Positions 1 through 64,000 are shown, numbered from the stretch's first letter. The stretch: DNA of 64,000 bases from Clostridia bacterium (GCA_024404025.1 JAKSQP010000001.1:1-64000); one strand, 5' to 3'. Translations and numbers: made by a program. Notes: generated by a model from the letters alone, not told the origin.

Positions 1-2229
1 TGCAGCGGCTGCCGCTTCCTCGGCGGCTGCTTTTTCATCGGCAACCTCATTAAGGCTTGTTGCATCGTTAAGGGCTTCGATAGCCTCATCAAGAATGTTC
101 TTTGCCTCGTCTGATGTTGCTTCTGCCTTTGCTTCTTCAAGGGCTTCCTGAGCATCCTCGATTGTATCGGCAAGAGCTTCGTCGGCTTCTTCGCCGGCTG
201 TTTTCGCATTGTCAACTATATCGTTAACAGCAGTAATGCTTTCGGCATCTTCGAGAGCTGCAACAGCATCATCAATGGCTGCCTTTGCCTCATCGGAAAC
301 GGCCTCATTCTTTGCCTTTTCAAGCTCGACCCCGGCGTTATCCTTCGCATCGGAAACAGCCTGAGCATACTTGGCTGCTATCTGAGCCTTTGCGGCATCA
401 ACTGCCTCGTTAACGGCGGTGATGCTGTCAAGCTCTGCAAGACCTGCGATTGCTCCGTTTGCGGTTTCTTCAACGCCTGCGGGGGCATCGGCGGGAACGG
501 CATCAAGAATGGCTTCTTCGGCCTCTTCCTTTGCTTCCGATAACTTCTGAGCGGCAACATCTGCCTGAGCATTCAGAAGAATATCGGAAAGCTCGTCATT
601 ATTCTTTGCATTTCCGGCAGCTTCAACGGCATCTGCCACTATTTCTTTAACTGTATCAGAAGAACTTTCGTCGGCAAGTGCTTCGATTGTCGCAACAGTT
701 TCTATCTTTGCATCTTCAAAATTGGCTGCCTCTTCAATCAGGCGGTTGATTTCATAGCGTGCATCACTGATAATATCTTCAAAATCATCGGGGTCTTCGC
801 AAGCCTGAATATCTTCTGCGGCCTTATCGAGAACAGCCTGTACTTCATCAGAAACGTCTCCTTCTGGAATAAGTGCCATTACCTCGGCAATGGCTTCGTC
901 CTTTGCATTCTGCAATCTGATACTTTCTTCACCATTGCGGCAGATTTCCTTCATTTCGTCTTTGTCGGACGCATCTGCGATTTTGTCAAGGATATCCGCT
1001 GCCACTGCCTTTTTGCCTTCGGAAGCGGAATCGTCATCAAGGATATCCTGATACTTTGCGGAAATTTTTTCCTTTGCGGCATCAAGAAGCTCTTCTTCGG
1101 TTGTCTCTTCGTCTGACTCGCTGTAGAACAACTTAACAGCGTAATAAAGATGACCTGCATTATCGTTTGTGCTGTACTGATCCATGAAGATTATACCGTC
1201 GGGATAAGTGATCTCCTCATCATCCAGCGCACCATATCCGTCAAACACATATCCAAGGTCTTCCATATAGTCCGGCTGGCAGGTAAGCGCCATGGGTTCG
1301 TTGATGTCGGCCATAGCCAAAGTATAAACATCCGCGCCTTCATAGGAATAGAACTGCAGCGGGTCACCTGTGACTTCTTCATCGCCGGCGGCATCAACGG
1401 GAATGTAATAATTTATGGTGCATTCGTATATGGGGTCCAGGAAGCCACCTTCGGCACCGAGGTATTCAAATATGGGCTCAACATAGTCGTTGACCTCATA
1501 ACGGGAAAACCTGTAGCCTTCCTTATCGTTGATTTCCTGCAGCTCCTGACCTACATATACGGCCTTGGGAAGCTTATCCACATCCAGAGTATCGTCTGTC
1601 TCAAAAACATTACCGGTAAGCAGAGAGCGGAAGCCCCTGAAGCTCAATCCCATACGGATATATGATAACAGCTGTCTGGGCTGAGTTACCGTACCGACAT
1701 TCTGCCCTTCAAGTTTCTCAAACTCATCGTCATAGGTGACCATTCCGGCATCGGGAGCTTCAAGATAAGCATAAGGGTCATCCGGATACTGCACGGTAAC
1801 TGATACATAATAGCTGTCAACATCCGTATAGGTAACACCGGGCTTTTCTTTCTCAGAAAATCTTGCGCTGAGATAGAGATGATAACTGCCCTCATTCTCG
1901 GTGAAATCGGTAATCGGAACCAAGTCGCCTATCTGAACCATTTCGCCTGTATTTTTGCAGTAAAATCCGTTGAATTTATAGCCTTCTTTTACCGTATCGG
2001 GATTTTCGGGGATTACATATGCGGGCTTTGCGATGACCTCATGAGTAACGGATGCATAAGCTGCAGTATCATTCTCCAGGCCGTCATAGTGGATGAATAC
2101 CGAATATCCGTTTTCTTCATTGGCGGCATCGAGATTAACGGCAAACGCAGGAATCGCCGCAAGGGGCAGAGCCGTCATCAGCATCATTAACGCCAACAAC
2201 AGCGCAAGGGGCTTTTTGATTTTGTTCAT
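1..2229 (-). CDS. Secreted alpha-helical repeat surface protein, partial (3' end beyond window)
   Basis: The reading frame is open from an ATG at 2229 to the first base of the window: 743 codons, no stop, so the C-terminus lies outside. An AAAGGAG site sits about 10 bases before the ATG. Residues 1 to about 29 are a classic signal peptide (basic start, leucine/alanine core, ending near PAFA). Residues 30 to about 370 are beta-rich, with segments such as EGYKFNGFYC that resemble InlB/Listeria-Bacteroides-type surface repeats. From about residue 385 onward the protein is very rich in Ala, Glu and Asp and consists of at least five helical repeats of about 60 residues. These carry recurring cores such as SITAVNEAVDAAK, SITAVNDIVDNAK and SDEAKAAIDDAVAALEDA. 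It is probably an extended stalk or adhesin. No catalytic domain is seen; the missing C-terminus should show whether it is wall-anchored. Confidence 0.85.
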   Translation of the reverse strand, partial: MNKIKKPLALLLALMMLMTALPLAAIPAFAVNLDAANEENGYSVFIHYDGLENDTAAYASVTHEVIAKPAYVIPENPDTVKEGYKFNGFYCKNTGEMVQIGDLVPITDFTENEGSYHLYLSARFSEKEKPGVTYTDVDSYYVSVTVQYPDDPYAYLEAPDAGMVTYDDEFEKLEGQNVGTVTQPRQLLSYIRMGLSFRGFRSLLTGNVFETDDTLDVDKLPKAVYVGQELQEINDKEGYRFSRYEVNDYVEPIFEYLGAEGGFLDPIYECTINYYIPVDAAGDEEVTGDPLQFYSYEGADVYTLAMADINEPMALTCQPDYMEDLGYVFDGYGALDDEEITYPDGIIFMDQYSTNDNAGHLYYAVKLFYSESDEETTEEELLDAAKEKISAKYQDILDDDSASEGKKAVAADILDKIADASDKDEMKEICRNGEESIRLQNAKDEAIAEVMALIPEGDVSDEVQAVLDKAAEDIQACEDPDDFEDIISDARYEINRLIEEAANFEDAKIETVATIEALADESSSDTVKEIVADAVEAAGNAKNNDELSDILLNAQADVAAQKLSEAKEEAEEAILDAVPADAPAGVEETANGAIAGLAELDSITAVNEAVDAAKAQIAAKYAQAVSDAKDNAGVELEKAKNEAVSDEAKAAIDDAVAALEDAESITAVNDIVDNAKTAGEEADEALADTIEDAQEALEEAKAEATSDEAKNILDEAIEALNDATSLNEVADEKAAAEEAAAAA

Positions 2230-2317
2230 TTTCGCATTGCTCCTTTGATCAATTATTTTTCATTTCAGTACATATGCATACCGGTTCGGATATACATCGC
2301 AAATGGACTGAAATAAT

Positions 2318-2755
<438 letters not shown>

Positions 2756-2808
2756 CTAAAATTCCTTTCTCGATAAGTTTCATTCCTTTCGTTTCAATAA
2801 TACAAAAA

Positions 2809-2856
2809 GCCGTCGGAATACTGAAACACATAATGGTGTTCAGGTACTCCGGCGGC
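2809..2856. repeat. Long imperfect hairpin, terminator-like on both strands
   Basis: Arms at 2809-2829 and 2836-2856 are inverted copies with a few mismatches around a 6-base loop (2830-2835). An A-run precedes the left arm and TTAATTTTT follows the right arm, so RNA from either strand would end in a stem plus U-rich tail. It lies just upstream of the truncated recombinase. It could be a bidirectional terminator or a surviving end or recombination site of the lost element. Confidence 0.6.
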
Positions 2857-2943
2857 TTAATTTTTGCCACATTCTATCGGAATCCCGGCAAAATTACGCT
2901 CATTTCTTCAACCTCTTTTCTTTGATATACTTTTGTTTCGGGA

Positions 2944-2971
2944 TTTGGTGTCCGTTTATGCTGACACCAAA
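2944..2971. repeat. Perfect 9-bp inverted repeat (TTTGGTGTC ... GACACCAAA)
   Basis: Arms at 2944-2952 and 2963-2971 are exact reverse complements with a 10-base spacer, about 20 bases upstream of the -35 box at 2993. The position suits an operator or a recombinase half-site pair. The neighbouring 2753-3241 stretch otherwise holds the hairpin, a promoter and a membrane-protein tail, with no intact gene. Confidence 0.45.
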
Positions 2972-2992
2972 CGAAATTCGATGAAAATATTG

Positions 2993-3021
2993 TTGACTAC
3001 CGAACATATGTTTGCTATAAT
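2993..3021 (+). promoter_or_regulatory. Sigma-A-type promoter without an intact gene
   Basis: TTGACT at 2993-2998, a 17-base spacer, and TATAAT at 3016-3021 match the housekeeping consensus closely. No intact gene follows; only the remnants at 3020-3217 and 3242-3451 lie downstream, so it appears orphaned by deletion. Confidence 0.6.
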
Positions 3022-3217
3022 ATTTTCGGACGGCAAGTCCATTGCGTTTTTGATTTTTAACTACCCTGTAAAGTCATTTTTATGGAAGATAAATATTCTT
3101 TCTATTGAAAATAAAGCGGTTTTGGTAATAGTTGTTTATATTATCACAGTATTGGTTTGTTCAGCCGCAGATATAACATTGAAAAAATTAAATTTGAAAT
3201 GGGTAGTCGGTAATTAA
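3020..3217 (+). pseudogene. C-terminal remnant of an integral membrane protein
   Basis: The last about 65 codons before the stop at 3215-3217 encode a hydrophobic segment (AVLVIVVYIITVLVCSAA) followed by a short basic tail ending KLNLKWVVGN. This resembles the C-terminal helix and tail of polytopic enzymes such as acyltransferase-3 family proteins, but the match is too short to assign. No start codon with a ribosome site precedes it; the only upstream in-frame ATG (3008) overlaps the promoter at 2993-3021. Read as a relic. Confidence 0.4.
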
Positions 3218-3241
3218 GAAGAAAAACAATACAAGAGGAAG

Positions 3242-3451
3242 TTTTTTTCAACCGAGCTTGCAGATAACATCGAGGTAACGGTAAACGGCGAAATCACCTT
3301 CAGCGGCTCCGTATTCGCATATTGTAATTCCGTTGTTCAGGCGCACACCTTCGATGGCGCAACCGAAAAGGACGCCTATGCAGTCAACGCCATGGCGGCA
3401 TTTTATGAGTACTATAAGGCGGCCTGTGAATACGCAAAAACACAAGGATAA
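3242..3451 (+). pseudogene. C-terminal fragment of a secreted surface protein
   Basis: An open frame with no start codon encodes about 69 residues ending at a TAA (3449-3451). The text includes VTVNGEITFSGSVFAYC and DAYAVNAMAAFYEYYKAA. Its tone (beta segment, then a final helix with alternating Tyr and Ala) is that of the conserved C-terminal region of large clostridial and ruminococcal cell-surface proteins. The upstream in-frame stop at 3215-3217 closes the frame. It is a broken gene tail brought here by deletion or recombination. Confidence 0.6.
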
Positions 3452-3471
3452 GTGACATATTAAACCGAACA

Positions 3472-3507
3472 GAGGCTGTGACGATTTTTCCGTTTCGTCA
3501 CAGCCTC
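3472..3507. terminator. 13-bp perfect hairpin between two gene remnants
   Basis: Arms 3472-3484 and 3495-3507 pair perfectly around a 10-base loop and are followed on the plus strand by a T-rich stretch. It lies just after the surface-protein fragment and just before the 3' end of the TnpV-like gene on the other strand, so it could serve both. Confidence 0.6.
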
Positions 3508-3513
3508 ATTGCT

Positions 3514-3771
3514 TTATTTTTTCGGTTTCAGAATTCTGCTTTGGGCTTCCGCTTTGGCTTCGGTTTCGGCACAATGCTTATTCAATGTGCCGTTGAGTTT
3601 GTTATTGCTCCACAGATACGGGCTGTTCTCACGGAGATATTTCATCCTCATTCTGCCATATTTTCCGAGCGGCAAAACATCCTGCTCCGGCAGCTTCAGA
3701 TCGGGAATATAGTAATCTCCGCATTTTATATATTCGATAGTTTTCATCGTAAAATATCGCTTCTTTATCAT
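3514..3771 (-). pseudogene. TnpV-like transposon-encoded protein, C-terminally degenerate
   Basis: The 85-residue product contains the TnpV hallmark region (CGDYYIPDLKLPEQ, then LGKYGRMRMKYLREN). TnpV proteins are small accessory proteins of clostridial integrative elements and are usually about 110-120 residues. Here the C-terminal half is short and ends in ILKPKK, so it seems truncated. The start may be the second Met (3747), since the first eight residues are not typical. Function of the family is unknown. Confidence 0.65.
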
Positions 3772-3782
3772 AACATATAAAA

Positions 3783-3953
3783 CTACTCAAAAATCTTGGA
3801 TAAATCGTCTATTACGGTGGCAAAACGCTGCATTGGTGTCAACATTATCAATAACGGGTCTCCCTCACGGATACGCATTGTGCGGCGGATTTCCTTTGGG
3901 ATAACGATTCTGCCGAGGTCATCTATTCTTCTGACGATTCCTGTTGCTTTCAT
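3783..3953 (-). CDS. Short AbrB/SpoVT-type DNA-binding protein
   Basis: A 56-codon gene on the minus strand has a good site (AAGGAGAG) before its ATG at 3953. It begins MKATGIVRRIDDLGRIVIPK and continues EIRRTMRIREGDPL, nearly the exact swapped-hairpin AbrB domain found in SpoVT and in small regulators carried by conjugative elements. Such proteins form dimers that bind AT-rich DNA. After residue 34 the sequence (LLIMLTPMQRFATVIDDLSKIFE is the whole tail region by meaning, ending at a TAG) no longer follows the family, so the protein is probably shortened. Its DNA-binding half is complete and may still work. It sits beside the TnpV remnant and fits an old integrative element. Confidence 0.75.
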   Translation of the reverse strand: MKATGIVRRIDDLGRIVIPKEIRRTMRIREGDPLLIMLTPMQRFATVIDDLSKIFE

Positions 3954-4166
3954 AAAAATCTCTCTCCTTGTGAATTCTGCGTTTTGGATTTGCTTTGTTA
4001 TTGTTTGTCATAAATTGCGGTTTATTCCGAAAATATTCAAATATTCAAAGTTGATTTTTGCGGCTGCGATAATAATATCTCATGGCTGAACATTGTGATT
4101 TAAGACTTGATTTCTATTTTTAACAAGTATAAAATAATATCAAATTTAATTTCGGGAGCTTTAATA

Positions 4167-5576
4167 ATGATTTTCAAAAGATTAATGGCATTGATTTTTT
4201 CACTTATTATGTTCATAAACTGTGCAGCGGGAAAAACGGAATATAATTTCCCGGTAACTGTTCAGGGAGCCATATTCGGCGGCAGCGCCGATGATGAAAT
4301 TCCGCTGAATCTGAAGTTTGATACGGGATGGATCACGAAAGCGGACAACTGCACATATAACGGAAACCTTGCGGCGTTTTCGGCAATTCTCTGCGCAGAC
4401 AGCTATTTCCGTGCGAAAGACATCAGCAAAGGTACGGTCAACAGAGTCCTTGCCGGAGAAGAAGAGAGTTATTCCTCGGCGGCGCTGCTTGAAAAGCTTG
4501 GATATACGGATGTCAGATTCATTGAAACATATAAACAGAAGCAGTATGCAGCCGACACCAATGACAGCGCAACTTTTTTGATCGGATATAAGAATGTTGA
4601 TGAAGAATTTGATTCATACATAATCGTTATGAGAGGCTGTTTCTCAATAGGTGAAAGACTGAGCGCATTTGATTTGGGCTGCGATTCGGAGAGCTATACA
4701 GCTCTTACGGGTGAGCACGGAGAGTGGATAAACCGAAACCGTTTCAAGAGCTATGACATTGCCGCAGAGAGAGCGAAAGAATTCATCGGCGCTTATATGG
4801 AAGAACACGGAAGCGAAAACCGTGAAGATGCGGTGCTTCTGACGGGCCATTCACGAGGCGCATCGCTTGCCGGTATTATCGGCGCCGATTTTGAAAATGA
4901 TGAAACAATAAAATCATATACATATACTTTCAATTCAACGCCGGTTACGACTGACAGCGATGCGAAAAAATACAAAACAGTTTTTAATCTGTTTGATGAA
5001 AACGATTACTACATAAATCCGTTTCCGTTTGCCGATGAGCATTTTATGCGTTATGGAAGAGATATAAGCATCAACATTTCAAAGTGCGGAACGATTCGGA
5101 AAAAAATCTCATCAGTTAAAGGCAGAGATGATTACGCCTGCCTTTCACCGTCGGTAAAAAAAGAATATGACAGCATTTTCGCCGAACGCTTTTCCGGCAG
5201 AGCCTCGCTTTATGAAATGAAATCCGCTGCCGAAACTTATAATTCATACGAAGAAGCATCGGCAAGGCTGGAAGAACTTAAAGCCTTTATTTCGGGACTT
5301 GCGGTTTCGGATTTCTGCAAGGTATCCGATATTTCGGAAAGCAGCGGTAAATATGAGATAGATATAAGCTATTGCGGAACGGCGCTTCTTTTCGGATTTG
5401 CCCAGATCCAGGCTTACGGCAGCCCCGCATTCGATGCTGTGATGTCTTTGTTTAAAGATGATGCGGCCGGCTGCAGAATGGCAGAAATCATTTTTGAAAA
5501 CCTTGTTCAGATAAGCGTAGGGCATCTGCTTGCTAACGGTTATGCCATGAGCAAATCCATCCTGTTTAAATTTTGA
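4167..5576 (+). CDS. Secreted lipase-like alpha/beta hydrolase
   Basis: The 469-residue protein is taken to start at 4167, where a GGGAGC site precedes an ATG and a hydrophobic leader (MIFKRLMALIFSLIMF) follows. The earlier in-frame ATG at 4107 lacks a site. A class-3-lipase-like core runs from about residue 95 to 330, with the nucleophile elbow TGHSRGASLAGI (Ser in G-H-S-R-G) and a likely acid in the segment NLFDENDYYINPFPF. The second half is charged and predicted helical with no known domain. The substrate is unknown. It is a single-gene unit ended by the terminator at 5601-5632. Confidence 0.7.
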   Translation: MIFKRLMALIFSLIMFINCAAGKTEYNFPVTVQGAIFGGSADDEIPLNLKFDTGWITKADNCTYNGNLAAFSAILCADSYFRAKDISKGTVNRVLAGEEESYSSAALLEKLGYTDVRFIETYKQKQYAADTNDSATFLIGYKNVDEEFDSYIIVMRGCFSIGERLSAFDLGCDSESYTALTGEHGEWINRNRFKSYDIAAERAKEFIGAYMEEHGSENREDAVLLTGHSRGASLAGIIGADFENDETIKSYTYTFNSTPVTTDSDAKKYKTVFNLFDENDYYINPFPFADEHFMRYGRDISINISKCGTIRKKISSVKGRDDYACLSPSVKKEYDSIFAERFSGRASLYEMKSAAETYNSYEEASARLEELKAFISGLAVSDFCKVSDISESSGKYEIDISYCGTALLFGFAQIQAYGSPAFDAVMSLFKDDAAGCRMAEIIFENLVQISVGHLLANGYAMSKSILFKF

Positions 5577-5600
5577 ATAATCGCTGATTTTAAAAAGCAA

Positions 5601-5632
5601 ACGGGTCTGCGCCGATGGGCAGACCCGTTTTT
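5601..5632. terminator. Rho-independent terminator
   Basis: Ten-base perfect stem (5601-5610 with 5619-5628), 8-base loop, then TTTTT. It ends the lipase-like gene and may also serve the converging SGNH relic. Confidence 0.85.
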
Positions 5633-5658
5633 ATATATTCCGGTTTGTTTTGATCGCT

Positions 5659-5970
5659 TTATTGCTTGGATTTTGCCTTGTCCGTGAGGATCTTTCTGTC
5701 AACCATTCCGAGCTTTCCTGCCTGGGGAAGCATGGTCAGAGGCAGGGTGAACTGGTCAAAGCCGTTGTCCGCAAGGGTAGTGCCCGAAACAGCTTCCTTG
5801 AGCGCTTCAATGCCGTCTGCTTTTTTGAGAAAATCAACAAATGATTCTCCTTTGCTCTGTGAGCCGTATGTTACGGAGCTGCCGAGAAAAATAATCTTTT
5901 TGCCTTTCAGTCTGCTGTTCTTTTTTCTTTCCGTCAAACAAACGGAATATTTTATACTGTTTCCGTTCAT
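5659..5970 (-). pseudogene. Truncated SGNH/GDSL hydrolase
   Basis: The product of 103 residues begins normally behind a GGAAGTG site and holds block I of the SGNH fold (KIIFLGSSVTYGS, with the catalytic Ser) and then KEAVSGTTLADNG, the expected block II. Blocks III and V (the Asn and the Asp-His pair) are missing. After residue 70 the sequence is unrelated and stops. Intact relatives are usually over 200 residues. It is therefore an inactive remnant, probably of an esterase acting on sugars or cell-wall acetyl groups. Confidence 0.65.
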
Positions 5971-6037
5971 AAAATCACTTCCGGAATGATTTTACCATAT
6001 ATTGAATGAAATTTCCATCTGATATTTTGCTTTTTTA

Positions 6038-6067
6038 TTGACATTTATCCTTGCGTTATTATATTAT
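6038..6067 (+). promoter_or_regulatory. Promoter of the 6101-10407 operon
   Basis: TTGACA at 6038-6043 and TATTAT at 6062-6067 with an 18-base spacer, 33 bases before the first start codon. Confidence 0.65.
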
Positions 6068-6100
6068 TTTTTTATAAAAATTTCTTCGGAGGACGGAAAA

Positions 6101-7567
6101 ATGAATTTTGAAAATGTTGTTTTCAGACGCCTTTTTTCACTCAATATGAGAAAAAAGCTTCGCATAAGACTTGCGGAAATGAGCTTTGAAAATGATTTTA
6201 CGGTTACGGAAAGAGGCAATCTTTATCCTTTGATTTCAATTTCCGGAAACACTTATGAAAAAATCGAAAACGGCGTTTATTCCGTCAGAGGGGGAAGCTT
6301 TAAAAGGCTGATATGCGAGCATTTTCCTTTTGCCGAATACAGCATGAATATCCTTATGCTTTCGGGAAAAGCCGGTTTTTCGTTTTATAAAAATGATACC
6401 GTTATTGATTTATATATCGAAAGCGTTCAGGGCGGTTATAAAGCGGCGTATTCGGTCAACGGAAAAGTCACCCATGCCGACATTTTTGTTCCGTCGGATG
6501 CGCAGAGCGTTTCATTCGGCGCAAGAGGCAAAACGGTTGATATTTATTATTCCGTAAACGGTCATTATAGCCTGTCCGGAAGCGTTGATATTCCGGAGCT
6601 TGAATCTGCCTGCGATTATCCGTTTCCGTTCAAGGCTCTGTTTTTCTGCGAAGCGGAATGCTTTGAAACGGATAAAATTGAAGCATATCTTGACAACGGG
6701 CTTGCGCTTGCCGATATAAAGCCGATAAGATATACCGACGGCAGTCTGCTTATGAAAGCCGGAAAAATTTATTTCACAATGTCATCCCGCCTCGGAGCCG
6801 GCGGCTATCAATCCGTTATATCGTGGATTCCCGGAACAAGCGAGTTCCGGCTTGAGGGAGCGGTTTTCTTTGATGTAAGCAAAAAGGGAAAAATCAGCGG
6901 AGATGTTGCTTCCTGCATTCTTTATGACAGAGAAAAAGAGGAGTATCTTATATGGATGTGCGCATTCAGCAGCGGCCATATACTCGGCTTCGGAAGAACG
7001 GACAGCGATATTCTTCATTCCGTTTCGATTATCGACATTACTCTGATGAATCAAAAAGACGGCGCTTCAGAAACTGAATTCTACGGCCTTGATGGCGATG
7101 AAGACCCTGATTTCTATTATGACGAAAAAAAGAAAAAATGGTATCTTTCCGTCTGCCGTTTAAGGTGGTTTAACGATAAAAAAACATATTCCTATGTGAA
7201 ATTTGAATCCGATGATCCGTTTTCGGGATATGAGTTTTATGCGGCAACCGGCAAAACCGGCGAAACAGGCGGCATGACAACGGAAATTGACGGAAAAAGA
7301 TATTTTGTCTGCGGGGCGGAAATGTCCGAAACCTCAAAATACAGAATCTACGATGCGGACACATTGCAGATGATTACCGAGGCTGAATATGATTATCCGG
7401 ACGGCGGCTTCAGAGGTTGGGGAACGGTCTTTCCCGTTAAATCGGGAAACCGTCAGAGAGTTATTCAGATCACCTTTGACAGAGTTCTCGGAAGCGATTT
7501 TAACTGGAGCTACGGTAATCTTTATGCCTTTGAAGCAATCGAAAAAAATAAGCGGGTGTTATTATGA
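6101..7567 (+). CDS. Uncharacterised beta-rich protein, possibly beta-propeller glycosidase-like
   Basis: The 488-residue protein starts at 6101 behind GGAGG. It has no signal peptide. The sequence is dominated by short beta strands and aromatic turns (DPDFYYDEKKKKWYLSV; GDVASCILYDREKEEYLIW), the pattern of five-bladed propellers such as GH43-type enzymes, where residues 200-480 would form the blades. The catalytic triad of GH43 is not clear, so the call is structural only. Its stop overlaps the start of the next gene (ATGA at 7564), indicating translational coupling with the membrane protein. It is the first gene of the four-gene operon. Confidence 0.5.
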   Translation: MNFENVVFRRLFSLNMRKKLRIRLAEMSFENDFTVTERGNLYPLISISGNTYEKIENGVYSVRGGSFKRLICEHFPFAEYSMNILMLSGKAGFSFYKNDTVIDLYIESVQGGYKAAYSVNGKVTHADIFVPSDAQSVSFGARGKTVDIYYSVNGHYSLSGSVDIPELESACDYPFPFKALFFCEAECFETDKIEAYLDNGLALADIKPIRYTDGSLLMKAGKIYFTMSSRLGAGGYQSVISWIPGTSEFRLEGAVFFDVSKKGKISGDVASCILYDREKEEYLIWMCAFSSGHILGFGRTDSDILHSVSIIDITLMNQKDGASETEFYGLDGDEDPDFYYDEKKKKWYLSVCRLRWFNDKKTYSYVKFESDDPFSGYEFYAATGKTGETGGMTTEIDGKRYFVCGAEMSETSKYRIYDADTLQMITEAEYDYPDGGFRGWGTVFPVKSGNRQRVIQITFDRVLGSDFNWSYGNLYAFEAIEKNKRVLL

Positions 7568-8895
7568 CTGATATATTTATTGTTCTGACCGTCAGTATTG
7601 CCGTTAGCTATGGCTGGGGAATGCGCGGCACTCTTCTCGGAGGATTAAGGGGAGCCGTGCTTCCGGGAGCGCTGCTCGGAATGTTTCTTGCGGTTTTTTC
7701 GGGGAATAAAATAATTGCGGAGAATTTTTTCATTTTTGCGGCGGCGGGAGCTTCCGCAATGGCGTTCGGAGGCTCGGAAACCTACGGACAGACTCTGGGA
7801 TTCATAGTTCACCGGAACGGCGATGATTATGATCCGAAAAAAGGATATATTGCGGTGTTTCTCAAGGGCGCTCTCTGGCAGGGGATTGCGGGAGTGATTC
7901 TCGGAATCGCCTTTTCCGCAGTCGGAGGAAAATACTATAACGGTTTTGATATTATTGCCGTTACTGCGCTCATTCCGTTTGTTTCTTTTATCGGTGAACA
8001 GATTTTTAACAAGCCTTATAATAAAGAAGAAAAAAGGTTTCCTCGGATCTATTTTTCTCTCGACAGAAGAGAGGAATGGGGAGGTAATCTGCTTGTTCTT
8101 CTGATGTTTCTCGTTTTCACTTTCGTCAGAAAAGATTTTTATGCTTTCTTTTTCGGAATCGTCGGAATTATCGGCGGAGGAGCGGGATTTTCGCTCGGAA
8201 TGCTTCTTTTTGATCTCATAAGCAATCCACGAAAAAACGGCAGATTTTTCGCCGGAAAATATAATGATTATTTCAGCGGCTGGAAAGCAATGGAATTCAC
8301 CTTCGGTGCAGTTGCCGGTCTTGCTTTTGCAATATATTTTATTGCAACAAAGGATACGATGCTTGCCGAAAGAATCTGCAATGTAAGAGAGGGTGAGCCG
8401 GTAATATCAAGCCCGCTTACCCCTTATTCACAGCTTCTCTCGTTTGTTTCTCTCGCCCTTGTTCCGGTTATTAAAATTTTCACCATCTTTGAGGATAAAC
8501 TCGGAGATTACACCGTTGACCATATTGAAAGGCCGGTCCTTTATGTTTTCCCGATGATGCTTGCTCTTTCGGGATGTGAGCTTTCGGCAAAGCTCAATGC
8601 CTTTGCGCTCATCGTTTTCTTTGCATCCGAAAAGGTCGTTTTTGAGCGCAACAAAAAAGCGGTATCTTCAAGAAAAATCATTCTCGGAATTATTTTCGGA
8701 ATATGCACTTTTGCATCGGTTCTGCTTTGCATTTTTGCCGAAATTCCGTTCATTGCATATATTCTTATGTATACTGTGTTTTATCTTGCTGCCGATAATG
8801 TTCCGCTCAAAAAGCCGAAGAAAAGCGGAATTTCCGTGCTTACTTATTTTGTGATTCAGACGCTGTTTCTGATCATCACGGTTATTCTGATATGA
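7564..8895 (+). CDS. Polytopic membrane protein of unknown function
   Basis: The 443-residue protein has about 11 hydrophobic segments. Near the N-terminus is a glycine-rich signature (SYGWGMRGTLLGGLRGAVLP). I associate this kind of GWG-RG-PGA motif with a conserved but uncharacterised bacterial membrane family. Polar loops between helices include a DYDPKKGY segment. It overlaps the upstream gene by 4 bases and is followed by a phosphoesterase gene after 11 bases. A transport or lipid/glycan modification role is possible but not shown. Confidence 0.55.
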   Translation: MTDIFIVLTVSIAVSYGWGMRGTLLGGLRGAVLPGALLGMFLAVFSGNKIIAENFFIFAAAGASAMAFGGSETYGQTLGFIVHRNGDDYDPKKGYIAVFLKGALWQGIAGVILGIAFSAVGGKYYNGFDIIAVTALIPFVSFIGEQIFNKPYNKEEKRFPRIYFSLDRREEWGGNLLVLLMFLVFTFVRKDFYAFFFGIVGIIGGGAGFSLGMLLFDLISNPRKNGRFFAGKYNDYFSGWKAMEFTFGAVAGLAFAIYFIATKDTMLAERICNVREGEPVISSPLTPYSQLLSFVSLALVPVIKIFTIFEDKLGDYTVDHIERPVLYVFPMMLALSGCELSAKLNAFALIVFFASEKVVFERNKKAVSSRKIILGIIFGICTFASVLLCIFAEIPFIAYILMYTVFYLAADNVPLKKPKKSGISVLTYFVIQTLFLIITVILI

Positions 8896-8906
8896 GGTGA
8901 ACGGTG

Positions 8907-9734
8907 ATGAACAGGCTTTATAACAAATTCAGTATCGGAGCGGAAAAACCTTTTACTCTGATTCATTTTTCCGATATTCATCTGACCGAAACCTTACCCG
9001 GGGATGATGAAAAATTAAAGGAGCTTGCCGCAAAGCGCAGGCTGAAATATACATTTTCGGAAACTGTTCTCGAAGAAATTGAAAAGGTCAATAACGAAAC
9101 CGACGGTCTGCTTCTTATTACGGGAGATATGATGGATTTCAATTCTTTGGGTAATTTTGAAAAAATCCGCCGTTTTACAGAAAAAAATAACTGCCTGTTT
9201 GTGGCAGGCAATCATGATTTCAGGCTCTTCGGCGGCATGGAATACGATGTGCCGGAAATGAGAAAAAGAAATCTTCCCGCCGTGCAGGCAATGTTTCGCA
9301 ATGATATAAGATTTTTTTCAAAGGTCATCAACGGAGTAAATATAGTCGGCATTGACAACTGCTATTACAGATTTGAAGAATATCAGTTTGAACGCCTCAA
9401 GGAAGAGGCAAAAAAGGGTCTGCCGATAATTCTCGCAATGCACGTTCCTTTTTATACGCAGGAAACCTATGATCTCGTCGTAAGGGGAAAGCGCAAATAT
9501 GCGAGCCAGATATGCGTTCCCGAAGAGAAGATGGCGGAATATCCTCCCGAAAGGTATCTTCAGCAGAAAGAGGACAAAATCACGAGGGAAATGTATGAAT
9601 ACATTCTGAACGAGAAGGCGATAAAGCTCCTTATTTGCGGCCATATCCACAAAAACTGCGAAACCGTTATTCAATCGGGAATTCCGATGATCATTACGGA
9701 TGTTGACACGGCAAGGATAATCACGATTATCTGA
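8907..9734 (+). CDS. Calcineurin-like metallophosphoesterase
   Basis: All metal-binding blocks of the family are present in order: FSDIHL (about residue 22), ITGDMMDF, VAGNHDF, AMHVPFY and CGHIHKN (about residue 247). The protein is 275 residues and lacks a signal peptide or membrane segment, so it is cytoplasmic. The ATG at 8907 follows GAGGTG with good spacing; a GTG directly before it (8904) is possible. Substrate could be a phosphodiester or phosphomonoester; the family does not say which. It is third in the 6101-10407 operon. Confidence 0.85.
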   Translation: MNRLYNKFSIGAEKPFTLIHFSDIHLTETLPGDDEKLKELAAKRRLKYTFSETVLEEIEKVNNETDGLLLITGDMMDFNSLGNFEKIRRFTEKNNCLFVAGNHDFRLFGGMEYDVPEMRKRNLPAVQAMFRNDIRFFSKVINGVNIVGIDNCYYRFEEYQFERLKEEAKKGLPIILAMHVPFYTQETYDLVVRGKRKYASQICVPEEKMAEYPPERYLQQKEDKITREMYEYILNEKAIKLLICGHIHKNCETVIQSGIPMIITDVDTARIITII

Positions 9735-9744
9735 AAGGATTTTT

Positions 9745-10407
9745 ATGGAAAACAAAGCACTTGAAATTTATTATATCAGGCACGCCGATGCTGAAAACGG
9801 CTCAACCGCCGGCAGAGATAAATGCGACAGGGATATTACTCCTCTCGGCGAAAAACAGCTTACCCTTCTCAGCGAGCGCTTCAAAGGGGCGAAAGTTGAT
9901 GCGATTCTTTCAAGTCCGCTTGTGAGGACGGTCAGAACGGCGGCAGCTGCGGCAGAAGGTATCGGCGGAGATATGCCGATAGAAATCGTTCCCGAGCTTA
10001 TAGAAAAGGGTGCAACGCCCGGCTATGAGGGACTTCCGGTGAATGAGCTTAAGAAATATTACGGTAGGCTTAACCTCTGCAAAGACAGAATTCACCGCCT
10101 CCCTGCGGCAGGCGGTGAAACGGAATCCAAGGAGCAATGCCTTGAAAGAGCAAAAGCCGTTATCGAATATCTGAAAAACAGATTTGAATTCGGCCAAAGA
10201 ATAATCATAGTCAGCCACGGCGCTTTCGCAATCAACTTTCACCAGGCGGCTATGGGGATTTCAAACGAATATGATTTCAGGTTCACAACCGAAAATACTG
10301 CTGTTACAAAGCTTGCGTTTTTTTCCGACGGGGTGAGAAGAGTAGTTTTTCACAATGATGTTTCTCATCTCATTCCGTTGTCGGAAGAATACAGATTCAG
10401 AATATGA
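9745..10407 (+). CDS. Histidine phosphatase (phosphoglycerate-mutase-like)
   Basis: A 220-residue cytoplasmic protein with the phosphohistidine motif near the N-terminus, here YIRHADAEN, so the usual RHG/RHA signature is RHA as in SixA-type enzymes. SSPLVRTVRTA supplies the second Arg, and IIVSHGAFA the second His. It follows the metallophosphoesterase by 10 bases and ends the operon. Two phosphatases of different folds in one operon suggest stepwise dephosphorylation of a metabolite, but the substrate is unknown. Confidence 0.85.
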   Translation: MENKALEIYYIRHADAENGSTAGRDKCDRDITPLGEKQLTLLSERFKGAKVDAILSSPLVRTVRTAAAAAEGIGGDMPIEIVPELIEKGATPGYEGLPVNELKKYYGRLNLCKDRIHRLPAAGGETESKEQCLERAKAVIEYLKNRFEFGQRIIIVSHGAFAINFHQAAMGISNEYDFRFTTENTAVTKLAFFSDGVRRVVFHNDVSHLIPLSEEYRFRI

Positions 10408-10434
10408 AAGCACCTGATGCTTTATAAGCCGATT

Positions 10435-11571
10435 TTAAATTTCAACGATATTGAACTCATCGTCAAATGCGGTGAAAAGCTCTTTGTATCCTGCTTCGAT
10501 TTTTCCGAATTCCTTAAGTCCCATAATCTCTGCGGGCGTTTCGGTGAGCATTCTTACGCTTTCGGCAAGAGGAATTCCTGCGTTGACTGCTGTTTTCAGA
10601 AGAACATCTGCGGTTGCGATGCTTCCTGCGAAGGCGCTTCTGTCGGTCAGCTTTGCAACGCCGTCTTCAATAATAAACGGAACGGCGCAGTCAGCGAATA
10701 TTTTTCCTTCATATTCTTTTCCGTATCCTCCGGGGCGGAGCGAATCGGTAACCAGGCAAACTCTGTCCGTGCCTTTGATGTCAACGATCATTTTCAGCAG
10801 CTCCGGCGGAAGATGTTTTCCGTCTGCAATGGCTTCAACGAAAATATCCTTTATCAGAAATGCAGATTCAACGACCCCGAGCCTTCTGAATCCTCCCGAA
10901 CGGGTGACGGACGAGGTGCATGAATAAAGGTGAGTTATCAGCCGGCATCCGCAGTCAAAAGCTTTTTTTATATCTTCATATATCGCTGCGGTATGTCCTG
11001 CGGAAGCGGTTATTCCCTTTTCGAGCAGGAATCCGGTGAAACATAAGTTTTCATCTTCCTCCGGCGCATAGGTCCACCTTGCGATCAGTTTTCCGAAGCG
11101 GCTGAAAAGAGCGCTATATTCCTCTTTTTCGGGTTTTCTCAGGGTTGATAAGTCCTGGCCTCCGCACATTGCAGGGGAGAGATAAGGCCCCTCAAGATGA
11201 ACTCCCGGAATGATAACACGGCATTTGTCAGCAGCCTTTTCAACGGCTTCAAGAGAACGGACCGTTATTTCTCTGTCTGATGCGGACACGGTGGGGTACA
11301 TTATCCTTGTGCCGTGCATAAAATGAATCTCGCAGGCTTTTATTACCGCTTCCTGCGTTCCGTCAACAAATTCATATCCGTTTCCGCCGTGGCAATGAAT
11401 ATCAATAAATCCCGGAGCAATGTAACTGCCGCCGAGGGAAACCGTTCTGCCGTCTGAAACGCTTCCGTGAGGAACGATTCCGGTTATATATCCGTTTTCG
11501 GCAACAATATCTTTTTCCGATATGATTTTTCCGCCGGTAATTATCCGGCAGTTAGTATAAATCGTTTTCAT
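10435..11571 (-). CDS. nagA: N-acetylglucosamine-6-phosphate deacetylase
   Basis: Removes acetate from N-acetylglucosamine-6-phosphate to give glucosamine-6-phosphate. The 378-residue amidohydrolase shows GFIDIHCHGGNGYEF (metal site), GVHLEGPYLSP with the conserved Glu, SAGHTAA, ITHLYSCTSSV and LVTDSLRPGG (catalytic Asp). The ATG at 11571 overlaps the stop of nagB by 4 bases, so the two are translationally coupled. Together they feed amino sugars into glycolysis. Length is typical for the family. Confidence 0.95.
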   Translation of the reverse strand: MKTIYTNCRIITGGKIISEKDIVAENGYITGIVPHGSVSDGRTVSLGGSYIAPGFIDIHCHGGNGYEFVDGTQEAVIKACEIHFMHGTRIMYPTVSASDREITVRSLEAVEKAADKCRVIIPGVHLEGPYLSPAMCGGQDLSTLRKPEKEEYSALFSRFGKLIARWTYAPEEDENLCFTGFLLEKGITASAGHTAAIYEDIKKAFDCGCRLITHLYSCTSSVTRSGGFRRLGVVESAFLIKDIFVEAIADGKHLPPELLKMIVDIKGTDRVCLVTDSLRPGGYGKEYEGKIFADCAVPFIIEDGVAKLTDRSAFAGSIATADVLLKTAVNAGIPLAESVRMLTETPAEIMGLKEFGKIEAGYKELFTAFDDEFNIVEI

Positions 11572-12314
11572 ATTATTTTTATTCCGCTGTCTTTGTCGCA
11601 ATACATAACTGCACTGCCGTGATTTCTCATAATCGTTGCAGGGCAGTTTTCGTTTATCCCGTCATTTACCGTGCGGAAAACCGCTTCCGCTTTTGTTGAG
11701 GCAGGCACAACGCAGAAAAGATGGCTTGCGGCGAACATTGCCGGAACGGTTATCGTAAAAGCAGATTCCGGCACATCATCAAAGGTCTTGAAACAGCCGT
11801 CATGGACCTGCTGCATACGGCAGACATCATCAAGCTTGACCTCTTTGATGAGCTTCGGATCATTGAAATCGGCAACGCCCGGGTCATTGAATGCGATGTG
11901 GCCGTTTTCGCCTATGCCGAGGCATATTATGTCAATATGATTCTTTTCGAGAAATTCACCGTATTTTTCGCCGTAATCGGATATATATTTCACGCTTGCA
12001 AAATCAACAAGCCCGAAAATATGGTCATAAAGATATTTTCCGAAGCTCTGCGGATGATTTTTGTCAAGCCCTACATATTCATCCATGTGGAATGCATTTA
12101 TTCTTCCCCACGGAAGCTTTTTCTTTGCAAGGTTCATAAGCATCTCGTTCTGTGAGGGGGCGGCGGCAAAAATCATATTGACAGTTTCTTTTTCTTTCAG
12201 CAGTTTTTCAATGCAGGCGGCAATGTCATCTGCGGCAGCGGTCCCTATTTCATCCCTTGTTTCACAGATGATCACTTTAAGCTTATCTTTTTTCAATGTT
12301 TTGATGGTGCTCAT
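11568..12314 (-). CDS. nagB: Glucosamine-6-phosphate deaminase
   Basis: Converts glucosamine-6-phosphate to fructose-6-phosphate and ammonia. The 248-residue protein carries NagB motifs: INAFHMDEYVGL (about residue 82) and CLGIGENGHIAFNDPG (catalytic Asp/His region). The start at 12314 has GGAGGAAATT upstream; an earlier in-frame ATG at 12341 overlaps the preceding gene and has no site. It lies 11 bases after the Gfo/Idh gene and is coupled to nagA. The three genes form an amino-sugar catabolic operon. Confidence 0.95.
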   Translation of the reverse strand: MSTIKTLKKDKLKVIICETRDEIGTAAADDIAACIEKLLKEKETVNMIFAAAPSQNEMLMNLAKKKLPWGRINAFHMDEYVGLDKNHPQSFGKYLYDHIFGLVDFASVKYISDYGEKYGEFLEKNHIDIICLGIGENGHIAFNDPGVADFNDPKLIKEVKLDDVCRMQQVHDGCFKTFDDVPESAFTITVPAMFAASHLFCVVPASTKAEAVFRTVNDGINENCPATIMRNHGSAVMYCDKDSGIKII

Positions 12315-12325
12315 AATTTCCTCCG

Positions 12326-13318
12326 TCAATGCTCCGAGCAATCGGCAGCTTTTTGTATCATCAGCGTCTGCTCTGTTGAAGCAAACATTTCTCTGTTATA
12401 TTCTTTTATTTTCGATTTATCGGTAATTATATCCGCAAAGTCATCAAGCAGGTTTTTTCCGGGCTTCGATGCCGGAATTTTGCGGATTTCCCCGTCCGCA
12501 GAATAAAATGTTATATCGTCAGAACCCTCTTTGAAATCCATCATTCCTTTTTCACCGAAAATGCGGAAATGCCAGTAAGACGGATGGGAATATCCGTGCT
12601 TATTTGGTGCGCTGTAAGAAACATCGGCAATAACGCCTGCTCCGTTTTTCATTTTCAGCATAAACTGGGCGCTGTCGTGAAAACCGGGGACTTCTTTGGC
12701 GAAGAAATTCCATTCTCTTGCCGCAATGACCTTTTCGACATCGGAAAAAGTCAGCATTCTCGCAATGTCAATGCCGTGAACGGCAATATCGTTTATGGTA
12801 CCGCCGTGTTTTCCGTTTTCAAAATACCAGCCGGCTCTTTTGCCGTAATTGAGAGGGTGTTCGCCTTCAAAAATTATGTTGTTTATTTTTCCGGCAATGC
12901 CGTTTCTGACGGCTTCAACAGCGCCGCCTATGCTTCTGCTTTTGCGCAGAGTCAGCAGAATGCAGACGGCGAGATTCTTTTCATCTGCGATTTTTCTGAT
13001 TTCATCAAGCTCATCCTGCTTTGTGCACAGAGGCTTGTCGGCGATAATATGCTTTCCCGCCTTAAGAGCCGCCGCAATGATTTTTCCTCTTGCGGCGAAA
13101 TGAGAGCCGACTGCGATAACATCGGAATCGGTATTGTTCAGAAATTCATCAAAGCTGACTGCATTGCTGAATTCAACGCCTTTTTCCCCGGCGGCTTTTC
13201 TGAATCTTTCATCAGGCTCAAAGGCGCCCGAGATTTCAAAAAGAGGATTTTTTTTTATGTCGTTATACAACCCCGTTATATGCGGATGTTCAAATCCGGC
13301 AAAAGCTGTTTTGATCAC
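12326..13318 (-). CDS. Gfo/Idh/MocA-family oxidoreductase
   Basis: An NAD(P)-dependent sugar or cyclitol dehydrogenase of 330 residues. The start is a GTG at 13318, directly after GGAGGTGATT; the longer ATG frame to 13360 would include the site and the -10 box. The N-terminal Rossmann segment begins IKTAFAGFEHPH, where family members usually have G-x-G-x-x-G, so the cofactor loop is atypical. DKPLCTKQDE gives the conserved Lys of the EKP motif. Being first in the nag operon, it may process an amino-sugar or derivative that enters before NagB. Confidence 0.8.
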   Translation of the reverse strand: MIKTAFAGFEHPHITGLYNDIKKNPLFEISGAFEPDERFRKAAGEKGVEFSNAVSFDEFLNNTDSDVIAVGSHFAARGKIIAAALKAGKHIIADKPLCTKQDELDEIRKIADEKNLAVCILLTLRKSRSIGGAVEAVRNGIAGKINNIIFEGEHPLNYGKRAGWYFENGKHGGTINDIAVHGIDIARMLTFSDVEKVIAAREWNFFAKEVPGFHDSAQFMLKMKNGAGVIADVSYSAPNKHGYSHPSYWHFRIFGEKGMMDFKEGSDDITFYSADGEIRKIPASKPGKNLLDDFADIITDKSKIKEYNREMFASTEQTLMIQKAADCSEH

Positions 13319-13351
13319 GGAATCACCTCCGGAATTCATTTTATATTTTTC

Positions 13352-13381
13352 ATTATACATTACTTTGACGAAAAATTACAA
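13352..13381 (-). promoter_or_regulatory. Promoter of the Gfo/Idh-nagB-nagA operon
   Basis: On the minus strand TTGTAA (13381-13376) and TATAAT (13357-13352) are separated by 18 bases and lie 34 bases before the GTG start. An AT-rich ACAACAAATAAAATTTTGTTGT palindrome-like stretch just upstream could hold an operator. Confidence 0.6.
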
Positions 13382-13402
13382 CAACAAATAAAATTTTGTT
13401 GT
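13379..13402. promoter_or_regulatory. Imperfect palindrome between divergent operons
   Basis: AACAACAAA ... TTTGTTGTT arms flank a short AT core in the intergenic region between the nag operon and the phosphoesterase gene. Its dyad symmetry and position between two divergent units fit a regulator-binding site, for example of a GntR- or LacI-type protein not encoded here. Confidence 0.4.
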
Positions 13403-13450
13403 TTTTCATTTTTCTGTATGATACTATAAAAAGAAAAGGAGAGTGAAAAT

Positions 13451-14701
13451 ATGAAAAACAGAAACAGAATTTTATCCTTTGTTCTCGCATTCATAATGAT
13501 TTTCAATTTTCTTTGCATCGGTGCATTCGCAAATGAAGGCGGCCAGTCGCTGAAATTCAACGGCGGTAGCTTCAGGATCATGCATATCACCGATACTCAT
13601 TATACGGATTTTCCGTTTGAAGAATCAATTGCATTTATCGGGAAGGCACTTGACGATTATCAGCCCGATCTCGTGATTTTCGGCGGAGATAATATCAAGG
13701 GCTGGTTTGGCACCTCAATGCAGCTCGGAGTAAAGGCGGCAATAGATAAGCTCGTTGCCCCGGTTGCCGAAAGAAATATTCCGTTTTCGTTTATTTACGG
13801 CAACCACGATTGGGAAGCGTATCTTTGCCCGAAACAGCTTCAGAACAAATTCTACGGAGCCTATGATAACTGCATTGTTCCCGATGGATTCAGTTCGATT
13901 TCAAGATCGGCAAACGGAAATATACTTATAAAGGATTCAAACGGCGAAAAGGATATTTTCAATATCTGGCTTTTCGATTCCGGCACAAAAATCAAGATGA
14001 ACGGAAACTCGACCGTTCAGGGCGTTAATTCCGCTGAAATAAAATGGTATGAAAAGAAATGCGCCGAGCTTAAGGAAGCAAACGGAGGCAATGTTATTCC
14101 GGCAATAGCGTTCCAGCATTTCCCCGTTGAAGAAACGACAAAGCTTTTTGTTGAAGACGAAAACGGTTTTGCCTGCGGCGAAAAAACTTTTTCGCTCAAG
14201 CCCGGAATCACCGATGAAATAATAAACGGTGAGGCAGGCGCCGAAACCTCCGGAATAACAACTCATCTCAACAAAAGCTGCGAAATTCCTTCTGAAAACA
14301 GCGGAGAATATTCCGCATTCATTGAGCAGGGCGATGTTATCGGTTTGTTTACCGGCCATGCCCATGTGAATGATTTCTGCGGCATAACGCAGGATAACAT
14401 CATTCTCGGCTCAACCCTTTCGGCAGGCGGCTTCAACATTTCTTCAAGGTTTGAAGATTCCGAAGGGAATCCGGTTGAGGCAAGAGGCGTCAGAATCATT
14501 GATATTGATGAAAAAGCGCTGACCGATGGCGACGGAGATAACCTTGAAGCGATTTCAACATTTTCGGTTTATTACAGCGATTATTTTACGGACTCTCTGG
14601 AAAAATATCCGCAGAAATATAAGGCGTTTGATGAACATGATTTCGGAGAATGGATTAAAATCGAATTTAAATATTTAATTGATTTTTTGAAATCCCTTTA
14701 A
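13451..14701 (+). CDS. Secreted calcineurin-like phosphoesterase
   Basis: The 416-residue protein has a signal peptide (residues 1 to about 27, cleavage near GAFA) and a full metallophosphoesterase core: MHITDTHYTD, VIFGGDNI, FIYGNHDWE, AFQHFPVEE and GLFTGHAHVND. It belongs to the group of exported phosphoesterases that act on phosphorylated sugars, nucleotides or lipids outside the cell. AAAAGGAGAGTG precedes the ATG. The AKR gene follows after 12 bases, so it probably heads a three-gene operon with the aldo/keto reductase and the glycyl radical enzyme. Confidence 0.85.
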   Translation: MKNRNRILSFVLAFIMIFNFLCIGAFANEGGQSLKFNGGSFRIMHITDTHYTDFPFEESIAFIGKALDDYQPDLVIFGGDNIKGWFGTSMQLGVKAAIDKLVAPVAERNIPFSFIYGNHDWEAYLCPKQLQNKFYGAYDNCIVPDGFSSISRSANGNILIKDSNGEKDIFNIWLFDSGTKIKMNGNSTVQGVNSAEIKWYEKKCAELKEANGGNVIPAIAFQHFPVEETTKLFVEDENGFACGEKTFSLKPGITDEIINGEAGAETSGITTHLNKSCEIPSENSGEYSAFIEQGDVIGLFTGHAHVNDFCGITQDNIILGSTLSAGGFNISSRFEDSEGNPVEARGVRIIDIDEKALTDGDGDNLEAISTFSVYYSDYFTDSLEKYPQKYKAFDEHDFGEWIKIEFKYLIDFLKSL

Positions 14702-14713
14702 GGAGAAATAAAT

Positions 14714-15820
14714 ATGGAAAAAGAATATTTCGGAAAAGAAGTTAAAAAACTCGGCTTCGGGCTTATGCGCCTCCCGAGAAAAGGCCCTTCAATTGATGTC
14801 AAAGAAACCTCAAAAATGGTAGATGTATTTATGGAAAACGGATTTACCTATTTTGACACGGCGTTTATTTATATCGGTTCGGAGGCGGCAGCAAAAAAGG
14901 CTCTTGTTGACAGATACCCGAGAGAATCCTATACCCTTGCCAGCAAGCTTTTTGCAACGAAGATTCCGACTGCGAAAATGGCAAAAGCGGAGCTTGAAAC
15001 AAGCCTTAAGAGAACGGGAGCAAAATATCTGGATTATTATCTTCTCCATTCGATTATGGAAAGCAATTACACAAAATATGATAAATTCGGTTTGTGGGAT
15101 TTTGTTAAAGAGGAAAAGGAAAAAGGCACGATAAAGCATTACGGCTTTTCGTTCCACGGCGGTCCGGAGCTTCTTGACAGGCTTCTGACGGAACATCCGG
15201 ATGCCGAATTCGTTCAGCTTCAGATAAACTATGCGGATTGGGAAAATCCGAAGGTAAGATCCCGTGAGGTTTATGAGGTCGCAAGAAAGCACGGCAAATC
15301 CATAGTTGTTATGGAGCCGGTAAAGGGCGGAAAGCTCGCCGATCCGCCGGAGGAGGTCAAAAAGCTGTTCCTTGAAGCAGATCCGGATGTTTCCTTTGCT
15401 TCGTGGGCAATCCGTTTTGCCGCTTCGCTTGACGGAATTGTGACAGTTCTTTCGGGAATGTCAAATCTTGATCAGGTCAATGACAATGTTTCTTTTATGA
15501 AAGATTTCAGACCTCTTGATGAGAAAGAGTTTGAGGTCATCAAAAAGGCTCAGGAGATATTCAATAAGGCGGGAGATATTCCCTGCACGGCGTGCCGATA
15601 CTGCATGGAGGGATGCCCGAAAGGTATCCGGATACCCGATATTTTTGCAATAAGAAACAAGCAGATATTCAGCGGTAAACTTGACGAGGCAAAAGCCGAA
15701 TACGCTTCTCTCGGTTTAGAGGCTTCCGGATGCATCGGCTGCGGACAATGCGAAAGGGTCTGCCCGCAGAAGATAGATATTGTAAATCAGCTTAAAATCT
15801 GTGCGGGAATTTTTGAATAA
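14714..15820 (+). CDS. Aldo/keto reductase with C-terminal two-[4Fe-4S] ferredoxin domain
   Basis: Residues 1 to about 280 form an aldo/keto reductase barrel: FDTAFIYIGSE (Asp and Tyr), LASKLF (Lys) and DYYLLHSI (His) make the catalytic tetrad. The C-terminal domain has two cysteine sets, CTACRYCMEGCP and CIGCGQCERVCP, each able to hold a [4Fe-4S] cluster. This 368-residue architecture is common in anaerobes and likely couples carbonyl reduction to ferredoxin or internal electron transfer. It lies 29 bases upstream of the glycyl radical enzyme gene, so it could reduce an aldehyde made by that enzyme. Confidence 0.9.
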   Translation: MEKEYFGKEVKKLGFGLMRLPRKGPSIDVKETSKMVDVFMENGFTYFDTAFIYIGSEAAAKKALVDRYPRESYTLASKLFATKIPTAKMAKAELETSLKRTGAKYLDYYLLHSIMESNYTKYDKFGLWDFVKEEKEKGTIKHYGFSFHGGPELLDRLLTEHPDAEFVQLQINYADWENPKVRSREVYEVARKHGKSIVVMEPVKGGKLADPPEEVKKLFLEADPDVSFASWAIRFAASLDGIVTVLSGMSNLDQVNDNVSFMKDFRPLDEKEFEVIKKAQEIFNKAGDIPCTACRYCMEGCPKGIRIPDIFAIRNKQIFSGKLDEAKAEYASLGLEASGCIGCGQCERVCPQKIDIVNQLKICAGIFE

Positions 15821-15849
15821 ACCGAAGATAACAGCGGGGTGAACCGACT

Positions 15850-17862
15850 ATGGATTTTTTTGAGTTTTTCAGTTCCGTTGATGAGCCTTATGCGGCAGGG
15901 CTTTTTGAATTTCCGGAGCGAAGCTTCTTTTTTCGCCATTGCAATGCCTATGCAAGATGGTTTGAATCGGCAAAACCGCCCGAATATAAACACGGCGAAA
16001 GGCTATATCCGGATTCAACAAGATTATTTGACGAAAACTATCGTCGCCGTGCCGTTAAGCCGCAGTATTCCATAACATACGAATGCAATTTTAATATGCT
16101 GAAAGAAAAATGCGAAAGAGCAAACGGTATGGATGCCTATGAAGCCATGTCTGTTTTTCGCAGGATTTCGGATTCAAAAGACGGCTGGACTCACGGCTCC
16201 CCGAATTATCGGCGGATAATAAAAGAGGGGCTCGATTCATACGGACGGAGAATCGGAAACCGCCCTGAAAATTCGCAGGAGGAAATTGATTTCAAAGAGG
16301 GAATGCTTCGCCTTTTTGAAAGTATGAAAAATTATTGGAACAGATGCGTTGATTATCTGATATCGGTCAACGCATCCGGTGAATTGATTGATGCAATGAA
16401 AAAGGTGCCCTTTTCTCCTGCCGAAACCTATTATGAGGGACTTGTGGCATGGAATTCCGTCTTTTATTTTGATGGATGCGACAATCTCGGATGCCTTGAT
16501 TCCGGCTTGATCCACCTTTATAAAGGCGAAGACCTGACCGATGTGATCGCAGAACTGTTTTCTAATATTGATGCCGTTGATATGTGGTCATGCGCAATCG
16601 GCCCGGATTGCAACGAAATCACAAAGCAGGCAATAAAAGCCGTCAGAGGAAAACGCAGACCACTTCTTGAACTTCGGGTTACGGAAAAAACTCCAGATGA
16701 CATCTGGAAGCTTGCTGTGGAAAATTTAAGCATTAACAGCACAAATCCGTCGTTCTATAACGAAAAAGGGATTCACGATATGCTGAAAACCCGTTTTCCT
16801 TATATTCCGGATGAAGATCTGCTTCGGTTTTGCGGCGGCGGATGCACCGAAACCAATCTTGAGGGCTTAACGCACGCAGGGGGAACGGATAATGTTATCA
16901 ACCTGCTCAGAGTTTTTGAAAAATATCTTTTTGAAAATCTTTCCGAAAAGCCGGATTTCGAAGAATTCTTTGAAGGACTTATCAGAGCAGAGGAAAAAGC
17001 AATTGACGATGAACTGAACAAAACGGAAGAAATTTATCGTTACAGAGCGAAATATCTGCCTCATCCGATGCGCACAATGCTTTTTGATGATTGCATTGAT
17101 AAGGGAAAGGATTATTTCAACGGCGGAACACGTTATACATATTCGATGAATTCCGAAAGCGGTCTGATAAATGTAATTGACTGCCTTTCCGCAGTCAAAA
17201 CTCTTTATTATGATGAAAAAAGATTCAGCGCCGAAGAGTTTCTCGGATTGCTTAAAAATGAGGATGAGGACTTTTTTGCTTTGCTGAAAAAATGTCCCGC
17301 ATTCGGCACGGATAACGATGCGGCTGACTGCATCGGCGTTATTCTTGCCGGGCGGTTATTCTCCGTTTACCGCAATAAAAAGCCTACGCTTGATTTTATG
17401 GATGCTTTTACTTTGACGGAGCATCAGTTCACAAGATATGAATCCTGCGGCAGAGAGGTCGGAGCAACTCCGGACGGCAGGCGCAGCGGAGAGCCGACCG
17501 CCGATTCTCTTTCGGCTCTCAGAGGAAAAGCGCTGAAAGGCCCGACTGCGATGCTCAATTCCGCAGCAAAGCTTCCGCAGAATCTTGTTGACGGGATAAG
17601 CGTTGTGAATCTGACATTGCAGAAAAGCATCTGCGGAAATCCGGATGCGATCAAGGGACTTGTTCTCGGATATTTCCGGAAGGGCGGCATACAGCTTCAG
17701 ATCACCGCAACCTCGCCGGAGGAGCTTAAGGATGCGCTTGTTAACCCCGAAAAGCACGAGGATCTGCTTGTTCGTGTTGGCGGTTATTCCGAATATTTCA
17801 ACCGTCTTTCGGATGCGCTGAAGCAGGCGATAGTTGAACGGAATGTTCACGGACTCTGCTGA
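15850..17862 (+). CDS. Glycyl radical enzyme of unknown substrate
   Basis: The 670-residue protein has both hallmarks of the pyruvate formate-lyase-like superfamily. The thiyl-radical cysteine lies in RFCGGGCTETN (Cys332) and the glycyl radical loop reads RVGGYSEYF (Gly645, 26 residues from the end, the usual place). The cysteine is followed at +2 by Glu334, as in the GCVE motif of eliminases such as glycerol, choline and hydroxyproline enzymes; PFL itself has a CC pair. It is about 100 residues shorter than most relatives, chiefly at the N-terminus. No activating radical-SAM enzyme is encoded nearby. The ATG follows GGGGTG, and the terminator at 17872-17896 closes the operon. Confidence 0.85.
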   Translation: MDFFEFFSSVDEPYAAGLFEFPERSFFFRHCNAYARWFESAKPPEYKHGERLYPDSTRLFDENYRRRAVKPQYSITYECNFNMLKEKCERANGMDAYEAMSVFRRISDSKDGWTHGSPNYRRIIKEGLDSYGRRIGNRPENSQEEIDFKEGMLRLFESMKNYWNRCVDYLISVNASGELIDAMKKVPFSPAETYYEGLVAWNSVFYFDGCDNLGCLDSGLIHLYKGEDLTDVIAELFSNIDAVDMWSCAIGPDCNEITKQAIKAVRGKRRPLLELRVTEKTPDDIWKLAVENLSINSTNPSFYNEKGIHDMLKTRFPYIPDEDLLRFCGGGCTETNLEGLTHAGGTDNVINLLRVFEKYLFENLSEKPDFEEFFEGLIRAEEKAIDDELNKTEEIYRYRAKYLPHPMRTMLFDDCIDKGKDYFNGGTRYTYSMNSESGLINVIDCLSAVKTLYYDEKRFSAEEFLGLLKNEDEDFFALLKKCPAFGTDNDAADCIGVILAGRLFSVYRNKKPTLDFMDAFTLTEHQFTRYESCGREVGATPDGRRSGEPTADSLSALRGKALKGPTAMLNSAAKLPQNLVDGISVVNLTLQKSICGNPDAIKGLVLGYFRKGGIQLQITATSPEELKDALVNPEKHEDLLVRVGGYSEYFNRLSDALKQAIVERNVHGLC

Positions 17863-17871
17863 AAATAAATA

Positions 17872-17902
17872 ATGGACCGCCCAAAGGGCGGTCCATTTTG
17901 CT
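17872..17902. terminator. Rho-independent terminator
   Basis: Perfect 11-base stem (17872-17882 with 17886-17896), AAA loop and T-rich tail. It lies between convergent genes (glycyl radical enzyme and GH3) and can serve both. Confidence 0.85.
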
Positions 17903-17938
17903 TTTAGTCGTGAGTGCTGTATTTACGGAAAGTCCGAA

Positions 17939-19996
17939 TTATTTGATTTCGATCAGCTTAACGGCATCTGCACAGGGTTTGGCATAGAAAAGCTTATATC
18001 CTTCGTCGGGAGCGACTCTTGAACCGTCCGGAAGCACGGCAGAAAGCCAGTATCTGTCGATCTCGCAATCAATTTCCGCCGTTCCGTTTTTGTCAAGAGA
18101 GGCAGCCTTTACGCAGCAGAGCTGTTTCAGCGGCGTTTCGGTGCGTGAATCCGTGCATATTGCATAAATCTGAATTTTTTCTTTGCAGGCCATACCGTTA
18201 TTTTTGAGGCTGACGTGAACCTTAACGGAGTTTTCGTTTTCGGAAATCCTGCTTGCGCCGGTATATTCAACATCTGAATATCCTAGGCCGAAACCAAAGG
18301 GATAAAGCGGCTCGCCCTCAAAGAAGCGGTATGTTCTTCCCTTCATTGAATAATCCGCCATTTCGGGGAGCTTTTCATCGCCCTTATAGAATGTTATCGG
18401 CAGTCTGCCGCAGGGGGCGTATTCGCCCGCAATAATCTGCGCAACGGCAAGACCTCCGAGAGAGCCGGGATACCAACCGCACACGATTGCCTTGGCGTGA
18501 TTCCTGATCTTTTCGCCGATGTCAACCGAGCTTCCGCAGAGCAGAATAACAACAACATTTTCGCAAATATCGCAGACCGCTTCAGCCATTTTTCTCTGCG
18601 GTTCCGGGAGCTTGATATCGGGCTTGTCGCCCTTTCCCGCATCGTCTTCCTCGCCCTCGCAGTTTCCGTTCAGACCGAGGCAAAGGAAAACAGTGTCGCT
18701 GACAGAGGCAACTGCAAGTCCGTCTGCAATGAGGTTGGATTGCTCCGAATAATCATCTGCGTTTGCCGAAAGATATCCCGAGCCTGCGCTGACTCTTATT
18801 TGAGCATTGGCAAATTCGGAGCGTATGCCGTCGGCAACCGTTATATATTTTGAAGCTCTCGCCTGATAATTTCCCTCAAGACCGATGATCGAAAGAGCGT
18901 TCGGGCCGATAACTCCGATATTGCAGTTTGTGTTTTTATCGAGAGGAAGGAAATTATTTTCATTTTTGAGCAAAACAACCGATTGCCTTGCCGCTTCAAG
19001 ATTCAGTTCGTTATGCTCCCTGCAGTCAACAACGCTGTAAGGAATATCGGAATAAGGTCTTTTTTCTTCAAATTCTCCGAGCAGGGCTCTTATTGTGTAA
19101 AGATTTTCCGCCGCACGGGTTATATCTTCTTCCGAAACAAGATCTTTTTCGTAGGCTTCAACGAGATGCTTATAGCAGTTTCCGCAGTTGAGGTCGCAGC
19201 CTGCGGAGAGAGCAGCTGCTGCCGCTTCTTCTGGAGTTTCAACAAACTTGTGATTTTTCCATATATCGTTTATTGCTCCGCAATCCGAAACGAAATATCC
19301 GTCGAATTTCCAATCGCCTCGGAGAATTTTATTCATAAGCTTCCGGTTTGCGCAGCAGGGTTCGCCGTCATAGCGGTTATATGCTCCCATAACTCCCGCA
19401 ACGCCTGCCTTGACGGTTCTTTCAAACGCAGGCAGATATGTTTCGTATAGATCCTTGTCGGAGATTTTCACATCGAATGTATGGCGAAGCATTTCGGGAC
19501 CCGAATGGACTGCAAAATGCTTTGCGCAGGCGGCGGCCTTGAGATATTCGCCGTCTCCCTGAATCCCTTTTATGAAATTAACGCCCATCTCTGCTGTCAG
19601 ATAAGGGTCTTCGCCGTAGGTTTCGTGGCCTCTGCCCCATCTCGGATCTCTGAAAATATTGATGTTAGGCGACCAATAGGTCAGGCCTTTGTATATCGTT
19701 CTTGCTCCGAATTCAACATATTTGTTGTATTTCGCTCTGCCTTCGTCCGAAATTGCCCCGGCAACCGAATTTACAAGTTCGGGATCGAATGTTGCAGCCA
19801 GACCGATTGCCTGCGGAAAAAGTGTTGCCGTGCCCGTTCTCGCAACGCCGTGAAGAGCTTCGTTCCACCAGTTATATTCATTTATTCCGAGGCGTTCAAT
19901 GGCAGGGGAGTTGTTGACGAGCTGAGTTATTTTTTCTTCGACTGTCATTTGGCTGACGATTCTGCGGGCAGTTTCTCTCGCTTTTTTACAGTTCAT
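17939..19996 (-). CDS. Glycoside hydrolase family 3 (beta-xylosidase/beta-glucosidase-like)
   Basis: A cytoplasmic 685-residue enzyme without signal peptide. The N-terminal barrel shows the GH3 xylosidase-type signature NWWNEALHGVAR and FPQAIGLAATF, and the nucleophile Asp238 sits in GYFVSDCGAI. The second domain includes VVLLKNENNFLPLDKN and IGPNA, and a shortened fibronectin-III-like domain ends the protein (VKVHVSLKNNG onward). It should cleave beta-linked xylose, arabinose or glucose from short oligosaccharides taken up by the cell. It is the last gene of the minus-strand operon that starts at 23281. Confidence 0.9.
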   Translation of the reverse strand: MNCKKARETARRIVSQMTVEEKITQLVNNSPAIERLGINEYNWWNEALHGVARTGTATLFPQAIGLAATFDPELVNSVAGAISDEGRAKYNKYVEFGARTIYKGLTYWSPNINIFRDPRWGRGHETYGEDPYLTAEMGVNFIKGIQGDGEYLKAAACAKHFAVHSGPEMLRHTFDVKISDKDLYETYLPAFERTVKAGVAGVMGAYNRYDGEPCCANRKLMNKILRGDWKFDGYFVSDCGAINDIWKNHKFVETPEEAAAAALSAGCDLNCGNCYKHLVEAYEKDLVSEEDITRAAENLYTIRALLGEFEEKRPYSDIPYSVVDCREHNELNLEAARQSVVLLKNENNFLPLDKNTNCNIGVIGPNALSIIGLEGNYQARASKYITVADGIRSEFANAQIRVSAGSGYLSANADDYSEQSNLIADGLAVASVSDTVFLCLGLNGNCEGEEDDAGKGDKPDIKLPEPQRKMAEAVCDICENVVVILLCGSSVDIGEKIRNHAKAIVCGWYPGSLGGLAVAQIIAGEYAPCGRLPITFYKGDEKLPEMADYSMKGRTYRFFEGEPLYPFGFGLGYSDVEYTGASRISENENSVKVHVSLKNNGMACKEKIQIYAICTDSRTETPLKQLCCVKAASLDKNGTAEIDCEIDRYWLSAVLPDGSRVAPDEGYKLFYAKPCADAVKLIEIK

Positions 19997-20008
19997 ATTT
20001 TTACTCCA

Positions 20009-21109
20009 TCAGTCAAGAATTCCGTGTGTGCATTCCGGATTCATCGGATTCTGACGCTCAAATTCCGATTCGATTTCAACGGTTTTGCCCTCGCAGCTGC
20101 TCTTATAGAAAGCCTGCATTATTTCAAGCACATGAAGAGTCTGTCTGTAAGATGCTCTCGGAATTCTTCCGGTTTCAATGGATTTGGCCATGTCGGCAAG
20201 TCCGAGTGCCCTGCTGTTTTCTTCATAATCGAATTCAAGCGGAAATTCCGTTGTTTCTCCGGTTTTGCCGTTGTAGAAAGTGATCGGTCCGCCGAAGCAG
20301 TTGGGGTCCGGAACGAAAAGAGTGCCTTTGGAGCCGTAGATTTCTATATTTTTGCTGTTTGATTTATAAACATCGAATGTTGTTGTGATGTTTGCGATTG
20401 CACCGGATTCAAACTGCATGATTCCGGTCACATAGGTCGGAGCTTCAACATCAATAACCGTTCCGGCAAAAGGTTTTGAGGTTATCGTTCTTTTCGGGAA
20501 CGAGATTCTTGTTACGCCGGTAACGCTTTTGACTCTGCCGATAAGATTGACGAGAGCAGTTACATAATAGGGGCCCATATCGAGCATAGGTCCGCCGCCG
20601 AATTTATAATAAAATTCGGGGTCGGGATGCCAGGTTTCGTGTCCCCGGCAGATCATTGCAGCCGATGCGCCGACAATATCTCCGATAACGCCGCTGTCAA
20701 TCAGCTTGCGGCAGGTCTGGATTCCGGCTCCCATAAAGGTATCGGGTGCGCCGCCGAGCATAAGTCCCTTTTCCTTTGCAAGCGCAACAAGCTCAATGCC
20801 CTGCTCAAGAGATGCTCCGAGAGGCTTTTCGCTGTAAACGTGCTTTCCGGCAAGAAGTGCGTTTTTCGTAACATCATAATGCTCAGCAGGTCTTGTGAGA
20901 TTAAGAACTATGTCGATCGATTCATCGGCAAAAAGCTCATACATCGTGTCATAAACCTTTTCAACGCCGTATTTTTTCTGCGCATTCAGAGCTCTTTCCT
21001 TTATAAGGTCGCAGACTGCAACAAGCTTGATTTCCTTGAAAGTTTCGGTTATGTTCTTAAGATAGATTCCGCTGATGTCACCGACGCCGACCATTCCTAT
21101 ATTCAACAT
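20009..21109 (-). CDS. Gfo/Idh/MocA-family oxidoreductase
   Basis: The 366-residue protein begins MLNIGMVGVGDISGIYLKN with an intact Rossmann G-x-G-x-x-S/G loop, and has YSEKPLGAS with the conserved Lys near residue 95. The C-terminal domain (residues 130-340) includes GGGPMLDMGPYYVTALVNL, the substrate-binding helix with conserved Asp, typical of the family. It lies 12 bases downstream of the ThuA-domain gene and 12 upstream of GH3. This ThuA plus Gfo/Idh pairing recurs in sugar-oxidising gene sets, so a 3-keto or other modified sugar pathway is a reasonable inference. Confidence 0.9.
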   Translation of the reverse strand: MLNIGMVGVGDISGIYLKNITETFKEIKLVAVCDLIKERALNAQKKYGVEKVYDTMYELFADESIDIVLNLTRPAEHYDVTKNALLAGKHVYSEKPLGASLEQGIELVALAKEKGLMLGGAPDTFMGAGIQTCRKLIDSGVIGDIVGASAAMICRGHETWHPDPEFYYKFGGGPMLDMGPYYVTALVNLIGRVKSVTGVTRISFPKRTITSKPFAGTVIDVEAPTYVTGIMQFESGAIANITTTFDVYKSNSKNIEIYGSKGTLFVPDPNCFGGPITFYNGKTGETTEFPLEFDYEENSRALGLADMAKSIETGRIPRASYRQTLHVLEIMQAFYKSSCEGKTVEIESEFERQNPMNPECTHGILD

Positions 21110-21121
21110 AATGCTTACTCC

Positions 21122-21829
21122 TTATTCATAAATCTTTTCGGTGAGGCCGTTTTCTTTTGCGTATGCCTTTCCTTCACCTGCCCAGAGCATACCTCTTTCC
21201 ATAATGACTGCCGCCGACGGGGATTTATCAAAAACATCGTCATGGTGGCCGAGAGAATTATAGAATATTCTTCCGAGTCCCCAGAATTTTGTCCAGGCAA
21301 CGGGCATATCAATGGGTTTGTTTGCGCAGTGCATACCTTTTACAACGGGGAATCTTGTTGTTGCGAGAACTTCAATTGCAGGGTCAATGTGAAGGTAATA
21401 CTGCTCGCTGCAAACTTTAAAATCGTCAAGACCTGCAACTATCGGATTTGCGCCTTTGCAGATGTTGACGGTGTAATCCGTTCCGTCTCCGCCGGGATGG
21501 CTGACCCACTGGCCGCCGGTCATAAACTGCCATTCGGTGTCGTTGCGGAAAGCGTCGCACATTCCGCCGTGGCAGCCTGCAAGACCTGTGCCTGCGGCAA
21601 CGGCTTTCTGAATATTTTCCCGATATTCTCTTTTGATTTCGCCCATAGTCCAGCAGGGGATGATAAGATCGAGCGACATAAGATAATCAAGATCTGCAAG
21701 AATATCCTGAGAATCAACTATGTTGACCTCATATCCGTTTTTCTCAAGCATTCCTGCGAATCTTTCGGAAACGAGCTTCGGCTCATGACCGTCCCAGCCG
21801 CCCCGGAAAATCAAAGCTTTTTTGCACAT
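21122..21829 (-). CDS. ThuA-domain protein (trehalose-utilisation family)
   Basis: The 235-residue protein has the glutamine-amidotransferase-like ThuA fold, with AGCHGGMCDAF near residue 90 where class I amidotransferases carry their nucleophile, and WVSHPGG and PVAWTKFWGLGRIFYNSLGH later. Proteins of this family accompany sugar dehydrogenases in disaccharide and 3-keto-glycoside pathways, but the reaction is not firmly established. Start after AGGAGGAAACTG; gap to the next gene is 12 bases. Confidence 0.85.
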   Translation of the reverse strand: MCKKALIFRGGWDGHEPKLVSERFAGMLEKNGYEVNIVDSQDILADLDYLMSLDLIIPCWTMGEIKREYRENIQKAVAAGTGLAGCHGGMCDAFRNDTEWQFMTGGQWVSHPGGDGTDYTVNICKGANPIVAGLDDFKVCSEQYYLHIDPAIEVLATTRFPVVKGMHCANKPIDMPVAWTKFWGLGRIFYNSLGHHDDVFDKSPSAAVIMERGMLWAGEGKAYAKENGLTEKIYE

Positions 21830-21847
21830 TTCAGTTTCCTCCTGTAA

Positions 21848-23281
21848 TTATTTTTTATCATTCAGACGGATGACCGTTTTATAAAAATCAACAGCTCCGG
21901 GGAGAGAATCTATTCCCATATTTTCGTTGAGACCGTGCATCCCTTTCATCTGCTCCGGACCGTAGATGAGGGGAGAAAAGCGGATGCAGTTGGGGCAGAT
22001 TTCCCCGAAAAATCTTGCGTCTGTGCCGCCCGTCATAACGTATGGACTGTATGCAAGGCCGGGGAAAACCTCTTCAATTGCCTTTGTGACCATTCTGAAA
22101 GCATCGCCGTTTATATCAACAACGGGGCAGGAATGATAACCCTCAATAACTTCGGTTTCAAGGTCATATTTTGCGGCGATTTTTCTGACAAGCTCAACGC
22201 TTTCGTCCATATCCTGATGAGGAATGAAGCGCATATTTGCGCATACGCTTGCATTCTGCGGAATAACGTTATATGCTTCCGAGCCGGACTGGACGGTGAA
22301 CGCCATTGAGGTGCGAAGCATTGCACATCCTTCCGAAGAAATGAGCGGAAGGACCTTGCAGAGAAGTCCTTTGAAAAGCCACAAATTGCCTAAAATATAT
22401 CGCATACCGAACGGCGCATAGGGAGCGAGAGAAGAGAACATCGCTTCGGATTCTTTGCAGAACTTTTTTGTGAACGGATCATGCTTTTCTATTTCCTGCT
22501 CAAATGCGGCAAGGCGGACTATCGGAGTGTTTTTTCCGGGGGCGCTTGCGTGGCCGCCGCTTGAATGAGCGGTGAAGCGGATATTGCCCTGGCCTTTTTC
22601 GAGCACGCCGAGCATTGCGAATCTGCCTTTGATGCCTGCAATCGGGTCTTCTGAAATTGCGCCGCCTTCATCACATACAAGATAAGGCTTAACGCCTCTG
22701 CGTTTAAGCTCTTCTATGATTTTCGGAGCGCCGTTTCCGCCGACCTCTTCGGTGCAGGAGGATGCAAGATAAATATCGTTTACCGGTTCATATCCGGCGG
22801 AGAGAAGCTCTTCAAAGGTCTGAAGGATGCACATAACCGAGCATTTCGTGTCGCAGGCGCCTCTGCCCCAGACCTTGCCGTCTTCAATGTCGCCCGAAAA
22901 ATAATCCTTTGTCCATTCGCCGCCTGCGGGAACAACATCCTGATGGCCCATAAGAATAACCGGCCTTTCGGATTTGCTGCCTTTCCAGTATATGAGCAGG
23001 TTGCCGTCGATGCTGTTGACCTCAAGGGTTGAAAAAACAGCCGGAAAAAGCTTTGCAAGGAGCTTATGGAATTCCTCAAATCTTTCCGTGCGGTCAACAT
23101 CGGGATATGAAACGGTTTCAAATTTAACCATTTCCGAAAGCTTTTTTGCATAGGACATTGCTCTTTCCGAATCGGGAGACGGTTTATAATCCGAGGTTTT
23201 CTTTTTGATGAAAAAAGTTCGGATAAGAGCGATTGCCGGCAAAAGAAGAATCAATGCGGCAACTATGAGAAAATACTTCAT
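21848..23281 (-). CDS. Membrane-anchored M20 peptidase (PM20D1/CPS-like)
   Basis: The 477-residue zinc hydrolase has an N-terminal membrane segment (FLIVAALILLLPAIALI), so the catalytic part may face outward. Metal-site motifs include LMGHQDVVPAGGEW, GRGACDTKCSV, ASSCTEEVGGNGA and GGTDARFFGEI. This subgroup (carboxypeptidase S and PM20D1) hydrolyses N-acyl amino acids or dipeptides. It is first in the operon with ThuA, Gfo/Idh and GH3, an unusual partner for sugar genes, so the substrate could be an amino-acid conjugate. Confidence 0.85.
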   Translation of the reverse strand: MKYFLIVAALILLLPAIALIRTFFIKKKTSDYKPSPDSERAMSYAKKLSEMVKFETVSYPDVDRTERFEEFHKLLAKLFPAVFSTLEVNSIDGNLLIYWKGSKSERPVILMGHQDVVPAGGEWTKDYFSGDIEDGKVWGRGACDTKCSVMCILQTFEELLSAGYEPVNDIYLASSCTEEVGGNGAPKIIEELKRRGVKPYLVCDEGGAISEDPIAGIKGRFAMLGVLEKGQGNIRFTAHSSGGHASAPGKNTPIVRLAAFEQEIEKHDPFTKKFCKESEAMFSSLAPYAPFGMRYILGNLWLFKGLLCKVLPLISSEGCAMLRTSMAFTVQSGSEAYNVIPQNASVCANMRFIPHQDMDESVELVRKIAAKYDLETEVIEGYHSCPVVDINGDAFRMVTKAIEEVFPGLAYSPYVMTGGTDARFFGEICPNCIRFSPLIYGPEQMKGMHGLNENMGIDSLPGAVDFYKTVIRLNDKK

Positions 23282-23410
23282 AATATCATTCCTTTTTTAC
23301 ATTCTGTATAATTTGATTTTAAACATTATTATGATGAAAGTCAATATTGTTATTGATTTTCTTCCGGCGTTATTATATCATTAATTAAAACGAATGAGCG
23401 GAGAGACGAT

Positions 23411-24745
23411 ATGAAAAATATTTTTGATTCAATACCCGGATTCGGCGGAAAATATGAAGGCGAATATTATTGCAGAGAGAACTGTTTTCTTCGTCTTTTC
23501 GGAAACGCCGATGAAAATTCTTTTTTGGAATATATAAATCTTCTTAAAGAAAACGGTTTTTCCGTTTTGCAGAAAAACGAGATAAACGGCAACCTTTTTG
23601 CTGCATTGAAAAATGACATTCAGGTGAATGTTCTTTTCACCCCATGCGACGGAAAAATCAGAATCACCGCCTGCGAAAATGACCTTACCCCGAATTTTGA
23701 GAAAACGGAATGCAGCGGCGAATGCAAAACAACTTTCTATGCTTTTGAAAGCGACCAGACCCTGATCGATTGCGGAATGTGCCTTATGGTTCAATGCCCG
23801 GATCACAGCTTTTTTGTTGTTGACAGCGGCCACTATTTTCAGATGAACGATAATGACAGAATCCATAAATTTATGCGTGAACGCACTCCCGAGGGTCAGA
23901 AAATCGTTATAAACGGCTGGTTTATCACCCATGCGCATACCGACCACATTTCAAAGCTGATGGATTTTCTGAAATATAACACCGATGATGTTATTATTGA
24001 GGGCTTCTATCAGAACATTCTGCCCGGCGAATATGATTATGGAAGCGATAATCACGAAGAGCTTGAATTTGCCGAAAAGCTTTTCAAGGCGCTTGAGGAA
24101 TATCCGGCTCCCGTTTATAAGCTGCATTCGGGAATGAGATTCTATATCAGAAATCTTGCCTTTGATGTGCTTTGCAATCACGAGGATATTTTCCCCGAAC
24201 ACATAACGGATTATAATGATTCTTCAACCGTTCTGATGATGGAGGCGGAGGGCACAAGAGTATTTATCCCCGGCGATGCGGCGATGGCTTCCGACAGGGT
24301 GCTTAAAGAAAGATACGGCGATTGGCTTAAGTGCGATGTTGTTCAGATAGCTCATCACGGCCACACGGGATTGAGCGCCGAATGCTATTCTCTGCTCTCT
24401 GCCGATGCGGCGATTTTCCCCGTTACGAGAATAATGTTTGATCAGAATCTTCCCCGCCACGAGGCAAACAGAAGAGCGGTTGAAATTGCGGATTCTTATT
24501 ATATAACGGGTGACGGAACGGTCTGCGTTGAGCTTCCGTATAAGAGAGGAAATATCTTCACTCTGCCCGATGAAACCTTTGAGGATTTTGAAAAAATCAA
24601 GAGAATCTGGAGATATGTATATTCGGATGAGCGGAAAAACGAGCTTTATGAAATTTTTATTGCTCACGGCGGTGATCCCGATGAACTGCTTCTGCCGTCA
24701 AGCAAATTCGGATGGATCGAGCCGAAGCCGCCGATAGAAGAATAA
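23411..24745 (+). CDS. Metallo-beta-lactamase-fold hydrolase (ComEC-C-terminal-like)
   Basis: Residues 1 to about 110 are an unassigned N-terminal part; residues 120-350 form a metallo-beta-lactamase fold with the zinc motif THAHTDH (His174, His176, Asp178, His179), then IPGDAAM and QIAHHGHTG, the pattern of ComEC-type and RNase-Z-like hydrolases. It has no signal peptide. The 444-residue protein is a stand-alone transcription unit. Substrate unknown; phosphodiester or lactone hydrolysis are both possible. The ATG has a GAGAGACG site. Confidence 0.75.
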   Translation: MKNIFDSIPGFGGKYEGEYYCRENCFLRLFGNADENSFLEYINLLKENGFSVLQKNEINGNLFAALKNDIQVNVLFTPCDGKIRITACENDLTPNFEKTECSGECKTTFYAFESDQTLIDCGMCLMVQCPDHSFFVVDSGHYFQMNDNDRIHKFMRERTPEGQKIVINGWFITHAHTDHISKLMDFLKYNTDDVIIEGFYQNILPGEYDYGSDNHEELEFAEKLFKALEEYPAPVYKLHSGMRFYIRNLAFDVLCNHEDIFPEHITDYNDSSTVLMMEAEGTRVFIPGDAAMASDRVLKERYGDWLKCDVVQIAHHGHTGLSAECYSLLSADAAIFPVTRIMFDQNLPRHEANRRAVEIADSYYITGDGTVCVELPYKRGNIFTLPDETFEDFEKIKRIWRYVYSDERKNELYEIFIAHGGDPDELLLPSSKFGWIEPKPPIEE

Positions 24746-24758
24746 TTTGATAAAAATT

Positions 24759-24787
24759 ATCCGGGACCTTTTGAGTCCCGGATTTTG
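24759..24787. terminator. Bidirectional terminator
   Basis: Nine-base perfect stem (24759-24767 with 24775-24783) followed by TTTTGCTTTT on the plus strand and AT-rich on the minus strand, between two convergent genes. Confidence 0.8.
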
Positions 24788-24790
24788 CTT

Positions 24791-26230
24791 TTAAAATAAC
24801 ATATTTTCGGTGAATAATTCGCTGAATTCCGCCGTGCCTGCGAGAGAAACGGTTTCGCAGCTTTCTGCAATGCCGTTCATTTCATTGACAGTTTCGGGAC
24901 TGCCGATGCACATCAATGCGCCGAGCAGACTTGTGTTGCCGACTGCCGAGATGTTTAAGTTTTCGGGAAGAAGACCTGTTTTAACGGCATTATCCGTGTT
25001 TGCATAATATCCGAGACCGCCCGCAACATAAACCGTGTCAAGCGATTCGAGCGGAATGCCGGCTGCTTTGCATAGCATCTGAATTCCCGAATAAACGGCG
25101 CTTTTTGCAAGCTGAAACTGCCTTATATCCTGCTGGCTTATGAAAATATTTCTGCATATCCGTAATATTCCGCCGTCAAGATAGCCGGTTTCATCGAGCT
25201 TTCCGCTTTTAAGAAGCTCCGCAGCGGCATCAATCAGCCCCGACGAACATATACCCGAAGGAAGCGCTCCGCCGATTGTTGAAAATGAAACCTTTCCGTT
25301 ATTTATCGAGAGCCTGTTTATCGCTCCGCTGACGCCGCCCGTTCCGCATTCGATTCCCGCTCCTTCAAGCGCAGGGCCTGCGGCTGTTGAAGCGCAGAGA
25401 AGCCTGCCTCTGTCTGAAATAACGGTTTCGCCGTTGGTGCCGAGATCGGTGAAAAGAATTCTTTTATCCGTTTTATGAAGCTTCAAAGCATAGATTCCGG
25501 CGATTATATCGCTGCCGATGAATGCCGATGCGCACGGAAGAACCGTAACCGATTCCGCATTCAAGCCGAGCTCTTCGCCGCTGAAATGCTTCGGAGCGGT
25601 GAATTCGGGAGTGAACGGAAACGTTCCCATTCCGGCAGGAGAAATTCCGCAGAAGATGTGAAGCATTGTCGTGTTGCCCGAAATGATGATTTCTCTGACT
25701 TTTTCTGCCGTCAGCTCCGAAATCAGTTTTATTATACAGCCTCTGATAAGCGAGGTGAGCTTATTGAGACTGCCCTTTGAGCAGGCGTCTATCCTGCTTA
25801 TGACATCAGCTCCGAATGAAGCCTGGGGATTCAGAGCCGAAGCGGATTTCGTTGAGCCGTCTTTTGAAAGAAGAGCCGCCGCAACGGTGGTTGTGCCTAT
25901 GTCAACGGCAATTCCGTCTGCTCCGATTCGGAGCTTTGCGTCAATTTTTGTTTCCGTCAGGCCGCTTCCGCTGTGAAAATCAATTCCGATAATTGCATCG
26001 GTTAAAACTCTTGCCTTGCAGGAGCGTATCATTCCGTCTGAATCGGGCGTTTCGCCGCTGAATTTTCCCGAAATGAGCTTTACCGAGCATTTCCGGCAGG
26101 AGCCGTAACCTGCGCAGACGGCGGGAACGGTGATTCCGTTATCCGAAAGCACTTCGGAAAGCAAATCGCCGGGTTTTGCTCTGATTATTCTGTTTTCTCC
26201 GTCGATAACGGTTATTATTTTCTGTTCCAT
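24791..26230 (-). CDS. RACo-like protein: 2Fe-2S ferredoxin plus ASKHA ATPase domain (DUF4445)
   Basis: Residues 1-80 form a plant-type ferredoxin with cysteines at 39, 45, 48 and 71 (C-x5-C-x2-C ... C). From residue 108 the actin/Hsp70-like ATPase begins (GIAVDIGTTTVAAALL), followed by ISGNTTMLHIFCGI, FTDLGTNGETV and YVAGGLGYYAN. Proteins with this layout reductively activate corrinoid methyltransferase proteins (RACo and RamA-like). At 479 residues it is shorter than the about 600 residues usual for them. No corrinoid protein or methyltransferase lies in the window, so its partner is elsewhere or different. It follows the 852-residue secreted protein after only 9 bases. Confidence 0.85.
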   Translation of the reverse strand: MEQKIITVIDGENRIIRAKPGDLLSEVLSDNGITVPAVCAGYGSCRKCSVKLISGKFSGETPDSDGMIRSCKARVLTDAIIGIDFHSGSGLTETKIDAKLRIGADGIAVDIGTTTVAAALLSKDGSTKSASALNPQASFGADVISRIDACSKGSLNKLTSLIRGCIIKLISELTAEKVREIIISGNTTMLHIFCGISPAGMGTFPFTPEFTAPKHFSGEELGLNAESVTVLPCASAFIGSDIIAGIYALKLHKTDKRILFTDLGTNGETVISDRGRLLCASTAAGPALEGAGIECGTGGVSGAINRLSINNGKVSFSTIGGALPSGICSSGLIDAAAELLKSGKLDETGYLDGGILRICRNIFISQQDIRQFQLAKSAVYSGIQMLCKAAGIPLESLDTVYVAGGLGYYANTDNAVKTGLLPENLNISAVGNTSLLGALMCIGSPETVNEMNGIAESCETVSLAGTAEFSELFTENMLF

Positions 26231-26239
26231 AGTTATCTA

Positions 26240-28798
26240 TCAGCCGGGCTGATTTGTTATTCTGAATGTATATTCCGTGTCGGGATTTTCAGCATTATAA
26301 ACGAAAGAAATCGAATAGGTGTTGTCTTCGTTTGTTCTTATCATATAGCCGTCATAGCCGTCCGATGACGAAAGCTCGTATTTTTCCCAGACGCCGCCGT
26401 TGAGGATTTCCACACAGGGCTTTTTCATTGAAGTGAAGCCGTCAATTCTGACTGCGTTGTTGTTTCTGCCGCCCTTGACGGTGAATTCCGCCTGATTGTT
26501 GACTGCATTGACAACGGGGATGTAACCGCTTTCGCCTGCGTTGGAGCTTGTTACGGTAACAGGCTTGAGAAGGCTGTCTTCTCTGACTGCGAGAACATTG
26601 GAATCATCGGTTTCTCTTCCCGTTCCCCAGGGGAGAAGAATCATATCAATGCTGATTTTGTCGCCTTTGTTGAAAGTGATTTTTTCAACATCATAAGAAA
26701 GGGAGGCTTCGGCATATTCATCTTTGCCGTATTCTCTGAAAACGAGGGGAAGCTCTGCGCTCTGACCGTTCATCGTAACATCGTTTTTCTTGATGAGAAG
26801 AGCAAAGTTACAGCCTGCAACGCCGTCCATTGCGTTCCTTGTTTCTTCGGTAACATTATAAACTCCCAGGTAAGCGCCCTCATTGCCGAGTCTGTGATAT
26901 GAGGGGGCAGAGGAAATATCTGCATGAACGCTGTTGTTGTTTTCGTCAAGATAGCCGATATAGTTGAAATCGTTGAATCTTCCGTCAAAATGGAAGAGGT
27001 CGAAATCCTTTCTGAAATTATCGAATGTAACCGTATCGTTGAATTCGATATTCATTGTGTAATAGGTGCGGTTTTCGTCTTTCTGCGGGAATTCGATATG
27101 GTTGAGAGTGTAGGTGTATTTTCCGTCATCCGAAACGAAGCTGTTTTCGATGTCGGCATAGGTCGGGCCGTAGGATCTTATTTCGCTGCCGTTGAATTCC
27201 GCATAGACCTCCTGTTTGACCTTTTTATCACGGTAAGCCGCAAATTTGAGAATGCCGACGGAGTTGAACTGAGGCTGGGTCGGCCAAATCGTTCCGCTTG
27301 CGCATCTGAAATCGGGGAGGGTCCATCCGTCTCTGCCGATTACAAAGTAGGGAGCGATGCAGTTGCTTTCGGTTGTGCCGGTTGAAAGGTGAAAATATGA
27401 AACATGGAATTCAATCGAGGAAATCTGCTTGAGGGGGAAGTTGCCCCAGTTCTGATAAAGATTGAGAACCGTGAATTGAGTTTCGGAATTTTTTTCAACA
27501 ACTATCGGAGTAAATGTATCGCCGTATTGATAGTCCGTGTAGGAATATTCTCTGTCGCCGTAGTCGCCGATAAAGTTTTTGCATACTTCAATATCAACAG
27601 GCATAAGCAGGCTGTTGTCATCAAGCAAAGCGGCGCATTCAAGGCAGCCGGAGTTCTCGGTTGTTGTGCGGATGAAGATGCTTCTGTCAAGGTCATCGCC
27701 CTGAATTTTAAGCTTTGAGAAGAATTTGAGATCCGGTGCGGTGTAAGAAATGTTGAAGCCTGTGCCGTCCATCTTTACGGTGTAAGTGCCCCGAAGAGCC
27801 TCGTAGCCGAGGAACGAAGAATTTGCGTTGTTGTCAACAATGCTTATCGAGAGCGGATTTCTTTCTTTGAAAGCTTCTTCTGCAATGCCGTCAAACGAAT
27901 GCGTGGAATCGTTATAAATTCTGCATCCGAAGCCTATTTTATAAACATCATATCCGCCGGTTTCGTCATATTTATTTATGCCCTTGTATGAAGAAAGGTC
28001 TGCAAGCTGGGTGATAATATAGCTGCCTTTCTTCTCGCTGACCGTGAGCTTTGCGGTTGAGCCGTCTGAAGGAACGATGAAGCCCGCAATGCCGGTTCCG
28101 GCAATGTCGAATGCGGCATATTCAACGCTTTCGGCATCAATGTTTTCGGCAGAAGAGTGAACGCCGTTTTTATCCTTTATCTGAAGAGCGGCGACCTTTG
28201 ATTTTTCAATTGCGATTTCGCTTCCGAATTCGGCAGGCACTTCGCAAGCCTTGTTTGAAAGCAGGTCATACTGCATATAGAGTCTGTCGCCGTAAACATG
28301 AAAAATCTTGTCAACCTTGAAATTTCCCGAAGTGAAATCACGAAGATGGCAGTCATAATAATATTCGCCGAGCCTTATCGTGTTGAGCCTTCCGGATTTT
28401 GAAGATTGCTCAAAATAATGATTTGTTCCGATTTTATCTTTATAAAATGATTTGAAAGTGTCGGCAAAAATAACATTTCCGTTTTTGTCGCTCATTGAAG
28501 CATATTTTTCAACGCCCGTAAGCTGATGCCTCAAAATCATTGTTCCGTTTGACATTGTGTAGGCATTTCTTTCGGCATCGTTGTAGCTGCATTGAACAAC
28601 ATTCTTTATCTTTGATGCAAATTCAACTGTTTTATAAAGCTTTGTTTCGCTTTTGTCCGAAACCGTGAAATCGGAAAATTCCTTTGAAACGGTATCGACC
28701 GGAACGCTTTTCATGGTCGGCGTGATGATGCCGAGGCTGACGAGAAGCGCCTGAATAAAAGCGAGAAGCGATGCGAAAAATTTTCTTATGGCGATCAT
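26240..28798 (-). CDS. Large secreted protein of unknown function, beta-sandwich rich
   Basis: An 852-residue protein with an N-terminal signal or anchor segment (FFASLLAFIQALLVSLGII) and no recognisable catalytic signature. The body is rich in short beta strands, aromatic and polar residues (YSYTDYQYGDTFTPIV; DGRFNDFNYIGYLDEN), as expected of polysaccharide lyase or carbohydrate-binding sandwiches. Residues 750-852 look like a separate small beta domain. It starts behind AAGGGAG and a good promoter at 28828-28856. The function is unknown; a cell-surface glycan-handling role is only suggested by its fold-like composition. Confidence 0.55.
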   Translation of the reverse strand: MIAIRKFFASLLAFIQALLVSLGIITPTMKSVPVDTVSKEFSDFTVSDKSETKLYKTVEFASKIKNVVQCSYNDAERNAYTMSNGTMILRHQLTGVEKYASMSDKNGNVIFADTFKSFYKDKIGTNHYFEQSSKSGRLNTIRLGEYYYDCHLRDFTSGNFKVDKIFHVYGDRLYMQYDLLSNKACEVPAEFGSEIAIEKSKVAALQIKDKNGVHSSAENIDAESVEYAAFDIAGTGIAGFIVPSDGSTAKLTVSEKKGSYIITQLADLSSYKGINKYDETGGYDVYKIGFGCRIYNDSTHSFDGIAEEAFKERNPLSISIVDNNANSSFLGYEALRGTYTVKMDGTGFNISYTAPDLKFFSKLKIQGDDLDRSIFIRTTTENSGCLECAALLDDNSLLMPVDIEVCKNFIGDYGDREYSYTDYQYGDTFTPIVVEKNSETQFTVLNLYQNWGNFPLKQISSIEFHVSYFHLSTGTTESNCIAPYFVIGRDGWTLPDFRCASGTIWPTQPQFNSVGILKFAAYRDKKVKQEVYAEFNGSEIRSYGPTYADIENSFVSDDGKYTYTLNHIEFPQKDENRTYYTMNIEFNDTVTFDNFRKDFDLFHFDGRFNDFNYIGYLDENNNSVHADISSAPSYHRLGNEGAYLGVYNVTEETRNAMDGVAGCNFALLIKKNDVTMNGQSAELPLVFREYGKDEYAEASLSYDVEKITFNKGDKISIDMILLPWGTGRETDDSNVLAVREDSLLKPVTVTSSNAGESGYIPVVNAVNNQAEFTVKGGRNNNAVRIDGFTSMKKPCVEILNGGVWEKYELSSSDGYDGYMIRTNEDNTYSISFVYNAENPDTEYTFRITNQPG

Positions 28799-28827
28799 AA
28801 AAACACTCCCTTTCGGATTATGATTTT

Positions 28828-28856
28828 ATGATACCTATTTTTCGAAACAAATGCAA
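28828..28856 (-). promoter_or_regulatory. Promoter of the 852-residue secreted protein and RACo-like gene
   Basis: On the minus strand TTGCAT (28856-28851), a 17-base spacer and TATCAT (28833-28828), 30 bases before the ATG. Confidence 0.65.
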
Positions 28857-28894
28857 TAGCATTTTTATAATTTATTATTTGTGCAATGTTGATT

Positions 28895-28922
28895 TTAACA
28901 AAATGATGTGATATTCTATAAT
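28895..28922 (+). promoter_or_regulatory. Promoter of the alpha/beta hydrolase gene
   Basis: TTAACA at 28895-28900 and TATAAT at 28917-28922, spacer 16 bases, 31 bases before the ATG at 28954. It may also drive the downstream sensor genes. Confidence 0.55.
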
Positions 28923-28953
28923 AAAACATAAGGACCGTTTTGGGGAATGAACT

Positions 28954-29748
28954 ATGAATTATGAACTGAAAACTGCAAAGACCGCCGGCTTTGAAATGGA
29001 TTATCTGAAATTCGGAAGCGGAAAAAGAACGATGGTCATTCTGCCCGGAATTGCGCTTTCGTCCGTGCTTCAGACTGCTCCGGCAATCGCAGAGGCTTAT
29101 TCGGGGTTTGCGGATGAATTTACCGTTTATCTTTTTGAAAACAGAAAAAACATAAGAAAAGGTTATACGGTTGAAGATATGGCAGAGGATGCCGCAGCCG
29201 CAATGAAAGATGCGGGCATTGAAAAAGCCTGCATTTTCGGCGCTTCTCACGGCGGCATGGTTGCCCAGAGCATTGCCGTTCTGCATCCCGAAATCGTTGA
29301 AAAGCTATTCATCGCTTCGTCGCTTTCCAGACCCAATGAAGTTTTTACCGGCAATCTTGAAGAAATGGACAGACTTATAAAAGCCGGCACGCTTGAAGAA
29401 ATGAATCACTTTTTCTTTGAACATGTTTATTCTGAAGAATACATTGAAAAATATAAGGATGTTTTTGATTTTCTTGCAAAGATGGGAACAGAAGAAGAGG
29501 TTGAAAAATTCCTTTTGCTTATTGATTCCTGCCGCAATTTCGATATTTCGGACAGAATTTCATCAATAAAATGCCCGGCGTTTGCAGTCGGCTCAAAAAA
29601 GGATAAAATGCTGACCGGAGAAGCAACGGCGGAAACGGCGGAGCTTCTCGGCTGCGGATATTATCTTTATGAGGGCTTCGGTCACGCAGTTTATGATGAA
29701 GCGCCGGATTATAAAGACCGCATAATGGTATTTTTCGGAAGAAGTTGA
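28954..29748 (+). CDS. Alpha/beta hydrolase
   Basis: A cytoplasmic 264-residue hydrolase. The nucleophile elbow reads FGASHGGMVAQ (Ser near residue 92 in G-x-S-x-G), the acid is likely the Asp in GSKKDKML, and the base is the His in GFGHAVYD at residue 248. Oxyanion-forming ILPGIALSSV lies near the N-terminus. It is of the general carboxylesterase/acyltransferase type; the substrate cannot be told. It lies 86 bases before the sugar-binding lipoprotein. Confidence 0.8.
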   Translation: MNYELKTAKTAGFEMDYLKFGSGKRTMVILPGIALSSVLQTAPAIAEAYSGFADEFTVYLFENRKNIRKGYTVEDMAEDAAAAMKDAGIEKACIFGASHGGMVAQSIAVLHPEIVEKLFIASSLSRPNEVFTGNLEEMDRLIKAGTLEEMNHFFFEHVYSEEYIEKYKDVFDFLAKMGTEEEVEKFLLLIDSCRNFDISDRISSIKCPAFAVGSKKDKMLTGEATAETAELLGCGYYLYEGFGHAVYDEAPDYKDRIMVFFGRS

Positions 29749-29834
29749 AGCAAATACGGTTCCGGCGGCATTTTCCTTAAATGCACGTAATGCACAAAAT
29801 GTTACTGAAACAAAACACGGTACGGAGGTTGAAA

Positions 29835-30782
29835 ATGAAAAAAATCATTTCTGTTCTGATAAGCGCTGTTATGGTGCTGAGCCTTTTTGCAGCCTGCGGA
29901 AAGGACGATTCAAATAGGATAAAAATAGGACTTGCCGCTCCGAAGGCAACCCACGGCTGGGTTGCGGGCGTTGCCTATTATGCCGAAAAATACTGCAAGG
30001 CAAACGGCATCGAATATATGCTGACCGTTTCGGCAAATAAAACGGAGATGGAAAAAAGCATTGATTCTCTTGTTGAATGGGGCGCTCAGGCGCTCGTTGT
30101 CTGGCCGCAGTGGTCGGGAATGGAAGAAAAAATAGATTCGGTTATCGAAAAGGAAATTCCCGTTGTTGCCTTCGATGTTGACATTCAGAGCGACGGAATA
30201 TGCAAGGTTACGGGCAATAATTACGAGATGGGCTATCAGAGCGCAGAATACATAGTCGGAAAAGTCGGAGAAGCCGCAAGCATAGCGGTGTTGGATGTGC
30301 CTTCGGTCGGCTCTGTTTCGCAGCTGCGAAAGCAGGGATTTTATGATTACCTTAATGAAATCGGATATGACAAATCAAATATTTTCGAGTTTGCCGAAAG
30401 AGCCTTCTCCCGTGACTGCGGATATGAAGATATGAAAAAGCTCCTTGCCGAGCACAAGAAGATAGATGCTGTGTTTTCGCTTGATGACGAAACCTCTATC
30501 GGAGTTATCAAAGCCATTGAAGATGCAGGCAGAACCGACATCAAAGCCATCACCGGCGGAGGCGGAATGCAGGAATATTTCGGAATGATAGCAGATAAGA
30601 AATATTCATATCTCGGCCTCGCATCCGTTCTTTACAGCCCCTCAATGATTGAAAATGCAATTGAGGTCGCATCCGAAATCGCAAGAGGCAACAGCGCTGC
30701 GAAAATGGTTATAATTCCGACCGGCATCGTATCGGCCGAAAATGTTTCAAAATATATCGATAACGGAAACAAAGTTTATTAA
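29835..30782 (+). CDS. Sugar-binding lipoprotein (RbsB/LacI-type periplasmic-binding fold)
   Basis: The 315-residue protein starts at 29835 behind CGGAGG; the longer frame to 29781 has no site. It has a lipoprotein signal peptide ending LSLFAAC (Cys near residue 19). The mature part has the pattern of type-I periplasmic binding proteins: KIGLAAPKATHGW, ALVVWPQW, VAFDVDIQSDG, ISVFSLDDE-like AVFSLDDETSIG and a C-terminal VIIPTGIVSAENV. These bind pentoses, hexoses or autoinducer-type sugars. No permease or ATPase gene follows; instead the next gene is a multidomain receptor, so it more likely feeds signalling than transport. Confidence 0.85.
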   Translation: MKKIISVLISAVMVLSLFAACGKDDSNRIKIGLAAPKATHGWVAGVAYYAEKYCKANGIEYMLTVSANKTEMEKSIDSLVEWGAQALVVWPQWSGMEEKIDSVIEKEIPVVAFDVDIQSDGICKVTGNNYEMGYQSAEYIVGKVGEAASIAVLDVPSVGSVSQLRKQGFYDYLNEIGYDKSNIFEFAERAFSRDCGYEDMKKLLAEHKKIDAVFSLDDETSIGVIKAIEDAGRTDIKAITGGGGMQEYFGMIADKKYSYLGLASVLYSPSMIENAIEVASEIARGNSAAKMVIIPTGIVSAENVSKYIDNGNKVY

Positions 30783-30798
30783 TTCGGAGGTAGCTTCA

Positions 30799-33597
30799 AT
30801 GACAAATTCATATATTGAGCTTGGATTGATAGCGCTTCTGCCGTCAATCGTTGCGGGATTGATTCAGTTTCTCGCAAGAAAAACCAAAATCGGGGAAATG
30901 AAATATATTCCGAAGCAGGTAATAGCAGGCATAATTTTTGGAATTCTCGCCATAATCGGAACGGAATTCGGAATACCGATGAACGGCGCACAGATCAACT
31001 GCCGTGATGCCGCCGTGCTTACCGCCGGTTTGTTTTTCGGCGCACCCGCCGGAATAATCGCCGGCCTTATCGGAGGCATTGAGCGCTGGATAGCGGTTGC
31101 ATGGGGAGTAGGCACATTCACGAGGGTCGCCTGCACATTTTCAACCATTTTTGCGGGCTTGTATTCGGCGTTTTTGAGAAAATTCATGTTTGATAACAAA
31201 AATCCGGGAACATTGCTTTCTCTCGCAATCGGTGTTGTTATGGAGGTTATCCACATGACCTCTGTGTTCCTGACCAATATGGATACCCCAACCGAAGCGA
31301 TGGCGGTTGTTAAGAGCTGCTCGATTCCGATGATTTCGGCAAACGGAATAGCCGTTATGTTTTCGGCGATTTCAATCCTGCTTGCCCTTGGCAAAACTCC
31401 GTTTCAGAGAAAACACAAAGCCCGTGTTTCGCAGACGATTCAGAAAGGACTTCTTATTGCCGTTGCTTTTGCCTTTGCGGCAACAACATCTTTTATCTTT
31501 ATTTTTCAGGACACCATTTCAAAAAACGAAGCGGATTCCCTGCTTTCGCTTGCGCTGAACGAAATATCTTCAGACATTACCGATGCTTCGGATGTGAATC
31601 TTCTCCGTGTTGCAAAGTCAGTCAAAAAATCAATCGGCAAAATGAGCCTGACTGAAATAGTTGAGGAATATGGGCTGACTGATGCAAATATCATTGACAG
31701 CAGCGGCGTTGTTATTGACAGCTCCGTGCAGGAAAATATCGGATTTGACCTTAAAACCGGCGAGCAGTCCTCCGCATTTCTCAAGCTGCTTGAAAATGCC
31801 GATGAATGCGTTCAGGATTACGGCCAGATTTCTTCGGATAAATCTCAGTTCAGAAAATATGCCGGAATCAGAACGGAAGACGGCTATATTCAGATAGGCT
31901 ATAATGAATCCGCTCTGCGCAGGGATATTGACAAGCAGGTTGTCGGAATCACCAAAAACCGCCATGTCGGCGAAACGGGATATGTAATCATTCTTGACAG
32001 CGCACTCAATGTTATCAGCGCTCCTGAATCCTTTAAAATCAAGAATCTTTCAAGATCGAATTCGATAATCGAGCTGCCCGGTGAAAACATAACCTTCAGA
32101 ATGAATGTTGACGGAACAGACTGTTTCTGCCGCTATCAGTTTTCGGAAAGCTATTATATTTTCTCGATTCTTCCTTTTTCCGAAGCAACGCAGATGAGAA
32201 ACATTTCTCTTTATACCAACATTTTTATGCAGATTATCGTTTATGCGGCTCTGTTTGCTCTCATTTATTCGATGATCAAAAATGTTGTTGTTAACAGAAT
32301 CAAGCAGATAAATAAATCGCTTGCAAAGATAACGGGAGGAGATCTTGACGAGGTTGTTAATGTCCGCTCAAGCGAAGAATTTGAATCGCTTTCGGATGAC
32401 ATCAATTCAACCGTTGACACTTTGAAGAAATATATTTCCGAGGCATCTGCGAGAATTGATAAGGAGCTTGAATTTGCAAAGAACATCCAGCGCTCTGCTC
32501 TGCCGAGCAACTTTACGGCGGTCAATGCTCATAACGAAATAGAAGTGTTTGCTTCAATGGATCCTGCAAAAGAAGTCGGCGGCGACTTCTATGATTTCTA
32601 TTTTACCGATAAAAACAATTTCCATTTCCTTATTGCCGATGTTTCGGGCAAGGGAATCCCCGCCGCAATGTTTATGATGAGAGCCAAAACCGAGCTTAAG
32701 AGCCTCACCGAGGCGCGGCTTCCGATCGAAGAGGTTTTCACGCAGGGCAACGAAGATCTCTGCGAGGGAAACGAAGCCGGAATGTTTGTTACCGCATGGC
32801 AGGGCAGCATTGATCTTGCAACGGGTCATGTTCGTTTTGCAAATGCCGGCCATAATCCTCCGCTTATCAAGAAAAACGGCAGATTTGAATTCCTTAAGAG
32901 CCGTGCGGGCTTTGTCCTCGCCGGTATGGACGGCGTTAAATATAAGCCGCAGGAATTCTCGCTTGAGCCGGGCGACGAAGTTTATCTTTATACCGACGGC
33001 GTTACGGAAGCAACGAATTCCGAAAATGAGCTTTACGGAGAAGAAAGGCTTCTCAAAGCGCTCAACTCGAGAGATTTTGACACTATCGAAGAGCTTTGCA
33101 AATTTGTTAAATCCGATGTTGATTCCTTCGTCGGCGAGGCTCCGCAGTTTGACGATATAACAATGGTTGCGCTTCGCTATAACGGAATTGCAACAATTCA
33201 GATAGAGAATGCAACGATAGATGATGTTACAAGGGTTACCGAATTTGTTGAGGGCGAGCTTGAGAAGATTGGCTGCCCGATGAAAACGATGATTCAGATC
33301 AACATTGCAATTGATGAAATGTTCAGCAATATCGTTAAATACGGCTATCCCGATGAGCCGGGTCCTGTAACTGTCAGATTCATCGGCGGAGAGCAGTCAA
33401 ATTCCGTTTATATCCGCTTCGAGGATAAGGGCATTCCGTATAATCCGCTGACGAAAGAAGACCCCGATATTACTCTTTCGGCAGACGAAAGAAACATCGG
33501 AGGTCTCGGAATATTCATGGTCAAGAAGACAATGGATGACATCAGGTATAAATATGAAGATGAAAAGAATATTCTGACTATCAAAAAGAACTTATAA
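30799..33597 (+). CDS. Multidomain receptor: LytS-type 5TM, extracellular sensor, HAMP, PP2C (SpoIIE) and HATPase
   Basis: A 932-residue membrane receptor, starting at 30799 (GGAGGT site), 16 bases after the sugar-binding lipoprotein. Residues 1 to about 200 are a 5TM-5TMR_LYT block (GLFFGAPAGIIAGLIGGIER). Two further membrane helices near 230 and 474 enclose an extracellular Cache-like sensor. HAMP follows at about 497-550. The SpoIIE-type PP2C phosphatase runs from about 560 (AKEVGGDFYDFYF, ADVSGKG, FDDITMVAL) to 790, and an RsbW-like HATPase ends the protein (INIAIDEMFSNIVKYGYP; GGLGIFMVKK). Phosphatase plus kinase suggests control of an anti-sigma/anti-anti-sigma switch. No STAS protein or sigma factor lies in the window. 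Confidence 0.9.
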   Translation: MTNSYIELGLIALLPSIVAGLIQFLARKTKIGEMKYIPKQVIAGIIFGILAIIGTEFGIPMNGAQINCRDAAVLTAGLFFGAPAGIIAGLIGGIERWIAVAWGVGTFTRVACTFSTIFAGLYSAFLRKFMFDNKNPGTLLSLAIGVVMEVIHMTSVFLTNMDTPTEAMAVVKSCSIPMISANGIAVMFSAISILLALGKTPFQRKHKARVSQTIQKGLLIAVAFAFAATTSFIFIFQDTISKNEADSLLSLALNEISSDITDASDVNLLRVAKSVKKSIGKMSLTEIVEEYGLTDANIIDSSGVVIDSSVQENIGFDLKTGEQSSAFLKLLENADECVQDYGQISSDKSQFRKYAGIRTEDGYIQIGYNESALRRDIDKQVVGITKNRHVGETGYVIILDSALNVISAPESFKIKNLSRSNSIIELPGENITFRMNVDGTDCFCRYQFSESYYIFSILPFSEATQMRNISLYTNIFMQIIVYAALFALIYSMIKNVVVNRIKQINKSLAKITGGDLDEVVNVRSSEEFESLSDDINSTVDTLKKYISEASARIDKELEFAKNIQRSALPSNFTAVNAHNEIEVFASMDPAKEVGGDFYDFYFTDKNNFHFLIADVSGKGIPAAMFMMRAKTELKSLTEARLPIEEVFTQGNEDLCEGNEAGMFVTAWQGSIDLATGHVRFANAGHNPPLIKKNGRFEFLKSRAGFVLAGMDGVKYKPQEFSLEPGDEVYLYTDGVTEATNSENELYGEERLLKALNSRDFDTIEELCKFVKSDVDSFVGEAPQFDDITMVALRYNGIATIQIENATIDDVTRVTEFVEGELEKIGCPMKTMIQINIAIDEMFSNIVKYGYPDEPGPVTVRFIGGEQSNSVYIRFEDKGIPYNPLTKEDPDITLSADERNIGGLGIFMVKKTMDDIRYKYEDEKNILTIKKNL

Positions 33598-33607
33598 TCA
33601 ACCGTGA

Positions 33608-33637
33608 CTGCCGTCTGAAAAGGCGGCAGCCTTTTTG
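33608..33637 (+). terminator. Rho-independent terminator
   Basis: Eight-base stem with one G-U pair (33608-33615 with 33622-33629) and CTTTTTG tail, directly after the receptor gene. Confidence 0.75.
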
Positions 33638-33658
33638 CGGATTTGAGGTATTATTTGT

Positions 33659-33687
33659 TTGACTTTTGATAAATATTATAATATAAT
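33659..33687 (+). promoter_or_regulatory. Promoter of the murD-murI-radC unit
   Basis: TTGACT at 33659-33664, 17-base spacer, TATAAT at 33682-33687; 47 bases before the murD start. Confidence 0.8.
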
Positions 33688-33734
33688 AACCAATTGTAAA
33701 AACATTTCAGAAAAATCGGGCGGAGGCCGTTTCT

Positions 33735-35078
33735 ATGGATTTCAAAGGTAAAAAAATTCTTGTTGTCGGGCTTGCGAGAAGTGGCATGGCTGCAATAAAA
33801 GTGCTTAAATCACTCGGCGCAGAGGTTACACTCTCCGAAAGCAGAAAAAGAGAAGATATAAAAGAAATTGATGTTCTTAATGAACTCGGAGTTGAAACAG
33901 TCGGCCAGACGGCAGAGGTTTTTGAGGGCGATTACGACCTGTGCGTTAAAAATCCGGGCGTTCCGTTCAGAAGCGCAAATATGAAAAGGCTTGAAGAAAG
34001 AGGCATTCAGATAATAACCGAAATCGAGCTTGCCTTCATTGTTTCAAAACCGCAGCACTATATTGCCATAACCGGCACCAACGGCAAAACAACAACCACA
34101 ACTCTCACTTATGAAATTATTAACAGGGCGTTTCCGGGCAAGACTCATCTCTGCGGCAACATTGGAATTCCGCTTTGCGAAATCGTTATGAACAATAACC
34201 TTATGAACGAGAGCGGACACTATATTGCGCTTGAAATTTCAAATTTCCAGCTTGTCAATATTGATAAATTCCGCCCAGAGGTTGCAACGATAATCAATCT
34301 TACCCCGGACCACATTGATTTTATGGGAAGCCTCGATGCTTATTATAAGTCCAAAACCGAGGTTTATCGCAATATGAAAGAAAATGATATTTTCATTCTC
34401 AACGGCGATGATCCCGTGCTCAAGGAATATACGGATAAATATCCGCTAAATTGCAAAATTGAAAAATTCAGCATAGAAAATACCGGCGCAGACAGCTTCA
34501 TCAAAGACGGATATTTTTATATCAACGGTGAAAAGGTGCTTTCGCTTGACTGCGTGAAGATAGTCGGCAGGCATAACCTCCAGAATGTTATTATTGCCGT
34601 TTCCGCCGCAAAGGCTCTCGGAATTTCAAACGAAATCATTGCCGAAGCCGTTTCCGGATTCAAAGGCGTTGAACATCGCATTGAGTTTGTTCGTGAGCTG
34701 AACGGCATCAGATATTATAATGATTCAAAGGGAACGAACACGGATGCGACCGTGACCGCTCTGAAGTCTTTTGACAAGGGAGTTATCCTGCTTCTCGGCG
34801 GTTTTGAAAAAGGTCTTCCGATGGATGATGTTAAAAAGCATCTCGGATGTGTCAAAAAAGTTATCGGCTTCGGAGCCTGCGGAAAAAGACTTGTTGACGA
34901 GCTTGTCGGCGAAGACGGAATCGTTGTTGAAAATCTTGTTCAGGCTCTTGATGAAGCAAATAAAATTGCGGGATCGGGAGACACGGTTCTTCTTTCTCCC
35001 ACAACGAGTTCATTCGATCAGTATTCGGGCTTTGAAGAAAGAGGAGAACATTTCAAAAAGCTTGTAAATTCTCTTTAA
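33735..35078 (+). CDS. murD: UDP-N-acetylmuramoylalanine--D-glutamate ligase
   Basis: Cytoplasmic peptidoglycan precursor ligase adding D-glutamate. Length 447 is normal. The N-terminal nucleotide-sugar domain begins GKKILVVGLARSGMAAI; the ATP site is AITGTNGKTTTTTL at about residue 113; then HLCGNIGIPL, LEISNFQL and LTPDHIDFMG; the C-terminal domain has YYNDSKGTNTDAT and LSPTTSSFDQY. It is 13 bases upstream of murI, which makes its substrate, so the pair is a functional unit. Confidence 0.97.
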   Translation: MDFKGKKILVVGLARSGMAAIKVLKSLGAEVTLSESRKREDIKEIDVLNELGVETVGQTAEVFEGDYDLCVKNPGVPFRSANMKRLEERGIQIITEIELAFIVSKPQHYIAITGTNGKTTTTTLTYEIINRAFPGKTHLCGNIGIPLCEIVMNNNLMNESGHYIALEISNFQLVNIDKFRPEVATIINLTPDHIDFMGSLDAYYKSKTEVYRNMKENDIFILNGDDPVLKEYTDKYPLNCKIEKFSIENTGADSFIKDGYFYINGEKVLSLDCVKIVGRHNLQNVIIAVSAAKALGISNEIIAEAVSGFKGVEHRIEFVRELNGIRYYNDSKGTNTDATVTALKSFDKGVILLLGGFEKGLPMDDVKKHLGCVKKVIGFGACGKRLVDELVGEDGIVVENLVQALDEANKIAGSGDTVLLSPTTSSFDQYSGFEERGEHFKKLVNSL

Positions 35079-35091
35079 AAGGGAGATTCCA

Positions 35092-35901
35092 ATGGAAAAC
35101 AGTAAGAGATACATCGGCGTTTTTGATTCGGGAATAGGCGGATTGACGGTAGTCAAGAGCATTGTTGAAACCATGCCCGATGAAAACATTTTATATTTCG
35201 GCGACACAGCTCATGTTCCTTACGGCACAAGGTCAAAGGAGCAGATAACCGAATATGTGCTGAACGATGTGGAATTCTTAAGTCGGTTTGACCTGAAAGC
35301 AATCGTTATCGCCTGCAATACTGCCGATGCAATTGCAAGAGATAAGGTGACGGAGCTTTATAAGATGCCCGTTTTCGGAGTTGTTGATCCTGCCTCAAAG
35401 GAAGCGGCTTATTCAACCAAAAACGGCAGGATCGGCGTTATCGCAACCAATGCAACAGTCAACAGCAAGGCATATAATAAAGCGATTTCAAAGTATAATG
35501 CCGATGCAGAGGTAATGAGTGTTGCCTGCCCGCTGCTTGTTCCTCTTGTTGAAAACGGCAGATTCAAAAAAGATGACATTGTTATAAATACCGTTCTTCA
35601 CGAATATCTTGCTCCGCTTAAGGAAGCGCAGGTTGACACGCTTGTGCTAGGCTGCACACATTATCCGCTTCTTTTTGATGTTATTTCATCAATGATGCCG
35701 GGAGTCAATATAATCAGCTCCTCCGTTGCAGCCGCAAATGCGCTGAAAAACGGCCTTGAAGAGCTTGGTATATTCGGAGACGGCGCCTGCGGAGAAAGAA
35801 AATATTATGTGAGCGACAATGCCGAATATTTTGAAAAAACGGCTCTTGTTTTTATGGGTGATAATCTCGGCGGCAGGGTCAGCCATGTTGAATTGGATTA
35901 A
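35092..35901 (+). CDS. murI: Glutamate racemase
   Basis: Makes D-glutamate from L-glutamate for MurD. The 269-residue protein has the cofactor-independent racemase motifs: GVFDSGIGGLTVV, YFGDTAHVPYGTRS, the first catalytic Cys in VIACNTADAIA and the second in VLGCTHYPLL. Family members usually have IACNTA-S/A; the Asp here is a tolerated variant. It follows murD by 13 bases and precedes radC by 9. Confidence 0.96.
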   Translation: MENSKRYIGVFDSGIGGLTVVKSIVETMPDENILYFGDTAHVPYGTRSKEQITEYVLNDVEFLSRFDLKAIVIACNTADAIARDKVTELYKMPVFGVVDPASKEAAYSTKNGRIGVIATNATVNSKAYNKAISKYNADAEVMSVACPLLVPLVENGRFKKDDIVINTVLHEYLAPLKEAQVDTLVLGCTHYPLLFDVISSMMPGVNIISSSVAAANALKNGLEELGIFGDGACGERKYYVSDNAEYFEKTALVFMGDNLGGRVSHVELD

Positions 35902-35910
35902 GGGGACAAT

Positions 35911-36618
35911 GTGCTTATGGCAGAAAAAAAGAACTTACCTCATAAGAATCACAGGGCGAGGCTTCGTCTGACTTTCCGCAAAACCGGGATCGAGAATATG
36001 CCGGACCATAATATTCTTGAGTTTCTTCTTTTTTATTCAATTCCGAGAATTGACACAAACGAGCTTGCTCACAGACTCATTGACCGCTTCGGCTCTCTGC
36101 GCAGAGTTTTTGACGCAAGCTACGAGCAGCTTCTTGAAATTGAAGGAATGGGCGAAAGTTCGGCTCTGCTGATTTCCTCCATACCTGCCCTTACAAGAAA
36201 ATATATTGAATGCGGCGCTCCTTCAAAAATTGTTCTGACAGATTGCGCAGAGGCAGAAGAATATATTGTAAAGAAATTTTACGGCTGCTCAAAAGAAATT
36301 TTATATATGCTGTGCCTTGATTCAATGGGTACTCTTATCAACTGCGTGAATCTCGGCGAAGGCACATCAAAAAGCATTGAGATCGACAAGCGAGCAGCAG
36401 TTGAAAATGCGCTTATCAACAAAGCCGATGTAGTCATTTTTGCTCATAATCATCCCAACGGAATTGCAGCCCCCTCAAAAGAGGATATTTTTCTCACCGA
36501 GGAATTTGCAAATATTTTTTCGGGAATCGGCATAAGGCTTGCGGATCATATCATAGTTGCGGGGAATGAATCGCTTTCACTTGCCTCGGTTGATAAATTC
36601 AAATCATTGTTTATATAA
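35911..36618 (+). CDS. radC: RadC/JAB-domain protein
   Basis: A 235-residue protein of the UPF0758 family. An N-terminal helix-hairpin-helix-like part (residues 20-110) precedes the MPN/JAB metalloprotease-like domain with FAHNHPNGIAAPS (His-x-His and Asp ligands) near residue 173. The family is conserved and was once linked to DNA repair; its role is still unclear. A GTG at 35911 or the ATG at 35917 may be the start; the AGGGGA site favours the ATG. Confidence 0.9.
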   Translation: MLMAEKKNLPHKNHRARLRLTFRKTGIENMPDHNILEFLLFYSIPRIDTNELAHRLIDRFGSLRRVFDASYEQLLEIEGMGESSALLISSIPALTRKYIECGAPSKIVLTDCAEAEEYIVKKFYGCSKEILYMLCLDSMGTLINCVNLGEGTSKSIEIDKRAAVENALINKADVVIFAHNHPNGIAAPSKEDIFLTEEFANIFSGIGIRLADHIIVAGNESLSLASVDKFKSLFI

Positions 36619-36698
36619 AAAAGACCCGATCAGTTGGGCGGCACTTCGTAAACCGTTTTGCAGTTTATGAAGTGCCGCCCTTATCGGTTCTTTATTTT
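36619..36698. terminator. Long bidirectional terminator
   Basis: A 17-bp inner stem (36637-36653 with 36663-36679, with one G-U) is extended by outer pairing of AAGACCCGAT with ATCGGTTCTT, followed by TTTATTTTTTATT. It separates the convergent radC and Gfo/Idh genes. Confidence 0.8.
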
Positions 36699-37670
36699 TT
36701 ATTCAAATTCAATTCCGGCAATCGTTCTGATTTGTTTCATCAGGCGGCTGACGTGTAAAGTTGTTTTACTTGACAAGGCATATTTTTCGCTGCCCGGATC
36801 AGCTATGAACATTTCAAATTCCTTTGCTTCGTTTCCCATCAGAACATATTTTTCAACATCGCCAAGCAGCTCTTGTTTATCACCGCTTTTGTCGTATTGA
36901 TTAATGAATGTCATTTTGGAAATTGATTCAACGGTAACCGTGCCTTCATCGCCGAAAACGGCAGAGCCGGAATAATCCTGACCGAGCTTTGAATATGTAA
37001 AGGTGATAACCTTGTCATCATACACCAGCGAAGCGGCTCCGCTTCCGTCTGCTCCGCTTTCCATAAACGATGCAGCGGCGGTCAGTTTATCGGGCATTCC
37101 CCATATATCAACTGCCGGATAGACGCAGTAAACGCCCAGATCCATAAGGCATCCGGTTGCAAGCTTCGGATTGAATATGTTCGGCAGGCTGCCGCTTTTA
37201 TATGCGGGATATTTTGATGAAAGCTGTGAAAAATCAAAATGAGCGCTTGAAATCTTACCGATTTTGTTTATTGCATCTCTGAAAATTTCTCTGCCGGAGT
37301 TGTACATATACATAATTGCTTCCATATAAATCAGATGCCTTTCGGCGGCAAGCTGCTGAAGCTCTTCAAGCTCTTCGGGCTCAACCGTTATCGGTTTTTC
37401 GCAGATAACGTGCTTGCCTGCTTCAAGCATAGCCTTTGACTGCGAATAATGCAAACGGTTTGGGCTTGCAATATAAACTGCTTCAAAATCACCCTTTGAA
37501 AATTCTTCAAGCGAGGTATAAACCTTTTCGATTTTGTTCTTTTCTGCGAATTCAGAGCCTTTTTCTGCCGTTCTTGAATAGACCGCAGCAATGTCTGCAC
37601 CGGCAATTTTTCTTGCTCCTTCAATAAAGGATTCAGCTATCCAGCCCGTTCCGATAATTCCGTATCGCAT
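36699..37670 (-). CDS. Gfo/Idh/MocA-family oxidoreductase
   Basis: A 323-residue dehydrogenase with a canonical start, MRYGIIGTGWIAESFI, and the EKPITVEPEE motif (Lys near residue 94). FDFSQLSSKYPAYK and CLMDLGVYCVYPAVDIWG define the C-terminal fold, closest in feel to the trans-1,2-dihydrobenzenediol/glucose-fructose dehydrogenase group. It is the last of the five-gene minus-strand operon starting at manA, and its start is one base from the stop of the acetyltransferase. Likely oxidises a released sugar. Confidence 0.9.
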   Translation of the reverse strand: MRYGIIGTGWIAESFIEGARKIAGADIAAVYSRTAEKGSEFAEKNKIEKVYTSLEEFSKGDFEAVYIASPNRLHYSQSKAMLEAGKHVICEKPITVEPEELEELQQLAAERHLIYMEAIMYMYNSGREIFRDAINKIGKISSAHFDFSQLSSKYPAYKSGSLPNIFNPKLATGCLMDLGVYCVYPAVDIWGMPDKLTAAASFMESGADGSGAASLVYDDKVITFTYSKLGQDYSGSAVFGDEGTVTVESISKMTFINQYDKSGDKQELLGDVEKYVLMGNEAKEFEMFIADPGSEKYALSSKTTLHVSRLMKQIRTIAGIEFE

Positions 37671-37671
37671 A

Positions 37672-38235
37672 TCAAAGCTCCTTTGCCATAATTTCCGCTC
37701 CGCCGATTTTAATTGATGTGAGCGGTCTGAACCCGTTTTTCTTATAAAAATTAACGGCAGGAATATTTCCGCTTCCGGTTATGAGCATAATGCCCCTGAC
37801 TCCCTTTGATTTCATATTTTCAAGCTGGGCTTTCATAAGCAGAGAGCCGTTTCCGTTTCTGCGGAAGCCTTCGTTGAGATTTATATGGAGATGGGCGGGA
37901 TATTTTTTTCTGAAAATCAGATGACCCGAAATTTCCGCAATGGCGGTGAGCAGGTTGCCGATGCCCGTTTTTTTTACTCTTTTAAGATAAGGCCTGAATG
38001 CTCTGATATATCCGTCAAAATCGGCTGCTCCGAAAATATATCCTTGCGCAATGTCGTTTTCATCAACGATCAGAAAAACATTTTCGGGTTCTTTTTCAAT
38101 GTAATAATAACAATAAGTTGAGAGAATATATTCTCTCATTTTTTCATCTGTAAAAACACTTCCGGGGCCGGTGTTCATGCAGATGAGTTTAACATCTTCT
38201 CTGTATTTTTCGTTATATGGCTTAACTGTGACCAT
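37672..38235 (-). CDS. GNAT-family N-acetyltransferase
   Basis: The 187-residue protein has the acetyl-CoA-binding A motif, LHINLNEGFRRNGNGSLLM (R/Q-x-x-G-x-G/A form), near residue 125, and the C-terminal AVNFYKKNGFRPL typical of GNATs. Substrate not known; the context of GH78 and a sugar oxidoreductase suggests a sugar or amino-sugar, but GNATs are promiscuous in placement. It is 3 bases from the GH78 stop. Confidence 0.85.
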   Translation of the reverse strand: MVTVKPYNEKYREDVKLICMNTGPGSVFTDEKMREYILSTYCYYYIEKEPENVFLIVDENDIAQGYIFGAADFDGYIRAFRPYLKRVKKTGIGNLLTAIAEISGHLIFRKKYPAHLHINLNEGFRRNGNGSLLMKAQLENMKSKGVRGIMLITGSGNIPAVNFYKKNGFRPLTSIKIGGAEIMAKEL

Positions 38236-38238
38236 TTT

Positions 38239-40386
38239 TTACACCTCAACCGAAAAACTTGCAGCTCCTTTGAACTGTTTTCTGATTTTGCCGCAGTCAA
38301 ACACGGCTTCGATTCTTTCGTCTGCAAAAACATCAATATCCGCTTTTCCGTTTTTGATTTTATATTCAACCGAAATTTTTCCGTTTTCGGTTGTGATATG
38401 ACCTTTTATGAGGTCAATTCCCTTAACAAAGCGGGGAGAGATTATAACCCTTTCAAAAGCCGCCGAATCATCCGGCTGACGGATTCCGAGCAGATATTTG
38501 AAAAGATATTTCGTAACTGCGCCAAACATCGGATGATTATGCGAATCAGCGCCGTTCCAGTTTTCCCAAAGTGTGGTTGCACCAGTATCGGCCATGTGAG
38601 CAAACGAAACTTCCTTTTCGTTTGAAAGAAGATCAAATGCAAGCTGGTTTTCATTTACTTCAAAGAGCCAGCCGATAAGAGCATCGGTGGCAATTATGCC
38701 GGTGTCAAACTGACCGAGATTTCTGTATTTTTCAATGATTTTGTTTTTGACATTTTCATTGCCGAGCCCTGCCTGCATCGCAAGGCATGAGGAGCCCTGA
38801 ATATCGCCGATATATGCTCTCTGCTGGAAGCTGTAATATGCGGCGTTGATTGCTTTTGTGACTTTTTCGATTCTATCGCCGAGGAACGAAACCTCGTCTT
38901 CTCTGCCGAGAATTTTACCGATTTCCATAACCTGACGCATAAATCTGACATAAAGGCATGAGTTGACATAGGTTTCGGGGATTTTAATGTCATCGGGAGG
39001 AAGCCAGTCGCCGAGGCACCAGCCGCCCTCTTCCTCACGGCAGACAAGGCCGTTTTCGCTGTGATTTTCAAGATATTCAAAATATCTGAGCATCATCGGC
39101 AGAAATTCGGCAAGAAGTTCTTTGTCGCCGTACATTTTATAGAATCTGTAAGGCACCTCGACCATTGCGCCGCCCCAGCCGCAGGGTCCGCCTCCGCCGC
39201 CCATAAGCGGAGCGGTATGCTGAACATGACCGCTCGCTCTGCATTGGCAGTCGGCAATGTCATAGAGCCATTTTCGATAAAATTCCCTGCTGTCAAGAAG
39301 CATCATTCCTGCTTCTGCGCAGAGCTGACCGTCGCCCGTGTAGCCGAGTCTTTCACGGTGAGGGCAGTCAGACGGAACGCAGCAGTGCATATTTGCAAGC
39401 TGAGTTCGGATATATGCTTCATACAGCCAGTTGAGGACTCTGTTGCTGCATTCAAATGAAGAGGTGACGGCGCAGTCAGAATGGATAACATCAATTCTTT
39501 CCGGTTCTGCACCCTCGACCTTGAAATATCTGAAGCCGTGCCAGGTGAAATGGGGAATATATTCTCTGTCTGTTCCGTCGGTTATGAATTCATCCTGCTG
39601 ATATCCCTCTTCAAACTGCATACCCCAGTTGCGATAGGGACCCGAAAGCACTTCGGCATAGTTGACCTTTATTTTCTTTCCTTTTTCGGCGCATCTGAAA
39701 ACGGCATATCCAACCGTGTTTTCGCCTGCGTCATAGAGCCTGACGCCGTTTTCTTCGGAAAGAAGAATGGGTTTTATTGTTCTTATGACCTTATCGGCAG
39801 GGGAAAATTGAAGATAAAATTCCGATTCGGGGGCGGGGGTGACGCTGCTCTGAACGAAATCCTTTTCTTCGGGAATAAGGCTGTAATCGTGCTTTTCTCC
39901 GAAATAGAGATTGTTAAATGTGACAAAACCTTTTGCCGTAAGAGTGTCCTTGCCGCAGAGGATGTTTCCGCTTTCCTTTTTTATTACATAGCAGAGCTTT
40001 GGAGTGCCATAAACGATAAGCCCCTCACAGTCTCTTGCATGCTGATTATAATAACCGTTTCCGACAATAACGGCAAGAGTGTTGCTTCCGTCTTTGATAT
40101 AATTCGAAATATCGTACTTCATGCAGTAAATGCGGAAGCCGAGCTTATCTTTAAGGGGATATTCAAATTTTGTCAGGTCACGGAAATGATAATTTGAAGC
40201 ATTCGGCACGAGCAGATCATCGCTGACCTTTCTGCCGTTGATATAAAGCTTGAAAAATCCGAGACCGCAGATGATTATTTCAGCTTTCTCATTCTGAATT
40301 GCGTTGAAACGTCTGAAAAACACCGGTGCATCGCTCAAGGGGTTTTCGATCCATTCTGCACCGCAGAACATTTCTCTGTTTGTCAT
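38239..40386 (-). CDS. Glycoside hydrolase family 78, alpha-L-rhamnosidase
   Basis: A cytoplasmic 715-residue enzyme starting at 40386, its ATG overlapping the ABC-F stop by 4 bases. The N-terminal beta domains hold FFKLYINGRKVSDDLL; the catalytic barrel has SDCPHRERLGYTGDGQLCAE (Asp and Glu of the family), HTAPLMGGGGGPCGWG, and ATTLWENWNGADSHNHPMFG near residue 610. It should remove alpha-linked rhamnose from plant or bacterial glycans. The operon neighbours, a GNAT and a Gfo/Idh enzyme, may act on the released products. Confidence 0.93.
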   Translation of the reverse strand: MTNREMFCGAEWIENPLSDAPVFFRRFNAIQNEKAEIIICGLGFFKLYINGRKVSDDLLVPNASNYHFRDLTKFEYPLKDKLGFRIYCMKYDISNYIKDGSNTLAVIVGNGYYNQHARDCEGLIVYGTPKLCYVIKKESGNILCGKDTLTAKGFVTFNNLYFGEKHDYSLIPEEKDFVQSSVTPAPESEFYLQFSPADKVIRTIKPILLSEENGVRLYDAGENTVGYAVFRCAEKGKKIKVNYAEVLSGPYRNWGMQFEEGYQQDEFITDGTDREYIPHFTWHGFRYFKVEGAEPERIDVIHSDCAVTSSFECSNRVLNWLYEAYIRTQLANMHCCVPSDCPHRERLGYTGDGQLCAEAGMMLLDSREFYRKWLYDIADCQCRASGHVQHTAPLMGGGGGPCGWGGAMVEVPYRFYKMYGDKELLAEFLPMMLRYFEYLENHSENGLVCREEEGGWCLGDWLPPDDIKIPETYVNSCLYVRFMRQVMEIGKILGREDEVSFLGDRIEKVTKAINAAYYSFQQRAYIGDIQGSSCLAMQAGLGNENVKNKIIEKYRNLGQFDTGIIATDALIGWLFEVNENQLAFDLLSNEKEVSFAHMADTGATTLWENWNGADSHNHPMFGAVTKYLFKYLLGIRQPDDSAAFERVIISPRFVKGIDLIKGHITTENGKISVEYKIKNGKADIDVFADERIEAVFDCGKIRKQFKGAASFSVEV

Positions 40387-42305
40387 TCCTCTTCCTCCTG
40401 CAATTCGGCAAGCCTTGAATTCCACTGCTCCCATTCTTCCATAAGGGCGAGCTGGGCTTCGGTAAGCTCGTCTATTTTTTGAGTATATTCCATAATCTGC
40501 TCGTAGTCGGCAGAAACCTCCGGGGTTGAAAGCATTTCGGTTGCTTCGGCAATTTCTTTGTCGAGTCTGTCGATTTCGGCTTCGCCGCGCTTTATCTTTC
40601 CGTTGAGCCTGTTTATTTCACTTTCACGCTCTTTGCGCAGCTTATATGAATTGACTTTGACTGTCTGCTTTTGCGGCTTTTCCTTTGCCTGCGCAAGCGC
40701 TATGTTTGCATAATCGTTATAGTCGCCGTCGAATTTCTCAAATCCGTCGGGCTTCATTCTGTATATTTTGGTTGAAAGCTTGTTGATGAAATATCTGTCG
40801 TGAGAAACGGAAATGATCGTGCCTTCAAAATCCGCAAGTGCCGTTTCGAGAACTTCTCTTGACGGAATATCAAGATGGTTGGTCGGCTCGTCGAGCAGCA
40901 GCACATTTGCGCCTGAAAGCATAAGCTTCAGCAGGCAGAGCTTCGCTTTTTCTCCGCCGCTGAGCGAATCAACATTTTTATAGACATCGTCGCCTCTGAA
41001 CAAGAACAGGGCAAGATATTTTCTGACTTCGGTTTCGGTAAAAAGTCTGTGTTCATCCCATATTTCATCAATAACGGTTTTGCCGCCGTGAAGTCTTTCA
41101 AGATTCTGATCGAAATATCCGATTTTAACATTTGAGCCGAATGTGAATTTTCCGTCATCTGCGCTCATCTGACGGGTCAGTATGCGCAGAAGGGTGGTTT
41201 TTCCGCATCCGTTTGAGCCGAGAATGAAAATACGGTCATTTTTGAAAACCTGCATATTGCCGTTTGAAAAAAGGACTTTTTCACCGAATGCCTTTGAAAG
41301 GCCGTTGACATTAAGCACATCGTTTCCCGTTTCGCATTCGGGCGAAAAGCGTATTCTCATTTTTGAAAGCAGAGCTTCGGGAACGATAAGCTCCTCTTTT
41401 TTCTTTTTGAGACGTTCTTCTCTTTCCTGCCCCATACGCTTCAGAACGTGGTTTGTTGCGCTCGCCTGCTTTGCTCTCATAACAAGCTCTTCAAGATCTT
41501 TGATTTCTTCAAGCTGAATTTCATAATGTTTTCTTTCGATTTCAAGGCGTTCCTCTTTGGATTTCAGATAGGCTGAATAATTTCCTTTAACGCAGTAGCT
41601 CTTTCTGTTCGCGAGCTCAACGGTTTTATTAGTGACCTTGTCGAGAAAATATCGGTCATGCGAAATAACGATAACCGTTCCCTTAAAAGCCGAAAGAAAG
41701 CCTTCAAGCCATTCCGTGCCGGAAATATCAAGGTGATTGGTAGGCTCATCAAGCAGAAGGAGGTCGGAATTGCTGAGCAAAAGCTTACACATACTGAGCT
41801 TTGAACGCTGGCCTCCGCTGAGCTTGTCGCAGGTCAGCCCGAAATCGTTTTCCGAAAAGCCGAGGCCGAGAAGCGCCGCTCTCGTGCGGCTTTTGTATGT
41901 AAGTCCGCCGGCATCCTGGAAAGCCTCCTGCATCGCAGATTGCTTTTCAATCAGCGCATCAGGGCTGCCGATATGGGAATCAATATCACGGGCGATGCGT
42001 TCCATATCAATTTCCATTACCATAAGCGGCTCAAATATGCTCAAAGCTTCATCATAAACCGTGCGCATCGAGCCGGAGCAGGCGTGCTGCTCAAGATAGC
42101 CGACTTTGGTGAATTTCGAAACGAATGCGCCTCCGTCAGTCGGCTCGATTTCACCTCTTATCACTTTGAAGAGGGTTGTTTTGCCGGTTCCGTTAGCGCC
42201 GATAAGCCCCACGAAATCGCCTTCGTTCACATCGAACGAAACATTTTCGAGGAGCGTTCTGCCGTCAAATTCAATTTTCAGATTCTGAATGCTGACAACT
42301 GACAT
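40383..42305 (-). CDS. ABC-F family ATPase (ribosome-associated)
   Basis: A 640-residue soluble protein with two ATPase domains and no membrane segment. Walker A motifs GANGTGKTTLFKV and GSNGCGKTTLLRI, signatures LSGGQRSKLS and LSGGEKAKLC, and two LLLDEPTNHLDI Walker B stretches are present. A charged linker (residues 230-320) corresponds to the P-site tRNA-interaction motif, and the C-terminus is a long coiled coil (residues 555-640). Such proteins (Uup, YdiF/EttA groups) modulate translation or protect ribosomes from antibiotics. It is 2 bases after manA. Confidence 0.95.
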   Translation of the reverse strand: MSVVSIQNLKIEFDGRTLLENVSFDVNEGDFVGLIGANGTGKTTLFKVIRGEIEPTDGGAFVSKFTKVGYLEQHACSGSMRTVYDEALSIFEPLMVMEIDMERIARDIDSHIGSPDALIEKQSAMQEAFQDAGGLTYKSRTRAALLGLGFSENDFGLTCDKLSGGQRSKLSMCKLLLSNSDLLLLDEPTNHLDISGTEWLEGFLSAFKGTVIVISHDRYFLDKVTNKTVELANRKSYCVKGNYSAYLKSKEERLEIERKHYEIQLEEIKDLEELVMRAKQASATNHVLKRMGQEREERLKKKKEELIVPEALLSKMRIRFSPECETGNDVLNVNGLSKAFGEKVLFSNGNMQVFKNDRIFILGSNGCGKTTLLRILTRQMSADDGKFTFGSNVKIGYFDQNLERLHGGKTVIDEIWDEHRLFTETEVRKYLALFLFRGDDVYKNVDSLSGGEKAKLCLLKLMLSGANVLLLDEPTNHLDIPSREVLETALADFEGTIISVSHDRYFINKLSTKIYRMKPDGFEKFDGDYNDYANIALAQAKEKPQKQTVKVNSYKLRKERESEINRLNGKIKRGEAEIDRLDKEIAEATEMLSTPEVSADYEQIMEYTQKIDELTEAQLALMEEWEQWNSRLAELQEEEE

Positions 42306-42307
42306 TT

Positions 42308-43267
42308 TTATATCCTTGTTTCGAGAATTTCAAGATTTCCGCTGATAGTGTAGCTTCCGCTTCCTGCCGGAACAAACCAGCTGTCTCCCTTGGCAAGAGA
42401 AACGGTTTCTCCGCAGCATTCAAGAGAACCTTCGCCGGAGAGAACAAGAAGGGAAACAAATGATTTTTCATCCGCATAATCGGTTAAATTATTGCTGATT
42501 TCGTCCTTCCAGACCTTGAAAAGAGGAGAATCGCAAAGAAGATTTTTGCCCTCGCTGTAAAGCTTGTCGGCTTTACAAAATGACGGTTGAGCATATTTTT
42601 TGAGCATAGTTACGCCGACTGCATCGGAAACGTGCAATTCCCTTGGTTTTCCGTCTTTTCCACGGCGGTCATAGTCATATATTCTGTAAGTCGTGTTGGA
42701 GCTTTCCTGCACTTCGGCAAGTAAAATGCCTTTACAGATGGCGTGAAGAGTGCCCGATTCAATAAAGAAGAAATCCCCCTTGTTCACCTTTACTTTTCCG
42801 ACCCAGTCAACAAGAGTGTTGTTTTCGATTGCGGACCTGAATTCCTCGGGGCTGATTTCATCAGCAAAGCCGAGAAGAAGCTGCGCATCCTCATCGCAGT
42901 CGATGATATACCAGCATTCCGTTTTGCTCTGACCTCTGCCTGTTTTTTCGCAGTATTCTTTAGTCGGATGAACCTGAACGGAGAGGTCGTCACGGGCATC
43001 AATAAACTTTATGAGGATGGGGAAATCATCAAATTTTTTTGCATTGGTTCCGCAGAGACCGGGATTGCTGCCGATAACATCCGCAAAGGATTTTCCTGCG
43101 AATTCTCCGTTGACTGCGGAGCTTGAGCCTGCTTCGTGGCATGAAAGCATCCAGCCTTCGGCGGCATTTGCCTTTTCGGTTTCAACGCCGTATTCTTCAA
43201 TGAGCTTTCTGCCGCCCCATATCGTTTCGGAAACAAAGGGTTTGAGTTTTATAGGATAGAGTTTCAT
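42308..43267 (-). CDS. manA: Mannose-6-phosphate isomerase, class I
   Basis: Interconverts mannose-6-phosphate and fructose-6-phosphate. The 319-residue cupin enzyme keeps the zinc residues: VQVHPTKEYC (Gln, His), KTECWYII (Glu) and IESGTLHAI (His). Start at 43267 behind AAGGAGACC. It opens the manA-ABC-F-GH78-GNAT-Gfo/Idh operon. Mannose can come from glycan degradation by this organism or feed capsule precursors. Confidence 0.95.
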   Translation of the reverse strand: MKLYPIKLKPFVSETIWGGRKLIEEYGVETEKANAAEGWMLSCHEAGSSSAVNGEFAGKSFADVIGSNPGLCGTNAKKFDDFPILIKFIDARDDLSVQVHPTKEYCEKTGRGQSKTECWYIIDCDEDAQLLLGFADEISPEEFRSAIENNTLVDWVGKVKVNKGDFFFIESGTLHAICKGILLAEVQESSNTTYRIYDYDRRGKDGKPRELHVSDAVGVTMLKKYAQPSFCKADKLYSEGKNLLCDSPLFKVWKDEISNNLTDYADEKSFVSLLVLSGEGSLECCGETVSLAKGDSWFVPAGSGSYTISGNLEILETRI

Positions 43268-43380
43268 AGCTGGTCTCCTTATTTTCAGATGGTATATTCT
43301 GCATTATATCATATTTGTCCGATAATTGCTATATAATATTTTAAGTTTAACATAATCGGAATAATTGAGAGGAATGAAAG

Positions 43381-43635
43381 ATGAATATCGGTTTTATCGC
43401 TTTTGCGGCAGCAGGCATAATAATTATGATGTGGTGGATGATCAAAACCCGTTACGGTGCGAGAGCGTTTATGCTTTCGGCTTTGCAGGGAATTGCCGGA
43501 ATGTTTGCCGTTAACCTTGCGGGCACGGTTACGGGAGTTATGATCCCCGTCAATTGGTATACTCTCGGAATAGGCTTTTTTGCAGGTCTGCCGGGAATCA
43601 TTTCAACATTGATTCTGAGTGTAATATTCAGATAA
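43381..43635 (+). CDS. bofA: BofA-family pro-sigma-K processing inhibitor-like protein
   Basis: The 84-residue membrane protein has two to three hydrophobic segments and the BofA-like C-terminal pattern VNLAGTVTGVMIPVNWYTLG followed by FFAGLPGIISTLIL. BofA holds the SpoIVFB protease inactive in the outer forespore membrane until the proper time in sporulation. The gene has a GAGAGGAATG site and is monocistronic between manA and the PHP gene. It indicates a spore-forming ancestry, not proof of sporulation. Confidence 0.85.
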   Translation: MNIGFIAFAAAGIIIMMWWMIKTRYGARAFMLSALQGIAGMFAVNLAGTVTGVMIPVNWYTLGIGFFAGLPGIISTLILSVIFR

Positions 43636-43710
43636 AATTTTTGTTTTGGTATAGAAAAAAAGAAACAGTTGTGATATTATAATTACAATATGTTTCGGAG
43701 GTGCTTTGAA

Positions 43711-45105
43711 ATGGCATATAAGAAAGATGATATACTCAATAATTTTGATGTTTTCCCGAAAGTTCTGACAGCGGGAAAAAAGACAACCATAAATATTATT
43801 CCGCTCGGCGGCAGAAGAGAATTTGAGCCGGGCAAAGAATATACCCTTGAAATTGCCGCTCTTGATCTCGGAGTGCCCAGAAATTTCCCCGCTCTTGCGG
43901 ATTTCAGAGAAAGAAAGATAGTCTGCAATGAAAAGGGAGGCTTTTCGTTTGAACATACTTTTGACAGCGAGCAGGAATATTTCCTTCGCTTCAAGGGCGA
44001 GGACGGCAAAAAAATCGAACAGTTTTCGGTTTACTGCGTAGAAAAGGATCTTTCCGGCAGATATCCTTTCGTCGGCGACCTTCACATGCACACCAATTTT
44101 TCCGACGGAAGGCAGCTTCCCGAGGTTGTTGCCGCAAACTATCGCAAATACGGCTATGATTTTACGGTCATCAGCGACCATAACAGATATTATTCTTCGC
44201 TCAGGGCAATTGACAGCTATAAAGATGTTCCGATTGAAATGAACATCGTACCCGGCGAAGAAGTTCACATGCCGGCTGTTTTCGGCAGGAAAAACGATGT
44301 TCATATCGTCAATTTCGGAGGCGAATACAGCATCAATGCTCTCACAGACGGACCGCAGACAGAGGAAGTCGGCACGGATAAGAAATTCCGTTCTCTTTAC
44401 GGCGAATGCCCCGATTTCATTCCCTACGATAAGTGGCAGGAAAAGATGCAGAAGCTCATTGACGAAGCAAAGGTTCCCGAAACCGTTGATGCGGTTCCCT
44501 ATGCAGTTTGCTGCTGGATTTTTGACGAAATCAGAAAGGCAAACGGTCTCGGCATTTTCGCTCATCCCAACTGGAGAGTTGAAGCTTATCAGGTTCCCGA
44601 AGCCTTCACGGATTATATGATGGAAACTCAGCCGTTTGATGCTTTTGAAGTCCTCGGCGGCGAAAGATATTATGAACATAACGGATTCCAGACCATCAGA
44701 TACTATGAAGAAAGAGCAAAGGGACGCAGATTCCCCATTGTCGGCAGCACAGACAGCCATTCTTCTTATGAATCAAACGCAGGAGCATTCATCTGCGAAA
44801 CGATAGTTTTCTCTCCCGAAAACGAGAGAAAGGCTCTGATTTCTTCGATCAAGGATTTCTATTCCGTTGCGGTTGATACCATCAGCACGGAATTCAGGCT
44901 TGTAGGCGAAAGCAGATTTATCCGTTACGGCTGCTTCCTTCTTAAGAACTATTTCCCGATTCACGATGAATATTGCTATGAGGAAGGCAGACTTATGAAG
45001 CAGTATGTTACCGGAACGGACGAAGAAAGAGCGGACGCCGCCGAAACGATCAAACATATCAGCGGAAGAATGAAGAAGCTTCGTGAAAAATATTTCGATT
45101 TCTGA
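43711..45105 (+). CDS. PHP-domain phosphoesterase-like protein
   Basis: A 464-residue protein taken to start at 43711 (CGGAGG site). Residues 1-115 are a beta-rich N-terminal domain. From residue 121 the PHP metal centre appears: GDLHMHTNFSDG (His-x-His and Asp), TVISDHNRYYSS, FAHPNWRVEAY and GSTDSHSSYE. PHP proteins hydrolyse phosphoesters with a trinuclear metal site; polymerase-independent members such as this often act on small phosphates or nucleotides. The next gene starts 19 bases on, so they may be co-transcribed. Confidence 0.85.
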   Translation: MAYKKDDILNNFDVFPKVLTAGKKTTINIIPLGGRREFEPGKEYTLEIAALDLGVPRNFPALADFRERKIVCNEKGGFSFEHTFDSEQEYFLRFKGEDGKKIEQFSVYCVEKDLSGRYPFVGDLHMHTNFSDGRQLPEVVAANYRKYGYDFTVISDHNRYYSSLRAIDSYKDVPIEMNIVPGEEVHMPAVFGRKNDVHIVNFGGEYSINALTDGPQTEEVGTDKKFRSLYGECPDFIPYDKWQEKMQKLIDEAKVPETVDAVPYAVCCWIFDEIRKANGLGIFAHPNWRVEAYQVPEAFTDYMMETQPFDAFEVLGGERYYEHNGFQTIRYYEERAKGRRFPIVGSTDSHSSYESNAGAFICETIVFSPENERKALISSIKDFYSVAVDTISTEFRLVGESRFIRYGCFLLKNYFPIHDEYCYEEGRLMKQYVTGTDEERADAAETIKHISGRMKKLREKYFDF

Positions 45106-45124
45106 TCGGAAGGTTGATGCATTG

Positions 45125-46075
45125 ATGAAAAAATTTATCGCTGCTCTGCTTGCTGTTTTTGTTCTTTTTGCAATGTGCGGCTGCGAAATCAAACCTGTAA
45201 CGGCTCTTGAAATTTCCGGCACGAAAATCAATTCGGAAATTCTGACTTATTATGCCGATAAGGTTGCCTCAAGACCGTCTGATTACGGACTTGAAGACGG
45301 ACCTTCGGTTGAAGAAATAAAGCCGCTTGCAATAGAACTCTGTAAAAAATATATCGCAATGAACACATGGTTTGCGCAAATGGAGCTTTATCTTACATCG
45401 GCAGAAAAAACGCAGGTGGCACAAAATGTTAATGATATATGGATAAGGGCGGAAAATCATTATAACAAAATAGGCGTTTCAAGGCAGACTCTGACAAAAA
45501 TCAAGACCTCCGAGGCCTATGAAAACAAGGTTTTCGCCGTTCTGTATGACCGGGGTACCGGTGACAGCGAATTCGAGCGGGAGCTGACCGACTATTTTCT
45601 TGATAATTATGTGAGCATCCGTACCGTGTGCGCATATTTCGCATCGGGTGACGGAAAAACGGCAATAAGTCAGCAGGAGAAAAATGAACTGCTTGAAAAT
45701 TTTCGAAAAATCAAGTCACAGTCTATCAGCGGAGCAGAGGCTTTTACGCAGGCATCTCAGGATTACGGCTATGCGGTTTCGGATTCTGTTGTTATCAGCC
45801 GCAATACAGAGGGCTATCCCGACGGATTTTTTGACAGCGCCTTTTCGCAGGGGGCAAATACGGTCAAGATCATTGAATATGATGACTGCGTGTTTGCAGT
45901 ATACAAAGATGACCTGAGATCAAAGGGCGAAGGCGTATATTCAACTTACCGTTCCGCCTGCATCAACGCTCTTTATGAGGCGGATTACGGTGAATATCTT
46001 GATAATTTCATTGCTTCTCTGACAGTTGAAGAAAAAAGTCCGATAGTTAATCGGATTATAAAGAAAGTTAAATAA
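45125..46075 (+). CDS. PrsA/SurA-like lipoprotein without PPIase domain
   Basis: A 316-residue secreted lipoprotein. The signal peptide ends in FAMCGC, a usable though unusual lipobox. Residues 25-200 follow the helical SurA_N/PrsA chaperone layout (TALEISGTKINSEILTYYAD; KLCKKYI-like ELCKKYIAMN), and residues 210-310 form a second helical-beta part. No parvulin peptidyl-prolyl isomerase domain is visible, so it probably acts as a foldase-type chaperone for exported proteins or as a substrate adaptor. The start at 45125 has a GGAAGG site; an upstream in-frame ATG at 45083 overlaps the PHP stop. Confidence 0.65.
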   Translation: MKKFIAALLAVFVLFAMCGCEIKPVTALEISGTKINSEILTYYADKVASRPSDYGLEDGPSVEEIKPLAIELCKKYIAMNTWFAQMELYLTSAEKTQVAQNVNDIWIRAENHYNKIGVSRQTLTKIKTSEAYENKVFAVLYDRGTGDSEFERELTDYFLDNYVSIRTVCAYFASGDGKTAISQQEKNELLENFRKIKSQSISGAEAFTQASQDYGYAVSDSVVISRNTEGYPDGFFDSAFSQGANTVKIIEYDDCVFAVYKDDLRSKGEGVYSTYRSACINALYEADYGEYLDNFIASLTVEEKSPIVNRIIKKVK

Positions 46076-46099
46076 TGACTTTGGTTTCACAAAAAAGTA

Positions 46100-46136
46100 C
46101 GGCGGCTTCGTTCTGAACGAAGCCGCCGCTTGATTT
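46100..46136. terminator. Bidirectional terminator
   Basis: Perfect 13-base stem (46100-46112 with 46116-46128), CTG loop and T-run on the plus side, A-run on the other. Separates the PrsA-like gene from asnA. Confidence 0.9.
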
Positions 46137-46138
46137 TT

Positions 46139-47152
46139 TTACAGCAGTTCTATTCCTTTTGCTTTGCATTCCCTGATCATTTCTTCTGGCCAGACCGATG
46201 CCTGAACCTCTCCGATATGAGCTTTGCGCAGGAAGAACATACACATTCTTGACTGACCGATGCCGCCGCCTATTGAATAAGGAAGCTCGCCGTTGAGAAG
46301 CGCTTTGTGGAACGGAAGCTCTTTTCTTTCCGTGCAGCCTCTGATTTCAAGCTGCTTCATAAGTGTTTCCTCGTCAACTCTGATTCCCATTGACGAAAGC
46401 TCAAGTGCAATATCGAGAACGGGATAATAAACGATAATGTCGCCGTTAAGCTCCCAGTCATCATAGTCCGGAGCTCTGCCGTCATGAGGCTTTCCGCTGT
46501 TGAGAACGCCGCCGATTTTCATAATGAAAACGGCTTTCTTCTCTTTTGCGATCGCTTTTTCTCTTTCTTTGGGCGTGAGGTCGGGATACATATCCTCAAG
46601 TTCCTGGGTAGTGATAAAAGTAATTGCATCGGGAAGAAAATGCTTCTCAACGAAATCATAATCGTCGGAAATATATTTTTCGGTGTGGCGAAGCGCTCTG
46701 TATATTGCACGAACGGCAATTTTAAGAGTTTCTTCCGTTCTGTCCGCTTTGTTTATGTGCTTTTCCCAGTCCCACTGGTCAACGAAAACGGAATGGATAT
46801 TGTCTGTATCTTCGTCACGCCTGATTGCGTTCATATCGGTATAAAGACCTTCGCCGGCTTCAAAGCCGTATTGACCGAGAGCGAGCCTTTTCCATTTTGC
46901 GAGCGACTGAACTATTTCGACATCGCCCGTGTCAATGCCTTTGATGTCGAATCTGACGGGGCGCTCAACTCCGTTGAGAGTATCATTGAGGCCGGAATCA
47001 GCTCCGACGAAAAGGGGAGCCGAAACTCTGGTAAGATTGAGCTGAATGGCAAGGTCACGCTCAAAGAAATCCTTAACTTTTTTTATTGCAAGCTGTGTCT
47101 GACGCTGGGTCAGAAGAGAATGATAGCCCTCGGGAATATAGAGGTTATACAT
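46139..47152 (-). CDS. asnA: Aspartate--ammonia ligase
   Basis: Makes asparagine from aspartate and ammonia with ATP. The 337-residue protein belongs to the AsnA family related to class II aminoacyl-tRNA synthetases. Motifs: [12 protein letters not shown], the substrate-binding [19 protein letters not shown], and the C-terminal [18 protein letters not shown]. It lies 13 bases after the Pr6Pr-like gene, as the second gene of a two-gene unit. Confidence 0.96.
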
Positions 47153-47165
47153 AGCGGAATGCTCC

Positions 47166-47966
47166 TTATTTTTTCTTTTTGTTTATTCTTTTGTTATGTA
47201 TGGCATTCAGTCCGCAGCCGGCTCCGTAAAATATTCCGAGAAGAAGCACAAAGGCTGCCGCAAGAAGAATAAATCCTGTTGTTGAAGAATATTCCTGACC
47301 CTTGAAAAGCATATCAAACATCTGCTTTCCGTTGAGGAACGGATAGGGATAGAAGCCGTCTTTTGCGCCGAGGATTTCGCACATTACGAAATAGCACATG
47401 GGATAAATGAGATATTTGAGAGTTGTTTTTGCAACGGGGAGCTTCTTGTCCGAAACGGGCAGGAACCAGAATGCCGTGAAAAGAACGGGAGTGATAAGAT
47501 GATTCCAGGTGTTGACTATTGAAGTGAACCACATGGGACCGGTGCTTCTCATAACGCCGAGATTGTCGATTGCTTCTTTGGGGAATGTTCCGCCGCCGAA
47601 GGGAAGAAGAACTGTGAAATAGATAATTCCCGTGATCGCAATGTTGAGAGTGATCGTGCCTCGGAGGACTTCGTTATGAGTGAATTTGTAAAGTTTTTTG
47701 CTTCCGAAAATTCCGAAAGCATAGAGAATGAGATAAACATCAACGAAAATATTCGATTCGTTGGTAAACATTCTTAAGAAGGCTGCGCCGCTTATGTTGT
47801 TTGTGAGGATCTTATTTTCAACGAGATAGTCCATAAACGGACGGAGAACTGCCTCATAGCTGAAGATGTGATGAGCCATAATGAGCAGACCGATGATGCC
47901 GAATAGGAGGCATCCGAAGGCAAAGCCTTTTGTTTCAACTGTTTTCTTTTTCAACCCAATTGCCAC
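47166..47966 (-). CDS. Pr6Pr-like integral membrane protein
   Basis: The 266-residue protein has six hydrophobic segments. Features of the Pr6Pr (FAR-17a/AIG1-like) family include [16 protein letters not shown] (conserved N-x-x-H-x-x-x-P) and a later YPYPFLNGK. Some relatives in animals are threonine hydrolases acting on fatty-acid esters of hydroxy fatty acids; the bacterial function is not settled. The start follows AAAGGTGG and a strong promoter at 47985-48013. Co-transcription with asnA has no obvious reason. Confidence 0.65.
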
Positions 47967-47984
47967 CTTTAAAATAATAATAAA

Positions 47985-48013
47985 ATTATAGAATAGGAGA
48001 TACCAAAAGTCAA
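47985..48013 (-). promoter_or_regulatory. Promoter of the Pr6Pr-asnA unit
   Basis: On the minus strand TTGACT (48013-48008), 17-base spacer, TATAAT (47990-47985), 19 bases before the ATG. Confidence 0.8.
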
Positions 48014-48141
48014 GAAAAATGTGATTATCGGCTGATTATTATTTTGACCGGACAAAATAAACACACAAAATTCAAAAAATATCTTTATTCCTGAAAAATT
48101 TTGATGTATAATATAAAAAAATCTTTTCAGGAGAGATTCAG

Positions 48142-48465
48142 ATGGAAAAAATCAGACTTTTCATTGCAGGCGAAGAATATAATATCGGCACAGATGATGA
48201 CCTTGATTATGTTGCAGGCATCGGAGAAGAGCTTGATAAAAAAATCACCGAGCTTATGCAGAATAATTCGAGAATTTCAGTCACTCAGGCAGCCATTGTG
48301 ACGGCGCTTGAATATGCCGACCTTTATAAAAAATCCGAAATCACTTCCGAAAACCTCAGAAATCAGATCCAGGGATATCTTGAGGATGCTGCAAGAGCAA
48401 GAACAGACGCTGAAATTTCAAAGCGTGAATGCGAAAGGCTTGCAAAAGAACTTAAGAACAGATAA
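48142..48465 (+). CDS. zapA: Cell division protein ZapA
   Basis: The 107-residue cytoplasmic protein has the ZapA N-terminal fold (EKIRLFIAGEEYNI, then DYVAGIGEELDKKI) and a C-terminal coiled coil from about residue 65 (ARARTDAEISKRECERLAKEL). ZapA stabilises FtsZ filaments at mid-cell. AGGAGAG lies before the ATG. Its stop overlaps the U32 gene start (TAATG), giving translational coupling. Confidence 0.93.
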   Translation: MEKIRLFIAGEEYNIGTDDDLDYVAGIGEELDKKITELMQNNSRISVTQAAIVTALEYADLYKKSEITSENLRNQIQGYLEDAARARTDAEISKRECERLAKELKNR

Positions 48466-50495
48466 TGGCTGAAATTCTTGCTCCGGCAGGGAGCTTTGAT
48501 TCGGTTATTGCCGCCGTCAGATGCGGAGCCAATGCCGTTTATCTCGGAGGAAAAAGCTTCAACGCACGAAGAAATGCGTCGAATTTTTCCGATGAAGAGC
48601 TGAAAAAAGCGGTTGATTATTGCCACGCAAGGGGAGTAAAGGTGTATCAGACGCTCAACACCCTTGTGAGCGATGATGAATTTGAAGAAGCTTATGATGC
48701 AGTCAAGTGCGCCTGTGAATGTAATGTTGATGCGCTTATTCTGCAGGATACAGGACTCGCCGCCCTCGTGCGCCGGGTCTCTTCGTCTATGCCGATGCAT
48801 GCTTCAACGCAGATGTCCGTGCAGAGCATAGAGGGAATCCGTATGCTTGAAAAAATGGGCTTCTCCAGAGCCGTGCTTCCGAGAGAGCTTTCCGAAAAGG
48901 AAATAAAAGAAATATCATCCCGGACAGAGATCGAGCTTGAATATTTTGTTCACGGTGCGCTGTGTATGTGCGTTTCGGGGCAATGCCTGATGAGCTCCGT
49001 GCTCGGCGGCAGAAGCGGAAACAGAGGCCTCTGCGCTCAACCGTGCAGGTTGCCGTTCGGAGTGAACGAAAGCGGCGGAAATGCTTTGAGCCTTAAGGAT
49101 TTATCGCTTGTTGACGAGCTTTCGAGGCTTGAGGATGCAGGGGTTTGTTCGTTTAAAATTGAGGGCAGAATGAAGCGCCCGGAATATGTTGCCGCCGCAG
49201 TGACCGCCTGCCGCAACAGCCTTAACGGAACTCCGGATAATTCAATCAATGAAGCCCTCAAGGCGGTTTTTTCCCGTTCCGGCTTTACAAAGGGATATTT
49301 TGAAGGCAGGCTCGGAAAGGATATGTTCGGCATTCGCAGAAAAGAGGATGTTGAGGGTGCATCCGGCGTTCTTTCTTCCCTTGAAAAACTCTATGAAAAA
49401 GAAAAGCCGCTTATTCCCGTTTCGCTTTCAATGAAATTCAGATGCGGAGAAAAAATGCTTCTTGAAGTTTCATCCGGCGGACTTTCGGTCAGGATTCAAT
49501 CCGGCTTTGCTCCCGAAAAGGCACTCAACCGAGCTATTTTGAAGGAGGAACTTGAAGAAAGGCTTTCAAAGTGCGGCGGTACGCAGTTTTATATACATAA
49601 TATATATGTCGATTTTGAAGAAGGGCTGAATGCTTCCGTTTCTGCAATCAATGCGCTGCGCCGTGAAGCTTTTGAAGCGCTTGAACAGCTTCTTACGGAG
49701 AGAAAAGAAAAAACGGTCAAAAGCTATGAATTCAATCCCGGAAAGCATATTGCCGCCGTTCCGCGGATCCACGCAAGGTTTTTCGGCGAGGAACAGATAC
49801 CCGAAAAACTTGACGGAATTTCAAGAGCCGTTGTTCCTCTTGAAACCTCCTGCGAAACGATAAATAAGCTCAAGTCGGCGGGGATAGAGGTTGCGGCGGA
49901 AATCCCGCAGGCAGTTTTCTCAAATTATGAAAAATATATTTCGCAGCTTTCCGCAAAGAATTTTGATCTTGCATGGATATGCACTCTTGACGGAGCGGGA
50001 ATCGCAGAAAAGGCGGGAAAGCCTTTTGCCTGCGGATTCGGAATGAATATCTTCAATTCATCCGCTCTTGAAGAAATGAAATCGCTCGGCGCAGAGGATG
50101 CCCTGCTTTCATGCGAATGCACTCTGAAGCAGGTTTCGGGGCTCGGCGGCGAGATTCACAGAGGACTTATGATCTACGGCAGAATCCCGCTGATGGTCAC
50201 GAGAAATTGCCCGGTAAAGAATAAAATTTCCTGCACGGAATGCAAATCAAAAAGCCACCTTCTTGACCGGATGAATGTTGAATTCCCCGTAGTCTGCAAA
50301 AACGGATGCAGTTATATTCTGAATTCAAGGCCGCTCTGGATGGCAGACAAGGCGGTTTCGGGAATTGATTTCGGTTTGATGTATTTTACGATTGAATCAA
50401 AAGAGGAAATTGCAGAGGTAATAAAGGCATATTCTCTGCATTCCCCGGCAGACGGCGAATTTACAAGAGGACTTTATATCAAGGGCGTTTTATAA
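48465..50495 (+). CDS. U32-family peptidase (RlhA/collagenase-like) with C-terminal DUF3656-type region
   Basis: A 676-residue enzyme with an N-terminal barrel (LAPAGSFDSVIAAVRCGANA, AVYLGGKSFNARRNA) and the U32 signature ELEYFVHGALCMCVSGQC, then SVLGGRSGNRGLCAQPC, which supplies conserved cysteines for an Fe-S cluster. Members such as RlhA hydroxylate 23S rRNA and related ones modify tRNA, so RNA modification is as likely as proteolysis. The longer C-terminal half (residues 350-676) with CPVKNKISCTEC carries further cysteines. Coupled to zapA. Confidence 0.88.
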   Translation: MAEILAPAGSFDSVIAAVRCGANAVYLGGKSFNARRNASNFSDEELKKAVDYCHARGVKVYQTLNTLVSDDEFEEAYDAVKCACECNVDALILQDTGLAALVRRVSSSMPMHASTQMSVQSIEGIRMLEKMGFSRAVLPRELSEKEIKEISSRTEIELEYFVHGALCMCVSGQCLMSSVLGGRSGNRGLCAQPCRLPFGVNESGGNALSLKDLSLVDELSRLEDAGVCSFKIEGRMKRPEYVAAAVTACRNSLNGTPDNSINEALKAVFSRSGFTKGYFEGRLGKDMFGIRRKEDVEGASGVLSSLEKLYEKEKPLIPVSLSMKFRCGEKMLLEVSSGGLSVRIQSGFAPEKALNRAILKEELEERLSKCGGTQFYIHNIYVDFEEGLNASVSAINALRREAFEALEQLLTERKEKTVKSYEFNPGKHIAAVPRIHARFFGEEQIPEKLDGISRAVVPLETSCETINKLKSAGIEVAAEIPQAVFSNYEKYISQLSAKNFDLAWICTLDGAGIAEKAGKPFACGFGMNIFNSSALEEMKSLGAEDALLSCECTLKQVSGLGGEIHRGLMIYGRIPLMVTRNCPVKNKISCTECKSKSHLLDRMNVEFPVVCKNGCSYILNSRPLWMADKAVSGIDFGLMYFTIESKEEIAEVIKAYSLHSPADGEFTRGLYIKGVL

Positions 50496-50596
50496 TAATA
50501 ATGTAAATAATTAAAATTATATATTTTTGTTCAGTATGACGAATAACGGAATGCGGAACAACAGAATATATGTTGGATAAAACTTCGAAAAAGGAC

Positions 50597-50625
50597 TTGA
50601 CGGCAGAGGGAGAATGTGTTATCAT
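50597..50625 (+). promoter_or_regulatory. Promoter of the rpmG-secE-nusG unit
   Basis: TTGACG at 50597-50602, 17-base spacer and TATCAT at 50620-50625. The 130-base leader that follows contains GGTCCGT/ACGGAC arms (50693-50699 with 50726-50731) that could fold. Confidence 0.75.
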
Positions 50626-50761
50626 ATCTCTACCTCTGCAAAAGGGTTCTTTTTTTGCGCCCACTTTTTTAAAAAAAGAGCAGAGGGAGGCCGGTCCGTC
50701 AAGAATTGCCTGATAGATTCGAGGAACGGACTAATAATTCCGAATAATGGAGGTGCCGCTC

Positions 50762-50926
50762 ATGGCTGCTAACGGTAAAAGAGTCAAGATTACACTTGCT
50801 TGCACCGAATGCAAACAGCGCAATTACAACACAATGAAAAACAAGCAGAACACTCCGGACAGACTTGAAATGAACAAGTATTGCCGTTTCTGCAAAAAAC
50901 ACACTCTTCACAGAGAATCTAAGTAA
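50762..50926 (+). CDS. rpmG: 50S ribosomal protein L33
   Basis: A 54-residue zinc-type L33: [20 protein letters not shown] begins the protein, and the pairs CTEC and CRFC (residues 14-17 and 41-44) form the zinc site. It is too short to stand out among longer frames. GGAGGTG lies before the ATG. The classic order rpmG-secE-nusG follows with 17-base gaps. Confidence 0.95.
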
Positions 50927-50943
50927 AGCGGGAGGATCGACTT

Positions 50944-51333
50944 ATGGCAAAAAAGGAAATTTCCGAAGCTGCCCAGAAAGTTGCTGCCGCTGAAAAAAGC
51001 AAGCAGAAGAAGCCTGCAAATCCCAATGGAAACTGGTTCGTAAGAGCCGGCAAAGCTATCAAGAAGTTCTTTAAAGACCTCAAAGGCGAGATCAAAAAGA
51101 TCGTTTGGCCGGACGGAAAAACCGTTCTTAAGTCAACTCTCGTAGTTATCTTTACGGTTGCGGTTATAGGCCTTGCAATCTTTGCCGTTGACTGGCTTCT
51201 CACAAACGGTCTTCAGCTTCTCAAGGATGCAGCAAAGAATGCTGCTGACGGTAGCGCCGAAACAACTGCCGCTGCAGTTGAAGCAACAGTTGCAGGAGTA
51301 ATAAATTCTGTTGGCAATTGGGTAATAAGCTGA
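50944..51333 (+). CDS. secE: Preprotein translocase subunit SecE
   Basis: Essential membrane subunit of the SecYEG channel. The 129-residue protein has a charged N-terminal part, the conserved FFKDLKGEIKKIVWPDGKT amphipathic helix at about residue 40, and one membrane helix (VVIFTVAVIGLAIFAVDWLL). Compared with the usual about 60-75 residues it has extra Lys/Ala-rich residues at the front and about 45 Ala/Thr-rich residues after the helix, both probably disordered. Confidence 0.95.
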   Translation: MAKKEISEAAQKVAAAEKSKQKKPANPNGNWFVRAGKAIKKFFKDLKGEIKKIVWPDGKTVLKSTLVVIFTVAVIGLAIFAVDWLLTNGLQLLKDAAKNAADGSAETTAAAVEATVAGVINSVGNWVIS

Positions 51334-51349
51334 CCGGGAGGATTGAGTT

Positions 51350-51898
51350 ATGTCTGCTGACGCAAAGTGGTTTGTAGTTCATACTTATTCCGGCTACGAA
51401 AACAAAGTGGCTTCCAGCATCGAAAAGATGGCTGAAAACCGCAAAATGCAGGATCAGATTCTCGAGGTCAAAATCCCCACGGAAAAAGTTGTTGATGCCG
51501 AAAAGAAAAAAGAGGTTGAACGCAAGCTGTGGCCGGGTTATGTTCTCGTTAAGGTAGCAGTTACTTATGATCAGGATAATCGCCCCGCAATGAGCGATGA
51601 AGCATGGCTTCTTATCCGAAACACAAGAGGTGTTACCGGTTTCGTAGGTCCTGAAAACAAGGCAATTCCCCTTACCGACGAAGAAGTTATCAGGCTCGGA
51701 GTCGAAAAGAAGGTTGTTGAAGTATCCTATGCAGTCGGCGATATGGTTAACATCATTGCAGATTTGTTTGAAGGATTTTCGGGAATTGTTGAAGAAATCG
51801 ACCTTGATGAAAACAAGGTTAAGGTTTCGGTGTCCGCTCTCTTTGGTAAGAATACAATTGTTGAGCTTGAGCTTGACGATGTTGAGCTTGCCGAATAA
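51350..51898 (+). CDS. nusG: Transcription termination/antitermination protein NusG
   Basis: The 182-residue protein opens with WFVVHTYSGYENKVASSIE (NGN domain) and has LWPGYVLVKV and RNTRGVTGFVG; the C-terminal KOW domain reads VGDMVNIIADLFEGFSGIV. It binds RNA polymerase and links transcription to the ribosome. GGGAGG precedes the start; it is 16 bases after secE. Confidence 0.97.
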   Translation: MSADAKWFVVHTYSGYENKVASSIEKMAENRKMQDQILEVKIPTEKVVDAEKKKEVERKLWPGYVLVKVAVTYDQDNRPAMSDEAWLLIRNTRGVTGFVGPENKAIPLTDEEVIRLGVEKKVVEVSYAVGDMVNIIADLFEGFSGIVEEIDLDENKVKVSVSALFGKNTIVELELDDVELAE

Positions 51899-51972
51899 TC
51901 ACGGTAATTTGAGGGCTATGCCCTTTCAAATTTAGCGCTTCGGCGCAGTCGTGCGAGGTTTCGCATCGGCTT
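51899..51972 (+). other. Spacer between nusG and rplK with hairpins
   Basis: The region holds a stem AATTTGAGGGC/GCCCTTTCAAATT and small GC hairpins (GCGCTTCGGCGC, TGCGAGGTTTCGCA) but no T-run after them. It may be the start of the L11 leader or a weak attenuator. Confidence 0.4.
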
Positions 51973-51973
51973 C

Positions 51974-52014
51974 GTGGGAGGAGCAAAAATCATAATTGCT
52001 CCGCCATTCACCAC
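51974..52014 (+). promoter_or_regulatory. Possible ribosomal protein L1 binding leader before rplK
   Basis: A GTGGGAGGA motif at 51974-51982 is followed by GAGCA/TGCTC arms and closed by CCAC at 52011-52014. The same GTGGGAGGA ... CCAC(A) arrangement recurs before rplA. In bacteria L1 represses its own operon by binding an mRNA site that mimics 23S rRNA, so this is a plausible target. Confidence 0.5.
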
Positions 52015-52036
52015 ATTTTATGGAGGTTAATTAGTT

Positions 52037-52462
52037 ATGGCACAGAAAGTTGTTGGCTTAATTAAATTACAGATTCCCGCAGGCAAGGCCACTCCGGCTC
52101 CCCCTGTAGGTCCTGCTCTCGGTCAGCACGGCGTTAACATCATGGCTTTCACAAAGGAATTCAATGAGCGCACAAAGAATGATATGGGCCTCATCATTCC
52201 CGTTGTTATCACCGTTTATGCAGACCGCACATTCTCGTTCATCACAAAGACACCGCCCGCAGCAGTTCTTATCAAGAAGGCTTGCGGAATTGAAAGCGGT
52301 TCGGGCGTTCCCAACAAGACCAAGGTTGCATCCATCACAAAAGAACAGGTTCGCAAGATTGCCGAGCAGAAGATGCCTGACCTCAACGCAGCTTCAGTTG
52401 AAGCAGCTATGAGCATGGTAGCAGGTACTGCACGCAGCATGGGCGTTACTGTTGTTGACTGA
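52037..52462 (+). CDS. rplK: 50S ribosomal protein L11
   Basis: The 141-residue protein has the standard pattern: [30 protein letters not shown], split here as [12 protein letters not shown] then [11 protein letters not shown], with the proline-rich hinge, and a C-terminal RNA-binding domain ending MGVTVVD. It forms the GTPase-associated centre with 23S rRNA. TGGAGG lies 11 bases before the ATG. Confidence 0.97.
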
Positions 52463-52472
52463 TTTTGCAAAC

Positions 52473-52501
52473 TGTGGGAGGAAAAATCCGATTTAACCAC
52501 A
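52473..52501 (+). promoter_or_regulatory. Second L1-type leader motif before rplA
   Basis: TGTGG (52473-52477) pairs with CCACA (52497-52501) enclosing GGAGGAAAAATCC. It repeats the GTGGGAGGA motif of the site upstream of rplK. Confidence 0.5.
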
Positions 52502-52523
52502 TGATTGGGAGGAAAAATTTATT

Positions 52524-53231
52524 ATGAAACACGGAAAGAAATATAATGAAAGTGCAAAGCTCGTAGAAAAGTCAACTCTCTACGATCCCGCTGATGCACT
52601 TGAGCTTGCAGTTAAGACCGCAAGCGCTAAATTTGACGAGACAGTTGAAGTCCACATCCGTCTTGGTGTTGACTCACGTCACGCTGACCAGCAGGTTCGC
52701 GGCGCTGTTGTTCTTCCTAACGGAACAGGCAAAACTGTCAAAGTTGCAGTTTTTGCTAAGGGTTCAGATGCTGATGCAGCAACAGCTGCAGGCGCAGAAA
52801 TCGTCGGCGCAGAAGACCTCGTTGCAAAGATCCAGGGCGAAGGCTTTATGGATTTCGATGTTGCTATTGCAGCACCTAACATGATGGGTCTTGTTGGCCG
52901 TCTCGGTAAGGTCCTCGGTCCCCGTGGACTTATGCCCAGCCCCAAAGCAGGCACAGTTACCCCTGATGTTGCAAAGGCAGTAACAGAAGCTAAAGCCGGT
53001 AAAATCGAATACCGTCTTGACAAAACAAACATTATCCATTGCCCCATCGGCAAGGCATCATTCGGCGCAGAGAAGCTCAGCGAAAACTTCAACACTCTTC
53101 TTGATGCAGTTATCAAGGCAAAGCCCGCTGCAGCAAAGGGTCAGTATATCCGCTCCTGCGTTCTTGCAACAACAATGGGCCCCGGCGTTAAGGTTAATCC
53201 CAACAAGGTCGGAACTGCTGTTGAAGGCTGA
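52524..53231 (+). CDS. rplA: 50S ribosomal protein L1
   Basis: The 235-residue protein starts [16 protein letters not shown] behind GGGAGG and contains [13 protein letters not shown], then [18 protein letters not shown], the L1 signature. L1 forms the mobile stalk that guides tRNA exit and represses translation of its own operon. It follows rplK by 61 bases, which hold the L1-type motif. Confidence 0.97.
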
Positions 53232-53256
53232 TTATTGAACTTTTTTAAAAAAGTTC

Positions 53257-53285
53257 TTGACAAAGGTATATTGCTGTGGTAATAT
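53257..53285 (+). promoter_or_regulatory. Promoter of the rplJ-rplL unit
   Basis: TTGACA at 53257-53262, 17-base spacer and TAATAT at 53280-53285, just after a GAACTTTTTTAAAAAAGTTC palindrome (53237-53256) that may end the rplA transcript. Confidence 0.85.
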
Positions 53286-53289
53286 ACCT

Positions 53290-53420
53290 ATGCTGTTCTT
53301 TTTAAGACAGCAGGTGCTTTTCGCATAATGGTTATTAAACCGCCTGCCGAGAGAGGATGCATAGAAAAAGTAATTTTGCTATGTTATGCCCTTTCTGCGG
53401 TTTGCGGAAAGGGCTTTAAT
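53290..53420 (+). ncRNA. L10 leader with intrinsic terminator/attenuator
   Basis: The 170-base stretch between promoter and rplJ contains ACAGCAGGTG and CCTGCCGAGAG segments like those of the L10 ribosomal leader, bound by L10(L12)4 to control rplJL. It ends in a hairpin (53388-53398 with 53404-53414) followed by TTTAATT, resembling a terminator that could be formed or blocked by the leader fold. No protein is encoded in it. Confidence 0.75.
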
Positions 53421-53458
53421 TATTTCGTTTAGTATTCCGCATGGAGGTGAAAAAATAA

Positions 53459-53995
53459 ATGCCCAGTGAAAAAGTTTTAGAGCAGAAGAAGGCAGTCGTT
53501 GCTGACCTTACAGAGCAGCTCAAAGGTTCAGTTGCAGGTGTTGTTGTTGATTATAAAGGCATCACAGTTGCTGATGATACCAAGCTTCGTAAGGATCTCC
53601 GTGAGGCAGGCGTTAAGTATTCGGTAGTTAAGAATACTCTCCTTGGTCTCGCAGCAAAGAACGCAGGTCTTGATGATCTTGCAAATGTTCTTGAAGGAAC
53701 AACAGCTATCGCTATCAGCCCTGAGGATCATACTGCTGCTGCAAGAATCCTCTCCAAGTTTGCTGATACTCACAAGAATTTTTCAGTTAAGAGCGGTTAC
53801 CTTGAGGGTAAGGTAGTTGACACAGCTACTATCGACTCTCTTGCAAAGCTCCCCACAAGAGAAGTTCTTCTTGCAACTGTTTGCAACGCATTCAATGCAC
53901 CCATCGCATCCTTCGCCCGTGCTATTCAGGCTATTGTTGATAAGGGCGGCGAAGCAGCTCCCGCAGCTGAAGCAGAAGCTCCTGCAGAAGCATAA
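53459..53995 (+). CDS. rplJ: 50S ribosomal protein L10
   Basis: Stalk base protein of 178 residues. It starts MPSEKVLEQKKAVVADLTEQ behind GGAGGTG and has VVDYKGITVADDTKLRKDLR and VVKNTLLGLAAKN. The C-terminal helix (APAAEAEAPAEA) is Ala/Glu-rich, as is common. It carries the L12 dimers and represses its own mRNA through the leader at 53290-53420. Confidence 0.97.
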   Translation: MPSEKVLEQKKAVVADLTEQLKGSVAGVVVDYKGITVADDTKLRKDLREAGVKYSVVKNTLLGLAAKNAGLDDLANVLEGTTAIAISPEDHTAAARILSKFADTHKNFSVKSGYLEGKVVDTATIDSLAKLPTREVLLATVCNAFNAPIASFARAIQAIVDKGGEAAPAAEAEAPAEA

Positions 53996-54036
53996 AATTT
54001 TAAAATTAAAAACTATTATAATTGGAGGAAATTAAA

Positions 54037-54414
54037 ATGGCATCAGAAAAGATTAATGCTATAATCGAAGAAATCAAAGTTCTTACAGTTCTTGAGCTTT
54101 CAGAGCTCGTTCATGCAGTAGAAGAAGAGTTCGGCGTTTCCGCCGCTGCTGCTGTTGCAGTTGCTGCTCCCGCAGAAGCAGGCGCTGCTGCCGCTGAAGA
54201 AAAGACCGAATTTGATGTTATTCTCGCTGAAGTTGGCGCAGAAAAGATCAAGGTTATCAAGGTTGTTCGTGAGCTCACAGGTCTCGGCCTTGCAGAAGCT
54301 AAGGCAGTTGTTGACGGCGCTCCCAAGGCAGTTAAAGAAGCTGTTTCCAAGGAAGATGCTGAAGCTGCAAAGGCAAAGCTTGAAGAAGTCGGCGCAAAGG
54401 TTGAACTTAAATAA
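54037..54414 (+). CDS. rplL: 50S ribosomal protein L7/L12
   Basis: The 125-residue acidic stalk protein begins [20 protein letters not shown]; an Ala-rich hinge (residues 35-55) joins it to the C-terminal domain [20 protein letters not shown] and [20 protein letters not shown]. The ATG at 54037 follows TTGGAGG. It recruits translation GTPases. The gene is followed by a terminator rather than by rpoBC. Confidence 0.97.
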
Positions 54415-54427
54415 GTTTGATTTTTCA

Positions 54428-54463
54428 AATCGGTGTGGCTTTCGGGTCACGCCGATTTTTTTA
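54428..54463 (+). terminator. Terminator after rplL
   Basis: Twelve-base stem with two G-U or mismatched pairs (54428-54439 with 54446-54457), then a run of T. It closes the rplJL unit. Confidence 0.8.
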
Positions 54464-54487
54464 TTTTCAATTTATTTAAAACATATC

Positions 54488-54516
54488 TTGACAAATTCTG
54501 ACAATTGTGATATTTT
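54488..54516 (+). promoter_or_regulatory. Promoter of the AbrB-zinc-ribbon gene
   Basis: TTGACA at 54488-54493, 17-base spacer and TATTTT at 54511-54516, 34 bases before the ATG at 54550. Confidence 0.75.
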
Positions 54517-54549
54517 ATTTACACTAAAATCACAAGGTTGGTGTTTATA

Positions 54550-54795
54550 ATGTTCGCCGGATATATCCGTGAAATTGATTCGGTCGGCAGAGTTGTTGTT
54601 CCGATGCAATACAGAAAAGAGCTTGGAATCGTTTCCAAGGGAAGCACAGTTGAAATGTTTTGCGACGGCAAGCAGATCATCATAAAAAAAGCTGCTCCGA
54701 ACTGCATTTTCTGCTCGTCGGAGGAGGAGCTTACCTTATTTGAAGGCAAGTATATATGCAAATCGTGCCTTGAAAAAATCAAGACCGCAGAATGA
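54550..54795 (+). CDS. AbrB-family transcription regulator with zinc-ribbon tail
   Basis: The 81-residue protein has an N-terminal AbrB swapped hairpin (YIREIDSVGRVVVPMQYRKE) and then CIFC (about residue 53) and CKSC (about residue 73), which would bind one zinc. It lacks the usual C-terminal domain of SpoVT. Proteins of this type recur in clostridia as small growth-phase regulators. AAGGTTGG lies before the ATG at 54550; a GTG-type frame begins 12 bases earlier. Confidence 0.85.
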   Translation: MFAGYIREIDSVGRVVVPMQYRKELGIVSKGSTVEMFCDGKQIIIKKAAPNCIFCSSEEELTLFEGKYICKSCLEKIKTAE

Positions 54796-54873
54796 TTTGA
54801 ATCTGATTCCGCATAAAATAATATAAAATATGCTGATTTCAATATCAGCAGAAATGAAACCGAGGCCCTGATC

Positions 54874-55821
54874 ATGTCAGAAAAAAAGAAAGTTTTGTTT
54901 ATCATCAATCCCTGCGCCGGCAGAGATAAAACAAGAAAATCAGCAGAAGAGATAATTTCTCTTTTCCCTGCGGAAGAATTTGAATTCACGGTTGAGGAAA
55001 CGACCTGCAGGGGAGATGCAACTAATATTGTCAGAAGATGCCTTGACGGTCACGATTTTGTGGTCTGCTGCGGCGGCGACGGAACATTCAACGAAACCGT
55101 TAACGGAGTGCTTCATCTTCAGAGCAACAAGCCTATAGGATATATTCCGACCGGCTCAACGAACGACCTTGCTTCAACCATCGGTATTCCGACAAATGTT
55201 GAAGAAGCAGTTAAAATCATTGTATCCGGTCAGATGAACAGCTATGACATCGGCTGCCATAACGGCAGATTCTTTACATACGTTGCCTCGTTCGGCCCGG
55301 GCACAAAGCTCTCATACAGCACTTCGCAAAAAATGAAAAACAAGCTCGGCCATGCTGCATATATGATAAACGGCTTTGTTCTTAAAATCATTCCCACACT
55401 TAAAGAAATTAAGCCGATTCATATTAAAATCGAATATGACGGCGGAACGCTTGATGACATATTCTATTTTGCATCGGTTTCAAATTCCACATCTGTTGCG
55501 GGACTTTTCAAGTTTGATAAAAATACGGTCAAGCTCAATGACGGAAAATTTGAAATGCTTCTTGTCAGACACATCAAAACTCCTCTTGATGCTTTCAGAA
55601 TGCTCGGCAAGATGCTCCGCAAGGATTATGACGGCAAATCGCTTATGTTCTTGAACACATCACAGGCAAAATTCACATTTGATGAGCCTCACGCCTGGAC
55701 TCTTGACGGAGAATTCGGCGGCGAACCCGATTCGGTCAGTTTCTCGGTTCTTCCCGGAGCGGTCAATGTTTATTCGCCGAAGAACGCAATGTTTATTGGA
55801 AAAGAAGAAAAGTCATTATAA
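54874..55821 (+). CDS. Diacylglycerol kinase family lipid kinase
   Basis: The 315-residue protein has the DAGK/YegS catalytic fold: LFIINPCAGRDKTRKS, VVCCGGDGTFNETVNGVL (nucleotide-binding GGDGT) and GYIPTGSTNDLAS. The C-terminal half contains HAWTLDGEFGGEPD, matching the DagK/BmrU-type beta domain. Bacterial members phosphorylate diacylglycerol in lipid recycling for lipoteichoic acid synthesis, or other lipids. A terminator follows at 55827-55859. Confidence 0.88.
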   Translation: MSEKKKVLFIINPCAGRDKTRKSAEEIISLFPAEEFEFTVEETTCRGDATNIVRRCLDGHDFVVCCGGDGTFNETVNGVLHLQSNKPIGYIPTGSTNDLASTIGIPTNVEEAVKIIVSGQMNSYDIGCHNGRFFTYVASFGPGTKLSYSTSQKMKNKLGHAAYMINGFVLKIIPTLKEIKPIHIKIEYDGGTLDDIFYFASVSNSTSVAGLFKFDKNTVKLNDGKFEMLLVRHIKTPLDAFRMLGKMLRKDYDGKSLMFLNTSQAKFTFDEPHAWTLDGEFGGEPDSVSFSVLPGAVNVYSPKNAMFIGKEEKSL

Positions 55822-55826
55822 AAATA

Positions 55827-55859
55827 AAATCCTGCTGAAATCAATCAGCAGGATTTTTT
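55827..55859. terminator. Bidirectional terminator
   Basis: Twelve-base stem (55827-55838 with 55845-55856) with a 6-base loop, then a T-run. Lies between the convergent kinase and FAD oxidoreductase genes. Confidence 0.85.
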
Positions 55860-57256
55860 TACTGAATTTCTGCAAGCCTTCTGCCCATAAGAACACCCAT
55901 AACAGAAGCCATCATAAGACCTCTTGTCCAGCCGCTCGAATCTCCGAGGCAATGAAGACCGTTTACATTTGTGTTGAAATTCTCATCCATCTTTATTCTG
56001 TTGCTGTAAAATTTCAGCTCCGGTGAATAAAGAAGGGTTTCTCTGGACGCAAAGCCGGGTACAACATGGTCAACAGCCTGAATGAAATTGATTATATTGA
56101 CCATTGAACGATAGGGCATAGCTGCCGTTATATCGCCTGCAACGGCATCAACAAGCGTCGGTCTGACATTGGACTGCATCAGTTCCTTCTGCCATGTGCG
56201 TTTGCCGTCAAGAATATCTCCAAAGCGCTGAACCATAATGTGACCTGCGCCGAGCATATTCGTCAGCTCGCCGACCTTCTGTGCATAGGAAATCGGCTGA
56301 TTGAACGGCTGATTGAAATTATGCGAACAGAGAATGGCGAGGTTTGTGTTGTCAGATTTGAGGTCTTTATACGAATGGCCGTTGACAACGGCAAGATCGT
56401 TATCGTAATTTTCCTGGCTGACGAAGCCGCCGGGATTCTGGCAGAATGTGCGTACCTTATTCTTAAAGGGCAGGGGATATCCGATGAGCTTTGATTCATA
56501 AAGCACTTCGTTGACCGTTTCCATTATTTCGTTTCTGACCTCAACCCTGACGCCGATGTCAACCGTTCCCGGTTGATGAGCAATATTATGTTGAGCGCAC
56601 TTTGCTTCGAGCCAGTCTGCGCCTCTTCTGCCGGCCGCAATGACCGTATGCTCTGCGAGAATTTCGATATCCTCTTTTCCGTTAGAAATGCAGACGCCCT
56701 TGCAGGTATCGCCCTCCATAATTATATCAAGGCATTCATAGCCGAACATCATATCAACGCCGTTAGCGAGAAGATTCTGCTCGATTGCGTAATAAAGATC
56801 TCGGGCTTTTTCCGTGCCGAGATGCCTGATGGGGCAGTCAACGAGTTTAAGACCGGTCTGAATCGCTCTCTTGCGGATTTCCTTAACAGATTCATAGTTG
56901 CTTATGCCCTCAATTTTTTCGTCTGCGCCGAATTCAAGATAGATTTTGTCGGTGTAGTCGATAGTCTGCTGGGCAACATCCTCTCCGATAAGCGAGGGGA
57001 GATCACCGCCGACCTCATAACTTAAAGAAAGCTTACCGTCCGAAAATGCTCCTGCGCCCGAAAAACCGGTTGTAATGTGGCAATAAGGCTTGCAGTTCAT
57101 ACATTTTCCGGTTTTCGCTTTTGGGCAGCTTCTGTTTTCGATTGCCTTGCCTTTTTCAACGATAAGGATTTTCTGCTTGCTGCCTTTTTTTATCATTTCG
57201 AGAGCCGTGAATATTCCGGCGGGTCCGGCACCGATGATAACGGTATTATATTTCAT
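55859..57256 (-). CDS. FAD-dependent oxidoreductase with cysteine cluster
   Basis: The 465-residue protein starts at 57256 behind AAGGAG. It has an N-terminal dinucleotide fold (TVIIGAGPAGIFTALEM) and then four cysteines in CPKAKTGKCMNCKPYC (C-x7-C-x2-C-x3-C) at about residues 42-57, followed by GFSGAGAFSDGKLSLS. The C-terminal part contains GDSSGWTRGLMMASVMG, which resembles the FAD-pyrophosphate site of this family. It could reduce an unsaturated or disulfide-type substrate; the Cys set may hold an Fe-S cluster. The function is not known. Confidence 0.8.
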   Translation of the reverse strand: MKYNTVIIGAGPAGIFTALEMIKKGSKQKILIVEKGKAIENRSCPKAKTGKCMNCKPYCHITTGFSGAGAFSDGKLSLSYEVGGDLPSLIGEDVAQQTIDYTDKIYLEFGADEKIEGISNYESVKEIRKRAIQTGLKLVDCPIRHLGTEKARDLYYAIEQNLLANGVDMMFGYECLDIIMEGDTCKGVCISNGKEDIEILAEHTVIAAGRRGADWLEAKCAQHNIAHQPGTVDIGVRVEVRNEIMETVNEVLYESKLIGYPLPFKNKVRTFCQNPGGFVSQENYDNDLAVVNGHSYKDLKSDNTNLAILCSHNFNQPFNQPISYAQKVGELTNMLGAGHIMVQRFGDILDGKRTWQKELMQSNVRPTLVDAVAGDITAAMPYRSMVNIINFIQAVDHVVPGFASRETLLYSPELKFYSNRIKMDENFNTNVNGLHCLGDSSGWTRGLMMASVMGVLMGRRLAEIQ

Positions 57257-57280
57257 AAAGAGACTCCTTTGCATAAAAAA

Positions 57281-57308
57281 ACCCGCCCTCGGCGGGTTTT
57301 TGTTTTTT
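57281..57308. terminator. Bidirectional terminator
   Basis: Perfect 7-base core stem (57281-57287 with 57291-57297) flanked by A-run and T-run. It ends the alcohol dehydrogenase transcript before the FAD gene. Confidence 0.85.
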
Positions 57309-57309
57309 T

Positions 57310-58521
57310 TTATTCTGCGATCCTCTTGATGATGGCAACGCAATCGTTGTAATCCATAATCTTGGGAACGGGATAAAGAGGATTGCCTTCTCTCAATGCT
57401 CTGCTTGCGATGGTGGGAATATCTTTTTCGAGAATCTTGAGATGCTCGGGAATATTCATCATCTTGTTGAATTCCTTGATATTCGAAATGAAAAGCTCTG
57501 CTTTCTGCGAAGCGGTCATTCCGGAAGTTTCAAGGCCGGCGATGTCAGCAAGCTTTGCGAGAGCTTCAGCTGCTGTTTCGCCGTAATATTCAAGAACATA
57601 AGGAAGAATAACTGCATTTGCGAGGCCGTGAGGAGTACCGTACATACCGCCGAGGTTATGTGCGATAGCATGAACATAGCCTACGTATGCTCTTGTGAAT
57701 GCGATACCTGCAAGATATGATGCTTCAAGCATATTTTCTCTTGCGGTAATATTTTTGCCGTCTTCATAAGCAGTATAAATATTATCAAAGATAAGCTTTG
57801 TGGCTTTCTCTGCTGCTTCGATCGTGCCCTTTGTGTTGCTGTGGCCGATATAAGCTTCAACTGCATGAGTAAGAGCATCCATACCGGTTGTTGAGGTTAT
57901 ATGAGGGGGAAGGCCGACTGTAAGCTCCGGATCGAGAACTGCGTATTTGGGGCGAAGAACGGGATCCTGAAGAGCATATTTTTCGTGAGTTTTCGGATCT
58001 GAAACAACTGCGGCAATTGTGGTTTCCGAGCCTGTGCCTGCGGTTGTGGGAACAGCATAAAGAGTGGGAAGCTTCTTTATGATTTTAAGCGAGCCTCTCA
58101 TTTTCTGAACTGTTTTGTCAGGCCTTGCAATTCTTGCTGCAGCTGCCTTTGCGCAGTCCATGGGGGAACCGCCGCCGAAAGCGATAACTGCCGAGCAGCA
58201 ATTGTTGATGTAAAGCGCTCTTGCTTCTTCAATATTATCTATTGTGGGATTGGGCTGTGTGCCGTCATAAACAACATAGTTGATTCCGGTCTTGTCAAGT
58301 CCTTCAAAGAGTCCGTCAAGAAGATGGAGGCCCATAAGACCCTTATCCGTTACTACAAGCACGCTGTTATGGCCGTTTGCCTTAACGATTTCGGGGAGCT
58401 TTTTAACGCTGCCCTCGCCTTTAATGAGCTGAGGCTCTGTCCAGTCAAGGAAATTGACCGCAATGCGGAATGCTCCCTGATAAGCTCTGCAATACATTTT
58501 ATACAAAGTTGATGCAGCCAT
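57310..58521 (-). CDS. Iron-containing alcohol dehydrogenase
   Basis: The 403-residue group III enzyme starts at 58521. The nucleotide site is AVIAFGGGSPMDCAKAAA and the iron ligands are in TGMDALTHAVEAY, YVHAIAHNLGGMYGTPHGLA (two His) with the upstream Asp in DPKTHEKYALQDPV. Such enzymes reduce acetaldehyde, butyraldehyde, lactaldehyde or 1,3-propanediol-type aldehydes with NAD(P)H. It is a single gene with its own promoter and terminator. Confidence 0.93.
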   Translation of the reverse strand: MAASTLYKMYCRAYQGAFRIAVNFLDWTEPQLIKGEGSVKKLPEIVKANGHNSVLVVTDKGLMGLHLLDGLFEGLDKTGINYVVYDGTQPNPTIDNIEEARALYINNCCSAVIAFGGGSPMDCAKAAAARIARPDKTVQKMRGSLKIIKKLPTLYAVPTTAGTGSETTIAAVVSDPKTHEKYALQDPVLRPKYAVLDPELTVGLPPHITSTTGMDALTHAVEAYIGHSNTKGTIEAAEKATKLIFDNIYTAYEDGKNITARENMLEASYLAGIAFTRAYVGYVHAIAHNLGGMYGTPHGLANAVILPYVLEYYGETAAEALAKLADIAGLETSGMTASQKAELFISNIKEFNKMMNIPEHLKILEKDIPTIASRALREGNPLYPVPKIMDYNDCVAIIKRIAE

Positions 58522-58561
58522 TTTGAATACCTCATTTCTGAATAGTTTATTTTGCCCTATA

Positions 58562-58590
58562 ATTGTATCATAATAATATACAATAATCAA
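58562..58590 (-). promoter_or_regulatory. Promoter of the iron alcohol dehydrogenase
   Basis: On the minus strand TTGATT (58590-58585), 17-base spacer and TACAAT (58567-58562). Confidence 0.75.
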
Positions 58591-58612
58591 TAGTTAATTT
58601 GTTTTTGTGAGG

Positions 58613-58641
58613 TTGCATTCAGCGGTTTTTGATGATATAAT
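58613..58641 (+). promoter_or_regulatory. Promoter of the GH5 gene
   Basis: TTGCAT at 58613-58618, 17-base spacer and TATAAT at 58636-58641, 22 bases before the start. Confidence 0.75.
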
Positions 58642-58663
58642 CAAAATATGATATAAAAGGGGG

Positions 58664-60151
58664 ATGACTATGTTCCGCATTTTTACCGAGGGAAAAAGAT
58701 TCGTTGATTCGGAAGGCAGACAGCGCATATTCAACGGAGTTAACCTTTGCGACAAGGGCGTTGGAGAATGGGGCGAAAAAAGAAGAAAATATAATGTTGA
58801 TTTCAACGAAGAAACCATTTCAAAGCTTGCCGAAAGCGGAGTTAACCTTGTCAGGCTCGGAATGACCTGGGATGCCGTTGAGCCGGAACCGGGCAAATAC
58901 GACGAAGATTATCTTGACAGAGTTGAAAAAGTATGCGATCTCTGCGAAAAATACGGCATATATTTTTATCTTGATATGCATCAGGATCTGTTTTCGGGCA
59001 GACCCGGAACTGCCGGCGACGGCGCTCCTGCGTGGGCGTGCATAACCGAAGGAGCAAAATTCAAGCCCGTAAAGCTTGTCTGGGCAGAGGGCTATTTCTG
59101 GGGCAAGGCAACGCAGAAATCGTTTGACCATTTCTGGGCGGATTCCCCGGTTGAGGGCAAAACGATTCAGACATATTACAGAGAAATGTGGATGCATGTT
59201 GCAGAGAGATTCAAAAATCATCCTGCGCTTTTCGGCTATGATTTTCTTAATGAGCCTTATCCCGGAACTCCCGGAGGAAAGGTTTTCAGAAAGCTTATCG
59301 GAAGCGTTGCAAAGAATGTTATATTCGATAAGAGATGCGGAATAATCAGAATGGCAAAGCTCCTTTTCAGCGAAAATGCGGTCAGAGTGCTTGAACCGTT
59401 CAATGATTCGGACCTTTTCAGAAAGGTCACAAGTGCCGCAGATTCAATTATAAAGAGGTTTGATGAGGGCGATTATTCGAAATTCATTAACAGCGTTGCA
59501 AAGGCTGTCAGAAGCGTTACGGACAACGGAATAATCATGATGGAAAACAGCTATTATTCAAACCTCGGAATTCCTTATTCAACGCCGGCGGTCAATTATG
59601 ACGGCAAAAGAGAAAAGAATCTCTGCTTTGCTCCTCATGCCTATGATCTTATGGTTGACACGCCCGCATATAAATATGCGAGCAATTCAAGAGTCGGTTC
59701 AATATTTGATGAACACAGAAGATCGCAGGAAAGGCTCGATGTGCCGGTTATTGTAGGCGAATGGGGAGGCCAGAGTGAGGGAACGGATTGGCTTTATCAT
59801 ATTGAATATCTGCTTGATAAGTTCGATAAAAATCAATGGGGCCAGACTTATTGGTGCTATTATAACGGCCTTCTTGAAAATCCGATAATGAGATGCCTTC
59901 GAAGAGCGGCTCCCGTTGCGGTCTGCGGAACGATAAAGGAATATCGCTATGACTGCGAAAAAGATATATTCACTCTTGAATATGAGCAGGATAGAGAATA
60001 CACGGAGAAAACCGAAATCTATATCCCGAAGGCATTTAAAAATCTTACCTGCGGCGGCGAATATGAGCTTTCTCCGCTCGGCGAAGACGGCAGCGCAATC
60101 CTGAAAATTTCAGCTCCGGCAGGTAGCCATAAGGTTGTTATTGAATTTTAA
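58664..60151 (+). CDS. Glycoside hydrolase family 5, endoglycoceramidase-like
   Basis: The 495-residue protein has a GH5 barrel: FNGVNLCDKGVGEW, YLDMHQDLFSG followed by GDGAPAWA, the acid/base Glu197 in FLNEPYPGT, and nucleophile Glu366 in VIVGEWGG. The HQD-x-FS and GDGAPAWA stretches are those of endoglycoceramidases and related steryl-glucosidases, which release glycans from glycolipids. The C-terminal beta-sandwich (from about residue 415) is also typical. There is no signal peptide, so the substrate would be met inside the cell, which is unusual. The ATG at 58664 or 58670 may be used. Confidence 0.85.
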   Translation: MTMFRIFTEGKRFVDSEGRQRIFNGVNLCDKGVGEWGEKRRKYNVDFNEETISKLAESGVNLVRLGMTWDAVEPEPGKYDEDYLDRVEKVCDLCEKYGIYFYLDMHQDLFSGRPGTAGDGAPAWACITEGAKFKPVKLVWAEGYFWGKATQKSFDHFWADSPVEGKTIQTYYREMWMHVAERFKNHPALFGYDFLNEPYPGTPGGKVFRKLIGSVAKNVIFDKRCGIIRMAKLLFSENAVRVLEPFNDSDLFRKVTSAADSIIKRFDEGDYSKFINSVAKAVRSVTDNGIIMMENSYYSNLGIPYSTPAVNYDGKREKNLCFAPHAYDLMVDTPAYKYASNSRVGSIFDEHRRSQERLDVPVIVGEWGGQSEGTDWLYHIEYLLDKFDKNQWGQTYWCYYNGLLENPIMRCLRRAAPVAVCGTIKEYRYDCEKDIFTLEYEQDREYTEKTEIYIPKAFKNLTCGGEYELSPLGEDGSAILKISAPAGSHKVVIEF

Positions 60152-60168
60152 TTTCACATTCAGACATA

Positions 60169-60199
60169 AAAAGCTCCCATCCATCGGATGGGAGCTTTT
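60169..60199. terminator. Bidirectional terminator
   Basis: Perfect 14-base stem (60169-60182 with 60186-60199), ATC loop, T-run on one side and A-run on the other; between convergent genes. Confidence 0.9.
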
Positions 60200-60211
60200 T
60201 TGATTTATATC

Positions 60212-61555
60212 TTATTTCTTCTTGCCGAGATTTACAACGGCACCAATAACCTTGCTGATTGCGCCGCTGTCGAGGAATTTTGTGATTGCAGCGGGGATAT
60301 CATTGAGAGCAAGGTTGATGATTTTCTGGAAAACAAGAACGATTCTGTAAATACCTGACTTTGCTTCAAAAGTGAAATCCTTTGTTGATTCGCTGAGATA
60401 TTCCCAGGTGCTTCCGTTATACTTCTGCTGAATGAATTTAACGGAGATAACAAGCTTGCCTTTTTCGGTGGGAGTAAATGATGAATCAGTTTTGCAGTTA
60501 TATTCATCAGAGCTCTGATTTGTTTTGAAGGTCAGAGCAACATATCTTGTGTCGCCGTAAACAAGATCGCTTGTGCCGGGTGCGTCGCAGACATAATCAA
60601 ATCCGAATGCAGAGCCGACAATGGGAGGATCGCTCTTTTTGGGAGTGAGTTTGCACTTGTCGATTGAAGCGGAATAGCAGGCTCTCTTGTTAGTGATTAT
60701 TGAAAGGCCTTCGCTGACGGGAGTTTCTTCCTGGGTAGCTTCATCATAGGCTTTTCTTGTTATAATGATGTAGGATGTTTTGGGAGTGAGATTTGTGAAC
60801 ACAGCTTTTGACTGCCATGTTTCGCCGCCGTCAATTGAATAAAGCTGACCTTCAACCTTAACAACAGTAATGGATTTATCGGTTTTGTCTGCAAGAACGG
60901 GCTTTGCAGGAACGGTCTGATCGCTTGAAGCAAGAGTTGTTACAAGGACGGAAGCGGGATTGCTTGCATACAATGTTGAAGTTTCTTTATATCTGATATA
61001 AACTTTATACTGGGTTTCGGGAGTGAGGTTTTTGAAGATGTTTGATTCGCCGTAAACGGGAGCGTCTGTGCTTGATTTTGCAAGAATGGCATATTCTGCA
61101 TTTGAAACCTTTTTGATTTCAACGCTTGTAGCCTTGATCTTTTCGGGGATGGGAGCAAGAGGAGCTTCCTGCGAATTCTTGAGCTTGACCGTGAAATCAT
61201 CAGCAGCCGTGTAGGTTTCTTCATCATAAGTAATGGAAGCCTTAACAACATAGGAGCTGCCGGTTTTGAGATTGAAGAAAAGGGTGTTTCCGCTTTCAGC
61301 ATCAACAACACGGGTGACGGAAGGGTCTGCAACTGTAAATGTTATGGGATAATCAACGCTGTTGATGTTGATGGCTGCCTTATTAACGGTGAGCGATTTT
61401 GCTTCAACATTAAGAATGCAGTTCTGATCATTGAGAACATACTTTGTGAATGTGGGTGCTGTTGCGCTCGCTGCAACTGCCATACATGAGAATGTAAGAA
61501 TCATGGCAAGGAGAAGCGACATTGCTTTTTTTGAAGCTGTTGTGAACTTTGTCAT
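60212..61555 (-). CDS. Secreted fibronectin-III-like repeat protein
   Basis: The 447-residue protein starts at 61555 (GGAGG site) and has a signal peptide ending near AVAASA (residue 32). Residues 120-300 hold two related fibronectin-III-like units with the recurring text FKNLTPETQYKVYIRYKET and FTNLTPKTSYIIITRKAYD, and EYAILAKSSTD/QLYSIDGGETW. The remaining N-terminal 90 residues are another beta domain, and the C-terminus ends in a lysine-rich hydrophobic segment. Such proteins are exposed on the cell surface and bind glycans or other proteins; no catalytic domain is seen. Confidence 0.75.
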   Translation of the reverse strand: MTKFTTASKKAMSLLLAMILTFSCMAVAASATAPTFTKYVLNDQNCILNVEAKSLTVNKAAININSVDYPITFTVADPSVTRVVDAESGNTLFFNLKTGSSYVVKASITYDEETYTAADDFTVKLKNSQEAPLAPIPEKIKATSVEIKKVSNAEYAILAKSSTDAPVYGESNIFKNLTPETQYKVYIRYKETSTLYASNPASVLVTTLASSDQTVPAKPVLADKTDKSITVVKVEGQLYSIDGGETWQSKAVFTNLTPKTSYIIITRKAYDEATQEETPVSEGLSIITNKRACYSASIDKCKLTPKKSDPPIVGSAFGFDYVCDAPGTSDLVYGDTRYVALTFKTNQSSDEYNCKTDSSFTPTEKGKLVISVKFIQQKYNGSTWEYLSESTKDFTFEAKSGIYRIVLVFQKIINLALNDIPAAITKFLDSGAISKVIGAVVNLGKKK

Positions 61556-61603
61556 TATTTTTTCCTCCGTTTTACTTCCCATATAATATGGGATGATGTG
61601 AGT

Positions 61604-61632
61604 ATTATAACATAGAAAAAAACAAAATGGAA
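61604..61632 (-). promoter_or_regulatory. Promoter of the fibronectin-III-like gene
   Basis: On the minus strand TTCCAT (61632-61627), 17-base spacer and TATAAT (61609-61604). The -35 box is weak. Confidence 0.5.
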
Positions 61633-61672
61633 TCCCTTTTTATAAATAAATTATTAATATTTAAAGAAAAAA

Positions 61673-61704
61673 TCACCCGTGAAGGCAAATCACGGGTGAA
61701 AAAA
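61673..61704 (-). terminator. Terminator of the SPFH gene
   Basis: Perfect 10-base stem (61673-61682 with 61690-61699), 7-base loop; on the minus strand it is followed by TTTTTTCTTTAAA. Confidence 0.85.
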
Positions 61705-61719
61705 ATCATTTTCAGGGAA

Positions 61720-63036
61720 TTATTTCTTATCGTTATCGTCAAAAATGTCTCCGCATTCGGGGCAGAATTTCGGAGGATGATGGGGATCTTCGGGCTCCCA
61801 GCCGCATTTGTCGCAGCGATAAAGGGGAGCGTCGTCGGGCTTCTTTGCGCCGCATTCGGAGCAGAATTTGCCTTTATTGACTGCACCGCAGGAGCAGGTC
61901 CAGCCTGTTGCCTCGGGCTTTTTGGCTCCGCATTCGGGGCAGAATTTGCCGGACGCAACATTGCCGCAGGCGCATTTCCAACTGTCAGCGGGAGCTGCTT
62001 CCGGAGCGTGCTGAGAATTCTGCTGATAATTCTGAGCAACATTCATAATGCCCTGAGCGCTGTTTCCGCCGACTGTCTGAGCCATATTCATACCCATAAA
62101 GCCGAGCATTGAGCCGCCTGCATTGTTTGCAGCATCCTTTGTTGCCTGAGTGATGCTTTCAACATAAGCGCCGCTTGAAAGCTTCTGTGAGCTGTAAGCA
62201 GCCTTGCGCTGAAGGTCTGCTATCATATCTTCGTTTTCTTTGCTTAATGTTGCGGAATTGATTGCAACCGAAACGATTTCAATACCTCTGATTTCTTTCC
62301 ATTTGGAGGTGAGAACATCGTTCATAACACGGCACATATCCTCGGTATGGCCGGGGAGAGCGCTGTAACGGATTCCGAGCTCGCTGATTTTTGAGAATGC
62401 AGGCTGAAGAGCAGAAAGGAATTCCGATTTGAGCTGACCGTCGATTTCGTTTCTCATATATCTGTCGCTGACATTTGCGCAGACATTGGTATAGAAGAGA
62501 ATGGGATCGGCAAGCTTATATGAATATGTTCCGTTGCAGCGAACGCCGAGATCCATATCAAGACCGATGTTGTTATCAACAACACGGAAAGGAACGGGGT
62601 TCTGGGTGCCGAATTTATTATCAAGAAGCTCTTTTGTGTTGAAATAATAAACTCTCTGATCCTTGCCAGTGTCGCCGCCGTAGGTGAATCTTCTGCCGAG
62701 AGTTGCAAAGGATGCCTTGATTGAATCGCCGAGCTTGCCGGAGAAGATGCTGGGTTCTGATGACGAATCATAGGTGAATTCGCCGGGCTCTGCGCAGACT
62801 TCAACGATTTTGCCCTGCTCAACGATGATCATGCACTGGCCGTCTGCAACTGCAATGCCGGAGCCGTTTGAAATAATGTTATCGCTGCCCTTGGTGTTTG
62901 ATGAACGGGAAGAAATGCGCTTCTGACCCTTGACCATAATTGTTTCTTTATCGAGAGAATCACAGTAGAAAAATTCTTTCCACTGATCGGCGAGGGTGCT
63001 GCCGAGAGCGCCTATTCCTGCTTTAATAAGTCCCAT
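61720..63036 (-). CDS. SPFH-domain (YdjI-like) protein with three zinc ribbons
   Basis: A 438-residue protein, start at 63036 behind GAAAGGAG. Residues 1-290 belong to the virion-core/YdjI SPFH group (KEFFYCDSLDKETIMVKG; YDSSSEPSIF). The C-terminal 100 residues hold successive zinc ribbons: CACGN plus CPECG, CSCGA plus CSECG, and CDKC plus CPECG. In Bacillus the relatives YdjG/YdjI act with PspA-type proteins in membrane-stress responses. None of those partners is in the window. A strong promoter lies at 63080-63108. Confidence 0.85.
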   Translation of the reverse strand: MGLIKAGIGALGSTLADQWKEFFYCDSLDKETIMVKGQKRISSRSSNTKGSDNIISNGSGIAVADGQCMIIVEQGKIVEVCAEPGEFTYDSSSEPSIFSGKLGDSIKASFATLGRRFTYGGDTGKDQRVYYFNTKELLDNKFGTQNPVPFRVVDNNIGLDMDLGVRCNGTYSYKLADPILFYTNVCANVSDRYMRNEIDGQLKSEFLSALQPAFSKISELGIRYSALPGHTEDMCRVMNDVLTSKWKEIRGIEIVSVAINSATLSKENEDMIADLQRKAAYSSQKLSSGAYVESITQATKDAANNAGGSMLGFMGMNMAQTVGGNSAQGIMNVAQNYQQNSQHAPEAAPADSWKCACGNVASGKFCPECGAKKPEATGWTCSCGAVNKGKFCSECGAKKPDDAPLYRCDKCGWEPEDPHHPPKFCPECGDIFDDNDKK

Positions 63037-63079
63037 ATTGTTTCTCCTTTCAGATTCAGCGTTTAGCTTTTTCAAAAGT

Positions 63080-63108
63080 ATAATATCATATTTTTCTCAA
63101 TATATCAA
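63080..63108 (-). promoter_or_regulatory. Promoter of the SPFH gene
   Basis: On the minus strand TTGATA (63108-63103), 17-base spacer and TATTAT (63085-63080). Confidence 0.65.
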
Positions 63109-63137
63109 TACATTTTCAACGCTTTTTATATAGTATT

Positions 63138-63899
63138 TTATGCCTGGCCGAACATCCATTTCAGAACATACTGAATATATTCATCCCAGAATTCCCAGCA
63201 ATGAACTCCGGGGGATTCCTTATAGCAAAGGTCATAGCCGAGCGAATTCAGCTTATCTCTGAATGCCGTATTTTCTTTATAAAGAAAGTCCTCCGTTCCG
63301 CAGCCCATAAAGATTTCCGGCTTGTTCGGGTTATCCCTGCGGGTTTCGGCAAGATAATAAAGGTTATCTTCATCGGGAACGGGTCCGTTTTCGCCGAAAA
63401 TTGATGAATAAAGCTCATCGCCGAAGCGTCTGTTAAGGTCGATTGCGGATGAAAGGCCTGCGCAGGCGCAGAAATTATCGCATTCTCTCAAGCCGATTTT
63501 GAGCGCACCGTAGCCGCCCATAGAAAGACCTGCAATGAAATTATCTTCTCTCTCTGTTGAAAGGCCGAAAAATTCATTCATCCTCTTCGGAAGTTCCTTT
63601 GCGATGAACTGATAGAACTTCATTCCGTATTTCATATCGCAGTAAAAGCTCTTGTGAGCGCAGGGCATAATGACGGCGATTCCGTATTCGGCGGCGTATC
63701 TTTCAATTGAGGTTCTGCGAAGCCATATTGAGTGATCATCACTCAGACCGTGAAGCAGATAAAGATTTTTGAATTTTTCTTTTTCCGCAGCGGTTTTAAC
63801 GCCGATTTCGCCGTTAAGATTTTTCTGCGGAAGCACAACATAAACCTCGGTCTGCATTCCGAGAGCTTCGCTGAAAAATTTAATATCGCATAATGCCAT
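63138..63899 (-). CDS. Esterase of the EstA/feruloyl-esterase-like alpha/beta hydrolase family
   Basis: The 253-residue cytoplasmic enzyme has the esterase-D-like fold: YLLHGLSDDHSIWLRR near residue 48, the nucleophile in AGLSMGGYGALKIGL (Ser about residue 124), the acid in MGCGTEDFLY and the base in SPGVHCWEFWD. Family members (tributyrin esterases, acetylxylan or feruloyl esterases) remove acyl groups from sugars or small esters. It is monocistronic, with a promoter at 63927-63955. No gene is seen from 63956 to the window end. Confidence 0.9.
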   Translation of the reverse strand: MALCDIKFFSEALGMQTEVYVVLPQKNLNGEIGVKTAAEKEKFKNLYLLHGLSDDHSIWLRRTSIERYAAEYGIAVIMPCAHKSFYCDMKYGMKFYQFIAKELPKRMNEFFGLSTEREDNFIAGLSMGGYGALKIGLRECDNFCACAGLSSAIDLNRRFGDELYSSIFGENGPVPDEDNLYYLAETRRDNPNKPEIFMGCGTEDFLYKENTAFRDKLNSLGYDLCYKESPGVHCWEFWDEYIQYVLKWMFGQA

Positions 63900-63926
63900 A
63901 ATATCATCTCCGGTCGGTTTTTCTTA

Positions 63927-63955
63927 ATTATAAAACAAGATCTGCTCAATATCAA
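63927..63955 (-). promoter_or_regulatory. Promoter of the esterase gene
   Basis: On the minus strand TTGATA (63955-63950), 17-base spacer and TATAAT (63932-63927), 28 bases before the ATG. Confidence 0.8.
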
Positions 63956-64000
63956 GAGAATCACATTTTTATTGCAAAATCGTTTCAATATTCTCAATTA

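Follow-up and report, generated by a model that had tools for sequence, protein, structure and literature searches.

Histidine kinases and chemoreceptors are known to receive signals from binding proteins, as does, in one case, a serine/threonine kinase route. One of these systems is XylFII–LytS of Clostridium beijerinckii, which senses D-xylose (PDB 5xsj, 5xss and 5xsd). XylFII docks on the periplasmic four-helix module of LytS (PMC9769921). The three structures are also sequence matches of the profile of the solute-binding protein (SBP) described here, and the likeness between the two systems would lie in a Peripla_BP_4-type sugar-binding protein that reports to a membrane receptor. LytS, however, belongs to the histidine kinases and its periplasmic domain is helical, whereas the receptor at the present locus combines a PP2C phosphatase and an RsbW-like kinase with an ectodomain of Cache-like appearance, and it shares the LytS name solely through the family name 5TMR-LYT. 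A second comparison is offered by GlnH–GlnX–PknG of Corynebacterium glutamicum, in which a lipoprotein SBP, a membrane protein and a Ser/Thr phosphorylation output are encoded together (PMC9769921). The same three ingredients would be combined here, but GlnH is an amino-acid SBP, PknG is a separate cytoplasmic kinase, and the system has neither a STAS protein nor an in-chain phosphatase.

On the catalytic side, Rv1364c of Mycobacterium tuberculosis (3ke6) likewise unites an RsbU phosphatase and an RsbW kinase in one polypeptide, although its solved part holds only these two catalytic domains. To our knowledge, Rv1364c has no binding-protein partner. SiaA of the Pseudomonas SiaABCD system (6k4e) and Chlamydia RsbU are also PP2C phosphatases of partner switches, and the periplasmic sensor domain of the latter is proposed to sense alpha-ketoglutarate (PMC11619594); in both, kinase and phosphatase are separate proteins, and the accounts consulted describe neither with a binding protein. 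A literature search found no relevant report that links an SBP to a partner switch or to a phosphatase of the SpoIIE type.

The gene pair and its receptor

The window, by which we mean the whole 64,000-nucleotide stretch of Clostridia bacterium DNA that was analysed, contains a gene for a 315-residue, ribose-type sugar-binding lipoprotein (29,835–30,782, plus strand), followed on the same strand by a gene for a 932-residue receptor (30,799–33,597). The 16-nt gap between them (30,783–30,798) holds the receptor's ribosome-binding site, GGAGG, and the same motif precedes the start of the SBP. An initial annotation, made from the sequence, had described a ribose-type lipoprotein 16 bases ahead of a 932-residue receptor, and the coordinates, the lipobox (LFAAC) and the Pfam match to Peripla_BP_4 (E 6.1e-37; 128 bits against a cut-off of 35.1) all agree with it. 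The AlphaFold model of the SBP (pLDDT 90.6) finds its best solved-structure match in 4joq (Z 33, rmsd 2.0 over 286 residues), and the protein is a Peripla_BP_4, RbsB-type SBP with the type-I SBP fold. The pair is flanked by an alpha/beta hydrolase and by MurD and MurI, the last two named from sequence; no permease or ATPase gene adjoins it among these flanking genes, just as the annotation had noted.

Three of the five domain types that had been assigned to the receptor are over the Pfam cut-off, namely the 5TM-5TMR_LYT region (residues 35–189; 2e-27), the SpoIIE/PP2C phosphatase (605–794; 7.4e-50) and the RsbW-like HATPase_c_2 domain (805–930; 5.2e-22). The remaining two stand less firmly: the HAMP-like segment (497–543) is sub-threshold in Pfam, at 19.6 against 25 bits, and the double-Cache-like region (about 229–465), predicted to be extracellular, comes from a fold model and Foldseek. 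By sequence, no Cache family was found in the receptor, with no dCache match at E 5, and a relative at locus L205 scores 10.3 bits against the dCache_1 cut-off of 45. The AlphaFold model of the receptor is shallow (five sequences), with a pLDDT of 60 overall and about 80 locally in residues 240–465, where it shows the element order expected of a two-lobed Cache fold preceded by a long helix; the ectodomain of this model also matches the ligand-binding domain of Mlp24 at 1e-5 to 1e-6 in Foldseek. On fold prediction, then, the ectodomain would be Cache-like.

The catalytic half of the chain is better defined. The Asp/Gly motifs of the PP2C domain, including the metal-site Asp, are intact, as are the N, G1 and G2 ATP-binding residues of the HATPase domain, and the top Foldseek match of the receptor is 3ke6, the RsbU–RsbW part of Rv1364c. 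The receptor is thus of the partner-switching type by sequence (PP2C plus RsbW-like kinase, RsbU/RsbW type), and the earlier proposal that one chain carries both kinase and phosphatase domains is upheld by these motifs, the activities themselves being predicted. The best NCBIfam match is to the SiaA equivalog NF038263 (73.9 bits, 9.9e-21; cut-off 700 bits); orthology with SiaA or SpoIIE was rejected, since the scores fall far below cut-off and the genome encodes its own SpoIIE on contig C29.

Origin and co-inheritance of the binding protein

The source family of the SBP is the CUT2 (RbsB–RbsA–RbsC) importers of Oscillospiraceae and their relatives, whose SBPs are 44–63% identical to that of the window and sit in complete ABC operons; there they adjoin ATPase and permease genes, both of which are gone from beside the window SBP. 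Within the bacterial family, 21 of 398 genomes encode a protein that matches the SBP with an E-value no higher than 1e-15, and the close SBPs outside the pair-carrying genomes (44–50% identity) lie in complete SBP–ATPase–permease operons. A scan of 84,980 species genomes returned 30 SBP loci, 22 of them linked to an importer, four to a receptor and four to neither, and no relative was found in viral contigs. A phylogeny of 38 SBPs groups the five receptor-linked proteins, that of the window among them, into one clade (support 100/99) that lies within a set of 30 importer-linked sequences. An importer gene set for this SBP, which the initial annotation had held would count against its reading, thus does occur in related genomes outside this clade, but not within it.

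Several of the importer relatives adjoin IolG-, IolE- or sugar-epimerase-like enzymes. These all score below equivalog cut-offs, and we therefore propose only a monosaccharide or a polyol as the ligand. Measured against the 19 nearest importer SBPs, 86 of 126 importer-conserved columns are retained in all five receptor-linked proteins, and sugar binding has therefore probably been kept; a D-to-N change at residue 68 is common to all five. Two further arrangements of such proteins deserve mention in their own right. Three genomes labelled Chloroflexi (L118, L119 and L120) encode a secreted orphan SBP, 62–63% identical to that of the window, with neither importer nor receptor nearby. Elsewhere, at L094:912–4791, a separate SBP–sensor pairing is seen, in which a Peripla_BP_4 protein with 28% identity to the window SBP adjoins a response regulator and a histidine kinase of the HisKA type.

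It is conceivable that the SBP has kept a transport role and docks on a non-cognate ABC permease whose gene lies elsewhere, as its relatives at 44–63% identity are importer subunits and one pair-carrying genome (G025) has a CUT2 ATPase–permease system on its contig C36. The window genome, which is 98.4% complete, argues otherwise. Its four PF02653 permease matches comprise two of a Liv/Urt-type system and two of a nucleoside-type system, each system having its own binding protein, and an RbsC query found no homologue, the best match (1.1e-4) covering part of the nucleoside permease. A role as a CUT2 importer subunit was rejected for the window SBP because the CUT2 permease is absent from this genome. 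Another pair carrier, G332, has the same Liv/Urt- and nucleoside-type PF02653 complement and no CUT2-type permease was found in it. We consider a continued role in transport very improbable.

The SBP–receptor pair was found in five genomes of at least two genera, all of them draft or metagenome assemblies, with order and strand unchanged and a spacing of 12–17 nt (16 nt in the window); locus L115 was provisionally equated with that of G025, and L141 with that of G332. Such conservation is more than chance would give. The receptor family itself is broad and common in Clostridia, as seen among 99 relatives and then in 391 genomes of the class, and an SBP accompanies the receptor at five of 35 non-redundant loci (L037 and L115, on the same contig, being counted once). 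The five SBP-linked receptors form one clade (100/99), and the receptor and SBP trees branch identically: ((L123, L141), (L116, (window, L115))). Because both partners form one clade with matching topology, the simplest history is that an SBP of the CUT2 importer family was recruited once to an existing receptor and then inherited jointly with it. By its gene linkage, adjacent, co-inherited and with no importer gene alongside, the pair qualifies as a putative SBP-activated receptor of the XylFII–LytS type.

The survey of adjacency that had been suggested as a check is therefore answered by the five genomes and their congruent trees. The same annotation had also held that a receptor usually occurring without the SBP would speak against the pairing; this is the case across the family, but not within the clade, and a pair as the general form of the receptor was rejected. 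Since importer homologues exist and the receptor usually lacks an SBP, the pairing is best read as a clade-specific addition, and not as the receptor's general mode.

These numbers also bear on whether the receptor needs its neighbour at all. The family mostly operates without an SBP, so the receptor's own Cache-like region may sense; the Cache-like or 5TMR region could then detect the signal directly, with the SBP unlinked or redundant, for example as a scavenger or as a trace of a lost importer. The 30 of 35 receptor loci that lack an SBP are consistent with this, as are the close homologues at L118–L120 and L140, orphans with neither importer nor receptor. Yet order, strand and spacing have been kept in the pair although the STAS and HD genes discussed below are dispersed in some members of the clade, and the SBP retains most importer-conserved residues, where a remnant would be expected to decay or separate. 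Sensing by the receptor on its own thus seems rather unlikely, if clearly less so than transport.

STAS partners and candidate outputs

A STAS gene lies within 3 kb of the receptor at 26 of the 35 non-redundant loci. The fullest arrangement is that of L123, where SBP, receptor, a RelA-type HD hydrolase, a STAS–APH kinase fusion and a STAS protein are encoded in one run; L141 has SBP, receptor, HD and STAS in one run, and L046 and L048 have receptor, HD, STAS–APH and STAS with no SBP. No STAS gene adjoins the pair in the window. The search for STAS proteins in its own genome, which had been recommended, located a 98-residue STAS protein on contig C29 (about 71,667–71,963) and a STAS–APH gene together with an HD gene on C14, and the STAS–APH protein shares 61% identity with its L123 counterpart. 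All STAS partners examined have the serine that aligns with the phosphorylated site of SpoIIAA, a site established for SpoIIAA and RsbV. The HD protein finds matches in HD_4 and in the N-terminal portion of RelA/SpoT models, and the APH part of the fusion comes nearest to TIGR02172, below cut-off. Within the genus, 28 genomes have the receptor family and 20 of these also encode STAS–APH, versus three of the 17 genomes in which the receptor family is lacking (Fisher 7e-4, uncorrected for kinship or incomplete genomes).

Several neighbouring arrangements were observed along the way. The RelA/SpoT-type HD and STAS–APH genes recur as a pair beside the receptor family in Clostridia (L060:4614–6376, L046, L048, L123, L209 and L211). 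In several bacterial families of the class, the receptor family has as its companion a conserved protein of about 204 residues, often beginning MKTDVC (L207:3921–4535, L208, L210 and L212–L218), and the one such protein searched gave no Pfam match. At L041 and L043 (genomes G039 and G036), a PP2C–HATPase receptor with no 5TMR and a STAS gene sit beside an alkyl-sulfatase-like lipoprotein that has a metallo-beta-lactamase domain. Finally, on C29 of the window genome (minus strand, about 153,270–156,960; L058:2358–5957), a STAS gene is followed by genes for an SDF (sodium:dicarboxylate) symporter, a fusion of SBP_bac_3 with BPD_transp_1, and an ABC ATPase, and the symporter has an N-terminal extension of roughly 130 residues that looks HATPase-like by eye. 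As a set of this kind lies beside STAS and the receptor family at L205, a partner switch may in such sets act directly on a transporter.

The partner-switching pathway foreseen by the initial annotation thus stands in part. The STAS genes beside 26 of 35 relatives and the intact motifs support the switch, while an anti-sigma/sigma output would be one possibility among others; the one RsbW-like protein found next to a sigma factor in this genome is SpoIIAB, which belongs to sporulation. The HATPase_c_2 proteins that exceed the threshold in the window genome are the receptor, SpoIIAB in the spoIIAA–spoIIAB–sigF operon on C12, and a protein at C8:41,664. A survey for sigma factors that was not systematic found neither a dedicated RsbW/sigma pair nor an rsbV–rsbW–sigB-like operon in this genome. 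The C8 protein is not favoured as a dedicated anti-sigma factor, as it sits in an iron-sulfur/NADH-dehydrogenase-like cluster.

The output could nonetheless be a conventional sigma factor, reached by the same receptor mechanism through SpoIIAB and sigma-F or an unrecognized RsbW-like protein, and this variant, which differs in output only, is possible though doubtful. The phosphatase, kinase and STAS set is that of sigma-B/sigma-F control, and both the sigF operon and the C8 protein are at hand; against it stand the setting of the C8 gene, the missing sigB-like operon, and the genes that recur beside members of the receptor family, which encode STAS, STAS–APH and the HD hydrolase. With no dedicated RsbW/sigma pair found, the last two become output candidates, and the output may be the STAS–APH kinase or the HD hydrolase, not necessarily a sigma factor. 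In its specific form, in which an SBP-gated receptor would control both a STAS–APH (TIGR02172/aminoglycoside-phosphotransferase-like) kinase and a RelA/SpoT-type HD hydrolase, this proposal is equally tentative.

A possible route from extracellular sugar to STAS proteins

Taken as a whole, the reading that we favour, with reasonable but far from complete confidence, is that an importer SBP was recruited as the ligand-sensing subunit of a pre-existing membrane partner-switching receptor, through which its ligand governs STAS phosphorylation. The recruitment would have taken place once, in the ancestor of a small clostridial group. By analogy with XylFII–LytS and GlnH–GlnX–PknG, the liganded SBP would most likely dock from outside on the extracellular part of the receptor, either its Cache-like region or the 5TMR. 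The signal would then travel through the HAMP-like linker and alter how the PP2C phosphatase and the RsbW-like kinase of the same chain are balanced, and this balance would set the phosphorylation of STAS proteins encoded elsewhere, namely the 98-residue protein on C29 and the STAS–APH protein on C14. In this way an outside sugar would probably control intracellular protein switches with no need of import. We infer the SBP–receptor contact, the ligand, the direction of the signal, the choice of STAS substrate and the output.

Several observations weigh against the recruited-subunit reading. The pair is known from only five genomes, each of them a draft or metagenome assembly; most receptors lack an SBP and may sense with their own Cache-like region; the window has no adjacent STAS gene; and G025 does have its CUT2 transporter. 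Only seven ectodomain residues set the SBP-linked clade apart, being invariant within it and found in no other receptor compared, and a docking signature was rejected as unconvincing on that count. At L116, moreover, the HATPase is not part of the receptor chain and is encoded by a separate, convergent gene.

A single recruitment, the importer relatives, the disappearance of the importer and, at L123, five genes kept together in a relative would make the whole of an evolutionary step visible here. How nutrient sensing is passed to STAS switches in uncultured gut clostridia is a question that the pair opens to testing with a few purified proteins, and the wider receptor family points to a little-studied STAS–APH/HD module that is common in Clostridia. 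Were the output indeed not a sigma factor, an extracellular sugar would directly govern a small-molecule kinase and perhaps an alarmone pathway as well.
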